Shown: in pieces, positions 1-45,847 of the stretch
Layout: each line of letters starts with the position of its first letter
How positions within the stretch are numbered: the first letter of the stretch is position 1
Assembly (NCBI GenBank): GCA_016870195.1
Contig: VGCC01000014.1
Coordinates: forward strand, 1-45,847
DNA: 45,847 nt
DNA from: Actinomycetota bacterium
GTDB lineage: Bacteria; Actinomycetota; Actinomycetes; S36-B12
Direction of reading: 5' to 3'
Program-made: the position numbers and the translations under genes
The notes under the pieces: model-generated
What the model saw: the letters and a program-made list of their open reading frames with translations, nothing else
The model's database searches: none
Told to the model about the DNA's origin: nothing

Positions 1-1
1 G

Positions 2-565
2 GGACACTCATGGGAAGAGCCGGGCAACCCGAGTGCTGTTGAAATCAGTGCTGAGTGCATCACCGACCTCCTTCGCGCCTGTCGTCAGATCCAGGAATCC
101 GCACGCGCGAAGGGCACGGTGAACGTGGGAAGAATCGTCGGGGGCGAGTCGGTCAACTCCCGCGCCCTCACGTGCACCTTCGACATCGAGGTACGTAGCG
201 AGGATCCCACCCTCCTCGCAACTCTGGAGACCACCGTTCGCGAACACATCGAACGCCGCCGGTCACATGTCGAGATCACCTGGACAGATCTCGGGCGTCG
301 CCCCGCGGGCAGCATCGATCGTCAGCATGCCCTTGCTCAGGTGGCCGCACGGGCACTGGACAAGCAGGGCCTCACGGCCACGTTCACCGCAGCAAGCACG
401 GATGCCAACGCGGCATATGCCCGGGGCATTCCGGCCATCACCTTGGGTGTGGCCTTCGGTGGGGCAACGCACACCGAACACGAATGGATTGACACACGGT
501 CGATCGGCCGTGGCATTGACGCACTCTGCGACACCGTGGAGCGCCTAGCAGAGGGTGGGTGGTAG
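2..565 (+). CDS. M20-family amidohydrolase/peptidase, 3' part
   Basis: The reading frame is open from the window edge (base 2), so the N-terminal part lies outside. What remains is the dimerisation (lid) domain followed by the C-terminal half of the catalytic domain. The segment STDANAAYARGIPAITLG followed by GGATHTEHEWID matches the M20 signature in which a late His (here in THTEHEW) ligates the second metal. Enzymes of this family hydrolyse peptides, N-acyl or N-carbamoyl amino acids; the substrate cannot be told from this fragment. Its stop lies 2 bp before the ATG of the LLM oxidoreductase, so the two are almost certainly co-transcribed. It is the first visible gene of the 7-kb catabolic operon. 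Confidence 0.8.
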   Translation, partial: GHSWEEPGNPSAVEISAECITDLLRACRQIQESARAKGTVNVGRIVGGESVNSRALTCTFDIEVRSEDPTLLATLETTVREHIERRRSHVEITWTDLGRRPAGSIDRQHALAQVAARALDKQGLTATFTAASTDANAAYARGIPAITLGVAFGGATHTEHEWIDTRSIGRGIDALCDTVERLAEGGW

Positions 566-567
566 GG

Positions 568-1581
568 ATGCGCGTTGGAGTTGCTCTTCAGCCTGTCGAT
601 GAGCCAAAGGGATTTCGTGAGTTTGTTACCGAAATCGACGCACTCGGGTTTGACCAACTGTGGATGACTGATTCGTCACTCCATGCGCGATACGTGTACT
701 CGTACCTCACCCTGGCCTCGACGTGGTCCCCTCGGCTTCACCTGGGCACTGCGGTCACCAACCCCCTCACCCGCCATCCAGCCGTTACTGCGATTGCGGC
801 ATCCACCCTGGACATCGTTTCTGAGGGACGGTTTGCTCTCGGGATCGGGGCCGGCGACCGTCCACTGTTGAGCCTCGGGTTGAAGCCCGCGCCTCTCGGG
901 GTCCTGGAACGGTCGATTATCGACATTCGTCGGCTCTGGGCGGGAGAGACCGTTAGCGACGAGGGGCCGGGATTCCAACTCGACGACGCCCACCTGCGGT
1001 TCCCCTCGGGAACCGGCATTCCCATCTACGTGAGCGCAAGCGGCCCGGCGACGCTGAGAATGGCCGGAAGAACGGCGGACGGCGTGATCCTCCTGTGCGG
1101 TTTACATTCCGATGTGGTGACCTGGGCGCTCAACCGGATCGATGAAGGGGTAGCGGAAGCTGGCCGTTCCGAACGGCCGCATGTTGCGATCTTCGCGTAC
1201 GGGGCGGTGATCGACGATCCAGTTGCGGCGATGGCCTCAGCACGCACCATCGCCGCCTGGTTTCCACAGACAGTTCCCCAGTTGTGTGAAGTTGCAGGCC
1301 TCTCGGCGGAGTTGGTCACCCAGGTTCAACAGGCCTACAAGGGTGGGGAATTCCAGGAAGCCGAGGCCGCAGCGGCGCTCTTGCCCGATGATTTCGTCCA
1401 GCGAATGGCGCTGTACGGGGGTGTCGAGGAAGCACGTGAGCACATCCGCACCCTTACATCTCTGGGTGTGGATTCCATCAACGTGTTTCCACTCGGCGAC
1501 GACCGTATGGCGACGATACGTGGATTTGCCCAGGCTCTTCGGCGCGAGGGGCTGTTGCCGCAACACGAAAAGGGGGCTTAA
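568..1581 (+). CDS. Luciferase-like (LLM) flavin/F420-dependent oxidoreductase
   Basis: The 337-residue TIM-barrel protein begins MRVGVALQPVDEPKGF and shows the usual LLM landmarks: LGTAVTNPLTRHPAV around residues 70-85, then a glycine-rich loop (ALGIGAGD), then IYVSASGPATLRMAGRTADG in the second half. LLM enzymes bind FMN or coenzyme F420 and perform hydride transfers or monooxygenations; cofactor and substrate cannot be read off here. The ATG at 568 gives the N-terminus typical of the family. An in-frame GTG at 559 would overlap the upstream gene by 7 bp. In heterocycle pathways, LLM monooxygenases (RutA for uracil, PyrA for pyridine) open or hydroxylate rings, which would suit the hydrolases downstream. 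Confidence 0.85.
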   Translation: MRVGVALQPVDEPKGFREFVTEIDALGFDQLWMTDSSLHARYVYSYLTLASTWSPRLHLGTAVTNPLTRHPAVTAIAASTLDIVSEGRFALGIGAGDRPLLSLGLKPAPLGVLERSIIDIRRLWAGETVSDEGPGFQLDDAHLRFPSGTGIPIYVSASGPATLRMAGRTADGVILLCGLHSDVVTWALNRIDEGVAEAGRSERPHVAIFAYGAVIDDPVAAMASARTIAAWFPQTVPQLCEVAGLSAELVTQVQQAYKGGEFQEAEAAAALLPDDFVQRMALYGGVEEAREHIRTLTSLGVDSINVFPLGDDRMATIRGFAQALRREGLLPQHEKGA

Positions 1582-1584
1582 ACC

Positions 1585-2280
1585 ATGGCCAAGAACGAGG
1601 ACATTCAGAAGCATCGCCAGCTATGGCAAGCCGTGTATGAACCCGTTCGTCGAGACATCATCGACCTCACACTTCCGCCGGGCGTGCACCTGAGGGAGGC
1701 TGACTTGGCCGAGCGGTTCTCGGTGAGTAAGACACCGGTGCGCGAGGCTCTGTTCCAACTCAGCAAGGATGGCCTCGTCGAAATTCTGTCGTACCGTGGA
1801 GCCGTTATCACCGGCTACACCCATACTGATCTGGTCGAGGTCTACCAACTGCGGGAAATCCTCCAGGGAGCCTGTGCACGTGAGGCAGCCCAAGCCATGG
1901 TGGTCGACGACGTCGTCGAACTTGGGCGGATCGTTCGCGATAGCGAGGAATGCCTTGCTGACGGGCGCATTGAGGTACTGCCTGACCTTTTCGAATCATT
2001 TGACGACTTGATCTACCGCCAAACGCGAAATCAACGAATCCTGGACCTCCTCACGTATCTGGATGCTCACCTTCGGCGCATCGGCAACCTCACCGTCGGG
2101 ATTCCGGGAAGACTTGACAAGTCCGTGCATCAGCACTCGCAGATTTATGAAGCCATCGCGGTGAGGGACCCCGAGGCAGCCGAGAGCACGATGCGATTCC
2201 ATATTCGCAGCGTTCTGGCAGATCAGGTAGCCACTTTCGACATGGATTCACTTAATCGAGACCGCGAGTCGGTCAGTTAA
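1585..2280 (+). CDS. GntR-family regulator with FCD domain
   Basis: Residues about 10-75 form the GntR winged helix-turn-helix (ADLAERFSVSKTPVREALFQ), and the rest is a helical FCD effector domain. FCD domains usually carry a metal site Asp-x2-Phe-His plus two later His. Here the first pair reads FESFDD, so the usual Asp and His appear replaced by Phe and Asp. The later His (in HQHSQIYEAI and MRFHIRSV) remain. The effector site may therefore be metal-free. The gene sits inside the operon, 3 bp after the LLM stop and with an AAGGGGG ribosome-binding site, so it probably autoregulates the cluster in response to its substrate. Its operator is presumably upstream of the window; no clear site was seen inside. 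Confidence 0.9.
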   Translation: MAKNEDIQKHRQLWQAVYEPVRRDIIDLTLPPGVHLREADLAERFSVSKTPVREALFQLSKDGLVEILSYRGAVITGYTHTDLVEVYQLREILQGACAREAAQAMVVDDVVELGRIVRDSEECLADGRIEVLPDLFESFDDLIYRQTRNQRILDLLTYLDAHLRRIGNLTVGIPGRLDKSVHQHSQIYEAIAVRDPEAAESTMRFHIRSVLADQVATFDMDSLNRDRESVS

Positions 2281-2297
2281 CGAAACGGGAGGTCACA

Positions 2298-3608
2298 ATG
2301 GCTAGGCGCACCATCATCAACAACGGCATCATCGTCACGGTCAACGACGAGAATCAGATCCACTTTGGTGGGCATGTGGTGATCGAGGGTGACCGCATAA
2401 CATCGGTTGGACCAGAGAAATTCAGTGGCACCATCGGGTCTGATGATCGCCTCATCGATGCGACCGATTGCATCGTCATGCCAGGTCTCGTCGATTTGCA
2501 CTACCACACGGCGCTGGCAAAAGGATTCAGTGATCATTTGCCGCTGTGGGAGTACCTCGACGCGTGTTGGTACCCGATCATTCGTGCACTCGACCCTGAG
2601 TCTGCCTACTGGGCGGCTATGGCAAGTTACGCCGAATCCATCAAGGGCGGCGTCACCACAGTGAATGACATGTACCGCCAACTGGGTGGGCTGGCGCAGG
2701 CGGCAGAGGACATTGGGATTCGAGCCGTGCTCTCCAATGATGTCGCACTCCCGGAAAACGATCTGGACACCCTGGAGGACAACCAGCGTGCATACGAGGA
2801 GAACCACGGCAAGGGTGACGGCCGAGTCGAGGTCTATGTCGGGATCGAATGGCTTCCTCTGGGAAGCCCCGAGCTTCTTCGCGACGCGCGCCAACTCGCA
2901 GACCAACTCGGCACCGGCATTCACATCCACCTCAACGAATCCCTCACCGAAGTGGAGGACAGCAAGAAGCGTTTTGGTCGTCGTCCCACTGAAGTTGCCT
3001 ATGACGCTGGACTTCTTGGACGGGACTGCATCGCGGCACACTGCGTGTGGCTGTCTGATGCAGAGATCGCCCTGATGAGGACCACAAATACCCAGATCTC
3101 CCACAACCCCAGCTCCAATGCGAAACTCGGCAATGGCATCGCCAGGCTTCCCGAAATGCAGGCTGCAGGCCTCAACGTGGGGCTCGGACATGATGCGGCC
3201 GAGTGCAACAACAGTCGGGACCTTTTCCAAGTCATGAAATTTGCTGCCGTGATCCATCGTGCAAATCGAATCGACTCGAGTTTGCAGCCCGCAGAGCAGA
3301 TCGTCCGTATGGCAACGCGAAACGGATCCGAGGCGTTGCGTCATGAGGGTGGTCAGCTCGCGACGGGCAAGAAGGCGGACGTCATCATCATTGACACCCT
3401 CTCACCCATGTTCACACCACTGCTTCCCGGAGACCCGGCACACGTTCTGTCGCATCTCACATATGCAGCAAATGGAAGTTGTGTGCGAACGACCATCATC
3501 GACGGACGCATTGTCATGGACGACCGTCAGTTGAAGTTTGCGGATGAGGCGAAGATCGTGCGCGAGGCAAACCTCGCGTTCCAGCGCGTCCATGCTCGAA
3601 TCTCCTGA
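2298..3608 (+). CDS. Amidohydrolase, TRZ/ATZ-cytosine deaminase type
   Basis: This 436-residue metal-dependent hydrolase has a split beta-sandwich (residues 1-60 and the C-terminus) around a TIM barrel. Metal ligands visible are H68 and H70 (DLHYHTALAKGF), then HIHLNES, then AAHCVWLSD, and an Asp in GLGHDAAECNN. Relatives usually read GTD at the last position; GHD here is unusual but keeps the Asp. The family deaminates or dechlorinates aromatic N-heterocycles (cytosine, guanine, melamine, atrazine) or S-adenosylhomocysteine. An ideal GGGAGG ribosome-binding site lies 5 bp before the ATG. It is the first of two related amidohydrolases in the same operon. Confidence 0.87.
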   Translation: MARRTIINNGIIVTVNDENQIHFGGHVVIEGDRITSVGPEKFSGTIGSDDRLIDATDCIVMPGLVDLHYHTALAKGFSDHLPLWEYLDACWYPIIRALDPESAYWAAMASYAESIKGGVTTVNDMYRQLGGLAQAAEDIGIRAVLSNDVALPENDLDTLEDNQRAYEENHGKGDGRVEVYVGIEWLPLGSPELLRDARQLADQLGTGIHIHLNESLTEVEDSKKRFGRRPTEVAYDAGLLGRDCIAAHCVWLSDAEIALMRTTNTQISHNPSSNAKLGNGIARLPEMQAAGLNVGLGHDAAECNNSRDLFQVMKFAAVIHRANRIDSSLQPAEQIVRMATRNGSEALRHEGGQLATGKKADVIIIDTLSPMFTPLLPGDPAHVLSHLTYAANGSCVRTTIIDGRIVMDDRQLKFADEAKIVREANLAFQRVHARIS

Positions 3609-3620
3609 GAGATCTGTCTG

Positions 3621-4601
3621 ATGACCGATGCCATGCTGATCCCCGAGCGCACTGTCTCGAGAGTTCTTGACCAGTGCCTCGGGGTGGGCAAAGGCGAAGA
3701 GGTGGTTCTCCTCACGGACGAGGGCACCGATGTCCGCGTTATCGATGCACTGCGCCGAGGGATCTCCGCGAGGGACGCCGAGTGTCTAGTCCTGTCCATG
3801 CGGAGATTCGTGCGACCGGGTTCTGAGCCACCGGCCCCCGTCGCGTATCTCCTCGAATCAGCCGATGCGGCCATAGAACTGACCTCGACATTCATCGGGA
3901 GCAGTCAGGCTCGTCAGAAGGCGACCCTCTCAGGAACTCGATACTTGGCGATGCCGGCCATCCAGGCGGATACCTTCCGAATCGGCGGACCCTTGGATGT
4001 CGACTTCGCGGCCCTACGGCCGACCACGGAGCGTGTCGCCCACGCATGGGAGCAGGCATCCACGTACCGGTTCCGTACGTCCGCCGGAACCGACCTCACC
4101 GGTTCGGTGGTTGGACGTAAGGGGCGCTCCCTCCATGGAATCGCAAACTCGTGGGGTGCCTACATGGCGCCGCCGGATATCGAGTCAGGCACGGCTCCCG
4201 TGGAAGGCAGTAGTAACGGCGTGGTGGTTGTCGATGGCGACTTCCTGTTCATGGGTCCAGGTCCGCTATCCGGGCACGTTGCTCTCCACTTCGAGAATGG
4301 ACTCCTAGTCGGAATCGAGGGCGAAGAAGGAGACCGACTGCGCGACATGATGGATCTCTGCGCCGATCCGCTGATGACGAACCTTGCGGAGATCTCAGTT
4401 GGGCTCAATCCCAATGGACGGGTATGCGGCGTGCCCATGGAGACCGAGTCAACACTCGGGTCGGGGCATATTGCCCTGGGGAACTCGATTGCGTACGGGG
4501 GAACGGTGGCAGCGATTGCGCACTTGGACTGCGTATTCCAAGACGTGCTCCTCGAGCTTGATGGTCGCCCAGTTCTCGACAAGGGGAGGTTAGTGACGTG
4601 A
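3621..4601 (+). CDS. M29 aminopeptidase / NicX-like metalloenzyme
   Basis: The 326-residue protein carries LAEISVGLNPNGR, GSGHIALGNS and a C-terminal AHLD, matching the Glu, His and His-x-Asp metal ligands shared by M29 aminopeptidases and NicX, the iron enzyme that opens 2,5-dihydroxypyridine. It is shorter than classical M29 aminopeptidases (about 400 residues) and closer to NicX (about 350). The context of ring-type hydrolases, with no peptide transporter, favours a NicX-like role, but the shared ligands do not separate the two families. The start at 3621 is followed by a second in-frame ATG at 3630. The stop overlaps the next gene's GTG in a GTGA junction, suggesting translational coupling. 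Confidence 0.7.
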   Translation: MTDAMLIPERTVSRVLDQCLGVGKGEEVVLLTDEGTDVRVIDALRRGISARDAECLVLSMRRFVRPGSEPPAPVAYLLESADAAIELTSTFIGSSQARQKATLSGTRYLAMPAIQADTFRIGGPLDVDFAALRPTTERVAHAWEQASTYRFRTSAGTDLTGSVVGRKGRSLHGIANSWGAYMAPPDIESGTAPVEGSSNGVVVVDGDFLFMGPGPLSGHVALHFENGLLVGIEGEEGDRLRDMMDLCADPLMTNLAEISVGLNPNGRVCGVPMETESTLGSGHIALGNSIAYGGTVAAIAHLDCVFQDVLLELDGRPVLDKGRLVT

Positions 4602-6160
4602 GTGGCCGGATCCTTGTCCTTGGTGACCCGATCATCTCCCTGGGAAAGGAGGCGTTGATTCACGACGGAGCTCTGATCGTGGAAGGGAATCGGATATCCG
4701 CTGTCGGTAATCGTGTGGACCTTGAACTACTGGGACCATTCTCGGAAGTGATCGGGGGCCCCGACTCGATAGTCATGCCCGGCTTCATCAACTGTCACTA
4801 TCACTCCGAACTCGCCGGGGGTCCGGGTCTCTATCAATACATATTCGAGATCGCTAATGTCTATGTGCAGGGCGGATATGGACCTATTGGCGAGGAGGAT
4901 CTACACGATCTGATCCTGCTAGGCCTCGTCGCGGCGATCAAAGGTGGCCAGACCGCAACACTCGACATGTACTACGGGCGTCCCGCACTACCCCTTTTCG
5001 GCACCGTGCCGGCCCTGGAGGCATACCGGACGATTGGCATGCGAACAGCCTTCGGTCTCGTATCCCGGGACCAGAACCTCTACGTCCACCAGCCCAACGA
5101 TGAATTCCTCAAGGATCTTCCCGCCGATCTTGTCGGCGAGATCCAGAAGTCACCGATGGGATACGCCTGGCCAATCCCCGATGTCATGAATGCCTACGAC
5201 ACTCTGGTGCGGGACTGGGATGGCCGGGACGGGAGGTTCCGGATCGTCCTTGCGCCGGATTGGACTCCTGCATGTTCTGACGACCTGTACAAGCTGTGCC
5301 GGCGCAAAGCCGACGAGGATGGAACGGGAATCGTTTCTCACGTGCTCGAAACTCGATCCGAGATGATGTGGAATCTCGAGACGTACGGCATGCCCGCACT
5401 GCAGCGGTTGAACAACTTGGGAGTTCTCGCTCCCGATATGACCTGCACCCACTTTGTCTGGGTGACCGACGAGGAACTTTCGATTTTCGCGGATAGCGGT
5501 GCTGTCGCGTCGAACAATCCAGGTTCTAACCTGCGACTGTCCGCGGGAATCTGTCGAACGCGCGACATCATGGCAGCCGGGGGCCGCGTGGCCTTTGGGA
5601 CGGACGGGATTTCCTTCAGCGACTCCGAGGATATGTTCACTGAGTTGCGGCTTGCCTGCTACCTGCAGCGCTTTCCGCGCGATTTCGATGTCGTGCGACT
5701 GGACTCAGAAGAGGTCTTTCGTGCGGCCGCGGTCAACGGGGCTCGGGCGATTCGACAGGAAGAATGCCTTGGTTCTCTCACCGAAGGAAAGTTGGCCGAC
5801 CTCCTTGTGGTGGACTCCCGCCGCATCCTATTTCCGCCCGGCCGATATGACAGTGAACCGCTTCTCAATGTCATCCTCGATCGGGCACAGGCAGTCGATC
5901 TTCGTCACGTGATGATCGACGGAGAAGTCGTCATGAGGGATCGAGCGATCACGACTATCGATGAGCAGGCGCTCATGGACCGCGTCGCCGAGGCGGTTGA
6001 CAAGCGCGTATACCGATTGAGCCCCGAGGTCAAACGATGGCTCGAGTTGGGTGATGCGGTGATGCCTAACGTGGTCGACTTTTACAAGCGCTGGTATTCG
6101 GTTCCCGTTGAACCGGCGCACGATTACAACGCCCGACGAGTACTGAAAGGGAGAACATGA
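4598..6160 (+). CDS. Amidohydrolase, TRZ/ATZ type (second copy)
   Basis: The 520-residue protein starts with GTG at 4598, preceded by AAGGGGAGG. Its ligands are complete: H67 and H69 (NCHYHSEL), His in VSHVLET, His in CTHFVWVTD, and Asp in FGTDGISFSD. It has about 80 residues more than its neighbour at 2298, mainly a longer barrel insert around residues 150-210 and a C-terminal extension. The two are paralogues of the same superfamily but far apart in sequence, so they probably act on different intermediates (for example deamination and then ring or amide hydrolysis). It overlaps genes on both sides by 4 bp, which locks it into the operon. Confidence 0.85.
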   Translation: MSGRILVLGDPIISLGKEALIHDGALIVEGNRISAVGNRVDLELLGPFSEVIGGPDSIVMPGFINCHYHSELAGGPGLYQYIFEIANVYVQGGYGPIGEEDLHDLILLGLVAAIKGGQTATLDMYYGRPALPLFGTVPALEAYRTIGMRTAFGLVSRDQNLYVHQPNDEFLKDLPADLVGEIQKSPMGYAWPIPDVMNAYDTLVRDWDGRDGRFRIVLAPDWTPACSDDLYKLCRRKADEDGTGIVSHVLETRSEMMWNLETYGMPALQRLNNLGVLAPDMTCTHFVWVTDEELSIFADSGAVASNNPGSNLRLSAGICRTRDIMAAGGRVAFGTDGISFSDSEDMFTELRLACYLQRFPRDFDVVRLDSEEVFRAAAVNGARAIRQEECLGSLTEGKLADLLVVDSRRILFPPGRYDSEPLLNVILDRAQAVDLRHVMIDGEVVMRDRAITTIDEQALMDRVAEAVDKRVYRLSPEVKRWLELGDAVMPNVVDFYKRWYSVPVEPAHDYNARRVLKGRT

Positions 6161-7167
6161 GAATCGATGCTCACACCCACATCCTGAGCCTTGCAGAGAA
6201 TGCTGAGTTCACAGCGGAGTACGGCCGTGAAGGGTCCCTGTGCATCTACCGCAGTCTCGGGATGCTGCCCACGCACCGACTTCCTACGGAGGAGGAGTGG
6301 GAGAAGAGCGGCTTCTCACGCAAAGGATTCCCCGTAATCGGCCCTCAGGAAAGCATTCGTGACCATCCGGGGTTCGACAAGATCGTCGTGCTCGCTGTCT
6401 CGCCGCAATTCCTCGATGGTGAAATGATCGGAACCGTCGATTCGTATGGGATTACGGATGTGCCGGGTCCCTCAACCCCCGAGAAGTGCAACGACTACAT
6501 CGCGGCGGTCGTCCGGAGTAACCCGGACGTATTCATCGGATTCGCCTCGGTAAACCCCAATTATCGAGGCCCCAAAAAGGCCGTCCAGGAGCTCGAGAGA
6601 GCGGTGAACGACCTCGGTTTGACCGGACTCAAGCTCTATCCGATGTACCAGGACTGGTCACCGGCTGATCCAGTGATCGCATTTCCTGTTTTCGAAAAGG
6701 CGGAGGAACTCGGGATTCCAGTTCTAGTCCATCAGGCCGGATCTACACGTGTGGATGCACGGATGGAACACGCCAACCCAGTGTTGCTTGACGCGGCGGG
6801 ACGGCACTTCCCGGACATGAAGCTCATCATTGCCCACTGTGGAATCCCCTGGATCCATGAGGCACTGTTCATGTTGACTAAACACCCCAACTTCTACACC
6901 GAAATCAGCTACCACATTGCAACAGTCACTCGAGAAGGGCTCTACCGATTCCTCTGGGATGCCAAACAGTTCTTCGTACCGCTTGAGAAGATCTTCTTCG
7001 GCACGGATTACCCAGGATTCCTATACGACCCCGTCCGGTTGAGTGAGAAGCTTATGACGGTGAACGAGGAAGCTCGACGGATGGGAACCCCGGAGATCCC
7101 CGAGCATGAACTCGAGGGGATCATGGGCGATAACTTCGCCAGGCTCTTGGGACTGATCCCCGACTAG
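6157..7167 (+). CDS. Amidohydrolase-2 (ACMSD-like) metal-dependent hydrolase/decarboxylase
   Basis: This 336-residue protein belongs to the amidohydrolase-2 family. H6 and H8 (DAHTHIL), His in LVHQAG, His in IAHCGIPW and Asp in GTDYPG supply the single-metal site. The family includes non-oxidative decarboxylases (ACMSD, resorcylate decarboxylase) and lactone or amide hydrolases. Catalytic type cannot be decided from motifs, but TGLKLYPMYQDWSP is typical of the 2-pyrone or amide hydrolase-like branch. ATG overlaps the previous stop (ATGA), with AAGGGAG as ribosome-binding site. It ends the operon: the next gene is convergent and its stop lies 7 bp away. Confidence 0.85.
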   Translation: MRIDAHTHILSLAENAEFTAEYGREGSLCIYRSLGMLPTHRLPTEEEWEKSGFSRKGFPVIGPQESIRDHPGFDKIVVLAVSPQFLDGEMIGTVDSYGITDVPGPSTPEKCNDYIAAVVRSNPDVFIGFASVNPNYRGPKKAVQELERAVNDLGLTGLKLYPMYQDWSPADPVIAFPVFEKAEELGIPVLVHQAGSTRVDARMEHANPVLLDAAGRHFPDMKLIIAHCGIPWIHEALFMLTKHPNFYTEISYHIATVTREGLYRFLWDAKQFFVPLEKIFFGTDYPGFLYDPVRLSEKLMTVNEEARRMGTPEIPEHELEGIMGDNFARLLGLIPD

Positions 7168-7174
7168 GCGCGAG

Positions 7175-8191
7175 CTACTCGGACACCCGCACCACCACCT
7201 TCATCGCGGTCGGATCCTTCGTGTAGTAGCTGAGGGCGTCGGCGACCCCGTCGAGGGTGAACGTCACGGAGACGAGAGCGTCGAGATCAATCGCACCCGA
7301 GGACACCAGCTCCACCGCGGTGGGATAGGTGTGGGCGTAGCGGAAGGTGCCGGTCAGCCACAGTTCCCGGCCCTGGATGACGTCGAGGGGAACCTCGATG
7401 GTGCCGCTCGGTGACATCCCGACCAGCACAACCCGTCCCGCGGGTGCCACGGCGCGGATCCCCTGCATGATCGCCTGGGGTGCCCCACTGCACTCGACGA
7501 ACGCATCGAAGAGTCCGTGCGCACTGAGGTCATCGGTGATCGGATCGAGGGCGGTGAAGCCCATGTCCGCGGCCGTCTGACGACGCGCGGCGTTCGTGTC
7601 CGTGATCACGATGGTGGCCGCACCGAGGGAGCGTGCGACGAGCGCGCACACAATCCCGATCGGCCCGGCACCCGCGATGAGCACGCGACTCCCCTCGCCG
7701 GTCTCGGCCTTGCGGTTGGCCCAGATGCCCACCGACAGCGGTTCCATGAGCGCGGCAGCGTCGTAGGAGACGTGGTCGGGAACCGGGTGCACGAATGCAC
7801 GATCGAGTGCGACGAACTGGGTGAACGTGCCATCCACCGGCGGGGTGGCGAAGAAGATGACGTCGGGGCAGAGGTTGTAGCGACCCGCGGTGCACTGCAC
7901 GCACTCCTTGCACGGCACCCCAGGTTCAAGGGCCACTCGCGTGCCCGGCGCGATGTCGGTGACGGCGTCCCCGACGGCGACGATCTGGCCGGACGCCTCG
8001 TGACCGAGGATCAGTGGGCCGTCCACGATGAAGGAGCCGATGCGACCGTGCTCGAAGTAGTGGATGTCGCTGCCGCAGATCCCCACCGATTTGATTTCCA
8101 CGAGCACCTCGTGCGGTGCCGGGGTGGGGACCTCACGTTCCTCTAGCGTGATGGTCTGCGAGGCCGACAGGACACTGGCGCGCTGCTTCAT
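7175..8191 (-). CDS. Zinc-dependent sorbitol/xylitol-type dehydrogenase (MDR)
   Basis: The 338-residue medium-chain dehydrogenase has catalytic zinc ligands in VGICGSDIHYFEHG and LGHEASG, a four-cysteine structural zinc loop (CKECVQCTAGRYNLC) and a Rossmann GAGPIG motif followed by an acidic ITDTN, which favours NAD over NADP. The HYFEHGRIG sequence is typical of sorbitol, L-iditol and xylitol dehydrogenases. It would oxidise a polyol to a ketose in the cytoplasm. Its ATG overlaps the stop of the mannitol-2-dehydrogenase-like gene (ATGA), so they form a two-gene polyol unit. No transporter, kinase or regulator for polyols is present in the window. Confidence 0.88.
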   Translation of the reverse strand: MKQRASVLSASQTITLEEREVPTPAPHEVLVEIKSVGICGSDIHYFEHGRIGSFIVDGPLILGHEASGQIVAVGDAVTDIAPGTRVALEPGVPCKECVQCTAGRYNLCPDVIFFATPPVDGTFTQFVALDRAFVHPVPDHVSYDAAALMEPLSVGIWANRKAETGEGSRVLIAGAGPIGIVCALVARSLGAATIVITDTNAARRQTAADMGFTALDPITDDLSAHGLFDAFVECSGAPQAIMQGIRAVAPAGRVVLVGMSPSGTIEVPLDVIQGRELWLTGTFRYAHTYPTAVELVSSGAIDLDALVSVTFTLDGVADALSYYTKDPTAMKVVVRVSE

Positions 8192-9699
8192 GCGGGTTCC
8201 ATTCCTTCTGGGTTCGCGACGGTGCCTGAATGGATGAGAGTGTGCAGGGTCCGCTCGGCGCCCCGGGCGTGCAGGGAGTTCAGGGTCGCTGCGTAGGGCT
8301 CGGTGAACCGCGGATCGTCCACCAGGTCGCCGAAGAGTCGGCGGTTAGCGATGAAGGCGGTTTCGTCCGCGCGTTGCCGTTGGGCGATGGGCACGAGCTC
8401 ATCCTTCAGGGGGTCGACCACGGTGATCGGTTGGCCCTGCTCGTCGGTGCCCTCGGCGTAGCGGGCCCAGCTCGCGACGATCGCCGCGGACAGTTCGACG
8501 CTGCCGTCGTTGCGGAGTTGGTCGAGCACGACCGGGATGAGCCACTTGGGGATGCGGTCACTGGACTCCGCGCACAGGCGTGACACCGTGTCACGAACCT
8601 CGGGGTTCTGGAACCGCTCGATCAACTGGGACTTGTAGGCATCGAGGTCCACGCCGGGAACCGGGTCGAGGGTGGGCGTGGCTTCCTCGTCCATATAGCG
8701 GCGAAGGAAGACGGCCATGTCCGGGTCGCGGGTGGCGTCGTGCACGTAGCGGTACCCCATGAGGTGGGCGAAGTAGGCCAGACCCTGGTGACTGCCGTTG
8801 AGCAGTCGCAGTTTCATCTTCTCGTAGGGAGCGACGTCGTCGACGAGTTGCGCACCGGCATCCTCCAGCGGAGGCCTCCCCTGCGGGAAGTGATCCTCGA
8901 GCGCCCACTGGAAGAACGGCTCGCAGACCACCGGGCACTCATCGATCACGCCGATGAGGTCCTGCACGGCCGCGATGTCCTCGGGCATGGTGACCGGGGT
9001 GATGCGATCCACCATGGAGTTGGGGAACGCGACGTTGGTGGCGAGCCACGCGGCGAACTCTGGATCCTGCGCGCGGGCGAATGCCTCGAACATGCGCTGG
9101 GCCACGTGACCATTCCCCTGGATGTTGTCGCAGGACATGATCGTGAACGGGGGAATGCCCGCCTTCCAGCGACGGCGCAGTGCTTCGATGACGATCCCGA
9201 AGAAAGTCCGCGGCAGGTCGGTGCCAGCAAGATCTTCAGCGATCGCGGGGGTGTCCGGCATGAACTCCCCGGTCACCCGATCGAAGTTGTAGCCACCCTC
9301 GGTGACCGTCAGCGACACGATGCGGACATTCGGTTCGGCCATCTTCGCGATCGCACGCTTCGGGTCGTTGAAGATCACCTCGGTGATGCTGCCGATGACG
9401 CGCGGACTCCACGTCCCATCCGCGGACTTTTCCACGAGCGTGTAGAGGCAGTCCTGCGCCTGCATGCGGTGCGCCAGTGACTCATCCGAGGGCAACACCG
9501 CGACCCCGCAGATCGCCCAGTCGTGGGCGACCCCGGCGTTCATCAGTCGATCGAGGGCGAGGGCTTGATGCGCGCGGTGGAAGTTCCCCACCCCGATGTG
9601 GACGATGCCGTGGGTGAGTGCCGCGCGGTCGTAGCGCGGGATCGCCACTCCGGGGTGGAGGGCCCCGAGCGTGGAGGTGGACAACCGTGGCGGTGCCAT
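8188..9699 (-). CDS. Mannitol 2-dehydrogenase-like long-chain polyol dehydrogenase
   Basis: The 503-residue protein has the N-terminal Rossmann motif HIGVGNFHRAHQA (residues about 33-45) and the C-terminal catalytic helix with KMKLRLLNGSHQ, where the Lys is the general base of the polyol-specific long-chain dehydrogenases. Family members oxidise D-mannitol to fructose, D-arabinitol to xylulose, or hexuronates (UxaB/UxuB). The TVTEGGYNFD and SCDNIQGNG segments fit the mannitol/arabinitol group. Ribosome-binding site GGAGGGG precedes the ATG. It is first in the minus-strand unit and divergent (79 bp) from the broken alcohol dehydrogenase, so a shared promoter region is likely. Confidence 0.9.
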   Translation of the reverse strand: MAPPRLSTSTLGALHPGVAIPRYDRAALTHGIVHIGVGNFHRAHQALALDRLMNAGVAHDWAICGVAVLPSDESLAHRMQAQDCLYTLVEKSADGTWSPRVIGSITEVIFNDPKRAIAKMAEPNVRIVSLTVTEGGYNFDRVTGEFMPDTPAIAEDLAGTDLPRTFFGIVIEALRRRWKAGIPPFTIMSCDNIQGNGHVAQRMFEAFARAQDPEFAAWLATNVAFPNSMVDRITPVTMPEDIAAVQDLIGVIDECPVVCEPFFQWALEDHFPQGRPPLEDAGAQLVDDVAPYEKMKLRLLNGSHQGLAYFAHLMGYRYVHDATRDPDMAVFLRRYMDEEATPTLDPVPGVDLDAYKSQLIERFQNPEVRDTVSRLCAESSDRIPKWLIPVVLDQLRNDGSVELSAAIVASWARYAEGTDEQGQPITVVDPLKDELVPIAQRQRADETAFIANRRLFGDLVDDPRFTEPYAATLNSLHARGAERTLHTLIHSGTVANPEGMEPA

Positions 9700-9778
9700 G
9701 TCCCCTCCTCACGATCCTCGGACGTCGAACTTAACCTGTGGAATCATCGTGCGACCACCGAATCCGAGGGGCGATGCC

Positions 9779-10822
9779 ATGATGCGCGCGGTCGTCTACG
9801 ACCGGCCCGGTGAGGTCTCGGTCCGTGAGGTGCCTGTCCGGGACCCCGGACCCGGTGAGGTGCGGGTGCGGATGACCCGCGCGGGGATGTGCGGGACGGA
9901 TCTGCATTTGCACGAGGGCCAGTTCCTCGCGACCTTCCCGCTGACCCCCGGCCACGAGACCGTGGGGGTGGTGGACGCCGTGGGCGTCGATGGGGCTGGC
10001 GTCGCTGCCGTCGATGGTGACGGCCAGGCACTGCGCACAGGCCAGCAGGTGGTGGTGAACCCCAACTCCAGTTGTCGCGCATGCGACTACTGCGCGGAGG
10101 GGCATCCATGGTTGTGCGACTCGTTCGCCGGGATCGGATCGAGCACCCCGGGTGGGTTCGCCGAGTATCTGGTGGTCCCGGCAGCGCAGGTGCACGATGC
10201 CGATGGCATCGATCCGGATTTGGCGGTGTTCGCCGAACCCTCGGCGTGCATCGCCCACCTGATGGATCGCCTGGCGCCCCTTGCAGGTCAGCGCGTGATC
10301 GTGATCGGTGCCGGACCGACCGGGGTGCTCCTCACCCAGTTCCTGGTGTTGCACGGTGCCGCATCGGTGATGCTGGCCGATCCAAATGCGTTCAAGCTCG
10401 AGCGCGCCGCGTCGCTCGCATCGATCGCGACCGCCGTCGTCGATCGAGCAGACGTCGCCGGCTCCTTCGCGCGTATCGCGTCGGGGGGAGCCTTCGACGT
10501 GGTGATCGACGCGAGCGGACGTGCCCCGGTGATCTAGGAGTTGCCGGCGCTGGCCCGCAACGGCGGTCGCATCGTCTACTACGGGGTCGCGGATGAGGCC
10601 GATCGCGTCACGATCTCCCCGTTCGAGATCTTCCGCAGGGAGCTGACCATCCTCGGCTCGTTCACCGAGGTGGACTCGTTCCCCGATGCGCTGCGCGCCT
10701 TCCGTTCCGGGGCGATCCGGATGGACGGGGTGATCACCCACCGCTTTCCCGTGGCGGAGTACCCGCGGGCACTGGCCGCGATGCGCGAGCGCGGCACCCA
10801 CAAGATCGTCATCACTCCCTGA
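9779..10822 (+). pseudogene. Zinc alcohol dehydrogenase interrupted by in-frame TAG
   Basis: One continuous frame encodes a 347-residue threonine/arabinitol-type MDR dehydrogenase: catalytic C38 in MCGTDLHLHEGQ, PGHETVG, structural zinc CRACDYCAEGHPWLC, Rossmann GAGPTGVLL, and a normal C-terminus ending GTHKIVITP. At 10535-10537 the frame reads VI-TAG-ELPALARNGGR. Relatives have VIxxALPLVRPGG there, so a CAG (Gln) to TAG change at codon 253 is the simplest cause. No other lesion is seen and the frame is kept on both sides, so the mutation is recent, an assembly error, or suppressed. A TTG at 10541 could restart the C-terminal 93 residues, but these would lack the zinc and most of the nucleotide site. 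GAGGGG precedes the ATG at 9779. Confidence 0.8.
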
Positions 10823-10856
10823 GCAGGTGTGGTCAGGATCCTCGAGTGGGTTGAAA

Positions 10857-10874
10857 TATATCTATTTGGATATA
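10857..10874. promoter_or_regulatory. Inverted repeat upstream of HTH-MNT antitoxin
   Basis: TATATC-TATTTG-GATATA is a perfect 6-bp inverted repeat with a 6-bp spacer, ending 8 bp before the ATG at 10883. It is an AT island in very G+C-rich sequence and overlaps where a -10 element would lie. Because the first gene encodes a helix-turn-helix, an autoregulatory operator is the natural reading. This is inference from position and symmetry. Confidence 0.55.
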
Positions 10875-10882
10875 GTGCTGGG

Positions 10883-11392
10883 ATGCGCACGGGAACGCTG
10901 ATCCGCTCGGCCCGGGAGGGTGCCGGCCTCACGCAGCTGGCGCTCGCGCGTAGGGCGGGCACCAGCCAGCCCACGATCGCCCGCTACGAGAGCGGGCGCT
11001 CCGAGCCGCGGGCATCCACACTCGAGCGGATCCTCGCCGCGTGCGGTCAGCGACTCGAACCCGCGAGCGCACCCGTCGTGACAACGCAGGTTCCCGCGCG
11101 GGGGCCGCGAGGACGTCTGCTTCGGCGCCATGCGGCCGAGGTGCGCGCGGTGATCGAGGCGGCGGGATTGCGCAACCCGCGGGTGTTCGGGTCGGTGGCG
11201 CGGGGTGAGGACACCGAGGAAAGTGACATCGACATCCTGGTCGACTTGGTCGAGGAGACTGATCTCCTCGCTATCGGTCCACCCATGGATGAACTTGCCG
11301 AACTCCTGGGCATTCGCGTGGACGTCATTTGTCCACAGGTCGCGAAAGCCTCTGTACTCAAGGGGGCCCTGCGTGACGCAATTGCCCTATGA
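10883..11392 (+). CDS. mntA: MNT-type antitoxin fused to XRE helix-turn-helix
   Basis: The 169-residue protein has an XRE/Cro helix-turn-helix at residues 1-60 (LTQLALARRAGTSQPTIARYE) joined by a Pro/Arg-rich linker to a minimal nucleotidyltransferase domain. G103-S104 and D115-x-D117 give the GSx10DxD signature (GSVARGEDTEESDID). In MntA-HepT systems this antitoxin AMPylates HepT and inactivates it. Fusion to a DNA-binding domain would make one protein both AMPylator and operon repressor. The start at 10883 is chosen because it begins directly at the HTH; an upstream GTG at 10829 would add 18 residues encoded by the promoter region. It overlaps hepT by 4 bp (ATGA). Confidence 0.85.
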   Translation: MRTGTLIRSAREGAGLTQLALARRAGTSQPTIARYESGRSEPRASTLERILAACGQRLEPASAPVVTTQVPARGPRGRLLRRHAAEVRAVIEAAGLRNPRVFGSVARGEDTEESDIDILVDLVEETDLLAIGPPMDELAELLGIRVDVICPQVAKASVLKGALRDAIAL

Positions 11393-11880
11393 ACCACGCG
11401 CGTCAACGGGAAGCACTCCGCGAGATCATCGAATCCATTGACAGGATTGATACCTACGTCACGACCCTCCAGTCCGCACCGGACATGAGGATCGATGCGA
11501 TCAAGTACCAGCTCGTTGTGATCGGGGAGGCAGTCTCCCGAGTATCCGAACAAATGCGAAGCCTGGCTCCGGAGATCCCGTGGGACCGCATCAAAAGTCA
11601 ACGTAATGTCCTCGTGCACGCGTACGACGATGTCGATCTTCCCCGAGTCCTGGTGGTTGTGGAGCGTCACCTTGGCCCGCTGCGGTCCGCGATTGAGGTA
11701 CTCCTGTCAGAGCCTGCCATCGTGTCGGACCCCCCTTCTAGCGTCGTCGCCAATGAAGGGGGAAACCATGGGAGTTCAGACACGTCAACGGCCCCGTCCA
11801 CAGGGTCACCTAGGCACCTGCCCGGTGTCGAAGAAGGTCCGGTTCCGGGATCACCGGGAGGCGGTGCAGGCCCTGCATAG
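11389..11880 (+). CDS. hepT: HepT-family RNase toxin (DUF86) with extended tail
   Basis: The 163-residue protein has the all-helical HEPN fold of HepT in residues 1-112. R72, H77 and Y79 in RNVLVHAYDD form the RX4HXY motif: Arg and His are the RNase site, and Tyr is the residue AMPylated by MntA in characterised pairs. The tail after residue 113 is Ser/Gly/Pro-rich, is unlike HepT, and overlaps the next gene by 113 bp. A run of six C at 11730-11735 sits exactly where the HepT-like sequence stops. One extra C there would end the protein at a TAG at 11739-11741 (about 117 residues, the family's usual size). The true C-terminus is therefore uncertain. Confidence 0.85.
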   Translation: MNHARQREALREIIESIDRIDTYVTTLQSAPDMRIDAIKYQLVVIGEAVSRVSEQMRSLAPEIPWDRIKSQRNVLVHAYDDVDLPRVLVVVERHLGPLRSAIEVLLSEPAIVSDPPSSVVANEGGNHGSSDTSTAPSTGSPRHLPGVEEGPVPGSPGGGAGPA

Positions 11881-11989
11881 TGCGGCGGGGGCACGTGAGT
11901 TCTCGTGCGGGGAGTCACGCCGGGCGGAGTGTCGGGCGTACGCGTGCCCGGCCTGTCGCGGATGGCACCTGACGAGCAAGGCCGCCTGA
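11768..11989 (+). CDS. Small zinc-ribbon-like protein
   Basis: This 73-residue basic protein starts at ATG 11768 behind a strong GAAGGGGGA site. It contains GTCPVSKKVRFRD near the N-terminus, a helical Arg/Ala segment, and YACPACRGWHLTS near the end. The first Cys, the CxxC and the His look like a zinc ribbon. Short actinobacterial proteins of this type (C-x-K-x-R-[YF]...Y-x-C-x-x-C-x-G-[WY]-H-L-T-S) are common and uncharacterised. It overlaps the hepT tail in a different frame and its stop overlaps the next start (TGATG). Function unknown; nucleic-acid binding is plausible from its charge and zinc motif. Confidence 0.65.
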   Translation: MGVQTRQRPRPQGHLGTCPVSKKVRFRDHREAVQALHSAAGAREFSCGESRRAECRAYACPACRGWHLTSKAA

Positions 11990-12102
11990 TGCCGGGGGTC
12001 GTCTCGTTCGGTGAGTACGTGATCTATTGGATCGGCCTCGCCGTGATCACCGTCGGAGTGATCATCGGTGTGGTGATCAGTTGGATTCGGGGGCGTCGCT
12101 GA
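11989..12102 (+). CDS. Tiny single-pass membrane protein
   Basis: A 37-residue peptide starts at the ATG of a TGATG junction with the zinc-ribbon gene. It consists of a short N-terminus (MPGVVSFGEYVIYW), one hydrophobic helix (about residues 12-32, rich in Ile, Val and Gly) and a positively charged end (WIRGRR), consistent with an N-out or tail-anchored single-pass peptide. It overlaps the end of the convergent MDR gene by 26 bp. No family is recognised. Translational coupling to the zinc-ribbon gene is the main support for it being real. Confidence 0.45.
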   Translation: MPGVVSFGEYVIYWIGLAVITVGVIIGVVISWIRGRR

Positions 12103-13075
12103 CGTCGTCGGTGATGCCGAGCAGGATCCGGGTGTCCGGTCCCGCTTCCTGCGCGCGGTGGGCGCCGGCGATCTCCTCGAGTCGATAGATCGTTGCCGGT
12201 GGCATCGTGAGGGCGCCATCGCGCAGGGCCTGCTCGGTGAGGTCGAGTGCGCGTGCGAACTTCTCTCGCTCCGTGTTGTAGAGGAGCATGAATTCCAGCG
12301 TCACACTGGCGGTCATCAGTTTCCTGCGCGGCAGCACCGGGTCTGGGCCGTCTGCTGCGTAGACCACGATCACCGTGCCCGGATGACTCACCTCGAGGTC
12401 GAGGTCGAGGTTGGCGCCGATGTTGACCTCGATGATGCGCCGGATGTTTGGCGCGGCAGCGAGGATCTGCGTGGCGGCGTCCGTGGCGCGGTAGTCGACC
12501 ACGTAGTGCGCGCCGGCTTCCATCGCGATCTGTTGCTTGGCCTCGGTGCTTGCGGTGGCGACGACGGTGGCTCCCGCCCAGCGGGCGAGTTGCACCGCAG
12601 AGCGACCTACCCCGCCGGCTCCACCATGCACGAGCACCTGCGTTCCATCGATCGGTCCATCGGCGAACAGGCAGTAGGCGGCGGTGAGTGCCGGGACGCC
12701 GAGGGTGGCTCCCTGGGCGAAGGAGATCTCCGCAGGCAGCGGGCGCGCGAAGTCCTCGCGGACGATGCAGTAGTCCGCCGCTGTTCCATACGGGTTGGCG
12801 TTCGCCGCGAGCATCACCCAGACCCGTTCACCGATCCGTGCCAGATCGATGCCCGCACCGACTGCGTCGATGACTCCCGCGCCATCGTGGTGAGGCACCT
12901 GGAAACCGTCGATGACCCGCGGAGTTGCACCCGAACGGGATTTCACGTCCGTCGGGTTGATGCCGGACGCGTGCAGCCGAACCCGCACCTGACCCGGTCC
13001 CGGTCCCGGGGTCTTGATATCGGTGACCTCAAGCACGCCGACGTCGCCAGTGGCGCGGTAGATGGCAGCACGCAT
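12077..13075 (-). CDS. Quinone-oxidoreductase-like MDR (zeta-crystallin type)
   Basis: The 332-residue medium-chain reductase has no structural zinc cysteines. The N-terminal GroES-like domain (SGINPTDVKSRSG, PHHDGAGVIDAVG) leads into a Rossmann domain with VHGGAGGVGRSAVQLARWAG (about residues 150-170), the AxxGxxG NADPH motif of quinone oxidoreductases. It would reduce quinones or enones with NADPH in the cytosol. It is divergent from purU with 53 bp between starts and has no obvious functional partner. GCAGGA precedes the ATG. Confidence 0.87.
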   Translation of the reverse strand: MRAAIYRATGDVGVLEVTDIKTPGPGPGQVRVRLHASGINPTDVKSRSGATPRVIDGFQVPHHDGAGVIDAVGAGIDLARIGERVWVMLAANANPYGTAADYCIVREDFARPLPAEISFAQGATLGVPALTAAYCLFADGPIDGTQVLVHGGAGGVGRSAVQLARWAGATVVATASTEAKQQIAMEAGAHYVVDYRATDAATQILAAAPNIRRIIEVNIGANLDLDLEVSHPGTVIVVYAADGPDPVLPRRKLMTASVTLEFMLLYNTEREKFARALDLTEQALRDGALTMPPATIYRLEEIAGAHRAQEAGPDTRILLGITDDVSDAPESN

Positions 13076-13128
13076 GGATCCTGCTCTCGGTAGGGTGGGG
13101 CTCCATTCTGGTGCACGGGAAGGGATCC

Positions 13129-13971
13129 ATGGAGAATCCCGTCCGGTACATCCTCACTCTGCGGTGCCTAGACGCTCCCGGAGTGATCCATGCGGTCTCG
13201 GGAGCGATCCTCGATATCTCCGGAAACATCCTCGAGCAGGGGCAATTCACCGATGAGCACACCGGCATCTTCTCGATGCGCACACGTTTCGAAACGAGCC
13301 GCACGGACATCGCCGTTTTCAGCGCGGTAGCGGACGCGACAGCGCGTTACTCCCCCCTCATCACGCTGCGAAACGAGGCCGTGCAGCGACGGGCCTTGAT
13401 CATGGTGTCGCATGAGGACCACTGCCTCGTCGATTTGCTCTACCGCCACGCGAACGGCGAACTCCCCATCGACATCCCGATGATCGTCTCGAATCACGCG
13501 ACCTGCGCCGCCGTGGCCGAACAGTACGGAATCCCCTTCACGCACATCACGGCCAGTTCCAAGGAAGAAGCCGAGGCGCAACTGAAGGGAATCATCGACG
13601 ATCTTGCGGTGGACGTCATCATCCTGGCCCGCTACATGCAGATCCTGACGGAGTCGTTCTGCGCGGATTTCCTGGGTCGCATCATCAACATCCACCACTC
13701 GTTCCTGCCTGGATTCAAGGGCGCGCGGGCCTACCACCAGGCGTTCGAGCGGGGGGTGAAGCTGATCGGGGCCACCGCGCACTTCGTCACCGCCGAGTTA
13801 GATGAGGGACCGATCATCGAGCAGGACGTGGAGCGCGTGTCACACAACCAGACAGCCGAGGATTTGGCGCAGATCGGCCGCGACCTCGAGCGGGTGGTGC
13901 TGGCCCGGGCTGTGCGCCTCTATGCGGAAGATCGAGTTTTGCTCGATGGGAAGCGCACGGTGATCTTCTAG
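13129..13971 (+). CDS. purU: Formyltetrahydrofolate deformylase
   Basis: The 280-residue protein has an N-terminal ACT domain (residues 1-85, RYILTLRCLDAPGVIHAVSG) and a C-terminal formyl-transferase fold with MVSHEDHCLVDLLYR, IVSNHATC and INIHHSFLPGFKGARAYH, ending with the catalytic Asp loop FVTAELDEGPIIEQD. It hydrolyses 10-formyl-THF to formate and THF, balancing one-carbon pools. ATG 13129 is preceded by GAAGGG; an upstream GTG at 13111 is less likely. Its stop overlaps the stop of the convergent antitoxin gene by 4 bp. It stands alone, so no pathway is implied by neighbours. Confidence 0.95.
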   Translation: MENPVRYILTLRCLDAPGVIHAVSGAILDISGNILEQGQFTDEHTGIFSMRTRFETSRTDIAVFSAVADATARYSPLITLRNEAVQRRALIMVSHEDHCLVDLLYRHANGELPIDIPMIVSNHATCAAVAEQYGIPFTHITASSKEEAEAQLKGIIDDLAVDVIILARYMQILTESFCADFLGRIINIHHSFLPGFKGARAYHQAFERGVKLIGATAHFVTAELDEGPIIEQDVERVSHNQTAEDLAQIGRDLERVVLARAVRLYAEDRVLLDGKRTVIF

Positions 13972-14267
13972 GACGCGTGCTCGTCCAGATACATCCGTAG
14001 CGCGTCCCGCATCACCTGCGACGGGGTGAGGACACGGTGGCGGGCGAAGGCGTCCAACTCCTCCTTGACCTGGGGCTCGAGCCGGAAACGCACCTCGGGA
14101 GAGGTGCCCGACTCGCCGTGCAGAGAGGGGCGGCCTCGTCTGAGCCCCCTCAACGTGTCGCGTGCCATTTCACGCGCGGCGACCTCATCGAGAACGCGCC
14201 CGCTGGGCAGAGTGATCGGGTCCTTGTCCAAGTCCACGTAGGGACCAACTCGATACTTACGCTTCAT
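13968..14267 (-). CDS. CopG/RHH-type antitoxin
   Basis: The 99-residue protein has an N-terminal partner-binding region with RVGPYVDLDKDPITL and an RRGRPSL hinge, then a C-terminal ribbon-helix-helix (SPEVRFRLEPQVKEELDAFA, followed by a second helix VMRDALRMYLDEH). This is the layout of an actinobacterial antitoxin group. ATG 14267 has an excellent GAGGAGG ribosome-binding site and lies inside the last codons of the upstream toxin-like gene (11-bp overlap), so the two are coupled in a toxin-first order. The RHH would bind DNA as a dimer and repress the operon. Confidence 0.75.
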   Translation of the reverse strand: MKRKYRVGPYVDLDKDPITLPSGRVLDEVAAREMARDTLRGLRRGRPSLHGESGTSPEVRFRLEPQVKEELDAFARHRVLTPSQVMRDALRMYLDEHAS

Positions 14268-14529
14268 CCAACCTCCTCGTTCGTCGCATTGAGAGTGGCA
14301 TCGCATGGATCACGAGGAGGTAGTCCGGATGGTCGACCGCGATCACTTCGATGTCCAACCCGCGTCCATCTCTCCCCCACCACACATACCGCCGTTCATC
14401 AGCCGGTCCGTGCGGCAACGGCATCACCGGCTCCATCGCCTCCAGGATGCGGGCTCGGCCAAGGCGATGGCGTCGACTCGATTGAGTAAAGCGCACCGGC
14501 CGCATCTTTTTGTGTAGCACAAAAGCCAC
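14257..14529 (-). CDS. Small toxin-like protein paired with RHH antitoxin
   Basis: The 90-residue basic protein contains VRFTQSSRRHRLGRARILEAM and later RGLDIEVIAVDHPDYLLVIHAMP. This is a conserved actinobacterial pattern normally found next to RHH antitoxins, so it is called the toxin by context; mechanism unknown. The start is ambiguous. GTG 14529 has GGAGG six bases upstream, whereas ATG 14505 (82 residues) has no good site but would place the 14508-14524 palindrome just before the gene. Both keep the conserved core. Confidence 0.6.
   Translation of the reverse strand: MAFVLHKKMRPVRFTQSSRRHRLGRARILEAMEPVMPLPHGPADERRYVWWGRDGRGLDIEVIAVDHPDYLLVIHAMPLSMRRTRRLDEA
14508..14524. promoter_or_regulatory. 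Perfect inverted repeat at toxin start
   Basis: TTTTGTG-TAG-CACAAAA is a perfect 7-bp inverted repeat with a 3-bp centre. It spans the 5' end of the toxin gene (inside codons 2-8 if GTG 14529 is used; just upstream if ATG 14505 is used). An AT-rich symmetric site here is what an RHH autorepressor would bind. An RNA hairpin over the start is an alternative. Confidence 0.5.
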
Positions 14530-14724
14530 ATGGAGCCTCCGCGGCAACACTCGCGCGACGAAACCCTCGGGGGTGGCGCCGCGTGAGGCGCAGGGGTGGA
14601 CCGACCGTGGTGTGGATGACTAGCGGACGAGGAGTCGGATGATCCGATCGTCCCGGGGCCCGGTGCCCTACGCGGAATCAGCAGACGTGGCCTGCCAGTG
14701 AGTCCGAGGCGCCTCAATGGCACC
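14530..14724. other. Intergenic region between toxin gene and YVTN gene
   Basis: No gene is supported here. It holds two short palindromes: TCGGAT-G-ATCCGA (14634-14646) and GAGGCGCCTC (14705-14714). Neither is followed by a T-tract in minus-strand sense, so neither is a convincing intrinsic terminator for the YVTN gene. The toxin/antitoxin promoter must lie in this region, but I cannot place it. Confidence 0.5.
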
Positions 14725-15900
14725 TTAGGAACAAGGTCCGGCCCCCGCCAAGGAAGCGGGGAAGACGGACACCGCTCGGCCTCCCTGGTCGATGGAGTAC
14801 AGGGCCGGTCCGCCCACCGTCTGACGAGGCTGTGACGAGGTCGTGAGAATGCGTCCGATCTTGCCCGTGCGGGTGCAGATGCCGGAGATCGTCCCGCTGC
14901 CGAGATTCGTGACGTACAGCGTGTCACCTTCCGCGTTGAGCATGGCGAAGGTCGGTTGCTTGCCCACCGCGATCGTCCGGAGGACAGGGTTCTTGGTACG
15001 GGGAGCCGTCGTGTCGATCTCGGACACCGTCCCGCTGAATTCGTTGCCCACCCACATGCGCGTTCCCGAGGCATCGAACACGGGTGGAATAGGTCCCCGG
15101 CCGACCTTTATGGTCCGGAGGACCTTCAGGGTAGACGTGCTCACCACGCTGACGGAATTGCCTTCGTAGTTCGGCACGTACACCTTCGTCCCGGATGGGT
15201 TGAGAACGGGCCGGATTGGTCGCTTGCCCACCGGAATGGTCGCGATGACCTTCTCAGACGCGGTGTCGATCACCTGGAGTGCGTTGTCGTCGCGAGCCGT
15301 CAGATAGGCGCGGGAGCCATCCGCTGAGAAAGCGAGCGCCTGAGGGTGCACCCCCGTGGAGATTCTGTTCGTGACCGCGTTGGTGGCAGTATCGATGACG
15401 GAAATGACATCGGTGGTGATGCCGGGTACGTACACCTTTGTGCCAGCGGGATTGATAACTGCGTAGTTGGGCTTGCCCCCGGTCGGAATCGTGCTGAGCA
15501 CGCTGCCGGTGGACAGATTGAGGACGGTGACATCGCCGTTGCTGGCGCTGGGCACGTACAACCGCGAACCTGTCGGGTCCATCGCGGCTACCCGTGGGGC
15601 CACGCCGACCGGAATGCGCGTCGTGATCGTGTTCGTCGCGGTGTCGATGACGGCCAGGACGCCGGCTATCCCATTGCCTTCAGCGGACACCATGCTCACG
15701 GTGACATAGAGTCGACTCCCGTCGGGGGCTAGGACTGCGTATGCGGGAATTCCCTCAACCGAAATGGTTTCGGTGGGTGCGACGGGAACGAAATCAACAG
15801 CGGCGAATGCGGGCACAGAAGCGGTAGCCAACGCGGCGAGCAGCCCTGTGGCCGTTCCACACGCAAGGAGTCGTCCGAGGCTTCGGGTCATTCGGGTCAT
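14725..15900 (-). CDS. Secreted YVTN beta-propeller repeat protein
   Basis: The 391-residue protein begins with a Sec signal (MTRMTRSLGRLLACGT, then a hydrophobic stretch ending ASVPAFA), followed by seven repeats of about 42 residues. Each pairs a SRLYVT/TKVYVP-type strand with VIDTATN and a TIPVG-type turn, the classic YVTN seven-bladed propeller. Such exported proteins bind partners or act as lactonase-like enzymes; no catalytic residues stand out. The first six codons hold a 9-bp tandem repeat (ATGACCCGA twice), giving two possible starts at 15900 and 15891. GAGG lies 7 bp before the first. It is divergent from the GDPD lipoprotein gene. Confidence 0.85.
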   Translation of the reverse strand: MTRMTRSLGRLLACGTATGLLAALATASVPAFAAVDFVPVAPTETISVEGIPAYAVLAPDGSRLYVTVSMVSAEGNGIAGVLAVIDTATNTITTRIPVGVAPRVAAMDPTGSRLYVPSASNGDVTVLNLSTGSVLSTIPTGGKPNYAVINPAGTKVYVPGITTDVISVIDTATNAVTNRISTGVHPQALAFSADGSRAYLTARDDNALQVIDTASEKVIATIPVGKRPIRPVLNPSGTKVYVPNYEGNSVSVVSTSTLKVLRTIKVGRGPIPPVFDASGTRMWVGNEFSGTVSEIDTTAPRTKNPVLRTIAVGKQPTFAMLNAEGDTLYVTNLGSGTISGICTRTGKIGRILTTSSQPRQTVGGPALYSIDQGGRAVSVFPASLAGAGPCS

Positions 15901-15916
15901 CGAGGGGCCTCACGCT

Positions 15917-15936
15917 CGAGGGATAGACGAGGGATA
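15917..15936. repeat. 9-bp direct repeats upstream of YVTN gene
   Basis: CGAGGGATA occurs twice (15917-15925 and 15928-15936) with an 11-bp period, one helical turn, and a partial third copy (CGAGGGG) begins at 15901. They lie 17-36 bp before the YVTN start, where a regulator could bind same-face tandem half-sites. The role is inference. Confidence 0.4.
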
Positions 15937-16031
15937 AGTCAGGATCGCGCAGGCTGATTCTGCCACAAGGATGCCGAACGCAAGAGGCCAGCAGCCATTG
16001 CTCAATCGGAGCCTGACCCGCTTCTCCTTGC

Positions 16032-16046
16032 GGTCATGGCATGACC
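16032..16046. promoter_or_regulatory. 15-bp palindrome in divergent intergenic region
   Basis: GGTCATG-G-CATGACC is a perfect 7+1+7 palindrome midway between the divergent YVTN (start 15900) and GDPD (start 16183) genes. It is a good candidate operator for a dimeric regulator controlling both; no regulator gene is adjacent. Confidence 0.4.
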
Positions 16047-16182
16047 TCGGGCGCCTACGTGGCTGAACTCCTGCACATGCATGACAAGAGATGGCTGTAC
16101 CGTTCTGTCGCCGTGCCAGGACGTCCCCGAGTGTCGTGAGTGCCGGGGTGCTGCCTGCGAACACATGCCGTGGGAGGTTGCC

Positions 16183-17283
16183 GTGCGCTGGAGAGGCCTT
16201 GTCGCCCCGCTCCTCGTCGCTGCCCTAGCTCTTGGGACCACCGGGTGCGGATCGCAGGTGCCCACGGGGGCCGTGAACCTGCCCAGCGGTTTCGACCTCC
16301 AGGCGCACCGAGGCGGACGCGACGCGAGGCCTGAGAACACCCTGCCAGCCTTCGCCTACGCGCTCTCGGTCGGCGTGACAACGCTGGAAATGGACATCGT
16401 CATCTCCGAGGACGGAGTGCCGATGGTCAGTCACAACGCCAAGCTTCGCACGTATCTCGCAAAGAACTCGTGGGGCAAGTACGTTACTTCCGACGAGCAG
16501 CCCGACATCCGCTACACGAAGGTGGCCGACCTCAAGAAGTTCGACCTCGGCGCGATGAGCCCTGATGCCCCCTACGGTTACTGGGATGCGCATGGCGTGA
16601 CGCAGAAGCAGATCCCTGGCACACGGATTCCGACGCTCGCCGAGGTGCTGCAACTGGTCCAGGACTGGGGCAACGACGAGGTGTTCCTCAGCATCGAGAC
16701 CAAGTCGATGCCCTACCCGGTGAACCCCGCCAACCACACTCCGCAGGCGTGGGTGCGTGCCGTCTATGACGTGGTGGCCGAGTTCAACATGCAGGACCGC
16801 GTGATGCTCCAGTCCTTCGACTGGCGAACGCTGAAGGAGATGAAACGAGTTGATCCACGCATCGCCACGGTCGCACTCACCGCGAACCAGCCGTCGTGGA
16901 ATGCCGAGGGCGGCGAGGGCGACTACCAGTGGCCCGACCGGGATGAACCATCCCCGTGGATGGGTGGCCTCGACATCAAGGACTTCGGAGGGGATCCCGT
17001 CAAGGCGGCCGCAGCCATCGATGCCGACATCTTCTCGACGTACTACACGGAGCTCTCGACGGCCATTGTCCAGCAGGCCCATGCTCTGGGCATGCGGGTT
17101 GTCCCCTATACCGTCAACGATCCAGAGCAAATGAGGGCATTGATCACTATGGGGGTCGACGGGATCATCACGGACCGCCCTGCGACCCTCCGCAGCGTCA
17201 TGACGCAGCTGGGCATGCCCCTGCCACCTAAGGATCGGTCCCCCGAGGGCAAGCCCTACTTCTCCGGGACGGACGGCCTCTAG
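16183..17283 (+). CDS. Glycerophosphodiester phosphodiesterase lipoprotein
   Basis: The 366-residue protein starts at GTG 16183, with GGGAGG five bases upstream. A signal sequence (VRWRGLVAPLLVAALALG) ends at a Cys in TTGCGS, suggesting lipidation although the lipobox lacks the usual Leu at -3. GDPD motifs follow: AHRGGRDARPENT, then LEMDIVISEDG and MVSHN, then a C-terminal YTVNDPEQM and GVDGIITDRPA. It hydrolyses glycerophosphodiesters to glycerol-3-phosphate plus alcohol outside the membrane. The enzyme has an insert of about 60 residues after MVSHN, common in periplasmic GlpQ types. It is monocistronic as far as can be seen. Confidence 0.88.
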   Translation: MRWRGLVAPLLVAALALGTTGCGSQVPTGAVNLPSGFDLQAHRGGRDARPENTLPAFAYALSVGVTTLEMDIVISEDGVPMVSHNAKLRTYLAKNSWGKYVTSDEQPDIRYTKVADLKKFDLGAMSPDAPYGYWDAHGVTQKQIPGTRIPTLAEVLQLVQDWGNDEVFLSIETKSMPYPVNPANHTPQAWVRAVYDVVAEFNMQDRVMLQSFDWRTLKEMKRVDPRIATVALTANQPSWNAEGGEGDYQWPDRDEPSPWMGGLDIKDFGGDPVKAAAAIDADIFSTYYTELSTAIVQQAHALGMRVVPYTVNDPEQMRALITMGVDGIITDRPATLRSVMTQLGMPLPPKDRSPEGKPYFSGTDGL

Positions 17284-17350
17284 AGAGACGCCACTTCATC
17301 GTGACCGTCTCACGCCGGTGATCCGGTCTGGAGCGCTCACGGAGCATGGG

Positions 17351-17585
17351 TTACGCAGGCAGCGACACCGCGTTCACGGCATCAACAGCATCGGCAATCA
17401 GCAGATCACCGTCTCCCGTCGCTGCGGACAGGGTTGCCTGGCTGGCCGCAGTCTCGCTCTCCCAAGCCAGGACGTCGCTGCCCCATGCAGCCTCGGTCCA
17501 CAGGAGGGCGACAGCCGCGCTGCCCGTCGCGGTCGCATCACCCGCTACCTCGCTGCGGCCCCCACGCCCGCACGCAGAGTGTGCG
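17351..17585 (-). pseudogene. C-terminal remnant of unidentified gene
   Basis: An open minus-strand frame without a start codon ends at TAA 17351-17353. From about 17550 leftwards its composition is protein-like with strong third-position G/C (segments AVALLWTEAAW, VLAWESETAASQATL and LLIADAVDAVNAV). No family is recognised. Its 5' end is missing right where the plus-strand bPH2 remnant begins, which suggests that both lost their N-terminal parts in one deletion. Confidence 0.35.
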
Positions 17586-17763
17586 CTTCACCCAGGGGCC
17601 GTGGGAGCGGGTGCTGGACCTCACCTCGGTGCACGTTGACACCACCCCCGGACCGATGACCATCAGCGGCCTGCACCGTGACCGGGTCTTCGCCGCGGAC
17701 GTCTGCGTCGCCCAAGCCGAGCGGGCCCGGTTGGCCCGCACCCGGGACACATCCGTACACTGA
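17560..17763 (+). pseudogene. C-terminal fragment of bPH2 (DUF304/YdbT-like) protein
   Basis: The frame encodes PHARTQSVRFTQGPWERVL, then LTSVHVDTTPGPMTI and a helix VAQAERARLART before the stop. This is the last PH-like domain (about 65 residues) of the YdbT/bPH2 membrane proteins, which are normally several hundred residues with transmembrane helices. Upstream in the same frame the sequence becomes low-quality Pro/Arg-rich with no such domain and no membrane helix. The gene is a truncated remnant with no start signal. Confidence 0.6.
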
Positions 17764-17789
17764 TACCGATATTCGATTGTGACCGAATC

Positions 17790-18638
17790 ATGAAACTGAT
17801 CCACGTGGTGCACCGTCCAAGCAGCGTGAGGAAGCTCCTCGCGGCAGCCGCCGCGGTGATGATCCTGGGCCTCGCCGGGTGCGGCGATGGATCCTCAGAC
17901 CAGACGATGATGGCCGAGGGGGCGATGCCCGCCGCCGAGATGCCGATGGCGGATGCGAAGTCACCTGTCATCGATCAGCAGATCATCCGCACCGCATACG
18001 TCACCGTGCGGGTGGCAGATGTGATCGACGGGGTCACCGAGGTCCGCGCTGCCGTCGCCGCCGATGGCGGGACAATCAGCACGGAGGATCTCACCAACTA
18101 CGACGGAGCCCAGAATGCGACGCTCACGGTCCGCGTCCCGGCCAAGGACCTCGACTCCTTCCTGGCCGGGCTCGCGGACCTGGGGACCATCGAACAGACC
18201 TCGATCAGCGCCGCCGATGTCACGACCCAGGTGATCGACCTGGACGCACGCATCACGTCCCTCAAGGGTTCCATCGCACGACTCACCGAACTCCAATCGC
18301 AGGCGGCGAACGTCGCAGATCTCGTCGCGGTGGAAACGGAGCTCGCGAACCGGCAAGCGGAGCTCGAGTCCCTTCAGTCGCAGCGCGATTACCTAGGTGA
18401 CCAGGTCGCGATGTCCACGGTGACCATCACGCTCGTTTCCGAGGTCAACGCGGTCAGCACAACCCCCGACTTCCTGCGGGGTCTGGAGACCGGATGGAAC
18501 GCGCTCCTCAGCGCGGCCGGCGCACTCGTCACCGCGGCGGGATTCATCATCCCGTTCGCCATCGTCATCGGGATCATCGTGCTCGTGGTCCGCTGGATCA
18601 TCCGCAGAAGGAAGAAGTCCGGGGGTGGCGCCGCGTGA
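17790..18638 (+). CDS. DUF4349 membrane-anchored lipoprotein
   Basis: The 282-residue protein has a signal peptide with lipobox LAGC (about residue 31), a Met/Ala-rich linker, then the DUF4349 domain (residues about 60-230) with IRTAYVTVRVADV, LTVRVPAKDLD and a coiled coil (LTELQSQAANVADLVAVETE). A C-terminal membrane helix (FAIVIGIIVLVVRWII) and a basic tail complete it. The domain is probably extracytoplasmic between two anchors; its function is not known. The ATG has no strong ribosome-binding site. Two hairpins directly after the stop likely end transcription. Confidence 0.88.
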   Translation: MKLIHVVHRPSSVRKLLAAAAAVMILGLAGCGDGSSDQTMMAEGAMPAAEMPMADAKSPVIDQQIIRTAYVTVRVADVIDGVTEVRAAVAADGGTISTEDLTNYDGAQNATLTVRVPAKDLDSFLAGLADLGTIEQTSISAADVTTQVIDLDARITSLKGSIARLTELQSQAANVADLVAVETELANRQAELESLQSQRDYLGDQVAMSTVTITLVSEVNAVSTTPDFLRGLETGWNALLSAAGALVTAAGFIIPFAIVIGIIVLVVRWIIRRRKKSGGGAA

Positions 18639-18656
18639 GCGCCGACCACCCCCGGC

Positions 18657-18686
18657 GCACGTCACGGCCCCCCTCCCGTGACGTGC
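18657..18686. terminator. 11-bp hairpin after DUF4349 gene
   Basis: GCACGTCACGG and CCGTGACGTGC pair perfectly over an 8-base loop (CCCCCCTC). The hairpin sits 18 bp after the DUF4349 stop, between convergent genes. There is no T-tract, as is frequent in high-G+C actinobacteria. It could act in both directions. Confidence 0.65.
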
Positions 18687-18690
18687 CTCA

Positions 18691-18708
18691 TCCACCCCTA
18701 GGGGTGGA
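18691..18708. terminator. 18-bp perfect palindrome overlapping antitoxin stop
   Basis: TCCACCCCTAGGGGTGGA is fully self-complementary and contains the TAG stop of the DUF1778 gene. With the adjacent hairpin it probably forms a bidirectional terminator between convergent genes, though a perfect palindrome without a loop could also be a protein-binding site. Confidence 0.45.
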
Positions 18709-18874
18709 GCTCGTGATGTCGGGTGAGCACCGTGCGCGCCCGATCCAGGGCGGCGCCGAGCACGAAGGACGTGACGTCCTCCTGCTGGGCGGCGGCAGCC
18801 TCCCGGATCAGATGGAGCGCCACCGGAGTGAGCCGCATGTTCAACCGCGCAGTGCGGCCATTGCTCTCGTTCAC
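18698..18874 (-). CDS. Orphan DUF1778 (TacA-like) antitoxin
   Basis: The 58-residue protein has GRTARLNMRLTPVALHLIRE, then EDVTSFVLGAALDRARTVL, which is the ribbon-helix-helix of DUF1778 antitoxins. These normally pair with a GNAT acetyltransferase toxin (TacT) encoded just downstream. Here the gene ends at 18698 against terminators and a convergent gene, so the toxin is absent. Start GTG 18874 follows AAGGGAG. Direct repeats lie upstream. It may be a relic, or may repress or neutralise a toxin encoded elsewhere. Confidence 0.7.
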   Translation of the reverse strand: MNESNGRTARLNMRLTPVALHLIREAAAAQQEDVTSFVLGAALDRARTVLTRHHELHP

Positions 18875-18909
18875 AATCTCCCTTCGTGGAATGTGCGCAC
18901 TCTGTGCGT

Positions 18910-18926
18910 ATGCTCTGAATGCTCTG
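18910..18926. repeat. Tandem ATGCTCTG repeats in divergent promoter region
   Basis: ATGCTCTG occurs twice with a 9-bp period (18910-18917 and 18919-18926). Similar CTCTG motifs (ACTCTGTGCG) flank it. The site is 36-52 bp upstream of the antitoxin GTG and 55-71 bp upstream of the I78-like gene, where RHH antitoxins typically bind tandem repeats. Role inferred. Confidence 0.35.
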
Positions 18927-18980
18927 TGTGTCACATTGCGGATCGACCCGGACACATGCACAGTCGCAGGAGGGTCTGAC

Positions 18981-19334
18981 ATGACAACGAAGACAAGAAA
19001 TGACAGGGGTGTCATTCGCCGCGGTGTAGCGGTGGTGGTCACCGCCATCGCAATCGCCACCCTCGGCGCCTGCAGTTCGAATCAGGCTGCGGAGACCCCA
19101 TCCAAAGGTGCGGTGATCAGCGACGGGCTGGTCGACCCGGAGGCCTTCCTTGCCGATCTCGTCGCCGCTGCACTTCCGCAGCAGGAGGCCACTGCTCTTA
19201 TCGAGAAGAACGGCTACGCGTGGCGGCTGGGAACCATCGACGGCGTGCCGCAGGACGTGACGATGGACTATCGGATGGATCGACTCACCCTGACGGTCGA
19301 ATCCGGCATCGTGACCGACGCCACCTGGGGCTAG
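18981..19334 (+). CDS. I78-like small lipoprotein
   Basis: The 117-residue protein has a signal peptide with lipobox LGAC (about residue 31) and a C-terminal domain with NGYAWRLGTIDG, TMDYRMDRLTLTVE and GIVTDATWG. The last two match peptidase-inhibitor family I78 (DYRxDRL...V..G.V), so it is probably a surface-exposed inhibitor or a structural relative. GGAGG precedes the ATG. Its last 4 bases overlap the end of the convergent small membrane gene. Function remains unproven because the reactive-site residues of I78 members vary. Confidence 0.65.
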   Translation: MTTKTRNDRGVIRRGVAVVVTAIAIATLGACSSNQAAETPSKGAVISDGLVDPEAFLADLVAAALPQQEATALIEKNGYAWRLGTIDGVPQDVTMDYRMDRLTLTVESGIVTDATWG

Positions 19335-19564
19335 TTCCCTTCGAAGGCCGGCGGTGGACGCTGGGGCTCCTGCGGCCCTCCGTCTTCGGAGATCGTCTGC
19401 TCGATCTGCACACTCGCGCGGCCGAGGCCGACCCCGATGATCATGCCCACCACCAGAATGATCAACGCGATCAGGACCGTGGTCGACTTCGCCCGACTAC
19501 GCGGGGCGCGCTGCGCCAGCATCTGCTGCAGGTCATCGTCGGGCATAGCACCATCCTTACTCAT
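19331..19564 (-). CDS. Small single-pass membrane protein in ABC operon
   Basis: The 77-residue protein has a charged cytoplasmic N-terminus (DDDLQQMLAQRAPRSRAKS), one membrane helix (VLIALIILVVGMIIGVGLG) and a short Pro/Gln-rich external tail. It overlaps the MacB-like permease stop by 8 bp (ATGAGTAA), so it is the last gene of that operon and might be an accessory subunit. No known family recognised. Confidence 0.7.
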   Translation of the reverse strand: MSKDGAMPDDDLQQMLAQRAPRSRAKSTTVLIALIILVVGMIIGVGLGRASVQIEQTISEDGGPQEPQRPPPAFEGN

Positions 19565-20765
19565 GCCGGAGCGCCTCGATGGGCCGGAGGGACGCGGCCC
19601 GATTAGCGGGGAAGGAACCGAAGAACAGACCGATCGCCACGCTGATCACGAATGCCGCGATCACCGATGACGGCACGATCGCAGGCCGGATCCCCGCGAT
19701 CTCGATGAAGGAGGCGGCGAAGGCCAGCACCAATCCGGCCACCGCACCGATCAGGGACAGCACGGTCGCTTCGAGGAGGAACTGCAGCAGGATGTATCGA
19801 CGGGTGGCTCCGACGGCTTTGCGGATACCGATCTCGCGGGTGCGTTCGGTCACCGACACCAACATGATGTTGGTGATCCCGATGCCGCCCACGAGCAGCG
19901 AGATCGCGGCCACCGCACCGAGCAGGGCGGTGAAGATGCCCAACGCCTGATCGATCGTGTCGAGCAGGCTGGCCTGATTGAAGATGGCGTAGTCGCGGGT
20001 CTCCACCGTGGTGCCGTGCTGCGCATCGAGGATCGTGATCACCTGGGCCTGGGCCGCATCGACACGTTCGGGGCTGACCCCCTGCACGGAGATGGTGTTC
20101 AGTGGGCCGTAGCCGACGAGTGAGTTCTCCACCGAGGTCAGCGGGGCGAGGATTACGTCGTCGTTGTTGAAGGGTCCGGTCGACCCCTTGGAAACGAGTA
20201 CCCCGGTCACCGTGAACGGAACTCCATTGCAGACGATCTGCGCGCCGAGCGGATCCCCGGTGCCGAAGAGCTTCTCGGCAACGGTGGACCCGATGCTCGC
20301 CACGCGCCGCCCATCGAGCACATCCGAGTTCTGGAAGTAGGTTCCCTGAGCCAGTTCGGAGTTGTTGATCGTGTAGTAGGCCGGCCACGTGCCGTTCATC
20401 GTCGTGCGGTACGAGCGATCGGCGTGGGTGCAGGACACCGGAGCCGATTTCACGGGTGCCACTCCGGCGATATCCGGTCCGCGGCCAGTGTCTGACAGTG
20501 CGACGACGTCATCCAGGGTTAGATCGCGCGGTGCGGGGTTGACGATCACCCCGTCCTCGTTGGGGTCGTCGGGGAAAACGGTCAACAAATTGGTGCCCAG
20601 GCTCTGGATGCTGGCGCTGATGCTGTTGGAAGCCCCCTGCCCGAAGGCCACCAGGGTGATGACTGCCGCGACACCGATCATGATCCCGAGAATCGTCAGC
20701 GCGGACCGGAGCCGATTCGCGATGATCGCTTGCCACCCACTGCGGAACGACTCCCAGATGATCAT
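19557..20765 (-). CDS. MacB/FtsX-type ABC permease
   Basis: The 402-residue protein has a first membrane helix after SALTILGIMIGVAAVITL, then an extracytoplasmic MacB core domain of about 220 residues (containing one Cys in SCTHADRSY and one in QIVCNG, a likely disulfide), then three FtsX-like helices (LLGAVAAISLLVGGIGITNI, with TERTREIGIRKAVGAT as the coupling region). With the ATPase and adaptor next door it forms a mechanotransmission-type efflux or export complex. ATG overlaps the ATPase stop by 4 bp. Confidence 0.92.
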   Translation of the reverse strand: MIIWESFRSGWQAIIANRLRSALTILGIMIGVAAVITLVAFGQGASNSISASIQSLGTNLLTVFPDDPNEDGVIVNPAPRDLTLDDVVALSDTGRGPDIAGVAPVKSAPVSCTHADRSYRTTMNGTWPAYYTINNSELAQGTYFQNSDVLDGRRVASIGSTVAEKLFGTGDPLGAQIVCNGVPFTVTGVLVSKGSTGPFNNDDVILAPLTSVENSLVGYGPLNTISVQGVSPERVDAAQAQVITILDAQHGTTVETRDYAIFNQASLLDTIDQALGIFTALLGAVAAISLLVGGIGITNIMLVSVTERTREIGIRKAVGATRRYILLQFLLEATVLSLIGAVAGLVLAFAASFIEIAGIRPAIVPSSVIAAFVISVAIGLFFGSFPANRAASLRPIEALRHE

Positions 20766-21445
20766 CGCCGGACATCCGATTCGACGCGACCATCGCGCAG
20801 GGTGATCACCCGGCGGGCTCGGGCAGCAACCTCGTCCTCGTGGGTGATCACCGCGATCGTTCCGCCCTCCGCGTGCACCTGCTCCAGGAGGTCCAGGACC
20901 TCCGCGGTGCTCCGGGAGTCCAGGTTCCCGGTGGGCTCATCGGCCAACATAAGCGCCGGTTGCATGGCGAGTGCCCGCGCAACCGCCACGCGCTGCTGCT
21001 GACCGCCGGAGAGTTCATTGGGTTGATGGTGTGTGCGGTCCGCGAGCCCAACGCTGCCCAGGGCATCGAGGGCCCTGCGCCGACGCTCCGTGCGGGGCAC
21101 ACCCCGATACATGAGGGGCAACTCCACGTTCGATACGGCACTCATCCGAGGGATGAGATTGAAGGACTGGAAGATGAATCCGACCCGGCGATTGCGCACC
21201 AGGGAGAGAGCATCGTCGTCGAGTTCGCCCACATCCACGCCATCGAGCCGGTAGGTGCCGCTCGTAGCCACGTCGAGAGCACCGATGATGTTCATCAACG
21301 TCGACTTCCCGGATCCCGAGGCGCCCATCACCGCGACGAATTCACCGCGCTCGATCGTGAGGGTCACCCCGTCGACGGCGCGTACCTCGTTGACACCCGA
21401 GCCGTAGACCTTCGTGATGTCGACCAACTCGACGACGGGGGTCAT
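20762..21445 (-). CDS. MacB/LolD-type ABC ATPase
   Basis: The 227-residue ATPase has Walker A GASGSGKST, a Q-loop (FIFQSFNLIPRMS), signature LSGGQQQR, Walker B ALMLADEPTGNLD and H-loop VITHE, all intact. The NLD and short length are typical of the LolD/MacB class that drives FtsX-like permeases. ATG 21445 lies 1 bp after the adaptor's stop. An in-frame codon at 21499 would add 18 residues inside the adaptor gene and is less likely. Confidence 0.94.
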   Translation of the reverse strand: MTPVVELVDITKVYGSGVNEVRAVDGVTLTIERGEFVAVMGASGSGKSTLMNIIGALDVATSGTYRLDGVDVGELDDDALSLVRNRRVGFIFQSFNLIPRMSAVSNVELPLMYRGVPRTERRRRALDALGSVGLADRTHHQPNELSGGQQQRVAVARALAMQPALMLADEPTGNLDSRSTAEVLDLLEQVHAEGGTIAVITHEDEVAARARRVITLRDGRVESDVRR

Positions 21446-21446
21446 G

Positions 21447-23117
21447 TCAGTTGGATCCGCCCGGGATACCGCTATCGGGTTGCTGCGAGCCACTCTCATC
21501 GGCCTCGGGAATCACCACGGTGTCACCGACGGCCAGCCCACCGGTGACCTCCGTTCCGGTATCCCCCTTCAGGCCGAGGGTGATGGTGACCTCCTCGGTG
21601 GAGTTATCCGGACCGGGCCGCAGGACGAAGGCCCGGCCGTCACGCTCCGTGATCACGCCCGCGGGGAGGAGGAGCACGTCGGTGACCTCGTCGACCGTCA
21701 CCGTGACCGACGCGGTCATTCCCTCGCTCACACCCTCGGGCGCATCCGTCAATTGGACCCGGACGCCGTAGGTCACCAGCGCATTCGCTCCGGTGGTGGC
21801 TACCCCGTCCACCGCGGTGACGGTGCCCTGGGCCGTGGCCCCGGCAAGCGCGGCGAGCGTGACCGTGACCGGGTCGCCCACTCGCACCTTGGCGGCATCG
21901 GACTCCGCGAAATCCGCGACGATCTCCAGGGCACCCATCGGCACCAGGGTGATCCCCGACGCGTCCGTCGGCGTTGATCCCGTCGAAACTTCGCCGACTA
22001 TGTAACTCACCGCGCCCACGACGCCGTCCATCGGGGCGATGATCGTGGTGTCGTCGACGGCCGCCTGCGCCGCCGCGACGGCAGCCTCCGCCGCCGCAAC
22101 CGCCGCATCGCTCGCGGCAGGAGCCTCCTCGGCGACGGACTTCGCGCTGCTTTCGGCCTGCGCGACGCTTTGCTTGCCGGCGATCTTCCCGAGCGCGTAT
22201 GCCTGTTCGGCGTTGGTCAGGGCCTGCCGAGCAGTGCGCACGGCATCGCTTCCCGCCTTGCGCAGTTCGGCGTGCAAGCGCTGCAATGCGACGTTCGCAC
22301 TGGCGAGGGAGTTCGTGGCGCTGGTGATGGCTTGCTTGTCCGCCAGAAGTCCGGCATCGCGGGCGATGCGGGCGTTCTCGAACGCCTGCTGGGCGGTGAG
22401 CAATGTGCTCTCGGCCGAGCGACACGTCGACGTACTGGCGGGATCACAGGACGCATCGCGATCAGCCTGCGCCTTCACCTGCGTGGCATATGCCTGGTTG
22501 AGCGTGATCCCGTACCGCGTTGCATTGGCGGTGGCAGTGGCGATCGCAGCATCAAGGGTGGCCTGGGCGGAGGTGACCGTGGTCTCCGCAGCACGCACCT
22601 GCGTCTGCGCCGCGGGATTCGGGCACGTGGGATCGGTCGACACAACACACGCGTCGGACCACAAGGCTTCAGCGGCACGCAGATTCGACTTCGCCTGGGT
22701 GACAGCCTGGCGATTGCGTTCATTGGTCCCCTGCGCGGTCGCGATCGCATTGGCCAGGGTCTGCTGCGCCGTGCTTGCCGACCCCCGGGCTTGCGCCAGG
22801 GTGGACTCCGCCGACGCGAGTTGCTGCAGGGCCAGCACGTTGTCGATCCTGGCCAGCACGTCGCCCTGCTGCACGCGATCACCTACCCGTACAGCGACCT
22901 CGGTCACGGTGCCCACGGAGCCGAAGGTCAGATCGACGGTGCCGCTGCGCTCCACCGTGCCGTTGGCGGTGACCGTGGCGGTCACCGTGCCGACCGAGGC
23001 GGTGACGGTCGAGCGTGGTGCGTCCGGTGGCGCGGGCCGCAGGCTGATGGCCAGAACTACCAGCGCGAGGATGAGGACGCCTACGAGCGACAGGTTGATC
23101 CACCGGCGCTTCACCAC
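21447..23117 (-). CDS. HlyD/MacA-type membrane fusion (adaptor) protein
   Basis: The 556-residue protein has an N-terminal membrane anchor (LSLVGVLILALVVLAISL), a split biotinyl-lipoyl domain (VGDRVQQGDVLARID and IIAPMDGVVGAV), a long Ala-rich coiled-coil hairpin (residues about 95-340) and a C-terminal beta-barrel/membrane-proximal region. The coiled coil is unusually long and holds two CX7C loops (CVVSTDPTC and CDPASTSTC), unusual for such hairpins. Start is GTG-GTG at 23117/23114. It heads the set adaptor-ATPase-permease and would link the permease to the outer envelope. Confidence 0.88.
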   Translation of the reverse strand: MVKRRWINLSLVGVLILALVVLAISLRPAPPDAPRSTVTASVGTVTATVTANGTVERSGTVDLTFGSVGTVTEVAVRVGDRVQQGDVLARIDNVLALQQLASAESTLAQARGSASTAQQTLANAIATAQGTNERNRQAVTQAKSNLRAAEALWSDACVVSTDPTCPNPAAQTQVRAAETTVTSAQATLDAAIATATANATRYGITLNQAYATQVKAQADRDASCDPASTSTCRSAESTLLTAQQAFENARIARDAGLLADKQAITSATNSLASANVALQRLHAELRKAGSDAVRTARQALTNAEQAYALGKIAGKQSVAQAESSAKSVAEEAPAASDAAVAAAEAAVAAAQAAVDDTTIIAPMDGVVGAVSYIVGEVSTGSTPTDASGITLVPMGALEIVADFAESDAAKVRVGDPVTVTLAALAGATAQGTVTAVDGVATTGANALVTYGVRVQLTDAPEGVSEGMTASVTVTVDEVTDVLLLPAGVITERDGRAFVLRPGPDNSTEEVTITLGLKGDTGTEVTGGLAVGDTVVIPEADESGSQQPDSGIPGGSN

Positions 23118-23135
23118 CCCAGTATGCGGGCCCGG

Positions 23136-23783
23136 CTAGAGCGAACGGCACTCCGGGGCCTTGCCGAAGGAGCCGCGCAGCCGCTCATCGGAGTCGAGTC
23201 CCTCCAGTTCGGTCAGCAGCTTCCGGCCGGTGTCGTAGGCCTGACGGCCGGAATCGATCGCCTGCCCGAAGAGGAGCACCCCCTCGATCGGCGTACCGGC
23301 CGACAGTGCGCGATTCACCGTGTCCCGGGTGGTGTCGATCTGGGCCTGCGCGGTCTCGTACAACTCCTGGGACTGGGACAGGGCGACCGCCGCGTCGGTG
23401 TAGTCGAGCGGGACCGCACCGAGGGCGAAGCCGAGCTCGTCGAGTGGCGTTTGAAGTTTTGCCATCGCCTTGTCCACCTGCTCCTGCGCCTGCACTGCGA
23501 GGTCCTTGGTGGGGTCGAACTCGCGGAACGCCGACTCGGGAATCGTTCCGGCGACCTGCTTCAACGCACTGATGGAGGTGCACACCTGGCCGGCCCACAC
23601 GATCTCTTCCGGTGTCGGATCGGGAGTCGGTGTTGGCGCAACGGTGGGCGCGGTCGTCGAGACGGCTGCGGTCTCAGTGGACTGCCCGCGACTCACGAGG
23701 GCGATGACGAGCCCGATCAGGAGAACACAGGCGACCACGACGGACGCGATGACGCGTCCACGACGGCTCGGCGTGCTACTCAT
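23136..23783 (-). CDS. Membrane-anchored protein of unknown function
   Basis: The 215-residue protein has one N-terminal membrane helix (VIASVVVACVLLIGLVIALV), a Thr/Pro-rich spacer (residues about 45-60, APTPTPDPTPEE), and an external helical domain with two Cys, one at the start (QVCTSISAL) and one near the C-terminus (PECRSL), likely disulfide-bonded. No family recognised. Start ATG 23783 overlaps mazG by 4 bp and the gene precedes the adaptor by 18 bp, suggesting co-expression with the efflux complex. Confidence 0.75.
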   Translation of the reverse strand: MSSTPSRRGRVIASVVVACVLLIGLVIALVSRGQSTETAAVSTTAPTVAPTPTPDPTPEEIVWAGQVCTSISALKQVAGTIPESAFREFDPTKDLAVQAQEQVDKAMAKLQTPLDELGFALGAVPLDYTDAAVALSQSQELYETAQAQIDTTRDTVNRALSAGTPIEGVLLFGQAIDSGRQAYDTGRKLLTELEGLDSDERLRGSFGKAPECRSL

Positions 23784-24433
23784 CCCCCACCCTCCCGGAT
23801 CGTCGCGATGCGGGTCCGCACCGCCTGGCGCAATGCCGCCTCCGCGTCCCACCCTCGGTCCCGGCCGGCGGCTACGAGTGCCAGGAGGAGTGCACCGAAA
23901 TCCTCGTCCGAGTGAACATCCTTCACGGTGGTGTCTGCGACTGCCTGCTCGGGTAAATCCGGAAGATCGAGGGATGCGCTGCGCGCGAGAACCTTGGCCG
24001 CCCGCACGAGTGCCGGCAGCGATTCGGGGATCCCGTCCGTGACCGAGGTGCGGCCCTTCTCCTTCGCCTTCAATGCGTGCCAGTTCGCCTCGACCTGCTC
24101 CGCGGTGTCCGCAGTCGCATCACCAAAGACATGCGGGTGCCGAGCGATCAACTTGGTGATGATGCCGTCGGCAACGTCGTCGATGTCCCAGGGAGTCTCA
24201 GATTCCTGGGCGATCCGCGCATGGAAGACGATCTGCAACAAGAGGTCCCCGAGTTCCTCCCGAAGACCTGGATCATCATCGATCTCGATCGCTTCGACGG
24301 TCTCGTACGCTTCTTCGACGAGGTATTCGACGAGTGATCGGTGCGTTTGGCGTGCATCCCACGGGCATCCGCCGGGTGAGCGCAGCCTGTCCATGACCTC
24401 GACGAGGTCGAGGAAACGGTCACCGCGGGGCAT
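23780..24433 (-). CDS. mazG: Nucleoside triphosphate pyrophosphohydrolase
   Basis: The 217-residue all-alpha NTP pyrophosphohydrolase begins with LVEVMDRLRSPGGCPWDAR and contains the catalytic EEAYE and REELGDLLLQIVFHA helices (EExxE and ExxD metal ligands). It hydrolyses (d)NTPs, including damaged ones, to monophosphates. Length is less than the duplicated E. coli MazG and typical of actinobacterial forms with a diverged second half. It follows the SurA-N-like gene by 15 bp, as often near mfd. Confidence 0.92.
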   Translation of the reverse strand: MPRGDRFLDLVEVMDRLRSPGGCPWDARQTHRSLVEYLVEEAYETVEAIEIDDDPGLREELGDLLLQIVFHARIAQESETPWDIDDVADGIITKLIARHPHVFGDATADTAEQVEANWHALKAKEKGRTSVTDGIPESLPALVRAAKVLARSASLDLPDLPEQAVADTTVKDVHSDEDFGALLLALVAAGRDRGWDAEAALRQAVRTRIATIREGGG

Positions 24434-24448
24434 CGTCAGGTGGGCACG

Positions 24449-25027
24449 TCAGTTGGGAACTGAGAGGTCGTCCGGGGGCGGACCGATGGTGAGGTTCGCG
24501 GGATCCCAGGTGCCGTAGCGCGGGCTGATCTCGACACCGACCTGCTCGCTGTACTTCCCGATGGTCTGGAAGACCGCAAGGGACTGCATATCGGGCGACT
24601 CGTTGGGCGCCAACTTCGCACCGAGTTTCTCCACCTGGATGTTGAGCCGGATGATGCTGGTGATCTGATCAGGCGCGACGTCCTGCGTCAACAGGTACTT
24701 CTCGAACTCCGCCAGACCTCCGGCTTGCTCGCCGTAGGCGTCGAGGACCGCATCGATCTCCCCTGCGTTGACGGTCACGCCCTCCTTCGTGGCGACCTGG
24801 TCGACGAGTTCCGTGGTGACAGCGCGTCCCAAAGTCGTGGCCATCATGGATGGCGACGCGTCGTCGACGTTCTTGCCTTGGACGGTGAGGAGGTTCTCGA
24901 CCTCTGCACTGATGGACTCGTCCGTGATGCGGGTGCCTCCCACGACGGCCGCAGAGCCGGCGGTCTGGCCACTACACGCACTCAGGGCGAGCACGGCCAC
25001 GAGGGCGACGACTGCACGAACTTTCAC
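24449..25027 (-). CDS. SurA-N-domain-like lipoprotein
   Basis: The 192-residue protein starts at GTG 25027 behind GGAG. A signal peptide ends at lipobox LSAC (Cys about residue 18). The mature part resembles the N-terminal peptide-binding domain of SurA (VVGGTRITDESISAEVE, then helices), with no peptidyl-prolyl isomerase domain. In actinobacteria such a lipoprotein commonly sits between mfd and mazG. It is probably an extracytoplasmic chaperone-like protein. It starts 20 bp after mfd ends. Confidence 0.82.
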   Translation of the reverse strand: MKVRAVVALVAVLALSACSGQTAGSAAVVGGTRITDESISAEVENLLTVQGKNVDDASPSMMATTLGRAVTTELVDQVATKEGVTVNAGEIDAVLDAYGEQAGGLAEFEKYLLTQDVAPDQITSIIRLNIQVEKLGAKLAPNESPDMQSLAVFQTIGKYSEQVGVEISPRYGTWDPANLTIGPPPDDLSVPN

Positions 25028-25047
25028 GGAGAACTCCTGTTCCACAT

Positions 25048-28000
25048 TCATTGAGCAACGACGTCGAGCAGTTCCTCAGCCCACGCCACGAGCACCCGAT
25101 CGGTGGCGCCTGCTGGCTTCGGCACGATGATCGTACGGACCGCGGGCTTGATCACGGTCTTCGGGTAGAGCCGGGTGAGTCGCATCTGAGCGGACTCACG
25201 GAGTTCCACGGGGGCGAGTCGGATCCCGGCGCCCTGGGCCACCACCTCGGTGATGCCCGCTGCGCGGCAGTGCGCCCGGAAGCGCGCCACCGCGAGGAGG
25301 GATTCGACGGTCTCTGGAAGCGGCCCGTAGCGGTCGAGGAGTTCCGCACCCACCTCCGCGACTTGCTCGTCGGTGTGCGCATCGGCGAGACGCTTGTACG
25401 CCTCGAGGCGCAATCGCTCCTGCGGGACGTAGTTCTCGGGAATATGCGCGGTGATGGGCAGCTCGACGCTGACCTCACGCGTCTCCGGGTCACCTCGATA
25501 CTCCGCCAGCGCCTCTCCCACGAGCCGCAGATACAGATCGAATCCGACGTCGGCGATGTGACCGCTCTGCTCTCCACCAAGCAGGTTGCCCGCACCCCGG
25601 ATCTCGAGGTCCTTCAGCGCGATCTGCATACCTGAGCCGAGATCCGTGCGTTGGGCGATCGTCGCGAGCCGCTCGTGCGCCGTCTCCGTCAACGGCTTGT
25701 TCGGGTCGTACAGCAGGTACGCATAGGCGCGCTCACGTCCACGTCCAACGCGACCCCGCAGTTGGTGCAACTGGGAGAGCCCGAAGGTGTCCGCTCGATC
25801 GATGATGAGCGTGTTGGCATTCGCGATATCGATCCCCGACTCGACGATGGTCGTGCAAACCAGGACATCGATGCGCTTTTCCCAGAAGTCGATAATCACC
25901 TGCTCGAGCGCAGACTCACCCATCTGCCCGTGCGCGACAGCGACGTTCGCTTCCGGGACGAGGTCACGGACGCGTGCGGCCGCACGCTCGATCGATTCGA
26001 CGCGGTTGTGCACGAAGAACACCTGCCCATCGCGCAGGAGTTCCCGGTGGATCGCCGCCGTGATCTGCTGCGCGTCGTAGGGACCGACGTAGGTCAGCAC
26101 GGGATGTCGTTCCTCGGGCGGTGTCTGGATCACGCTCATCTCGCGGATTCCGGTCACGGCCATCTCGAGGGTCCGCGGGATAGGCGTGGCCGACATCGCA
26201 AGGACGTCTACGTTCGTGCGTAGGGCCTTCAAGTGTTCCTTGTGCTCGACGCCGAAGCGCTGCTCCTCATCGATGACCACCAACCCGAGGTCCTTGAACC
26301 GCACGGACGGGGTCAGGATGCGATGGGTGCCGATGACAACGTCGACCGTGCCATTGGCCAGTCCGTCGAGGACGGCCTTCTTCTCCTTGTCGCTGTTGAA
26401 GCGCGAGAGCCCGGCGACCTTCACCGGGAATGGCGCGAAGCGCTCGGCGAACGTGGCCAGGTGCTGCTGGACGAGGAGCGTCGTGGGCACGAGCACGACC
26501 ACCTGCTTGCCATCCTGCACGGCTTTGAACGCCGCACGCACCGCGATCTCGGTCTTCCCGTATCCCACGTCCCCGCAGATCAGACGATCCATCGGCACCG
26601 TGCGCTCCATGTCGCGCTTGACCTCGTCGATGCACGCGACCTGGTCCGGTGTCTCGATATAGGGGAACGCATCCTCCAGTTCGCGCTGCCACGGTGTGTC
26701 CGAGGCGAACGCGTACCCGGCGGCGGACTGCCGTGCTGCGTAGAGCCGCACCAACTCCCCCGCGATCTGCTTCACCGCCTTGCGCGCGCGCCCCTTCGCC
26801 TTCGCCCAATCTGCGCCGCCGAGGCGATGGACCGACGGAGCTTCGCCACCGACGTATCGGGTGACGAGGTCGAGTTGATCCATCGGAACGAAGAGGCGGT
26901 CCGGGGGATGGCCCCGCTTACTCGCCGCGTACTCGATGATCAGGTACTCGCGCTCGGCGCCCCCCACTGTGCGGCGGATCATCTCGACGTACCGGCCGAC
27001 CCCGTGGTGCTCGTGCACCACGTAGTCCCCCGGCGTGAGCGACAACGGGTCGATGCTGCGGCGACGCCGGCTCGGCATCCGACGCATCTCCTGGGACCGC
27101 TGACCCAGGATGTCGGAGACCGTGAGCAGGTCCACGTCCGCCCAGGTGAATCCGTGGTTCCACCGACCCGGGGCGAGGGTGACCACCGAGGCAGCGGGCT
27201 CGGACCCGACCTCATCGACGATGCGCGCGGGAAGCTGGGCCTCGGACAATTCCTCGGCCAGGCGTTCGAGTGGTCCGTGTCCCTCTCCCACGACCACCAC
27301 CCGGTGCCGGTTGGCGAGTGCCGTGCGCAGAAAATCGATGGCCGCGTCCGCATCGGCCCGAAACTCCGGCGCCGGGGCCGCGGGCACGGTGACGTCTGCG
27401 TCCTCCCGCGACAGGGAGGTGACCTCCCACCAGGTACTGCCTGCTGCGCTCGCAGATTCCTCGATCTCGGTAAGGGCGAGGTACGCAGTCGGGGTGAGCT
27501 CGATCGGAGTTTCGCCCCCCACCGCCGCGGCGTGCCATCCCGCGGCGAGGAACTCCTCGGCGGTGCGCACCACGTCAGCCGCGCGACTCTCGACCCGGGG
27601 CTGCTCCACGACAACGACGTGTGCCCCCGCCGGAAGCAAAGTGTGCACTCCGACCATCTCCCCAACGAGCGCGGGTGCCAGCGACTCCATGCCTTCGACG
27701 GGAATACCCGCGGCGACCTTCTCGCAGAGAGCCGCAACCTGCGGGTGCGCCTGCGCGAGCGACTGCGCTCGAGCCCGCACCTCCGGGGTCAGCAGCACCT
27801 CGCGCACCGCGTGCGCGCAGAGGCCATCCGCCAGGTCGAGGGAGCGCTGATCGGTAACCGCGAAGTGGCGTACCTCTTCGACCTCATCACCCCAGAACTC
27901 GACGCGCAGAGCGTGTTCACTCGTGGGTGGGAAGACATCGAGGATTCCACCGCGCACGGCGAGTTGGCCGCGGCGCTCCACGAGATCGACCCGCTCGTAG

Positions 28001-28479
28001 CCGAGGGTGACCAGGCGCTCGACGAGTTCGGTCAGATCGGCGCTATCACCGGCGCGCAGTTCCACGGGCTCAACTTCACCGAGCCCGGCGGGGATCGGTT
28101 GCATCACTGCCCGTGCGGATGCGACCACGGCGCGCAAGCGTGCATCACCGGTGGCGAGCCGACGCAGGACCGCGACACGTCGTCCGACCGTGTCACTCGA
28201 GGGTGACAGTCGCTCGTGCGGCAGCGTTTCCCATGACGGGAACACCGCGACATCGCCCTCAATCACCTCGGCCAAGGACGCGGCGAGGTCCTCGGCCTCG
28301 CGCCCGGTGGCGGTCATCACGAGAAGCGGTGATCGTTCGGCGATCACTCCGGCGATGATCGGAACCGCCGTGACTGGACCGACCACCGTGATGTGATCGG
28401 AGGTCGTCCCGGACAACTCGCTGATGCGCGCGACCGACGGTTCCGCGCGCAGTGCGTCGAGGACGCCGCGCAGACTCAC
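25048..28479 (-). CDS. mfd: Transcription-repair coupling factor
   Basis: The 1143-residue Mfd has UvrB-homology modules in residues 1-350, the RNA-polymerase-interacting domain near residues 480-555 (TPGDYVVHEHHGVGRY), a RecG-like translocase with Walker A GDVGYGKTE (about residue 635), DEEQ (VIDEEQRFG, about 735), and the TRG region (GRVGRGRERAYAYLL), ending in the UvrA-masking C-terminal domain. It removes stalled RNA polymerase and recruits UvrA. The GTG at 28479 gives a GTGA overlap with the phosphatase stop. A longer frame to 28641 is rejected because its first 54 residues are low-complexity Arg-rich antisense of the phosphatase gene. Confidence 0.97.
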   Translation of the reverse strand: MSLRGVLDALRAEPSVARISELSGTTSDHITVVGPVTAVPIIAGVIAERSPLLVMTATGREAEDLAASLAEVIEGDVAVFPSWETLPHERLSPSSDTVGRRVAVLRRLATGDARLRAVVASARAVMQPIPAGLGEVEPVELRAGDSADLTELVERLVTLGYERVDLVERRGQLAVRGGILDVFPPTSEHALRVEFWGDEVEEVRHFAVTDQRSLDLADGLCAHAVREVLLTPEVRARAQSLAQAHPQVAALCEKVAAGIPVEGMESLAPALVGEMVGVHTLLPAGAHVVVVEQPRVESRAADVVRTAEEFLAAGWHAAAVGGETPIELTPTAYLALTEIEESASAAGSTWWEVTSLSREDADVTVPAAPAPEFRADADAAIDFLRTALANRHRVVVVGEGHGPLERLAEELSEAQLPARIVDEVGSEPAASVVTLAPGRWNHGFTWADVDLLTVSDILGQRSQEMRRMPSRRRRSIDPLSLTPGDYVVHEHHGVGRYVEMIRRTVGGAEREYLIIEYAASKRGHPPDRLFVPMDQLDLVTRYVGGEAPSVHRLGGADWAKAKGRARKAVKQIAGELVRLYAARQSAAGYAFASDTPWQRELEDAFPYIETPDQVACIDEVKRDMERTVPMDRLICGDVGYGKTEIAVRAAFKAVQDGKQVVVLVPTTLLVQQHLATFAERFAPFPVKVAGLSRFNSDKEKKAVLDGLANGTVDVVIGTHRILTPSVRFKDLGLVVIDEEQRFGVEHKEHLKALRTNVDVLAMSATPIPRTLEMAVTGIREMSVIQTPPEERHPVLTYVGPYDAQQITAAIHRELLRDGQVFFVHNRVESIERAAARVRDLVPEANVAVAHGQMGESALEQVIIDFWEKRIDVLVCTTIVESGIDIANANTLIIDRADTFGLSQLHQLRGRVGRGRERAYAYLLYDPNKPLTETAHERLATIAQRTDLGSGMQIALKDLEIRGAGNLLGGEQSGHIADVGFDLYLRLVGEALAEYRGDPETREVSVELPITAHIPENYVPQERLRLEAYKRLADAHTDEQVAEVGAELLDRYGPLPETVESLLAVARFRAHCRAAGITEVVAQGAGIRLAPVELRESAQMRLTRLYPKTVIKPAVRTIIVPKPAGATDRVLVAWAEELLDVVAQ

Positions 28480-29276
28480 GTGCGCAGCACGGAGCGCAGG
28501 GCCGCGGCGATCTCCGGATGCGCCACGACGAGGTCGGTGACGTACGGGGGCATGTGGTTGAACGTGACCGGGCTGCCATCGAAGTGACTGGGGACGAGCC
28601 CGTAGTGCAGTGCGACGCCGTAGGGCGCCGCCACATCCCACTCGTAGAAGCCGGTGTTGTGCACATAGGCCTCGGCGCGGCCGGCGAGCACCTCGTTGAC
28701 CTTGGCTCCCACCGATCCGACATCGACCACCTCAATGCCCTGAGTGATTCCCCCGGCTGCGAGCACGGCGCTCAGGTCATCGACGATGCGCTCGAGTGTC
28801 TCCGGCGGCCGGCTGCGCGAGGCGACGATGCGGATCGGCCGATCCGTGGGCAGCGGGTGAACTCCCGGATCTGCGTCGAGCACGCTGCGGGAGAGACCCT
28901 GGCCGGGGAGATCGACGGTGCACGCACTCAGTCGCTGTTCGGCCATGTCCCAGAGCGCGATGTGGACGGCGAAGTCGCTGCGGATCTGCCCGTATTCCCA
29001 GGTCCCATCGAGTGGATCGACGATCCACACCCGCGCGGCCTCGAGCCGCGACGAGTCGTCCTTGCCCTCTTCGCTGAGCACCGCGTCGTCGGGGCGAGCA
29101 TCAGCGAGGGCGCGGGCGATGAGGGTGTGCGACTCGGCGTCTGCCAGATCCCGCAGGCGATCGGCCTGCTCGCGGGTGAGGTCCGCGCCGTGCTCGGCGA
29201 GGAAGTCTTCGCGGAGTTCGAGGAGGAGGCGACCGGCCTGCTGGGCGATCTCCAGCGAGACGTGCGCGTCGTTCAC
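28476..29276 (-). CDS. CysQ/inositol-monophosphatase-family phosphatase
   Basis: The 266-residue protein has the lithium-sensitive phosphatase motifs: LSEEGKDD, then WIVDPLDGTWEYG (metal-binding Asp-Pro-x-Asp-Gly) and YEWDVAAP near the C-terminus. It most resembles CysQ (3',5'-bisphosphonucleotide phosphatase) or inositol monophosphatase; which substrate applies is not settled by motifs. GTG 29276 has GGGAG four bases upstream. ATG 29291 is an alternative start. It overlaps mfd by 4 bp. Confidence 0.85.
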   Translation of the reverse strand: MNDAHVSLEIAQQAGRLLLELREDFLAEHGADLTREQADRLRDLADAESHTLIARALADARPDDAVLSEEGKDDSSRLEAARVWIVDPLDGTWEYGQIRSDFAVHIALWDMAEQRLSACTVDLPGQGLSRSVLDADPGVHPLPTDRPIRIVASRSRPPETLERIVDDLSAVLAAGGITQGIEVVDVGSVGAKVNEVLAGRAEAYVHNTGFYEWDVAAPYGVALHYGLVPSHFDGSPVTFNHMPPYVTDLVVAHPEIAAALRSVLRT

Positions 29277-29277
29277 G

Positions 29278-29868
29278 TCACTCCCGGGCATTGAAGGTGT
29301 TCTGCGTCGCTTCGAGGCCATCCTCCACCACGCTCACTGCGGCGCGCGCGGCACGGTCGAGGACTTCGGGGAGGTCGGCGCGCTCGGTCGAGGTGAAGGG
29401 TTGGAGGACGAAGTCGGCCGGAGCCTGACGTCCCACGGGCCGTCCGATACCGATGCGCACGCGATAGAACTCACCCGTCCCCAGCGCCGATCGGATGCTC
29501 TTGAGCCCATTGTGGCCGTTGTCGCCACCACCGAACTTCACCCGCAGGGTGGTGAAGTCGATGTCGAGTTCGTCATGCAGCACGATCAGGTGATCGGACT
29601 CCACGCCGTAGAACCCCATCAACGCGGACACGGGGCCACCGGACTCGTTCATGTAGCTCAACGGACACGCCGCGATGACCTGATGGGTCGCCCCGGGAAT
29701 CCCGACGCGCAGTTCGGCAACCTCGGCGAGAGCACGCTTGTGACGCGACGGCTTCGCCGCGTGCTCGGCGATGAGTGCACGAACCGCCATGGCCCCGACG
29801 TTGTGACGGGTCCCTGCGTAGGCGGGTCCGGGGTTGCCCAGACCCGCGATCAACCACGGTCCGGACAT
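29278..29868 (-). CDS. pth: Peptidyl-tRNA hydrolase
   Basis: The 196-residue enzyme has GLGNPGPAYAGTRHNVG with catalytic H22, a VLHDELDID segment with the conserved Asp, and GGDNGHNGLKSI with the substrate-binding Asn and the conserved His. It recycles peptidyl-tRNAs after premature drop-off. ATG 29868 is 11 bp after rplY ends, a conserved pairing in actinobacteria. Confidence 0.96.
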   Translation of the reverse strand: MSGPWLIAGLGNPGPAYAGTRHNVGAMAVRALIAEHAAKPSRHKRALAEVAELRVGIPGATHQVIAACPLSYMNESGGPVSALMGFYGVESDHLIVLHDELDIDFTTLRVKFGGGDNGHNGLKSIRSALGTGEFYRVRIGIGRPVGRQAPADFVLQPFTSTERADLPEVLDRAARAAVSVVEDGLEATQNTFNARE

Positions 29869-29879
29869 GGTGGCCGATC

Positions 29880-30449
29880 TCAGTTGCCGGAGGGAGCCTC
29901 GGCGGCAGGTGTGCCCGCTGCTTCGGCGGCCGGTGCGGCAGCGGCCTCCTGCGCCGATGCAGCCGCGGATGCGGCCGCCGCGGCGGCGGCCTTCTCCTTG
30001 ACGTCGTTGACGGCGTGGTCGACCGCAACCATCGGATCCTCACCGCGGGCGACGGCCTCCTCGAGTGCCTGCACAACCGCAGCCGGGTCGTAGCCGGCTT
30101 CGACCGCGAGCTGGTGCGCCTTGGCGACTGCATCGGCGTACGAACTACGGATGGCTGCTTCCTGCTGGGTGATCACGACGAGGTCGACGTGTTCGAGGCT
30201 TCGCTTGACCGGATCGCGCTGGATGTCACGCGGCTTGGTCAAGTAGGTCGTGCCGTCGATCTGCACGTTGAGCACCACGCGCGGCTTGCGCAGGGCGAGG
30301 TCGAGCTCGTGCTCGGGGAGGGAGACGTGGGTGAGCTCGGTGCCGCGGCCGTAGATGACCCCGGGAACCTGACCACCGCGGCGCACACGGCGGGCAGCGC
30401 CCTTGCCGAAATCCGAACGCGGGGTCGCGCTGATGCTGACGTTGGTCAT
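29880..30449 (-). CDS. rplY: Ribosomal protein L25 (Ctc form)
   Basis: The 189-residue protein has the L25 5S-rRNA-binding domain (RSDFGKGAARRVRRGGQVPG, residues 10-30) and the TL5/Ctc C-terminal domain (to about residue 150). A tail of over 40 residues is almost all Ala, Glu and Pro, a frequent actinobacterial feature and probably disordered. GAGGAGA precedes ATG 30449. A 116-bp gap separates it from prs, so it may have its own promoter. Confidence 0.95.
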   Translation of the reverse strand: MTNVSISATPRSDFGKGAARRVRRGGQVPGVIYGRGTELTHVSLPEHELDLALRKPRVVLNVQIDGTTYLTKPRDIQRDPVKRSLEHVDLVVITQQEAAIRSSYADAVAKAHQLAVEAGYDPAAVVQALEEAVARGEDPMVAVDHAVNDVKEKAAAAAAASAAASAQEAAAAPAAEAAGTPAAEAPSGN

Positions 30450-30565
30450 GTCTCTCCTCGGCTCTCCTGCGCCTCGGCGCGACGCGCGCCGTGGGGCGCC
30501 GACGTCGATAACGGTGTTTCCACCCTCGCCGAGGACAGGCCGGACTCTATCAACCGCGCCTTTGG

Positions 30566-31564
30566 TCAGTGAGACGAGGCTTCGTCCTGGGTAGCCGCCT
30601 CGAACATGGTGGTCACCGAGCCGTCGGTGAAGACCTCGTGGATGGCCTTGGCCAGCAGCGGGGCGATGGGGAGAACGGTGAGCTTCTCGAATTGATGCTC
30701 GGGCGGAATGGGCAGGGTGTCGGTGACCACGACCTCGCTGATCGCGGAATTCTGCAGCCGATCCCGGGCCGGATGGCTCAAGATCCCGTGGGTGGCGGCC
30801 ACGATCACCTGCGACGCACCCTGCTCGAAGAGGGTCTCGGCGGCCTTCACGATCGTGCCACCGGTGTCGATCATGTCGTCGACGAGGATGCAGATGCGGT
30901 CCCGCACGTCACCGACGACCTCGAAGACGCGCACGTGGTGGGGTACGTCCGGGTCGCGACGCTTGTGGATGATCGCCAGCGGAGCACCGAGCACGTCGGT
31001 CCAGCGCTCGGCCACGCGCACGCGACCCGCGTCCGGTGAGACGACGGTGATCTGCTCGCGGGGCAGGTTGGCCGAGACGTGCGCAGCGAGGAGCGGCAGG
31101 GCAAAGAGGTGATCGACGGGGCCGTCGAAGAACCCCTGGATCTGCGAGGTGTGGAGGTCGACGGTCATCAGCCGGTCCGCGCCGGCGGTGTGGAAGAGGT
31201 CTGCCATGAGCCGAGCGGAGATGGGTTCGCGGCCGCGGTGCTTCTTGTCCTGGCGCGAGTAGCCGTAGAAGGGCACCACCACGGTGATGCGCTTGGCGGA
31301 TGCGCGCTTGAGTGCATCGATCATGATGAGTTGCTCCATGATCCAGGTGTTGATGGGCGTGGTGTGGCTCTGCAGGACGAACGCGTCGGTACCACGTACC
31401 GATTCCTGGAAGCGGATGAAGATCTCGCCATTGGCGAAGTCGTAGGCGAGGGTGGGCGAGACGTCAATGCCGAGTTCCTCGGCGACCTGGTGCGCGAGCT
31501 CCGGGTGGGACCGTCCGGCCAGGAGCACCAACTTCTTCTGGGTGGGCACGGACTTCTCGGCCAC
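30566..31564 (-). CDS. prs: Ribose-phosphate pyrophosphokinase
   Basis: The 332-residue PRPP synthase has the ATP loop around YGYSRQDKKHRGREPIS, the catalytic/regulatory VDLHTSQIQGFF, and the PRPP-binding signature CILVDDMIDTGGTIVKAAE (residues about 220-240). It makes PRPP for nucleotide, His and Trp synthesis. GTG 31564 has CAGGAGG upstream and overlaps the glmU stop by one base. Confidence 0.96.
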   Translation of the reverse strand: MAEKSVPTQKKLVLLAGRSHPELAHQVAEELGIDVSPTLAYDFANGEIFIRFQESVRGTDAFVLQSHTTPINTWIMEQLIMIDALKRASAKRITVVVPFYGYSRQDKKHRGREPISARLMADLFHTAGADRLMTVDLHTSQIQGFFDGPVDHLFALPLLAAHVSANLPREQITVVSPDAGRVRVAERWTDVLGAPLAIIHKRRDPDVPHHVRVFEVVGDVRDRICILVDDMIDTGGTIVKAAETLFEQGASQVIVAATHGILSHPARDRLQNSAISEVVVTDTLPIPPEHQFEKLTVLPIAPLLAKAIHEVFTDGSVTTMFEAATQDEASSH

Positions 31565-33039
31565 TAGACCTCCTGATCGTCGTTGGGGGAAACCCTGTCA
31601 GATGCGTCCCCGGCGGCGCGCGCGGCCTCGGCTGATGCGCTACCCGCGCGTCGGCGCTCAACCCAGCCGCGGATGTTGCGCTGCTTTCCGCGGCCGACCC
31701 CGAGCGCACCCGGTGGGACGTCGTCCGTGATGACCGAACCGGCGGCGGTGTAGGCGCCGTCGCCGATGGTGACCGGTGCGACCAGCATGGTGTCCGACCC
31801 GATGCGAACATCGCGCCCGATCACCGTGCGGTGCTTGTCCTGGCCGTCGTAATTCACCACCACCGTGGCGGCCCCGATGTTGGTGCCCTCCCCCACTTCG
31901 GCATCCCCGACGTAGGACAGGTGCGGGACCTTGGCGCCGTCTCCGATCTGGGAGTTCTTGATCTCGACGTAGGCACCGGCCTTGGTGTCGGCACCGAGTG
32001 TTGTGCCCGGGCGCAGATAGGTGAAGGGACCGACGGTGGCGCGCGCGCCGATCACGGCCAGCTCCGCCCAGGTGTGCCGCACCTCGGCGTCCGCACCGAC
32101 CTCGCAGGAGATCAAGGTGGTGCCGGGGCCGATCTGGGCGCCGGTCTCGATGGTGGTGGGACCGCGGAGCACGGTCTGCGGCGCCAACGTGACATCCGCG
32201 GCGATCTCCACGTCGACGTCGATCCAGGTCGATCCCGGATCCGCGATGGTCACCCCCTCGACCATCCAGTGCACGTTGATCCGGTCGCGCATGATCGCCC
32301 CGGCCTCGGCGAGTTGCACGCGATCGTTGACACCCAGGATCTCGGTGGGGTCGTCCACCACCGTCGCCGAAACCGGCTGCGCATCGCCGCGCATGATCGC
32401 GATCACGTCGGTGAGGTACTCCTCCCCCTGCACGTTCTGTCTGGTGACCGCGGCCAGGGACTCCGTCAATCGCTGCGCATCGAAGGCATACATCCCCGAG
32501 TTGATCTCTGCGATCTCGAGTTGATCGGCGGTTGCGTCGCGGTGTTCGACGATGGCGATGACCGACCCATCTGCATCGCGCACGATCCGGCCGTACCCGG
32601 TGGGATCCTCCAGGTCCGCGGTCAGCATCGTGGCCATCGCCCCCTGGCCGGCATGCGACTCGACGAGTTGCACGACCGTCGGACCCGTCAGGAGAGGCGT
32701 GTCGCCGGTGAGTACCACCACGGGACCACCACCCAGATCCGCGCCGCGTGCCGCGAGGTCCGCGAGTGCGATGCGCACCGCATGTCCCGTGCCGTGCTGC
32801 TCCTCCTGGACCACGGTGAGCACCCAGGGAGCGATCTCGGCCAGGTGCGCCACCACCTGGTCGCGACCATGCCCAACGACGACCATCAGGTGTTCGGGTT
32901 CGGTCGCCGCGGCCGCCTCGACGACGTGGCCGAGCAGACTGCGCCCGGCGATGGTGTGCAGGACTTTGGGGGTGGCCGACTTCATCCGCGTGCCCTCGCC
33001 CGCAGCGAGGATGATCACGACGGAGGGCCGGTGGCTCAC
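31564..33039 (-). CDS. glmU: Bifunctional UDP-GlcNAc pyrophosphorylase / GlcN-1-P acetyltransferase
   Basis: The 491-residue protein has the nucleotidyltransferase loop [18 protein letters not shown] at the start and, after about residue 240, the left-handed beta-helix acetyltransferase with isoleucine-patch repeats ([20 protein letters not shown], then [19 protein letters not shown]). A C-terminal tail of about 30 Ala/Arg-rich residues follows. It makes UDP-GlcNAc for peptidoglycan. GTG 33039 follows GGAAGGA; an ATG at 33057 lacks a site. Confidence 0.95.
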
Positions 33040-33097
33040 GGGTGCATCCTTCCGCATCGGATGGGGCTCGGGATACCGCCTGGCGCGTCACCCTGGA

Positions 33098-33541
33098 TTA
33101 GGGAGAACCTGCGCTCAGGGAAGCAAGCGGGACCACAAGAGGGTCGCCACCAGAGACGAGCTTTCGGTCATTGGTGACCAGCGCACGGCAGCCGTTATTC
33201 GTCGCCGTCGCCACGTGCAGGGAATCAGCGAAATCCAGACCCGACTGTCCGCGAAGGCGCGCCGAGGCTTCAAAGTCCTTGCGGGTGTGATCAAGGACTA
33301 GGAAGAGGTCATCGTTGTTCAGCAGGTCCCGTGCGGTCTCCACCGCGTGCGCATCGCCCCGGCGGTATGGCCCCGTGAGAACTTCCGCGCAGACCGCAGC
33401 CGAGATGAACGCGTTGTAGGTCCCGTCTGCGCAGTCGGCGAGGAACGATCTCGCCGCGGGCCCGAATCGGGGGTCATCCTCGAGGACGTAGATCACGACA
33501 TTCGAATCCACGTACACCGGGTCGCCAGCGCTGAGAGCCAT
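33098..33541 (-). CDS. vapC: PIN-domain toxin (VapC type)
   Basis: The 147-residue PIN RNase begins MALSAGDPVYVDSNVVIYVL with the first acidic Asp, then CAEVLTGP (Glu), LDFADSLHVATA (Asp pair) and LVTND (Asp), the four-acid Mg site. It would cleave RNA, as known VapCs cut tRNA or rRNA. Start ATG 33541 overlaps the antitoxin stop (TGATG). It probably forms a toxin-antitoxin pair with the upstream gene. Confidence 0.85.
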   Translation of the reverse strand: MALSAGDPVYVDSNVVIYVLEDDPRFGPAARSFLADCADGTYNAFISAAVCAEVLTGPYRRGDAHAVETARDLLNNDDLFLVLDHTRKDFEASARLRGQSGLDFADSLHVATATNNGCRALVTNDRKLVSGGDPLVVPLASLSAGSP

Positions 33542-33804
33542 CAGATGCCTTCGCGATTCCACGAGGCGCGATCGCGATCGATGGTCGCCTGAATCTCCTC
33601 ATGGGTTGTGCCCCAGACGCCTCTGAGAGCCCCATAGGCGCGCTCCACCGCAGCACGCGCGGCCTCGCGACTGCGGAAGCGGATGATGACGGCGTTCCCC
33701 TGCACCGAGACTTCACCGGTATCCCCCACGTGCAGGCCCAGTGCCTCCACCACCTCAGGCGGCAGGGTGATCTGGTTTCGTTGACGAACAGTGACGTGTC
33801 CCAT
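33541..33804 (-). CDS. vapB: AbrB/MazE-type antitoxin
   Basis: The 87-residue protein begins MGHVTVRQRNQITLPPEVVE, the swapped-hairpin AbrB DNA-binding fold (residues 1-50), followed by a helical toxin-binding tail (SREAARAAVERAYGALRG). It pairs with the VapC-like gene. GAGG precedes ATG 33804. The region upstream holds an inverted repeat. Confidence 0.82.
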   Translation of the reverse strand: MGHVTVRQRNQITLPPEVVEALGLHVGDTGEVSVQGNAVIIRFRSREAARAAVERAYGALRGVWGTTHEEIQATIDRDRASWNREGI

Positions 33805-33812
33805 GGAGTCCT

Positions 33813-33834
33813 CAGAAAATATCGCAAATTTCTG
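33813..33834. promoter_or_regulatory. Inverted repeat upstream of antitoxin gene
   Basis: CAGAAA-10-TTTCTG is a perfect 6-bp inverted repeat with an AT-rich 10-bp centre, lying 9 bp upstream of ATG 33804 and next to its ribosome-binding site. It is a likely autoregulatory operator for the AbrB-type antitoxin. Confidence 0.5.
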
Positions 33835-33897
33835 AAAGCCTAGATCTGTTGTCGTCATCGGTCAATCGTGGGCCAGGAGTTCGCGCGTTGGAAAGAG

Positions 33898-33932
33898 GCC
33901 CCTGTGGTGCTGTGGACAGCGGCTACAGGGGC
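33898..33932 (-). terminator. Hairpin spanning the SDR stop
   Basis: GCCCCTGT (33898-33905) and ACAGGGGC (33925-33932) pair over a 19-base loop; the SDR stop lies at 33923-33925. In minus-strand sense the hairpin is followed by CTCTTTCC, a weak pyrimidine tract. It is a plausible terminator of the operon 39048-33923. Confidence 0.4.
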
Positions 33933-34699
33933 GTGACGTACGCGCCGGAGATACCGCCGTCCACCAGGAAGTTCGACGCCGTGATGAACGAGGAATCGTC
34001 ACTGGCCAGGAACGCCACGGCAGCGGCGATCTCCTCCGGTTCCCCGAACCGACCCACCGGGATATGCACCAGGCGTCGGGCCGCCCGCTCGGGGTCCTTG
34101 GCGAACAACTCCATAAGAAGGGGTGTGGCCACGGGTCCGGGCGAAAGCGCATTGACCCGGATCCCGCTCCGCGCGAACTGCACACCGAGTTCCCGGGTCA
34201 TCGCGAGCACGCCACCCTTGGAGGCGGTGTAGGAGATCTGCGAGGTCGCAGCGGCCATGGTCGCCACGAAGGAGGCGGTGTTGATGATCGATCCCTTGCC
34301 CTGTTCGAGCATGTAGGGAAGCACCTCCTTGCAGCAGAGGTAGACCGACGTGAGGTTCACCTCCTGCACCCGACGCCACGCGTCGATACCCGTCTCCAGG
34401 ATCGAATCGTCGTCGGGCGGCGAGATCCCAGCATTGTTGAACGCGATATCGACGGTGCCGTAACGGTCCTTCGTTGCGCGGAAGAGTTCGGCCACATCGC
34501 CGGCATCGGTGACATTGCACTGCACGAACATCCCGTTCACTTCGTCGGCGGCGGCCTGCCCGGATGATGTGTCCATATCTCCGATCACCACGTGCGCACC
34601 CTCGTCGGCAAGACGGCGCGCAGTGGCCAATCCGATCCCGCTACCGCCTCCCGTGATGACGGCGGAACGGCCTTCGAGACGTCGGCACTTGCTGGACAT
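33923..34699 (-). CDS. Short-chain dehydrogenase in ethanolamine/amine operon
   Basis: The 258-residue SDR has TGGGSGIG (residues about 15-22), an NNAG motif and the Ser/Tyr/Lys catalytic set (NTASF, YTASK). It closely resembles the protein encoded next to aldC in the mycobacterial glnA4 cluster (Rv2857c-like, from memory). By context it could oxidise the alcohol of gamma-glutamyl-ethanolamide to an aldehyde, or act as a reductase. ATG 34699 follows TAGGAGT, 7 bp after the aldehyde dehydrogenase stop. Confidence 0.82.
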   Translation of the reverse strand: MSSKCRRLEGRSAVITGGGSGIGLATARRLADEGAHVVIGDMDTSSGQAAADEVNGMFVQCNVTDAGDVAELFRATKDRYGTVDIAFNNAGISPPDDDSILETGIDAWRRVQEVNLTSVYLCCKEVLPYMLEQGKGSIINTASFVATMAAATSQISYTASKGGVLAMTRELGVQFARSGIRVNALSPGPVATPLLMELFAKDPERAARRLVHIPVGRFGEPEEIAAAVAFLASDDSSFITASNFLVDGGISGAYVTPL

Positions 34700-34706
34700 G
34701 TGACTC

Positions 34707-36062
34707 CTATTCGTCGGTCGCGATGAAGACGTTCTTTGTCTCGGTGAAGGCCTCAGGCGCATCGGGTCCGAGTTCGCGGCCCAGACCGGACATCTTGAAC
34801 CCACCGAAGGGAGTCCAGTAACGCACGGAGGAGTGGGAGTTCACGGACAGGTTGCCCGACTCCACACCGCGCGCGACGCGCATGGCACGCCCGACGTCGC
34901 GGGTCCAGATCGAGCCGGAGAGGCCGTAGGGAGTGTTGTTGGCCATCCGGATCGCGTCGGCCTCGTCGTCGAAGGGGACCACAACGACCACGGGGCCGAA
35001 GATCTCCTCCGTGAACGCGCGATCGGATTCGGTGGCTCGAAGCACCGTGGGGGGGAACCAGAAACCGGATCCCGTGGGGCAGTGACCGCGGAACAGCACC
35101 TGGGAGTCGTCGGGCACGAAGGAGGCGACGGTCTCAAGTTGGCCGCGCGAGATCAGCGGACCCATCTCGGTCTTCTCGTCGCCCGGATCACCGACGGCGA
35201 CCCCGGCAACGGACGTCTCCAAGCCGGCGAGGAACTCGTCCATCACAGTGCGTTGCACCAGGATCCGCGACCGCGCGCAGCAGTCCTGGCCCGCGTTGTC
35301 GAAGACGCCGTACGGAGCTGTGGCTGCCGCCTTCGCGACATCGGCGTCGGCGAACACGATGTTCGCGCTCTTGCCACCCAGTTCGAGTGTCACGCGCTTC
35401 ACCTGCGCCGCACACCCGGCCATGATGCGTGTGCCCACCTCGGTGGAACCGGTGAACACGACCTTGCGGACCGTCGGGTTGTCGACGAACCGCTGACCCA
35501 CGATCGATCCTTTTCCGGGCAGAACCGTGAAGACGCCCTCCGGGATACCGGCCTCCCGGGCGAGTTCACCCAGACGGATCGCGGTGAGCGGCGTGAGCTC
35601 CGCAGGCTTGAGCACCACGGTGCATCCGGCTGCGAGCGCCGGCGCGAAACCCCAACCCGCGATGGGCATCGGGAAGTTCCACGGGACGATGATGCCCACG
35701 ACACCGATCGGTTCCTGGAACGTGATGTCCACGCCCCCCGGCACCGGGATTTGCCGCCCGAAGAGACGCTCGGGTGCGCCCGCGTAATAGTTGAGCACGT
35801 TGACGACGTTGCCCGCCTCCCAGCGCGCATTGCCGATCGTGTGACCGGAGTTGGCGACCTCGAGGTGGGCCAACTCCTCGGTGTGGTCGCGCACCACCGT
35901 GGCGAATGCACGCAGCAGGTCCGCACGCTCACCGGGGGCCGTGCGCTTCCACGACTCGAACGCGCGCTCGGCACGCGCAATAGCCGCGTCAGTCTCCGCC
36001 GCACTTGTGGCGGGCACCTCGGCGATGACCTGCTCGGTCGCAGGATTGATCACGGCGTGCAT
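34707..36062 (-). CDS. Aldehyde dehydrogenase, AldC type
   Basis: The 451-residue NAD-dependent aldehyde dehydrogenase has VPWNFPMPIAGW, FTGSTEVGT, catalytic Glu in TLELGGKS and Cys in NAGQDCCARS. It is about 30 residues shorter at the N-terminus than most, as is the mycobacterial AldC of the glnA4 cluster. In the proposed pathway it would oxidise a gamma-glutamylated aldehyde. It lies 7 bp after the ligase. Confidence 0.9.
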   Translation of the reverse strand: MHAVINPATEQVIAEVPATSAAETDAAIARAERAFESWKRTAPGERADLLRAFATVVRDHTEELAHLEVANSGHTIGNARWEAGNVVNVLNYYAGAPERLFGRQIPVPGGVDITFQEPIGVVGIIVPWNFPMPIAGWGFAPALAAGCTVVLKPAELTPLTAIRLGELAREAGIPEGVFTVLPGKGSIVGQRFVDNPTVRKVVFTGSTEVGTRIMAGCAAQVKRVTLELGGKSANIVFADADVAKAAATAPYGVFDNAGQDCCARSRILVQRTVMDEFLAGLETSVAGVAVGDPGDEKTEMGPLISRGQLETVASFVPDDSQVLFRGHCPTGSGFWFPPTVLRATESDRAFTEEIFGPVVVVVPFDDEADAIRMANNTPYGLSGSIWTRDVGRAMRVARGVESGNLSVNSHSSVRYWTPFGGFKMSGLGRELGPDAPEAFTETKNVFIATDE

Positions 36063-36069
36063 GGCGCTC

Positions 36070-37434
36070 CTAGAGTCGCTCGAATCCGCGGAACCGCTCC
36101 CAGTCGGTCACCGCGGAGTTGAATGCTGCCATCTCCACGCGCGCCATGTTCGCGTAGTGGGCCTGTACTTCCTCTCCGAAGGTGTCGCGGATCCAGGTCG
36201 AGTTCTCCCAGAGGGCTAGGGCCTCGCCCATGGTCGCGGGAACGCGGGCGGAATCGCTCTCGTACGCGTTGCCGACGAAGGCCGCCTCCAGCGGGAGTTT
36301 CCGGGCGACCCCGTCGAGTCCAGCGGCGATCATCCCGGCCACGGAGAGGTAGGGGTTCACATCCCCGCCGGGGATCCGGTTCTCCAAGCGCAGCGAGTGG
36401 CCGTGCCCCACCAGGCGGAACGAGCACGTGCGGTTGTCCCGGCCCCAGCGCAGTGCCGTGGGGGCGAAGGATCCAGCTTGATACCTCTTATAGGAGTTGA
36501 TCTGCGGCGCATAGAGGAGCGTGAGCTCGGCGGCGTGCGCGATCTGTCCGGCGATGAAACTCCGGCCGAGGTCGGACATGCCGTCGGGCGAAGAGTCGTC
36601 GGCCATGACCGCCTTGCCGTCGGCGGACCGGAACGAGAGATGGATGTGACACGAGTTGCCCTCGCGCTCGTTGAACTTCGCCATGAAGGTGATCGAGACA
36701 CCCTCCTGGGCGGCGATCTCCTTCGCTGCGGTCTTGTAGACGACATGGTTGTCGCAGGTGGTGAGGGCGTCGGAGTACTTGAAGGCGATCTCATGCTGAC
36801 CGAGGTTGCACTCCCCCTTCGCGCTCTCGACCGTCATGCCCGCATCCGCCATCGCGTTCCGGATGCGCCGCAAGAGCGGCTCCACGCGGGCAGTCCCGAG
36901 GAGTGAGTAATCGACGTTGTAGAGGTTGGCCGGTGTGAGGTCGCGGTAGCCGCTCTCCCAGGCTTCCTCGTAGGAGTCGACGAAGACGATGAACTCGAGT
37001 TCCGTCCCGACCATCGCCACCATGCCCTGGCCGGCGAGTGCAGCGAGTTGCTTGCGCAGGATCTGGCGAGGTGACGGGGCGACGTCGTGTCCCTCCTCGT
37101 CCTGGATGTCGCAGATCAGTGCCGCGGTTCCGGGCTGCCAGCTCTGCAGGTGGATGGTGTCGAGATCGGGGTGGAAGACCATGTCACCATACCCGGTGTC
37201 CCAGGACGAGAGGGCGTAGCCGCCCACGGTGTTCATGTCGACGTCGACTGCAAGGAGGTAGTTGCAGCCTTCCGTGCCGTGACCCAGTACCTCGTCAAGG
37301 AAGTGGCCGGCATGGACACGCTTGCCCTGCATGCGGCCCTGCATGTCGGTGATCGCGACGACGACGGTATCGATGGATCCGTCGTCGACGAGACGACGAA
37401 GTTCATCAACGCTCATGCGGGTCGGTTTGGCCAT
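36070..37434 (-). CDS. GlnA4-type glutamine-synthetase-like gamma-glutamyl ligase
   Basis: The 454-residue protein has the GS fold: TELEFIVF, GECNLGQHEI, GNSCHIHLSF and RLENRIPGGDVNPYL (ATP, Glu and metal sites). It lacks the adenylylated-Tyr region of GlnA and matches actinobacterial GlnA4/PuuA-type ligases that join glutamate to amines. In Streptomyces coelicolor GlnA4 makes gamma-glutamylethanolamide. The neighbouring ethanolamine-type permease favours ethanolamine; polyamines are the alternative. GGGAGG precedes ATG 37434. Confidence 0.88.
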   Translation of the reverse strand: MAKPTRMSVDELRRLVDDGSIDTVVVAITDMQGRMQGKRVHAGHFLDEVLGHGTEGCNYLLAVDVDMNTVGGYALSSWDTGYGDMVFHPDLDTIHLQSWQPGTAALICDIQDEEGHDVAPSPRQILRKQLAALAGQGMVAMVGTELEFIVFVDSYEEAWESGYRDLTPANLYNVDYSLLGTARVEPLLRRIRNAMADAGMTVESAKGECNLGQHEIAFKYSDALTTCDNHVVYKTAAKEIAAQEGVSITFMAKFNEREGNSCHIHLSFRSADGKAVMADDSSPDGMSDLGRSFIAGQIAHAAELTLLYAPQINSYKRYQAGSFAPTALRWGRDNRTCSFRLVGHGHSLRLENRIPGGDVNPYLSVAGMIAAGLDGVARKLPLEAAFVGNAYESDSARVPATMGEALALWENSTWIRDTFGEEVQAHYANMARVEMAAFNSAVTDWERFRGFERL

Positions 37435-37452
37435 GGTTCCTCCCTTAACTGA

Positions 37453-37486
37453 CACAGGAGGGAGGGGCGAACCCCTCCCTCCTGTG
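37453..37486 (-). promoter_or_regulatory. 15-bp perfect hairpin between permease and ligase genes
   Basis: CACAGGAGGGAGGGG and CCCCTCCCTCCTGTG pair perfectly over four bases; in minus-strand RNA the loop is UUCG. It starts 8 bases after the permease stop. The CCTCC of the 3' arm could also pair with the GGAGG of the glnA4 ribosome-binding site, so alternative folds could switch translation. There is no T-tract. Roles possible: partial terminator, mRNA stabiliser or attenuator. Confidence 0.65.
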
Positions 37487-37494
37487 GTGATGCC

Positions 37495-39048
37495 CTATTG
37501 GCGCCAGTCTTCCTTACCGGCTTCCTCGAGCTGCTCGGTGACGTCGTAGCCCTCCCGTTCGGGGAAGCCGTGCACGCCTCCGGTGACCGCGTACTCCTCC
37601 TCTGGGGAGAGCACGAGTCGCTTGCGCCCGAAGATCGCGAAGAGCACCAAACCAATGACATACACGATGGCCACCCAGATGATGACCGCTCGGTAGTCCG
37701 CGTTGAACGGCATGAGTACCAGGGTGAGCAGAGCGATGACGCCCGCCACCAGAGCACCCCACAGGCCAACGGGACTGCGGTAAGGACGCTCCGCATTCGC
37801 GAACTTCCGACGCAGGATGAGGAACGCCACCATCTGCAGGATGTACGCGATGACAGCACCGAATACTGCGATGAGCAGTAGCGCATTCGCAGCATTGACG
37901 TACGGTGCTTCTTCCCCTCCGTAGGCGATCGCACCTAATCCGAAGACGAGGACGACACCAACGACTGCACTGGCAACGAGTGCCACCCACGGCGTCTTGC
38001 GCGCACCTGTCAGAGACAGGAACTTCGGGTAGTAGCCCGCACGGGATAGCGAGTACACGTTGCGTCCCGCGGCGAACATGATCCCCTGGAACGACGCGAT
38101 CAAACCGGCGAGCGCCATCAACGACAGCAGCGCCGCAATGTCACTGTTCGGGAAGATCGCCCGGAAACCATCCAGGATCGGTTCCCCGGATCCCGAGATC
38201 GCCGCCGCGCCCAACACGCCTGGGTTGAGAATCAGGACGAGGAAGGCGGTGACGAGCAGCGTGAACATGCCCGTGATCGCACCCTTCGGGATGTCCTTTG
38301 CCGGCGTCTGCGTCTCCTCTGCCGCCAACGGAAGTTCCTCGATGCCAAGGAAGAACCAGATGGCAAACGGCATCGCCAGGAAGATTCCCAGGATTCCGTA
38401 AGGCAGGAACGTCGTGCCTCCAGCTTCTGGCGCGATGTCGAAGAGCTTGTCGGTGCTGAACTGCCCTGAGAACAGCGCAGAGATGAAGAAGATCGCCAGC
38501 ACTGCCAGAGAGATAATCGCGATGATAAATGCGAAGCGGAACGAGGCTGCCGCACCCGCCGCATTCAGGGCCACGAAAATCACGTAGATGATCAGCACCC
38601 ACACCAGAGTGGGCAACGTAATGCCGAAGAGGTCGGCCACGATCGCATCCGCATAGAGGGCGGCGAATGTGCCCACCACGGCCGTAGTAATCACGTACTC
38701 GACCGTTTCCGCGAATCCCGTGACGAAACCGCCCCAGGGACCCATCGCCGAGCGCGCAAACGAATACGCGCCACCCGTGTGGGGCATGGCTGCGGACATC
38801 TCCGAGATGCTGTAGATCATCAGCACATACATGACCCCGATGATGATCGTCGCAATGAGCATGCCGCCCCAGCCGGCGTTTCCAATACCAAAGTTCCAGC
38901 CGGAGAAATCACCGGAGATAACCGCGGCCACACCGAGGCCCCAGAGCGACGCAGCTCCGGCGTATCGCTTCAGCCCCCGCTTTTCGAAGTACTCCTTGCC
39001 CGCGTGGGTGTACTCGACACCACCGCCGGCGCTCACCTTTTGGTTCAT
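37495..39048 (-). CDS. Ethanolamine-type APC permease
   Basis: The 517-residue protein has about 12 membrane helices. The N-terminal region (GLGVAAVISGDFSGWNFGIG, then WGGMLIATIIIGVMYVL) matches the ethanolamine permease branch (EAT, within APC) that imports ethanolamine with protons. It is the first gene of the cluster, with AGGAGGAGG before ATG 39048. Amino-acid transport is the main alternative. Confidence 0.85.
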   Translation of the reverse strand: MNQKVSAGGGVEYTHAGKEYFEKRGLKRYAGAASLWGLGVAAVISGDFSGWNFGIGNAGWGGMLIATIIIGVMYVLMIYSISEMSAAMPHTGGAYSFARSAMGPWGGFVTGFAETVEYVITTAVVGTFAALYADAIVADLFGITLPTLVWVLIIYVIFVALNAAGAAASFRFAFIIAIISLAVLAIFFISALFSGQFSTDKLFDIAPEAGGTTFLPYGILGIFLAMPFAIWFFLGIEELPLAAEETQTPAKDIPKGAITGMFTLLVTAFLVLILNPGVLGAAAISGSGEPILDGFRAIFPNSDIAALLSLMALAGLIASFQGIMFAAGRNVYSLSRAGYYPKFLSLTGARKTPWVALVASAVVGVVLVFGLGAIAYGGEEAPYVNAANALLLIAVFGAVIAYILQMVAFLILRRKFANAERPYRSPVGLWGALVAGVIALLTLVLMPFNADYRAVIIWVAIVYVIGLVLFAIFGRKRLVLSPEEEYAVTGGVHGFPEREGYDVTEQLEEAGKEDWRQ

Positions 39049-39104
39049 GGCCCTCCTCCTGGGCGAACGGAACTAGCCACAGGGTGGGGCTGAACAGGCG
39101 GAAA

Positions 39105-39120
39105 TATGACCCAGATCACA
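39105..39120 (-). promoter_or_regulatory. Crp/GlxR-like site upstream of permease
   Basis: On the minus strand TGTGATCTGGGTCATA matches TGTGA-N6-TCACA with one mismatch, the consensus of Crp and actinobacterial GlxR. It is centred about 64 bp before ATG 39048. The binding regulator is inferred. Confidence 0.45.
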
Positions 39121-39162
39121 GGGAATCGCCGGAATTTCTGGAGTCCGAGGAGAGACCGGCGG

Positions 39163-39936
39163 CTAACTCAGCCCGCGCACCTTCTCATAGATCCGGGTGC
39201 GCATCTGCGCGAACCGGTGGTCGTTCCTAGTCTCGACCTGGCTCCGTGGGAAGGCAAGGTCGATCGAAACGATGTCGCTGACCGTGGCCGGCTTGCCGTA
39301 GAGAACGACCACGTCGTCGGACAGGTACGTGGCCTCGTCGATGTCGTGGGTCACCATCAAAGTGGTGATACCGAAGTCGGCCCGAACCTTGAGGACTAGG
39401 TCCTCGAGATCGAATCGAGTCTGGGCGTCGACAGAGGCGAAGGGTTCATCCATGACCAGGATTCGCGGCCGAACCGCCAAGGCACGTGCGATGCTCACGC
39501 GCTGCTGCATTCCGCCGGAGAGTTGCCAGGGATACGCCCTCTCACTTCCCTCCAATCCCACCTCGGTCAGGGACTCCTTCACGCGCTGTCGAACGTTAGC
39601 CTTCGAGATCTTTTCGTTGCGAAGGGGAAGGGCGATGTTGCGCTCCACCGTGAGCCACGGCATCAGCGAGCGCGTGTAGTCCTGCAGGACCACCGCCAAG
39701 CCCTCAGGGGCACCCGACAGTCGCTTTCCGGCGACGATGATCTCCCCGGCTGTCGGTTGCGCGAGTCCGGTCAGAAGTCGCAGCAGCGTGGTCTTGCCCA
39801 CCCCGGAAGGTCCTACAATGGAGACATAGTGGCCCTCGGTGACGTCATAGGAGATTCCACCCAGAACATGTTTCACACCGTCCGGGGTCGGGTAGTCCAT
39901 TCGCACATCGCGAATTGAAATGGCTGCCGTCGTCAC
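39163..39936 (-). CDS. NitT/TauT-type ABC ATPase
   Basis: The 257-residue ATPase has Walker A GPSGVGKTT, signature LSGGMQQR, Walker B ILVMDEPFASVD and H-loop VTHD. The class imports nitrate, sulfonates, taurine or thiamine precursors. GTG 39936 follows GGAGG. It is third after the two permeases, 14 bp away. Confidence 0.92.
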   Translation of the reverse strand: MTTAAISIRDVRMDYPTPDGVKHVLGGISYDVTEGHYVSIVGPSGVGKTTLLRLLTGLAQPTAGEIIVAGKRLSGAPEGLAVVLQDYTRSLMPWLTVERNIALPLRNEKISKANVRQRVKESLTEVGLEGSERAYPWQLSGGMQQRVSIARALAVRPRILVMDEPFASVDAQTRFDLEDLVLKVRADFGITTLMVTHDIDEATYLSDDVVVLYGKPATVSDIVSIDLAFPRSQVETRNDHRFAQMRTRIYEKVRGLS

Positions 39937-39950
39937 ATGTCCTCCGTCAC

Positions 39951-40727
39951 CTAGACGAGCTTCCTCTGACCGAAATACCAACGTAGCGAGATGCGTTCGA
40001 CCACGTCGAAGACGAGATTGAGGACGTAGCCGAGAATCCCGAGGAGCATCACACCGGTCCACGCATCGAGGATCATGAAGCTGTCCGTGGCGATCAGAGT
40101 GAAGGCACCAAGACCGAATCCCGACCCAAGAATCTCGGATGCGATTGCAACGATGAATGCGATCTGGAAGCCCACCTGCAATCCGGCGAACACGGTCGGC
40201 ATCGCGTTGGGCAGGCGGACACGCCAGAGAATTTGGTTTCGGGTCAGCCGGAAAACCATCGCCGTGTCGAGCAGGACAACGTTGGTCGCGCGAACACCCT
40301 CGATCGTATTGAGCAGGATTGGAAAGGACGCAGCAAATGTGATGGACGCAATACGCATCGAGGAGTCGAGTCCAAGTAGAAGGATGAAGATTGGAACGAG
40401 CGCTACGGGTGGAATTGAGCGGATGAAGTCGACCACGGGCTCGACATAGGTCGCGGTGGTTCGAGAGGAACCGACCACGACTCCGAGTGGAATTGCGATG
40501 ACCACGGCGATCAGGAAACCGACGATCAGGTTTTGGAGTGTGGGCATGACGTGGATGCCCCAGAACTGCCAGATCCAGTTGTACTGGAATTGCTCCCAGA
40601 TAGCGTGAAGTGGCGGAAAGAACGGGTCCGTCGAGTCAGCACTGGCGTTCCACCACCAGGTGATCAACAGGACCGGGAGCCAGCCCCCGATGAGAACTGC
40701 GAGCAGCCACCGTCCGATGCGCCTCAT
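39951..40727 (-). CDS. NitT/TauT-type ABC permease (second)
   Basis: The 258-residue protein has about six membrane helices and the coupling segment DTAMVFRLTRNQILWRVRLP, with PNAMPTVFAGLQ. Start ATG overlaps the upstream permease (ATGA). The importer uses two different permeases, which is less usual than a homodimer for this class. Confidence 0.88.
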   Translation of the reverse strand: MRRIGRWLLAVLIGGWLPVLLITWWWNASADSTDPFFPPLHAIWEQFQYNWIWQFWGIHVMPTLQNLIVGFLIAVVIAIPLGVVVGSSRTTATYVEPVVDFIRSIPPVALVPIFILLLGLDSSMRIASITFAASFPILLNTIEGVRATNVVLLDTAMVFRLTRNQILWRVRLPNAMPTVFAGLQVGFQIAFIVAIASEILGSGFGLGAFTLIATDSFMILDAWTGVMLLGILGYVLNLVFDVVERISLRWYFGQRKLV

Positions 40728-41482
40728 CGTCCACTCCAGAAGACAGCTCGCCGCTGCAGGCGCACGATGAGTCGGGATGTGACGAGACCGAGGATGCCCA
40801 AGGTGAGCACCACCGCGTAGGTCCGATCCGCCGTCCCGGCGGATTGATATAAGGCCGCCAACCTGCCCAAACCTGGTGCCCCGCCAACGAGTCCCGCCAC
40901 CACGGCCACGATCAGGCTCGCCGTTGCTGCAAGCCTGGTGGCCACGGCGATTTGGGCTGCCGCACTCGGGAGGCGGGCGTAGCGGATCTGCTGGAACGCG
41001 TTCATCCGATAGCAGCGCATGGTCTCGAGGAGTGTCGGGTCTGTGTCACGGATCCCGTACGCGGTCTGGATCGCGACCGCGAAGACATTCGCGAAGACAG
41101 CAAGGGCAATGCCCATCGCGATGCTGGGGCCAATCACCAGGATCGCGATTGGGATGAGCACGATCGGGGGGATGACCTTGAAGAAGTCGAAGGTGAACTT
41201 TGTCGAGCGGTACGTGAATCGACTGAGGCCGATGAGCAGGCCGAGCGGTACTGCGATGACCATGGAGAGTGCGAAGCCGATTACGGCCATCTGCAGCGTT
41301 TCGAAAACAGCAACCCAGAATTGGGAATCCGCGAAAAGACCGATCAGGGCGACGATGGCCTCACTTGCGGTAGCGAAGGAGTCGCCGGCCAGGGGGCCGA
41401 CCGATCCGACGACCTGCCAGATCAGCAAGACGACGACGGCCGAGACCAAGCCCGCCGGAATGCGGCGGTTCACGCCTGGCAC
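40724..41482 (-). CDS. NitT/TauT-type ABC permease (first)
   Basis: The 252-residue protein has about six helices and a coupling motif (TMRCYRMNAFQQIRYARLPS). It differs clearly from its partner. GTG 41482 follows AAGGAG, 27 bp after the binding-protein gene, so the order is binding protein, permease, permease, ATPase. Confidence 0.88.
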   Translation of the reverse strand: MPGVNRRIPAGLVSAVVVLLIWQVVGSVGPLAGDSFATASEAIVALIGLFADSQFWVAVFETLQMAVIGFALSMVIAVPLGLLIGLSRFTYRSTKFTFDFFKVIPPIVLIPIAILVIGPSIAMGIALAVFANVFAVAIQTAYGIRDTDPTLLETMRCYRMNAFQQIRYARLPSAAAQIAVATRLAATASLIVAVVAGLVGGAPGLGRLAALYQSAGTADRTYAVVLTLGILGLVTSRLIVRLQRRAVFWSGR

Positions 41483-41509
41483 AGCGACTCCTTCGTTATT
41501 GCGAACTCT

Positions 41510-42538
41510 CTAGCCGCGGTACTGCTTGTAAAGCAATCCCTTGATATCCAGCGGCTTCTTCAGGTAGCCCAGCGCCAACATCTTGTCCGCAGGACCGCGG
41601 AGGTCCAGGGCCGTGATGGTCGGCGGGAAGTACGAGGGGTTCGACTTCCGAGCCGTGGCGAGGTCGACCTGGGTGTACACCGGATTCGCCGACTGGAGGA
41701 TCTTGTCCCAGCCAGCGGTTGTGTTCCCGAACTTATGCACCTCAGCGATGGACTTCTGGAACGCTAGCACGGCTGCGGGATTCTTGGCTGCGTAGTCTGC
41801 GGTTGTCACCCACATGCCGATAGCGTTCTCGATCGTGAAAAACTGAATGCCCGGCGAACCGAGGTTCTTGAGGCCCTGGGCAGTGCACAACGAGGTGAAC
41901 GGCTCCACCGTGAAGGCCGCATTGACGCGACCAGCCTTCAGTGCATCCAGCATCGCACCGAAGCCCAACGTCACCCAGTTGACCGTGCCGGGATTGCCAC
42001 CATCGGCGATCATCGCCTGCGCGATAGTGACCTCACCCTGGGCATTACGGGCAGGCACCGCAACGGTCTTACCGTTCAGGTCCTTCCACGAGTTGATGCC
42101 ACCGCTGGGGCTCACGCACACTCCAGTGTCATCTAGTTTCGCAGCAAGTGCCAGGTCCTTCTTCGCCGCCGCGAGATCGCTGCGCTTGTACCCATCCGCC
42201 GGAGCAACGACCTTAAGGGCCATGCCACCATTGGCGTACGCGTTGATGATCGGAATGGACGGTGAGTAGACGAAGTCCACGGCACCACCGGCCAGGGCCG
42301 CAAGGGATGGCGGGGGCGCAGGGAAGATCCGAATCTCCGTGACATTGAGTCCGTTCTTCTTGAAGATACCCGCGGACTGTGCCCACGGGATCTGTCCCAT
42401 CGCGTTGATGGCGACGGTGCCCACCTTGATGTTCGTTTCGGCGGCTGCGGCCGGAGTCGCCGACACGCCGACGAGTGCCGCCGCAAACACACCGACGGTG
42501 CCAGCGAGCGCGACTGTTTTGCGTCGAATTGTGCTCAC
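41510..42538 (-). CDS. NMT1/SsuA-like ABC substrate-binding protein
   Basis: The 342-residue protein has a Sec signal (RRKTVALAGTVGVFAAALVG, cut near SATPAAAA; no lipobox Cys) and an NMT1/SsuA fold: NIKVGTVAINAMGQIPWAQS, PSLAALAGGAVDFVY. GTG 42538 follows GGAGG. No lipobox suggests release or loose anchoring. Substrate is unknown; sulfonates or thiamine/pyrimidine precursors are typical of the class. Confidence 0.85.
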   Translation of the reverse strand: MSTIRRKTVALAGTVGVFAAALVGVSATPAAAAETNIKVGTVAINAMGQIPWAQSAGIFKKNGLNVTEIRIFPAPPPSLAALAGGAVDFVYSPSIPIINAYANGGMALKVVAPADGYKRSDLAAAKKDLALAAKLDDTGVCVSPSGGINSWKDLNGKTVAVPARNAQGEVTIAQAMIADGGNPGTVNWVTLGFGAMLDALKAGRVNAAFTVEPFTSLCTAQGLKNLGSPGIQFFTIENAIGMWVTTADYAAKNPAAVLAFQKSIAEVHKFGNTTAGWDKILQSANPVYTQVDLATARKSNPSYFPPTITALDLRGPADKMLALGYLKKPLDIKGLLYKQYRG

Positions 42539-42713
42539 GTCTGTCCTCCAAAGTTCCTCGACTTCGCCCGTCCTGGGCTCCCCCACCATAGGTGAACGGC
42601 ACGTGAATATCCCACGAATCGCCCAGATCATTCGAGTCGGTACGATCTCCACAAAGTTTGTCGGGAATTGCTTTCGTAAACGCGCGCGTCCACCGACTAA
42701 CGTGCATCCCACC

Positions 42714-44360
42714 ATGACCGGTGGATCGCGCCGAATTCTCGGCAACGCGCGCGTCGGGACGCAGTCACGCATGAGCACGATCATCATCGAGGACCGCGAC
42801 ATCGTCGCCATCCTCCCCTCAGAGGACGCCCCCCCGCCCACCGAGGACCTCGGCGGCCGGACGGTGATCCCCGGGATCGACGATTCACACCTGCACGCCT
42901 ATGAGCACGGACGTTCGCTGACCGCGCTGCCCCTCGGCGATGCACCCGATCTGGAGAGCCTGCGGAACCTCCTGCGTGCTGCGCAACCGGAGAGCTTGGG
43001 CTGGTATCGGGGTCAGGGGTGGCTGCCGTCGGTGCGTGGCTCCGGTGCTGATGGTCGACTGTCATCAACAGACATCGACGATGTGACCGCAGCGGGCCCC
43101 GCTCTCCTCGGGGACTTCTCAGGCCACGCCGCCGTGGTGAACACCGCGACACTTCGCGCGGCAGGAATCGACGCGTCCACGCCGGACCCTCCCGGCGGGG
43201 TTGTGGTTCGCGATGCGGCAGGACATCCCACCGGACTCCTGTTCGAAGCTGCCATCGGACTGGTGGCGGGTGCCATGCCACCAATCACTGCGGCGGAACG
43301 CTTCGACGCGATTCGCACGGCGCACACCGACCTACTGCGCCGGGGGATCGTTTCGGTTACCGACCCGGGCCTGGGCCCCGGCGGGACGACCCTCATGGAC
43401 GGCACCGGGACACTCGACGCGGTTGCGGCCTACCAATCGCTCGACGACGCGGGCGACCTCCACATCCGCACACACATCATGTTGCTGTTCGGTGGTCTGG
43501 GAGGCACCACGGCAGAGATGGTAGCCGAGGGTCTCGATGCGTGGGGTCCTCCGCGCCGGGCTCCGCGCCATCAGCGGGTGAGCATCGATCAACTCAAGGT
43601 GTTCGCCGATGGGATCCCGCGCAGCCGCACATCCTGGTTGAGCGAGCCGTACGACGACTGCACCCACGGTCACATGACCGTAGCCGGGGACAACGACGAG
43701 GAACGCGTTGCGGAACTTCACGCGATCGTCCGTGCGGGAGCATCCCGCGGCTGGCAGGTCGGAACCCACGCCACGGGAGATGCGACCATCACCACGTTCA
43801 TCGACACCATCGAGGCGCTGACGTCAGGACGGCACCTCCGTCACTACGTGATCCACGGCGATCTCGTGCAGCGGTCCGACCTCCCACGTCTCCAAGCGCT
43901 CGACATGGCCGTGAACACACAACCGGGGATCCGGTGGGCCGTGGCCTCCGCCGCGTCGCAGTTCCTGGGCCGCGAGCGCAACCTCAGCAAGCAACCCCTT
44001 CGCTCGATGATCGACGCCGGTCTCGTTCTCGCTCTCTCGACTGACGCTCCAGTCATCGAACCGGATTGGCGGCGCACTCTCGTCTCCGCCGTCACACGGA
44101 ATCTTCGCGATGAACCCGACTACACCGACGCGGAGGCGATCACAGTCGATCAGGCGCTCGATGCGATGACCCACGCCGGTGCCTGGCAGTGCCACGAAGA
44201 GGGGTGGCGTGGTCGTATCGCGCCAGGGATGGCAGCCGACTTGGTCGTCCTCGACCGTGCTGTCGACTGGACTGACCCAGACGACATCCTCGCCATCGGA
44301 GTGGATTCCGTCCTGATCGATGGCAGGGTCGCGTACGGGGAACTCGGGAGGCTCGCGTGA
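42714..44360 (+). CDS. YtcJ-like amidohydrolase
   Basis: The 548-residue enzyme of the amidohydrolase-3 family has HLHAYEHG, a carboxylated-Lys candidate in DQLKVFADG, GTHATGDATI, HYVIHGDLV and STDAPVIEPDW. The N-terminal strand ILGNARVG supports ATG 42714; ATG 42771 is the alternative start. Its end overlaps the sulfatase by 4 bp. Members hydrolyse amides or esters of varied small molecules. Confidence 0.82.
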   Translation: MTGGSRRILGNARVGTQSRMSTIIIEDRDIVAILPSEDAPPPTEDLGGRTVIPGIDDSHLHAYEHGRSLTALPLGDAPDLESLRNLLRAAQPESLGWYRGQGWLPSVRGSGADGRLSSTDIDDVTAAGPALLGDFSGHAAVVNTATLRAAGIDASTPDPPGGVVVRDAAGHPTGLLFEAAIGLVAGAMPPITAAERFDAIRTAHTDLLRRGIVSVTDPGLGPGGTTLMDGTGTLDAVAAYQSLDDAGDLHIRTHIMLLFGGLGGTTAEMVAEGLDAWGPPRRAPRHQRVSIDQLKVFADGIPRSRTSWLSEPYDDCTHGHMTVAGDNDEERVAELHAIVRAGASRGWQVGTHATGDATITTFIDTIEALTSGRHLRHYVIHGDLVQRSDLPRLQALDMAVNTQPGIRWAVASAASQFLGRERNLSKQPLRSMIDAGLVLALSTDAPVIEPDWRRTLVSAVTRNLRDEPDYTDAEAITVDQALDAMTHAGAWQCHEEGWRGRIAPGMAADLVVLDRAVDWTDPDDILAIGVDSVLIDGRVAYGELGRLA

Positions 44361-45847
44361 GCGTGATCGTGGTGGTTATCGCCGACCAGTTGCGTGCCGA
44401 TCACCTGGGCTTCGAAGGTCAGGTCCCCGTGCGAACCCCGAACATCGATCGCCTCGCGAGCCAAGGCCACGTGTTTCAACGCGCGTTCGCGGCGAATCCC
44501 GTGTGCATGCCGAACCGCGCGACGATCATGACCGGCCGGTGGCCGTCCGCCCACGGTCTGCGCACCAATGGCATCCCCCTCCACCCCGACGCGGAGACCT
44601 TCCCCCGGGTCCTTCGCGGCCAGGGGTGGTGCACAGCGGCCGTCGGCAAGTTGCATCTGCAGCCAATGGGCTATCCGTACGAGGACTATCAACTCGACCA
44701 GATCCGTGCGGCGATGCCCGCGCTCTGGGAGCGCGCTGTGCATGGACCCTTCGGGGAATCCTTTGAGTCCTGGGAAGACTTCCAACGTCATGTCGACGGG
44801 GATGTCACGCTGCCCCCGGACTACTACGGATTCGACGACGTGTCCCTCGTGTGCGGGCATGGTGACCGCGTATCGGGAAACTATCTGCGATGGGCGCGCG
44901 ACCGCGGGTTCGATCCGTTGGCCCAGGCCGGCCAGGCGCACGCTGTAGAGACATATGCAGGGTGGTCGGGTCAGGTCTACGCGTCGGCTGCGCCAGCCGC
45001 TCTGCATCCGACCACCTACGTGACCGAGGAGGCGATCCGTCGACTCACCGAACACACCGAAGGGCATCTCCTTCTCTATGTGTCTTTCCCCGATCCACAC
45101 CATCCCTTCGCGCCACCCCTCGAGTACTACCGCCGGCACGATCCCGCTTCCATGCCGATTCCCACGAGCTTCCATCAGAGTCACGAGCGCTCCCCTGAGC
45201 ACCTACGCCGCATCGCGGCCAAGCGCGGCGAACCGGATACCGATCCGATGATGTTGTGGGCCCCGACCGAGGATCAATTCCGCCATGCGCTCGCCGCGGA
45301 ACTGGGTTCGATCGAATTCATCGACGACTCCATCGGTCGGATCCTGACCGCGATCGACGACACCGGGCTCGCGAACGACACCGTTATCGCGCTCACCGCC
45401 GATCACGGCGACGTTTTCGGCGATCACGGGATGATCCTCAAACACTTCACGCACTATCGGGGTGCCGTGCGCGTCCCGCTCATCATCGGCGGAGCAGTGG
45501 AAGGCTCTGGAACCCACCAGGAGCTGGTGAGCAGCGCGGACATCGGGCCCACGCTGATCGACCTCGTGGACGCCCCGCCACTGCAGACAGCGCAGGGACG
45601 TTCGCTGACACCGCTACTGCGCGGCGATACTCGTCCCTTGCGCTCGTCGATTCTCATCGAAGAGGACCAGCCCTACGGCATCGACGGGCTGCCCGGCCCG
45701 GTGAGGATCAGAACCCTGGTGACCGATCGATTCCGGATCAGTCGCTATGCGGGCACCACAGTCGGTGAGTTGTACAACCTCACCGTGGATCCCGACGAGG
45801 CGGTGAATCTCTTCGATAACCCGGCCGCTGCAGCGTTACGCGCCGAG
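44357..45847 (+). CDS. Sulfatase / phosphonate-monoester-hydrolase-like, 5' part
   Basis: The frame is open from GTG 44357 to the window edge (497 codons). It has the N-terminal metal site VVVIADQLRADHLG, C50-M-P52-N-R54 (CxPxR, formylglycine site), and DHGDVFGDHGMILKH. The Cys requires formylglycine generation. Substrate could be an aryl or alkyl sulfate or a phosphate/phosphonate ester. The GTGA overlap couples it to the amidohydrolase. Confidence 0.9.
   Translation, partial: MSVIVVVIADQLRADHLGFEGQVPVRTPNIDRLASQGHVFQRAFAANPVCMPNRATIMTGRWPSAHGLRTNGIPLHPDAETFPRVLRGQGWCTAAVGKLHLQPMGYPYEDYQLDQIRAAMPALWERAVHGPFGESFESWEDFQRHVDGDVTLPPDYYGFDDVSLVCGHGDRVSGNYLRWARDRGFDPLAQAGQAHAVETYAGWSGQVYASAAPAALHPTTYVTEEAIRRLTEHTEGHLLLYVSFPDPHHPFAPPLEYYRRHDPASMPIPTSFHQSHERSPEHLRRIAAKRGEPDTDPMMLWAPTEDQFRHALAAELGSIEFIDDSIGRILTAIDDTGLANDTVIALTADHGDVFGDHGMILKHFTHYRGAVRVPLIIGGAVEGSGTHQELVSSADIGPTLIDLVDAPPLQTAQGRSLTPLLRGDTRPLRSSILIEEDQPYGIDGLPGPVRIRTLVTDRFRISRYAGTTVGELYNLTVDPDEAVNLFDNPAAAALRAE

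Follow-up and report, generated by a model that had tools for sequence, protein, structure and literature searches.

Stable stem-loops at the 3' end of bacterial genes have been described both as terminators and as elements that protect the message upstream. In mycobacteria, terminators include U-less hairpins located at most 50 bp from the stop codon, the I-shaped class as described in PMC12288462, and terminators of Streptomyces are reported to be U-poor, very stable and covarying (PMC12207403). Within operons, selective RNA processing and stabilisation relies on operon-internal 3' stem-loops that stabilise the upstream cistron and, in Clostridium, the stoichiometry of operon products is set by such stem-loops, according to the account in PMC8219983. 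Differential decay within operons via stem-loops protecting the upstream cistron is described in PMC5927463. As for gene content, the glnA4 ethanolamine cluster of Streptomyces comprises an ethanolamine/amino acid permease, a GlnA4-type ligase, an aldehyde dehydrogenase and a short-chain dehydrogenase (SDR), as reported in PMC6529630.

Here we analysed a hairpin located between the first two genes of an operon with this same gene content, in a stretch of 45,847 nucleotides (hereafter the window) whose nearest named relatives are Candidatus Nanopelagicales and other actinobacterial metagenome-assembled genomes. The genes around the hairpin all lie on the minus strand (Table 1). Because the gene content matches that of the Streptomyces cluster as described in PMC6529630, the pathway encoded is likely ethanolamine use by gamma-glutamylation, the substrate being assumed by analogy. 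Unlike the window operon, the Streptomyces cluster is presented without a hairpin in what the account in PMC6529630 covers. Every match of the ligase to models of the glutamine synthetase family fell below the cut-off, and solved glutamine synthetases were matched as well. In the window, the ligase and aldehyde dehydrogenase genes are separated by 7 nt, and the later junctions of the operon are tight or overlapping. A search of a plasmid collection matched four records, each over 16-23% of the query; for three of the four, the annotation gives a gene of the glutamine synthetase family. Behind the operon, two small genes on the minus strand (33098-33858) resemble by eye an AbrB/MazE-like antitoxin and a PIN-domain (VapC-like) toxin.

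Table 1. Features of the permease-ligase operon, in window coordinates and in the order of transcription.
Feature	Position	Strand	Remarks
CACCCT, -10-like hexamer upstream of the permease	39081..39086	-	Candidate operon promoter (putative function)
APC-family permease, ethanolamine-permease-like, 517 aa	37495..39048	-	Nearest NCBIfam model TIGR00908 (ethanolamine permease), 366.5 bits, slightly below the cut-off of 381.75
Permease stop codon	37495-37497	-	
Perfect 15-bp stem-loop, UUCG loop on the transcribed strand	37453..37486	-	3'-end hairpin of the permease cistron
Ligase ribosome-binding site, GGGAGG	37439..37444	-	Contains GGAGG
Glutamine-synthetase-type ligase, 454 aa	36070..37434	-	GlnA4-like by gene context; ATG at 37434
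Aldehyde dehydrogenase	34707..36062	-	Operon gene 3
Short-chain dehydrogenase (SDR)	33923..34804	-	Operon gene 4; NF004713, 489.4 bits, above cut-off

On the transcribed (minus) strand the hairpin reads CACAGGAGGGAGGGG-TTCG-CCCCTCCCTCCTGTG, with a purine-rich 5' arm, a pyrimidine-rich 3' arm and a predicted stability of -32.8 kcal/mol. It begins 8 nt past the permease stop and ends 18 nt ahead of the ligase ATG; 3' of the stem come 9 nt, then GGAGG, then the ATG. The first-pass annotation had placed this stem exactly, and it was also right in locating CCTCC in the 3' arm and the GGAGG of the ligase 9 nt downstream. The UUCG loop is closed by a G-C pair and differs among relatives. The extra-stable tetraloop is cUUCGg, closed by a C-G pair, and the loop of the window is unlike it in this respect. 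No other perfect stem in the window is as long, and none of 20 first-order Markov copies of the window exceeded 12 bp. When the 121 nt around it were folded (plus strand), we obtained a z-score of -3.9, and none of 200 shuffles folded as well. The second-longest perfect stem, at 18657-18686, has 11 bp and a C-rich loop of 8 nt. A dispersed repeat was ruled out, the hairpin's own 2.13 Mb assembly giving no matches other than the hairpin itself and its reverse complement. Scanning the window against Rfam gave no match at gathering score.

Like a canonical intrinsic terminator, the hairpin is GC-rich and closely follows a stop codon, but no U-tract stands directly 3' of the stem, which is followed by TCAGTTAAGG. 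A scan of positions 30000-45847 for canonical terminators returned six sites, with 6.5 expected in shuffles, and the hairpin was not one of them. It does correspond to an I-shaped terminator in the sense given in PMC12288462, that is, a stable hairpin no more than 50 bp from the stop and devoid of a U-tract.

To see it against its own genome, we sampled the window together with 20 stretches of 20 kb each, in all about 446 kb of the 2.13 Mb, with genes called by a crude ORF rule and with a stem-loop finder which, here and for the family hairpins, takes no bulges and limits the loop to 12 nt. Stem-loops of -20 kcal/mol or below were detected in 13 of the 379 post-stop segments sampled; six reached -25 and four -30 kcal/mol, and the window hairpin is the strongest of all. 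Seven of these 13 stand at convergent gene ends and six, including that of the window, before a gene on the same strand. The four convergent-end hairpins at -25 kcal/mol or below have 12-16 pairs and loops of 4-5 nt and start 6-14 nt after the stop; three have no T-run and one is followed by TCCTTTTCGA. The assembly encodes both Rho and PNPase and, therefore, Rho-made ends and exonuclease trimming are both possible.

The permease is present in 12 of the 85 genomes of the family. A hairpin of 13-21 pairs (-21.0 to -47.4 kcal/mol) follows its stop in all 12. Genomes this closely connected do not count as independent, and loci L005 and L086 carry an identical stem. The distance from stop to hairpin is 5-34 nt, and at most 26 nt in 11 of the 12 loci. 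The next gene is the ligase in ten genomes and an ABC-ATPase-like gene in the other two (L034 and L078). We take the latter gene to be an ABC ATPase, by its Walker motif. In locus L005 (genome G003), a tRNA-like sequence (by eye) precedes the last 16 matching permease residues, a hairpin of -31.6 kcal/mol and the ligase; the body of the permease is missing, and either a real rearrangement or a misassembly is possible.

We then compared gene ends in matched long loci, with a loop limit of 16 nt, bulges ignored (as in the order and class comparisons below) and L032, a 39% paralog, excluded. A strong hairpin was found after the permease in 12/12 loci, after the ligase in 0/11, after the aldehyde dehydrogenase in 1/9 and after the SDR in 1/9, which means that the operon's own end has no such hairpin in eight of nine loci. 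Among 22 loci whose ligase has no permease immediately before it, a single one shows a hairpin in the 110 nt upstream of the ligase; two of these 22 (L019 and L020) come from the same genomes as L034 and L078, with the permease two genes further upstream. Judged from these loci, the hairpin is tied to the permease and not to the ligase ribosome site, and its position is conserved.

The three closest junctions were aligned by sequence only, and their stems fall in register. All 45 cells pair (45/45) and five of the 15 pairs are changed on both sides, a result matched by one of 500 shuffles; two of the three junctions have an identical stem, which makes this effectively one comparison. When the partner is slid by 1-3 columns, no more than one doubly changed pair is left. 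Over 12 junctions, double changes affect 12 of the 15 pairs and 76.7% of the cells pair, which none of 500 shuffles reached, although this count uses the window's own stem and is biased towards that stem, derived from one sequence; the best slid version gives seven doubly changed pairs. Counting further pair types gives a less striking result, one that 15 of 500 shuffles reach. With RNAalifold, the 12-sequence alignment yielded only eight pairs and a covariation term of -0.53, which is weak; this outcome is due to the varying lengths of loops and stems among the junctions, and the pair count on the stem of the window was the clearer of the two. What selection appears to maintain is the pairing rather than the sequence, and this favours an RNA element. 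The homologous clusters, to which the first-pass annotation had looked for a check, do retain the hairpin in every permease-bearing genome of the family, with compensating changes.

At the level of the order, the permease occurs in 19 of 166 genomes. Two further order loci with the ligase as next gene (L114 and L115) both carry the hairpin (-38.9 and -33.8 kcal/mol), as do four of five more distant permeases (L116-L120), L118 being the exception. Of the 394 genomes sampled from the class, 27 have the permease, which gives 23 loci not already counted. Of these, 21 could be scored (L136 and L142 were dropped, with no permease stop near the match end), and a hairpin at -20 kcal/mol or below was present in nine; the ligase directly follows the permease at none of the 23. 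The hairpin is constant in the family of the window and patchy outside the order. In another family of the class, two loci (L042, 5551-5640; L122, 2902-2991) have a post-permease hairpin of 17-18 pairs whose 3' arm includes the ribosome site and ATG of the next gene, which encodes a protein of 231-235 aa, glutamine-amidotransferase-like by eye. These two hairpins are candidates for start-codon sequestration or translational coupling.

The ligase starts 18-43 nt after the hairpin in the 12 junctions (the start of L088 being projected 3 nt short), and no TANNNT is found in this interval in any of them. Upstream of the permease, a -10-like hexamer [TC]ANN[CT]T is present at 12/12 loci, with 0.36 expected from shuffles, the motif having been picked after looking. 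A promoter-like motif, TA[CG]GGCAG[AG]GT, stands as an exact match 46-79 nt before the ligase in eight of the 22 loci with no permease directly upstream (L007, L008, L009, L010, L012, L015, L016 and L018) and in none of seven permease-ligase loci. In L034 and L078, the gene that follows the permease hairpin has TACCGT or TACGGT (TAC[CG]GT) 6 nt ahead of its ATG, a placement suggestive of a leaderless promoter immediately after the hairpin in these two genomes. In the operon of the window, transcription probably starts from a promoter ahead of the permease. With a hexamer before the permease, none before the ligase and the ligase motif absent, the ligase message most likely arises by readthrough, in which case the hairpin cannot be a full stop.

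We propose, with a probability of about 0.58, that the hairpin, GC-rich and U-less, is a terminator-type element at the 3' end of the permease cistron and keeps the ligase message below the permease message. RNA polymerase would pass the hairpin frequently enough for the three downstream genes to be expressed and a share of the transcripts would end at the hairpin, so that permease message would exceed ligase message. The proposal builds on the hairpin, its place, the maintenance of its pairing, its association with the permease and the lack of TANNNT before the ligase, all read directly from the sequences. As to how the transcript ends would be made, our first choice, a tentative one, is partial intrinsic termination; with somewhat less assurance, the ends may lie where 3'-5' exonucleases trimming the distal message halt. 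These two routes are compatible and not exclusive, and the ligase would be lowered relative to the permease because U-less termination and protection of the upstream cistron both do so.

Set beside the mycobacterial I-shaped and the Streptomyces U-poor terminators, as far as they are described in PMC12288462 and PMC12207403, the hairpin shares a long, stable GC stem soon after the stop, the lack of a U-tract and covariation among relatives. It differs from them in being internal to an operon whose next gene begins 18 nt further on, where it cannot stop all transcription, and termination at it is predicted. With the systems of selective processing and differential decay, as presented in PMC8219983 and PMC5927463, it shares a stable intergenic stem-loop at the 3' end of a selected gene, the first of the operon, under a promoter that we presume to be common. 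In those accounts the systems belong to Clostridium and to relatives of E. coli, and the window hairpin is likened to them by sequence and place. In the library searched, we found no paper joining Nanopelagicales with terminators and, among the matches listed, none joining this ligase with hairpins, which is a weak test of absence from the literature. The stem-loop of the Rhodobacter puf operon is a further described case of an operon-internal stabilising stem-loop. The type of element is thus already known, and the window hairpin is a further example of it. The first-pass annotation had suggested differential expression inside the operon; this part is sustained by the conservation of the hairpin, with covariation, at the permease 3' end, and a functional hairpin giving such differential expression is plausible, although not by the ribosome-site mechanism considered below.

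Several points count against our proposal. The hairpin has no U-tract, is patchy outside the order and is missing from the operon's own end in most loci. In addition, the mycobacterial RNA polymerase reportedly needs a U-tract, to go by the title of a 2014 paper by Czyz, and this title and that of a 2020 paper by Ahmad contradict each other on the matter. In E. coli, a translating ribosome may hold open a hairpin near the stop and suppress termination, as described in PMC4824070, and given the 8-nt distance a ribosome could likewise keep the window hairpin open. Finally, in S. coelicolor, predicted terminators at most 10 bases past the stop are enriched before over-represented, and not under-represented, operon genes, which the authors, as reported in PMC1779546, read as an internal terminator combined with an internal promoter. 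As this pattern runs opposite to our proposal, it lowered our confidence from about 0.62 to 0.58.

The short distance from stop to hairpin, which would let ribosomes suppress termination, also gives rise to another explanation, a translation-sensing attenuator. Translation of the permease would hold the hairpin open and the ligase genes would be transcribed; failing or lagging translation would allow folding and cut-off. We consider this improbable; if it were true, the catabolic enzymes would be made only when the transporter is.

Just as improbable, in our opinion, is a translational insulator, in which the hairpin would stop terminating ribosomes from re-initiating at the ligase and the two genes would be translated independently. 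The hairpin does lie between stop and ribosome site in 12/12 permease-ligase junctions, while the later junctions of the operon are tight or overlapping. However, it is retained in L034 and L078, in which a promoter-like hexamer of its own precedes the next gene and the hairpin has no nearby ribosome site to affect.

Slightly less credible still is a full terminator, with permease and ligase transcribed as separate units and the ligase from a promoter of its own. The promoter-like motif that precedes the ligase in eight of the 22 loci lacking a permease immediately upstream speaks for it, as does the frequent over-representation of S. coelicolor genes behind such hairpins in the data of PMC1779546. 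Against it stand the gap of 18-43 nt without TANNNT in all 12 junctions and the lack of an exact match to the ligase motif in all seven permease-ligase loci, and any promoter further upstream would still transcribe through the hairpin.

The mechanism put forward in the first-pass annotation was a switch of the ribosome-binding site, in which the 3' arm quits the hairpin, pairs with GGGAGG and shuts off ligase translation. Indeed, the 3' arm of the window pairs with the segment before the ligase at -15.8 kcal/mol, which ranks above 97% of shuffled arms. Two mutually exclusive folds of comparable stability were not observed: with the 5' arm unpaired, the best fold has -54.5 kcal/mol against -77.7, about 23 kcal/mol worse, and the summed probability of pairing between arm and ribosome site is 6e-6 by partition function. 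Nor is the complementarity conserved, since over 12 junctions the species' own arms pair with the pre-ligase segment at a mean of -10.2 kcal/mol and the arms of other species at -9.9, and the window's arm is the only one of the 12 to beat composition-matched shuffles at 5% (0.027). The stems remain formed in 10/10 family junctions, with mean pair probabilities of 0.90-1.00. In L086 the pairing sum between the 3' arm and the ribosome-site region is 0.74, with the hairpin pairs at a mean probability of 0.94, and we infer fraying of the outer pairs. The hairpin is, moreover, transcribed earlier than the ribosome site and persists in the two genomes with a different next gene, and we know of no helper protein or ligand for such a switch. 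A switch between exclusive CCTCC/GGAGG folds is not supported, and we regard it as very unlikely; that the 5' arm of this hairpin is rich in purines and its 3' arm in pyrimidines best accounts for the match.

Equally remote is a DNA palindrome bound by a regulator: the inverted repeat is perfect, but its sequence, stem length and loop vary among relatives while the pairing stays, the genome has no second copy and the site lies within the operon, not at a promoter. Least credible of all is a chance or mutational artefact, a simple repeat of GGGA units (the first-pass annotation had itself allowed for a simple repeat), which the purine-rich and pyrimidine-rich arms might suggest and which is contradicted by a stem longer than in all 20 Markov windows and kept in 12/12 family genomes with compensating changes.

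For comparative work the locus is a clean case: in uncultured actinobacteria, compensating changes have maintained a U-less hairpin inside an operon, most neighbouring junctions of that operon being without one. Its natural variants could serve for testing transcript ending versus protection by such hairpins in actinobacteria. For annotation it carries a warning, as a strong post-stop hairpin here need not mean the end of an operon.
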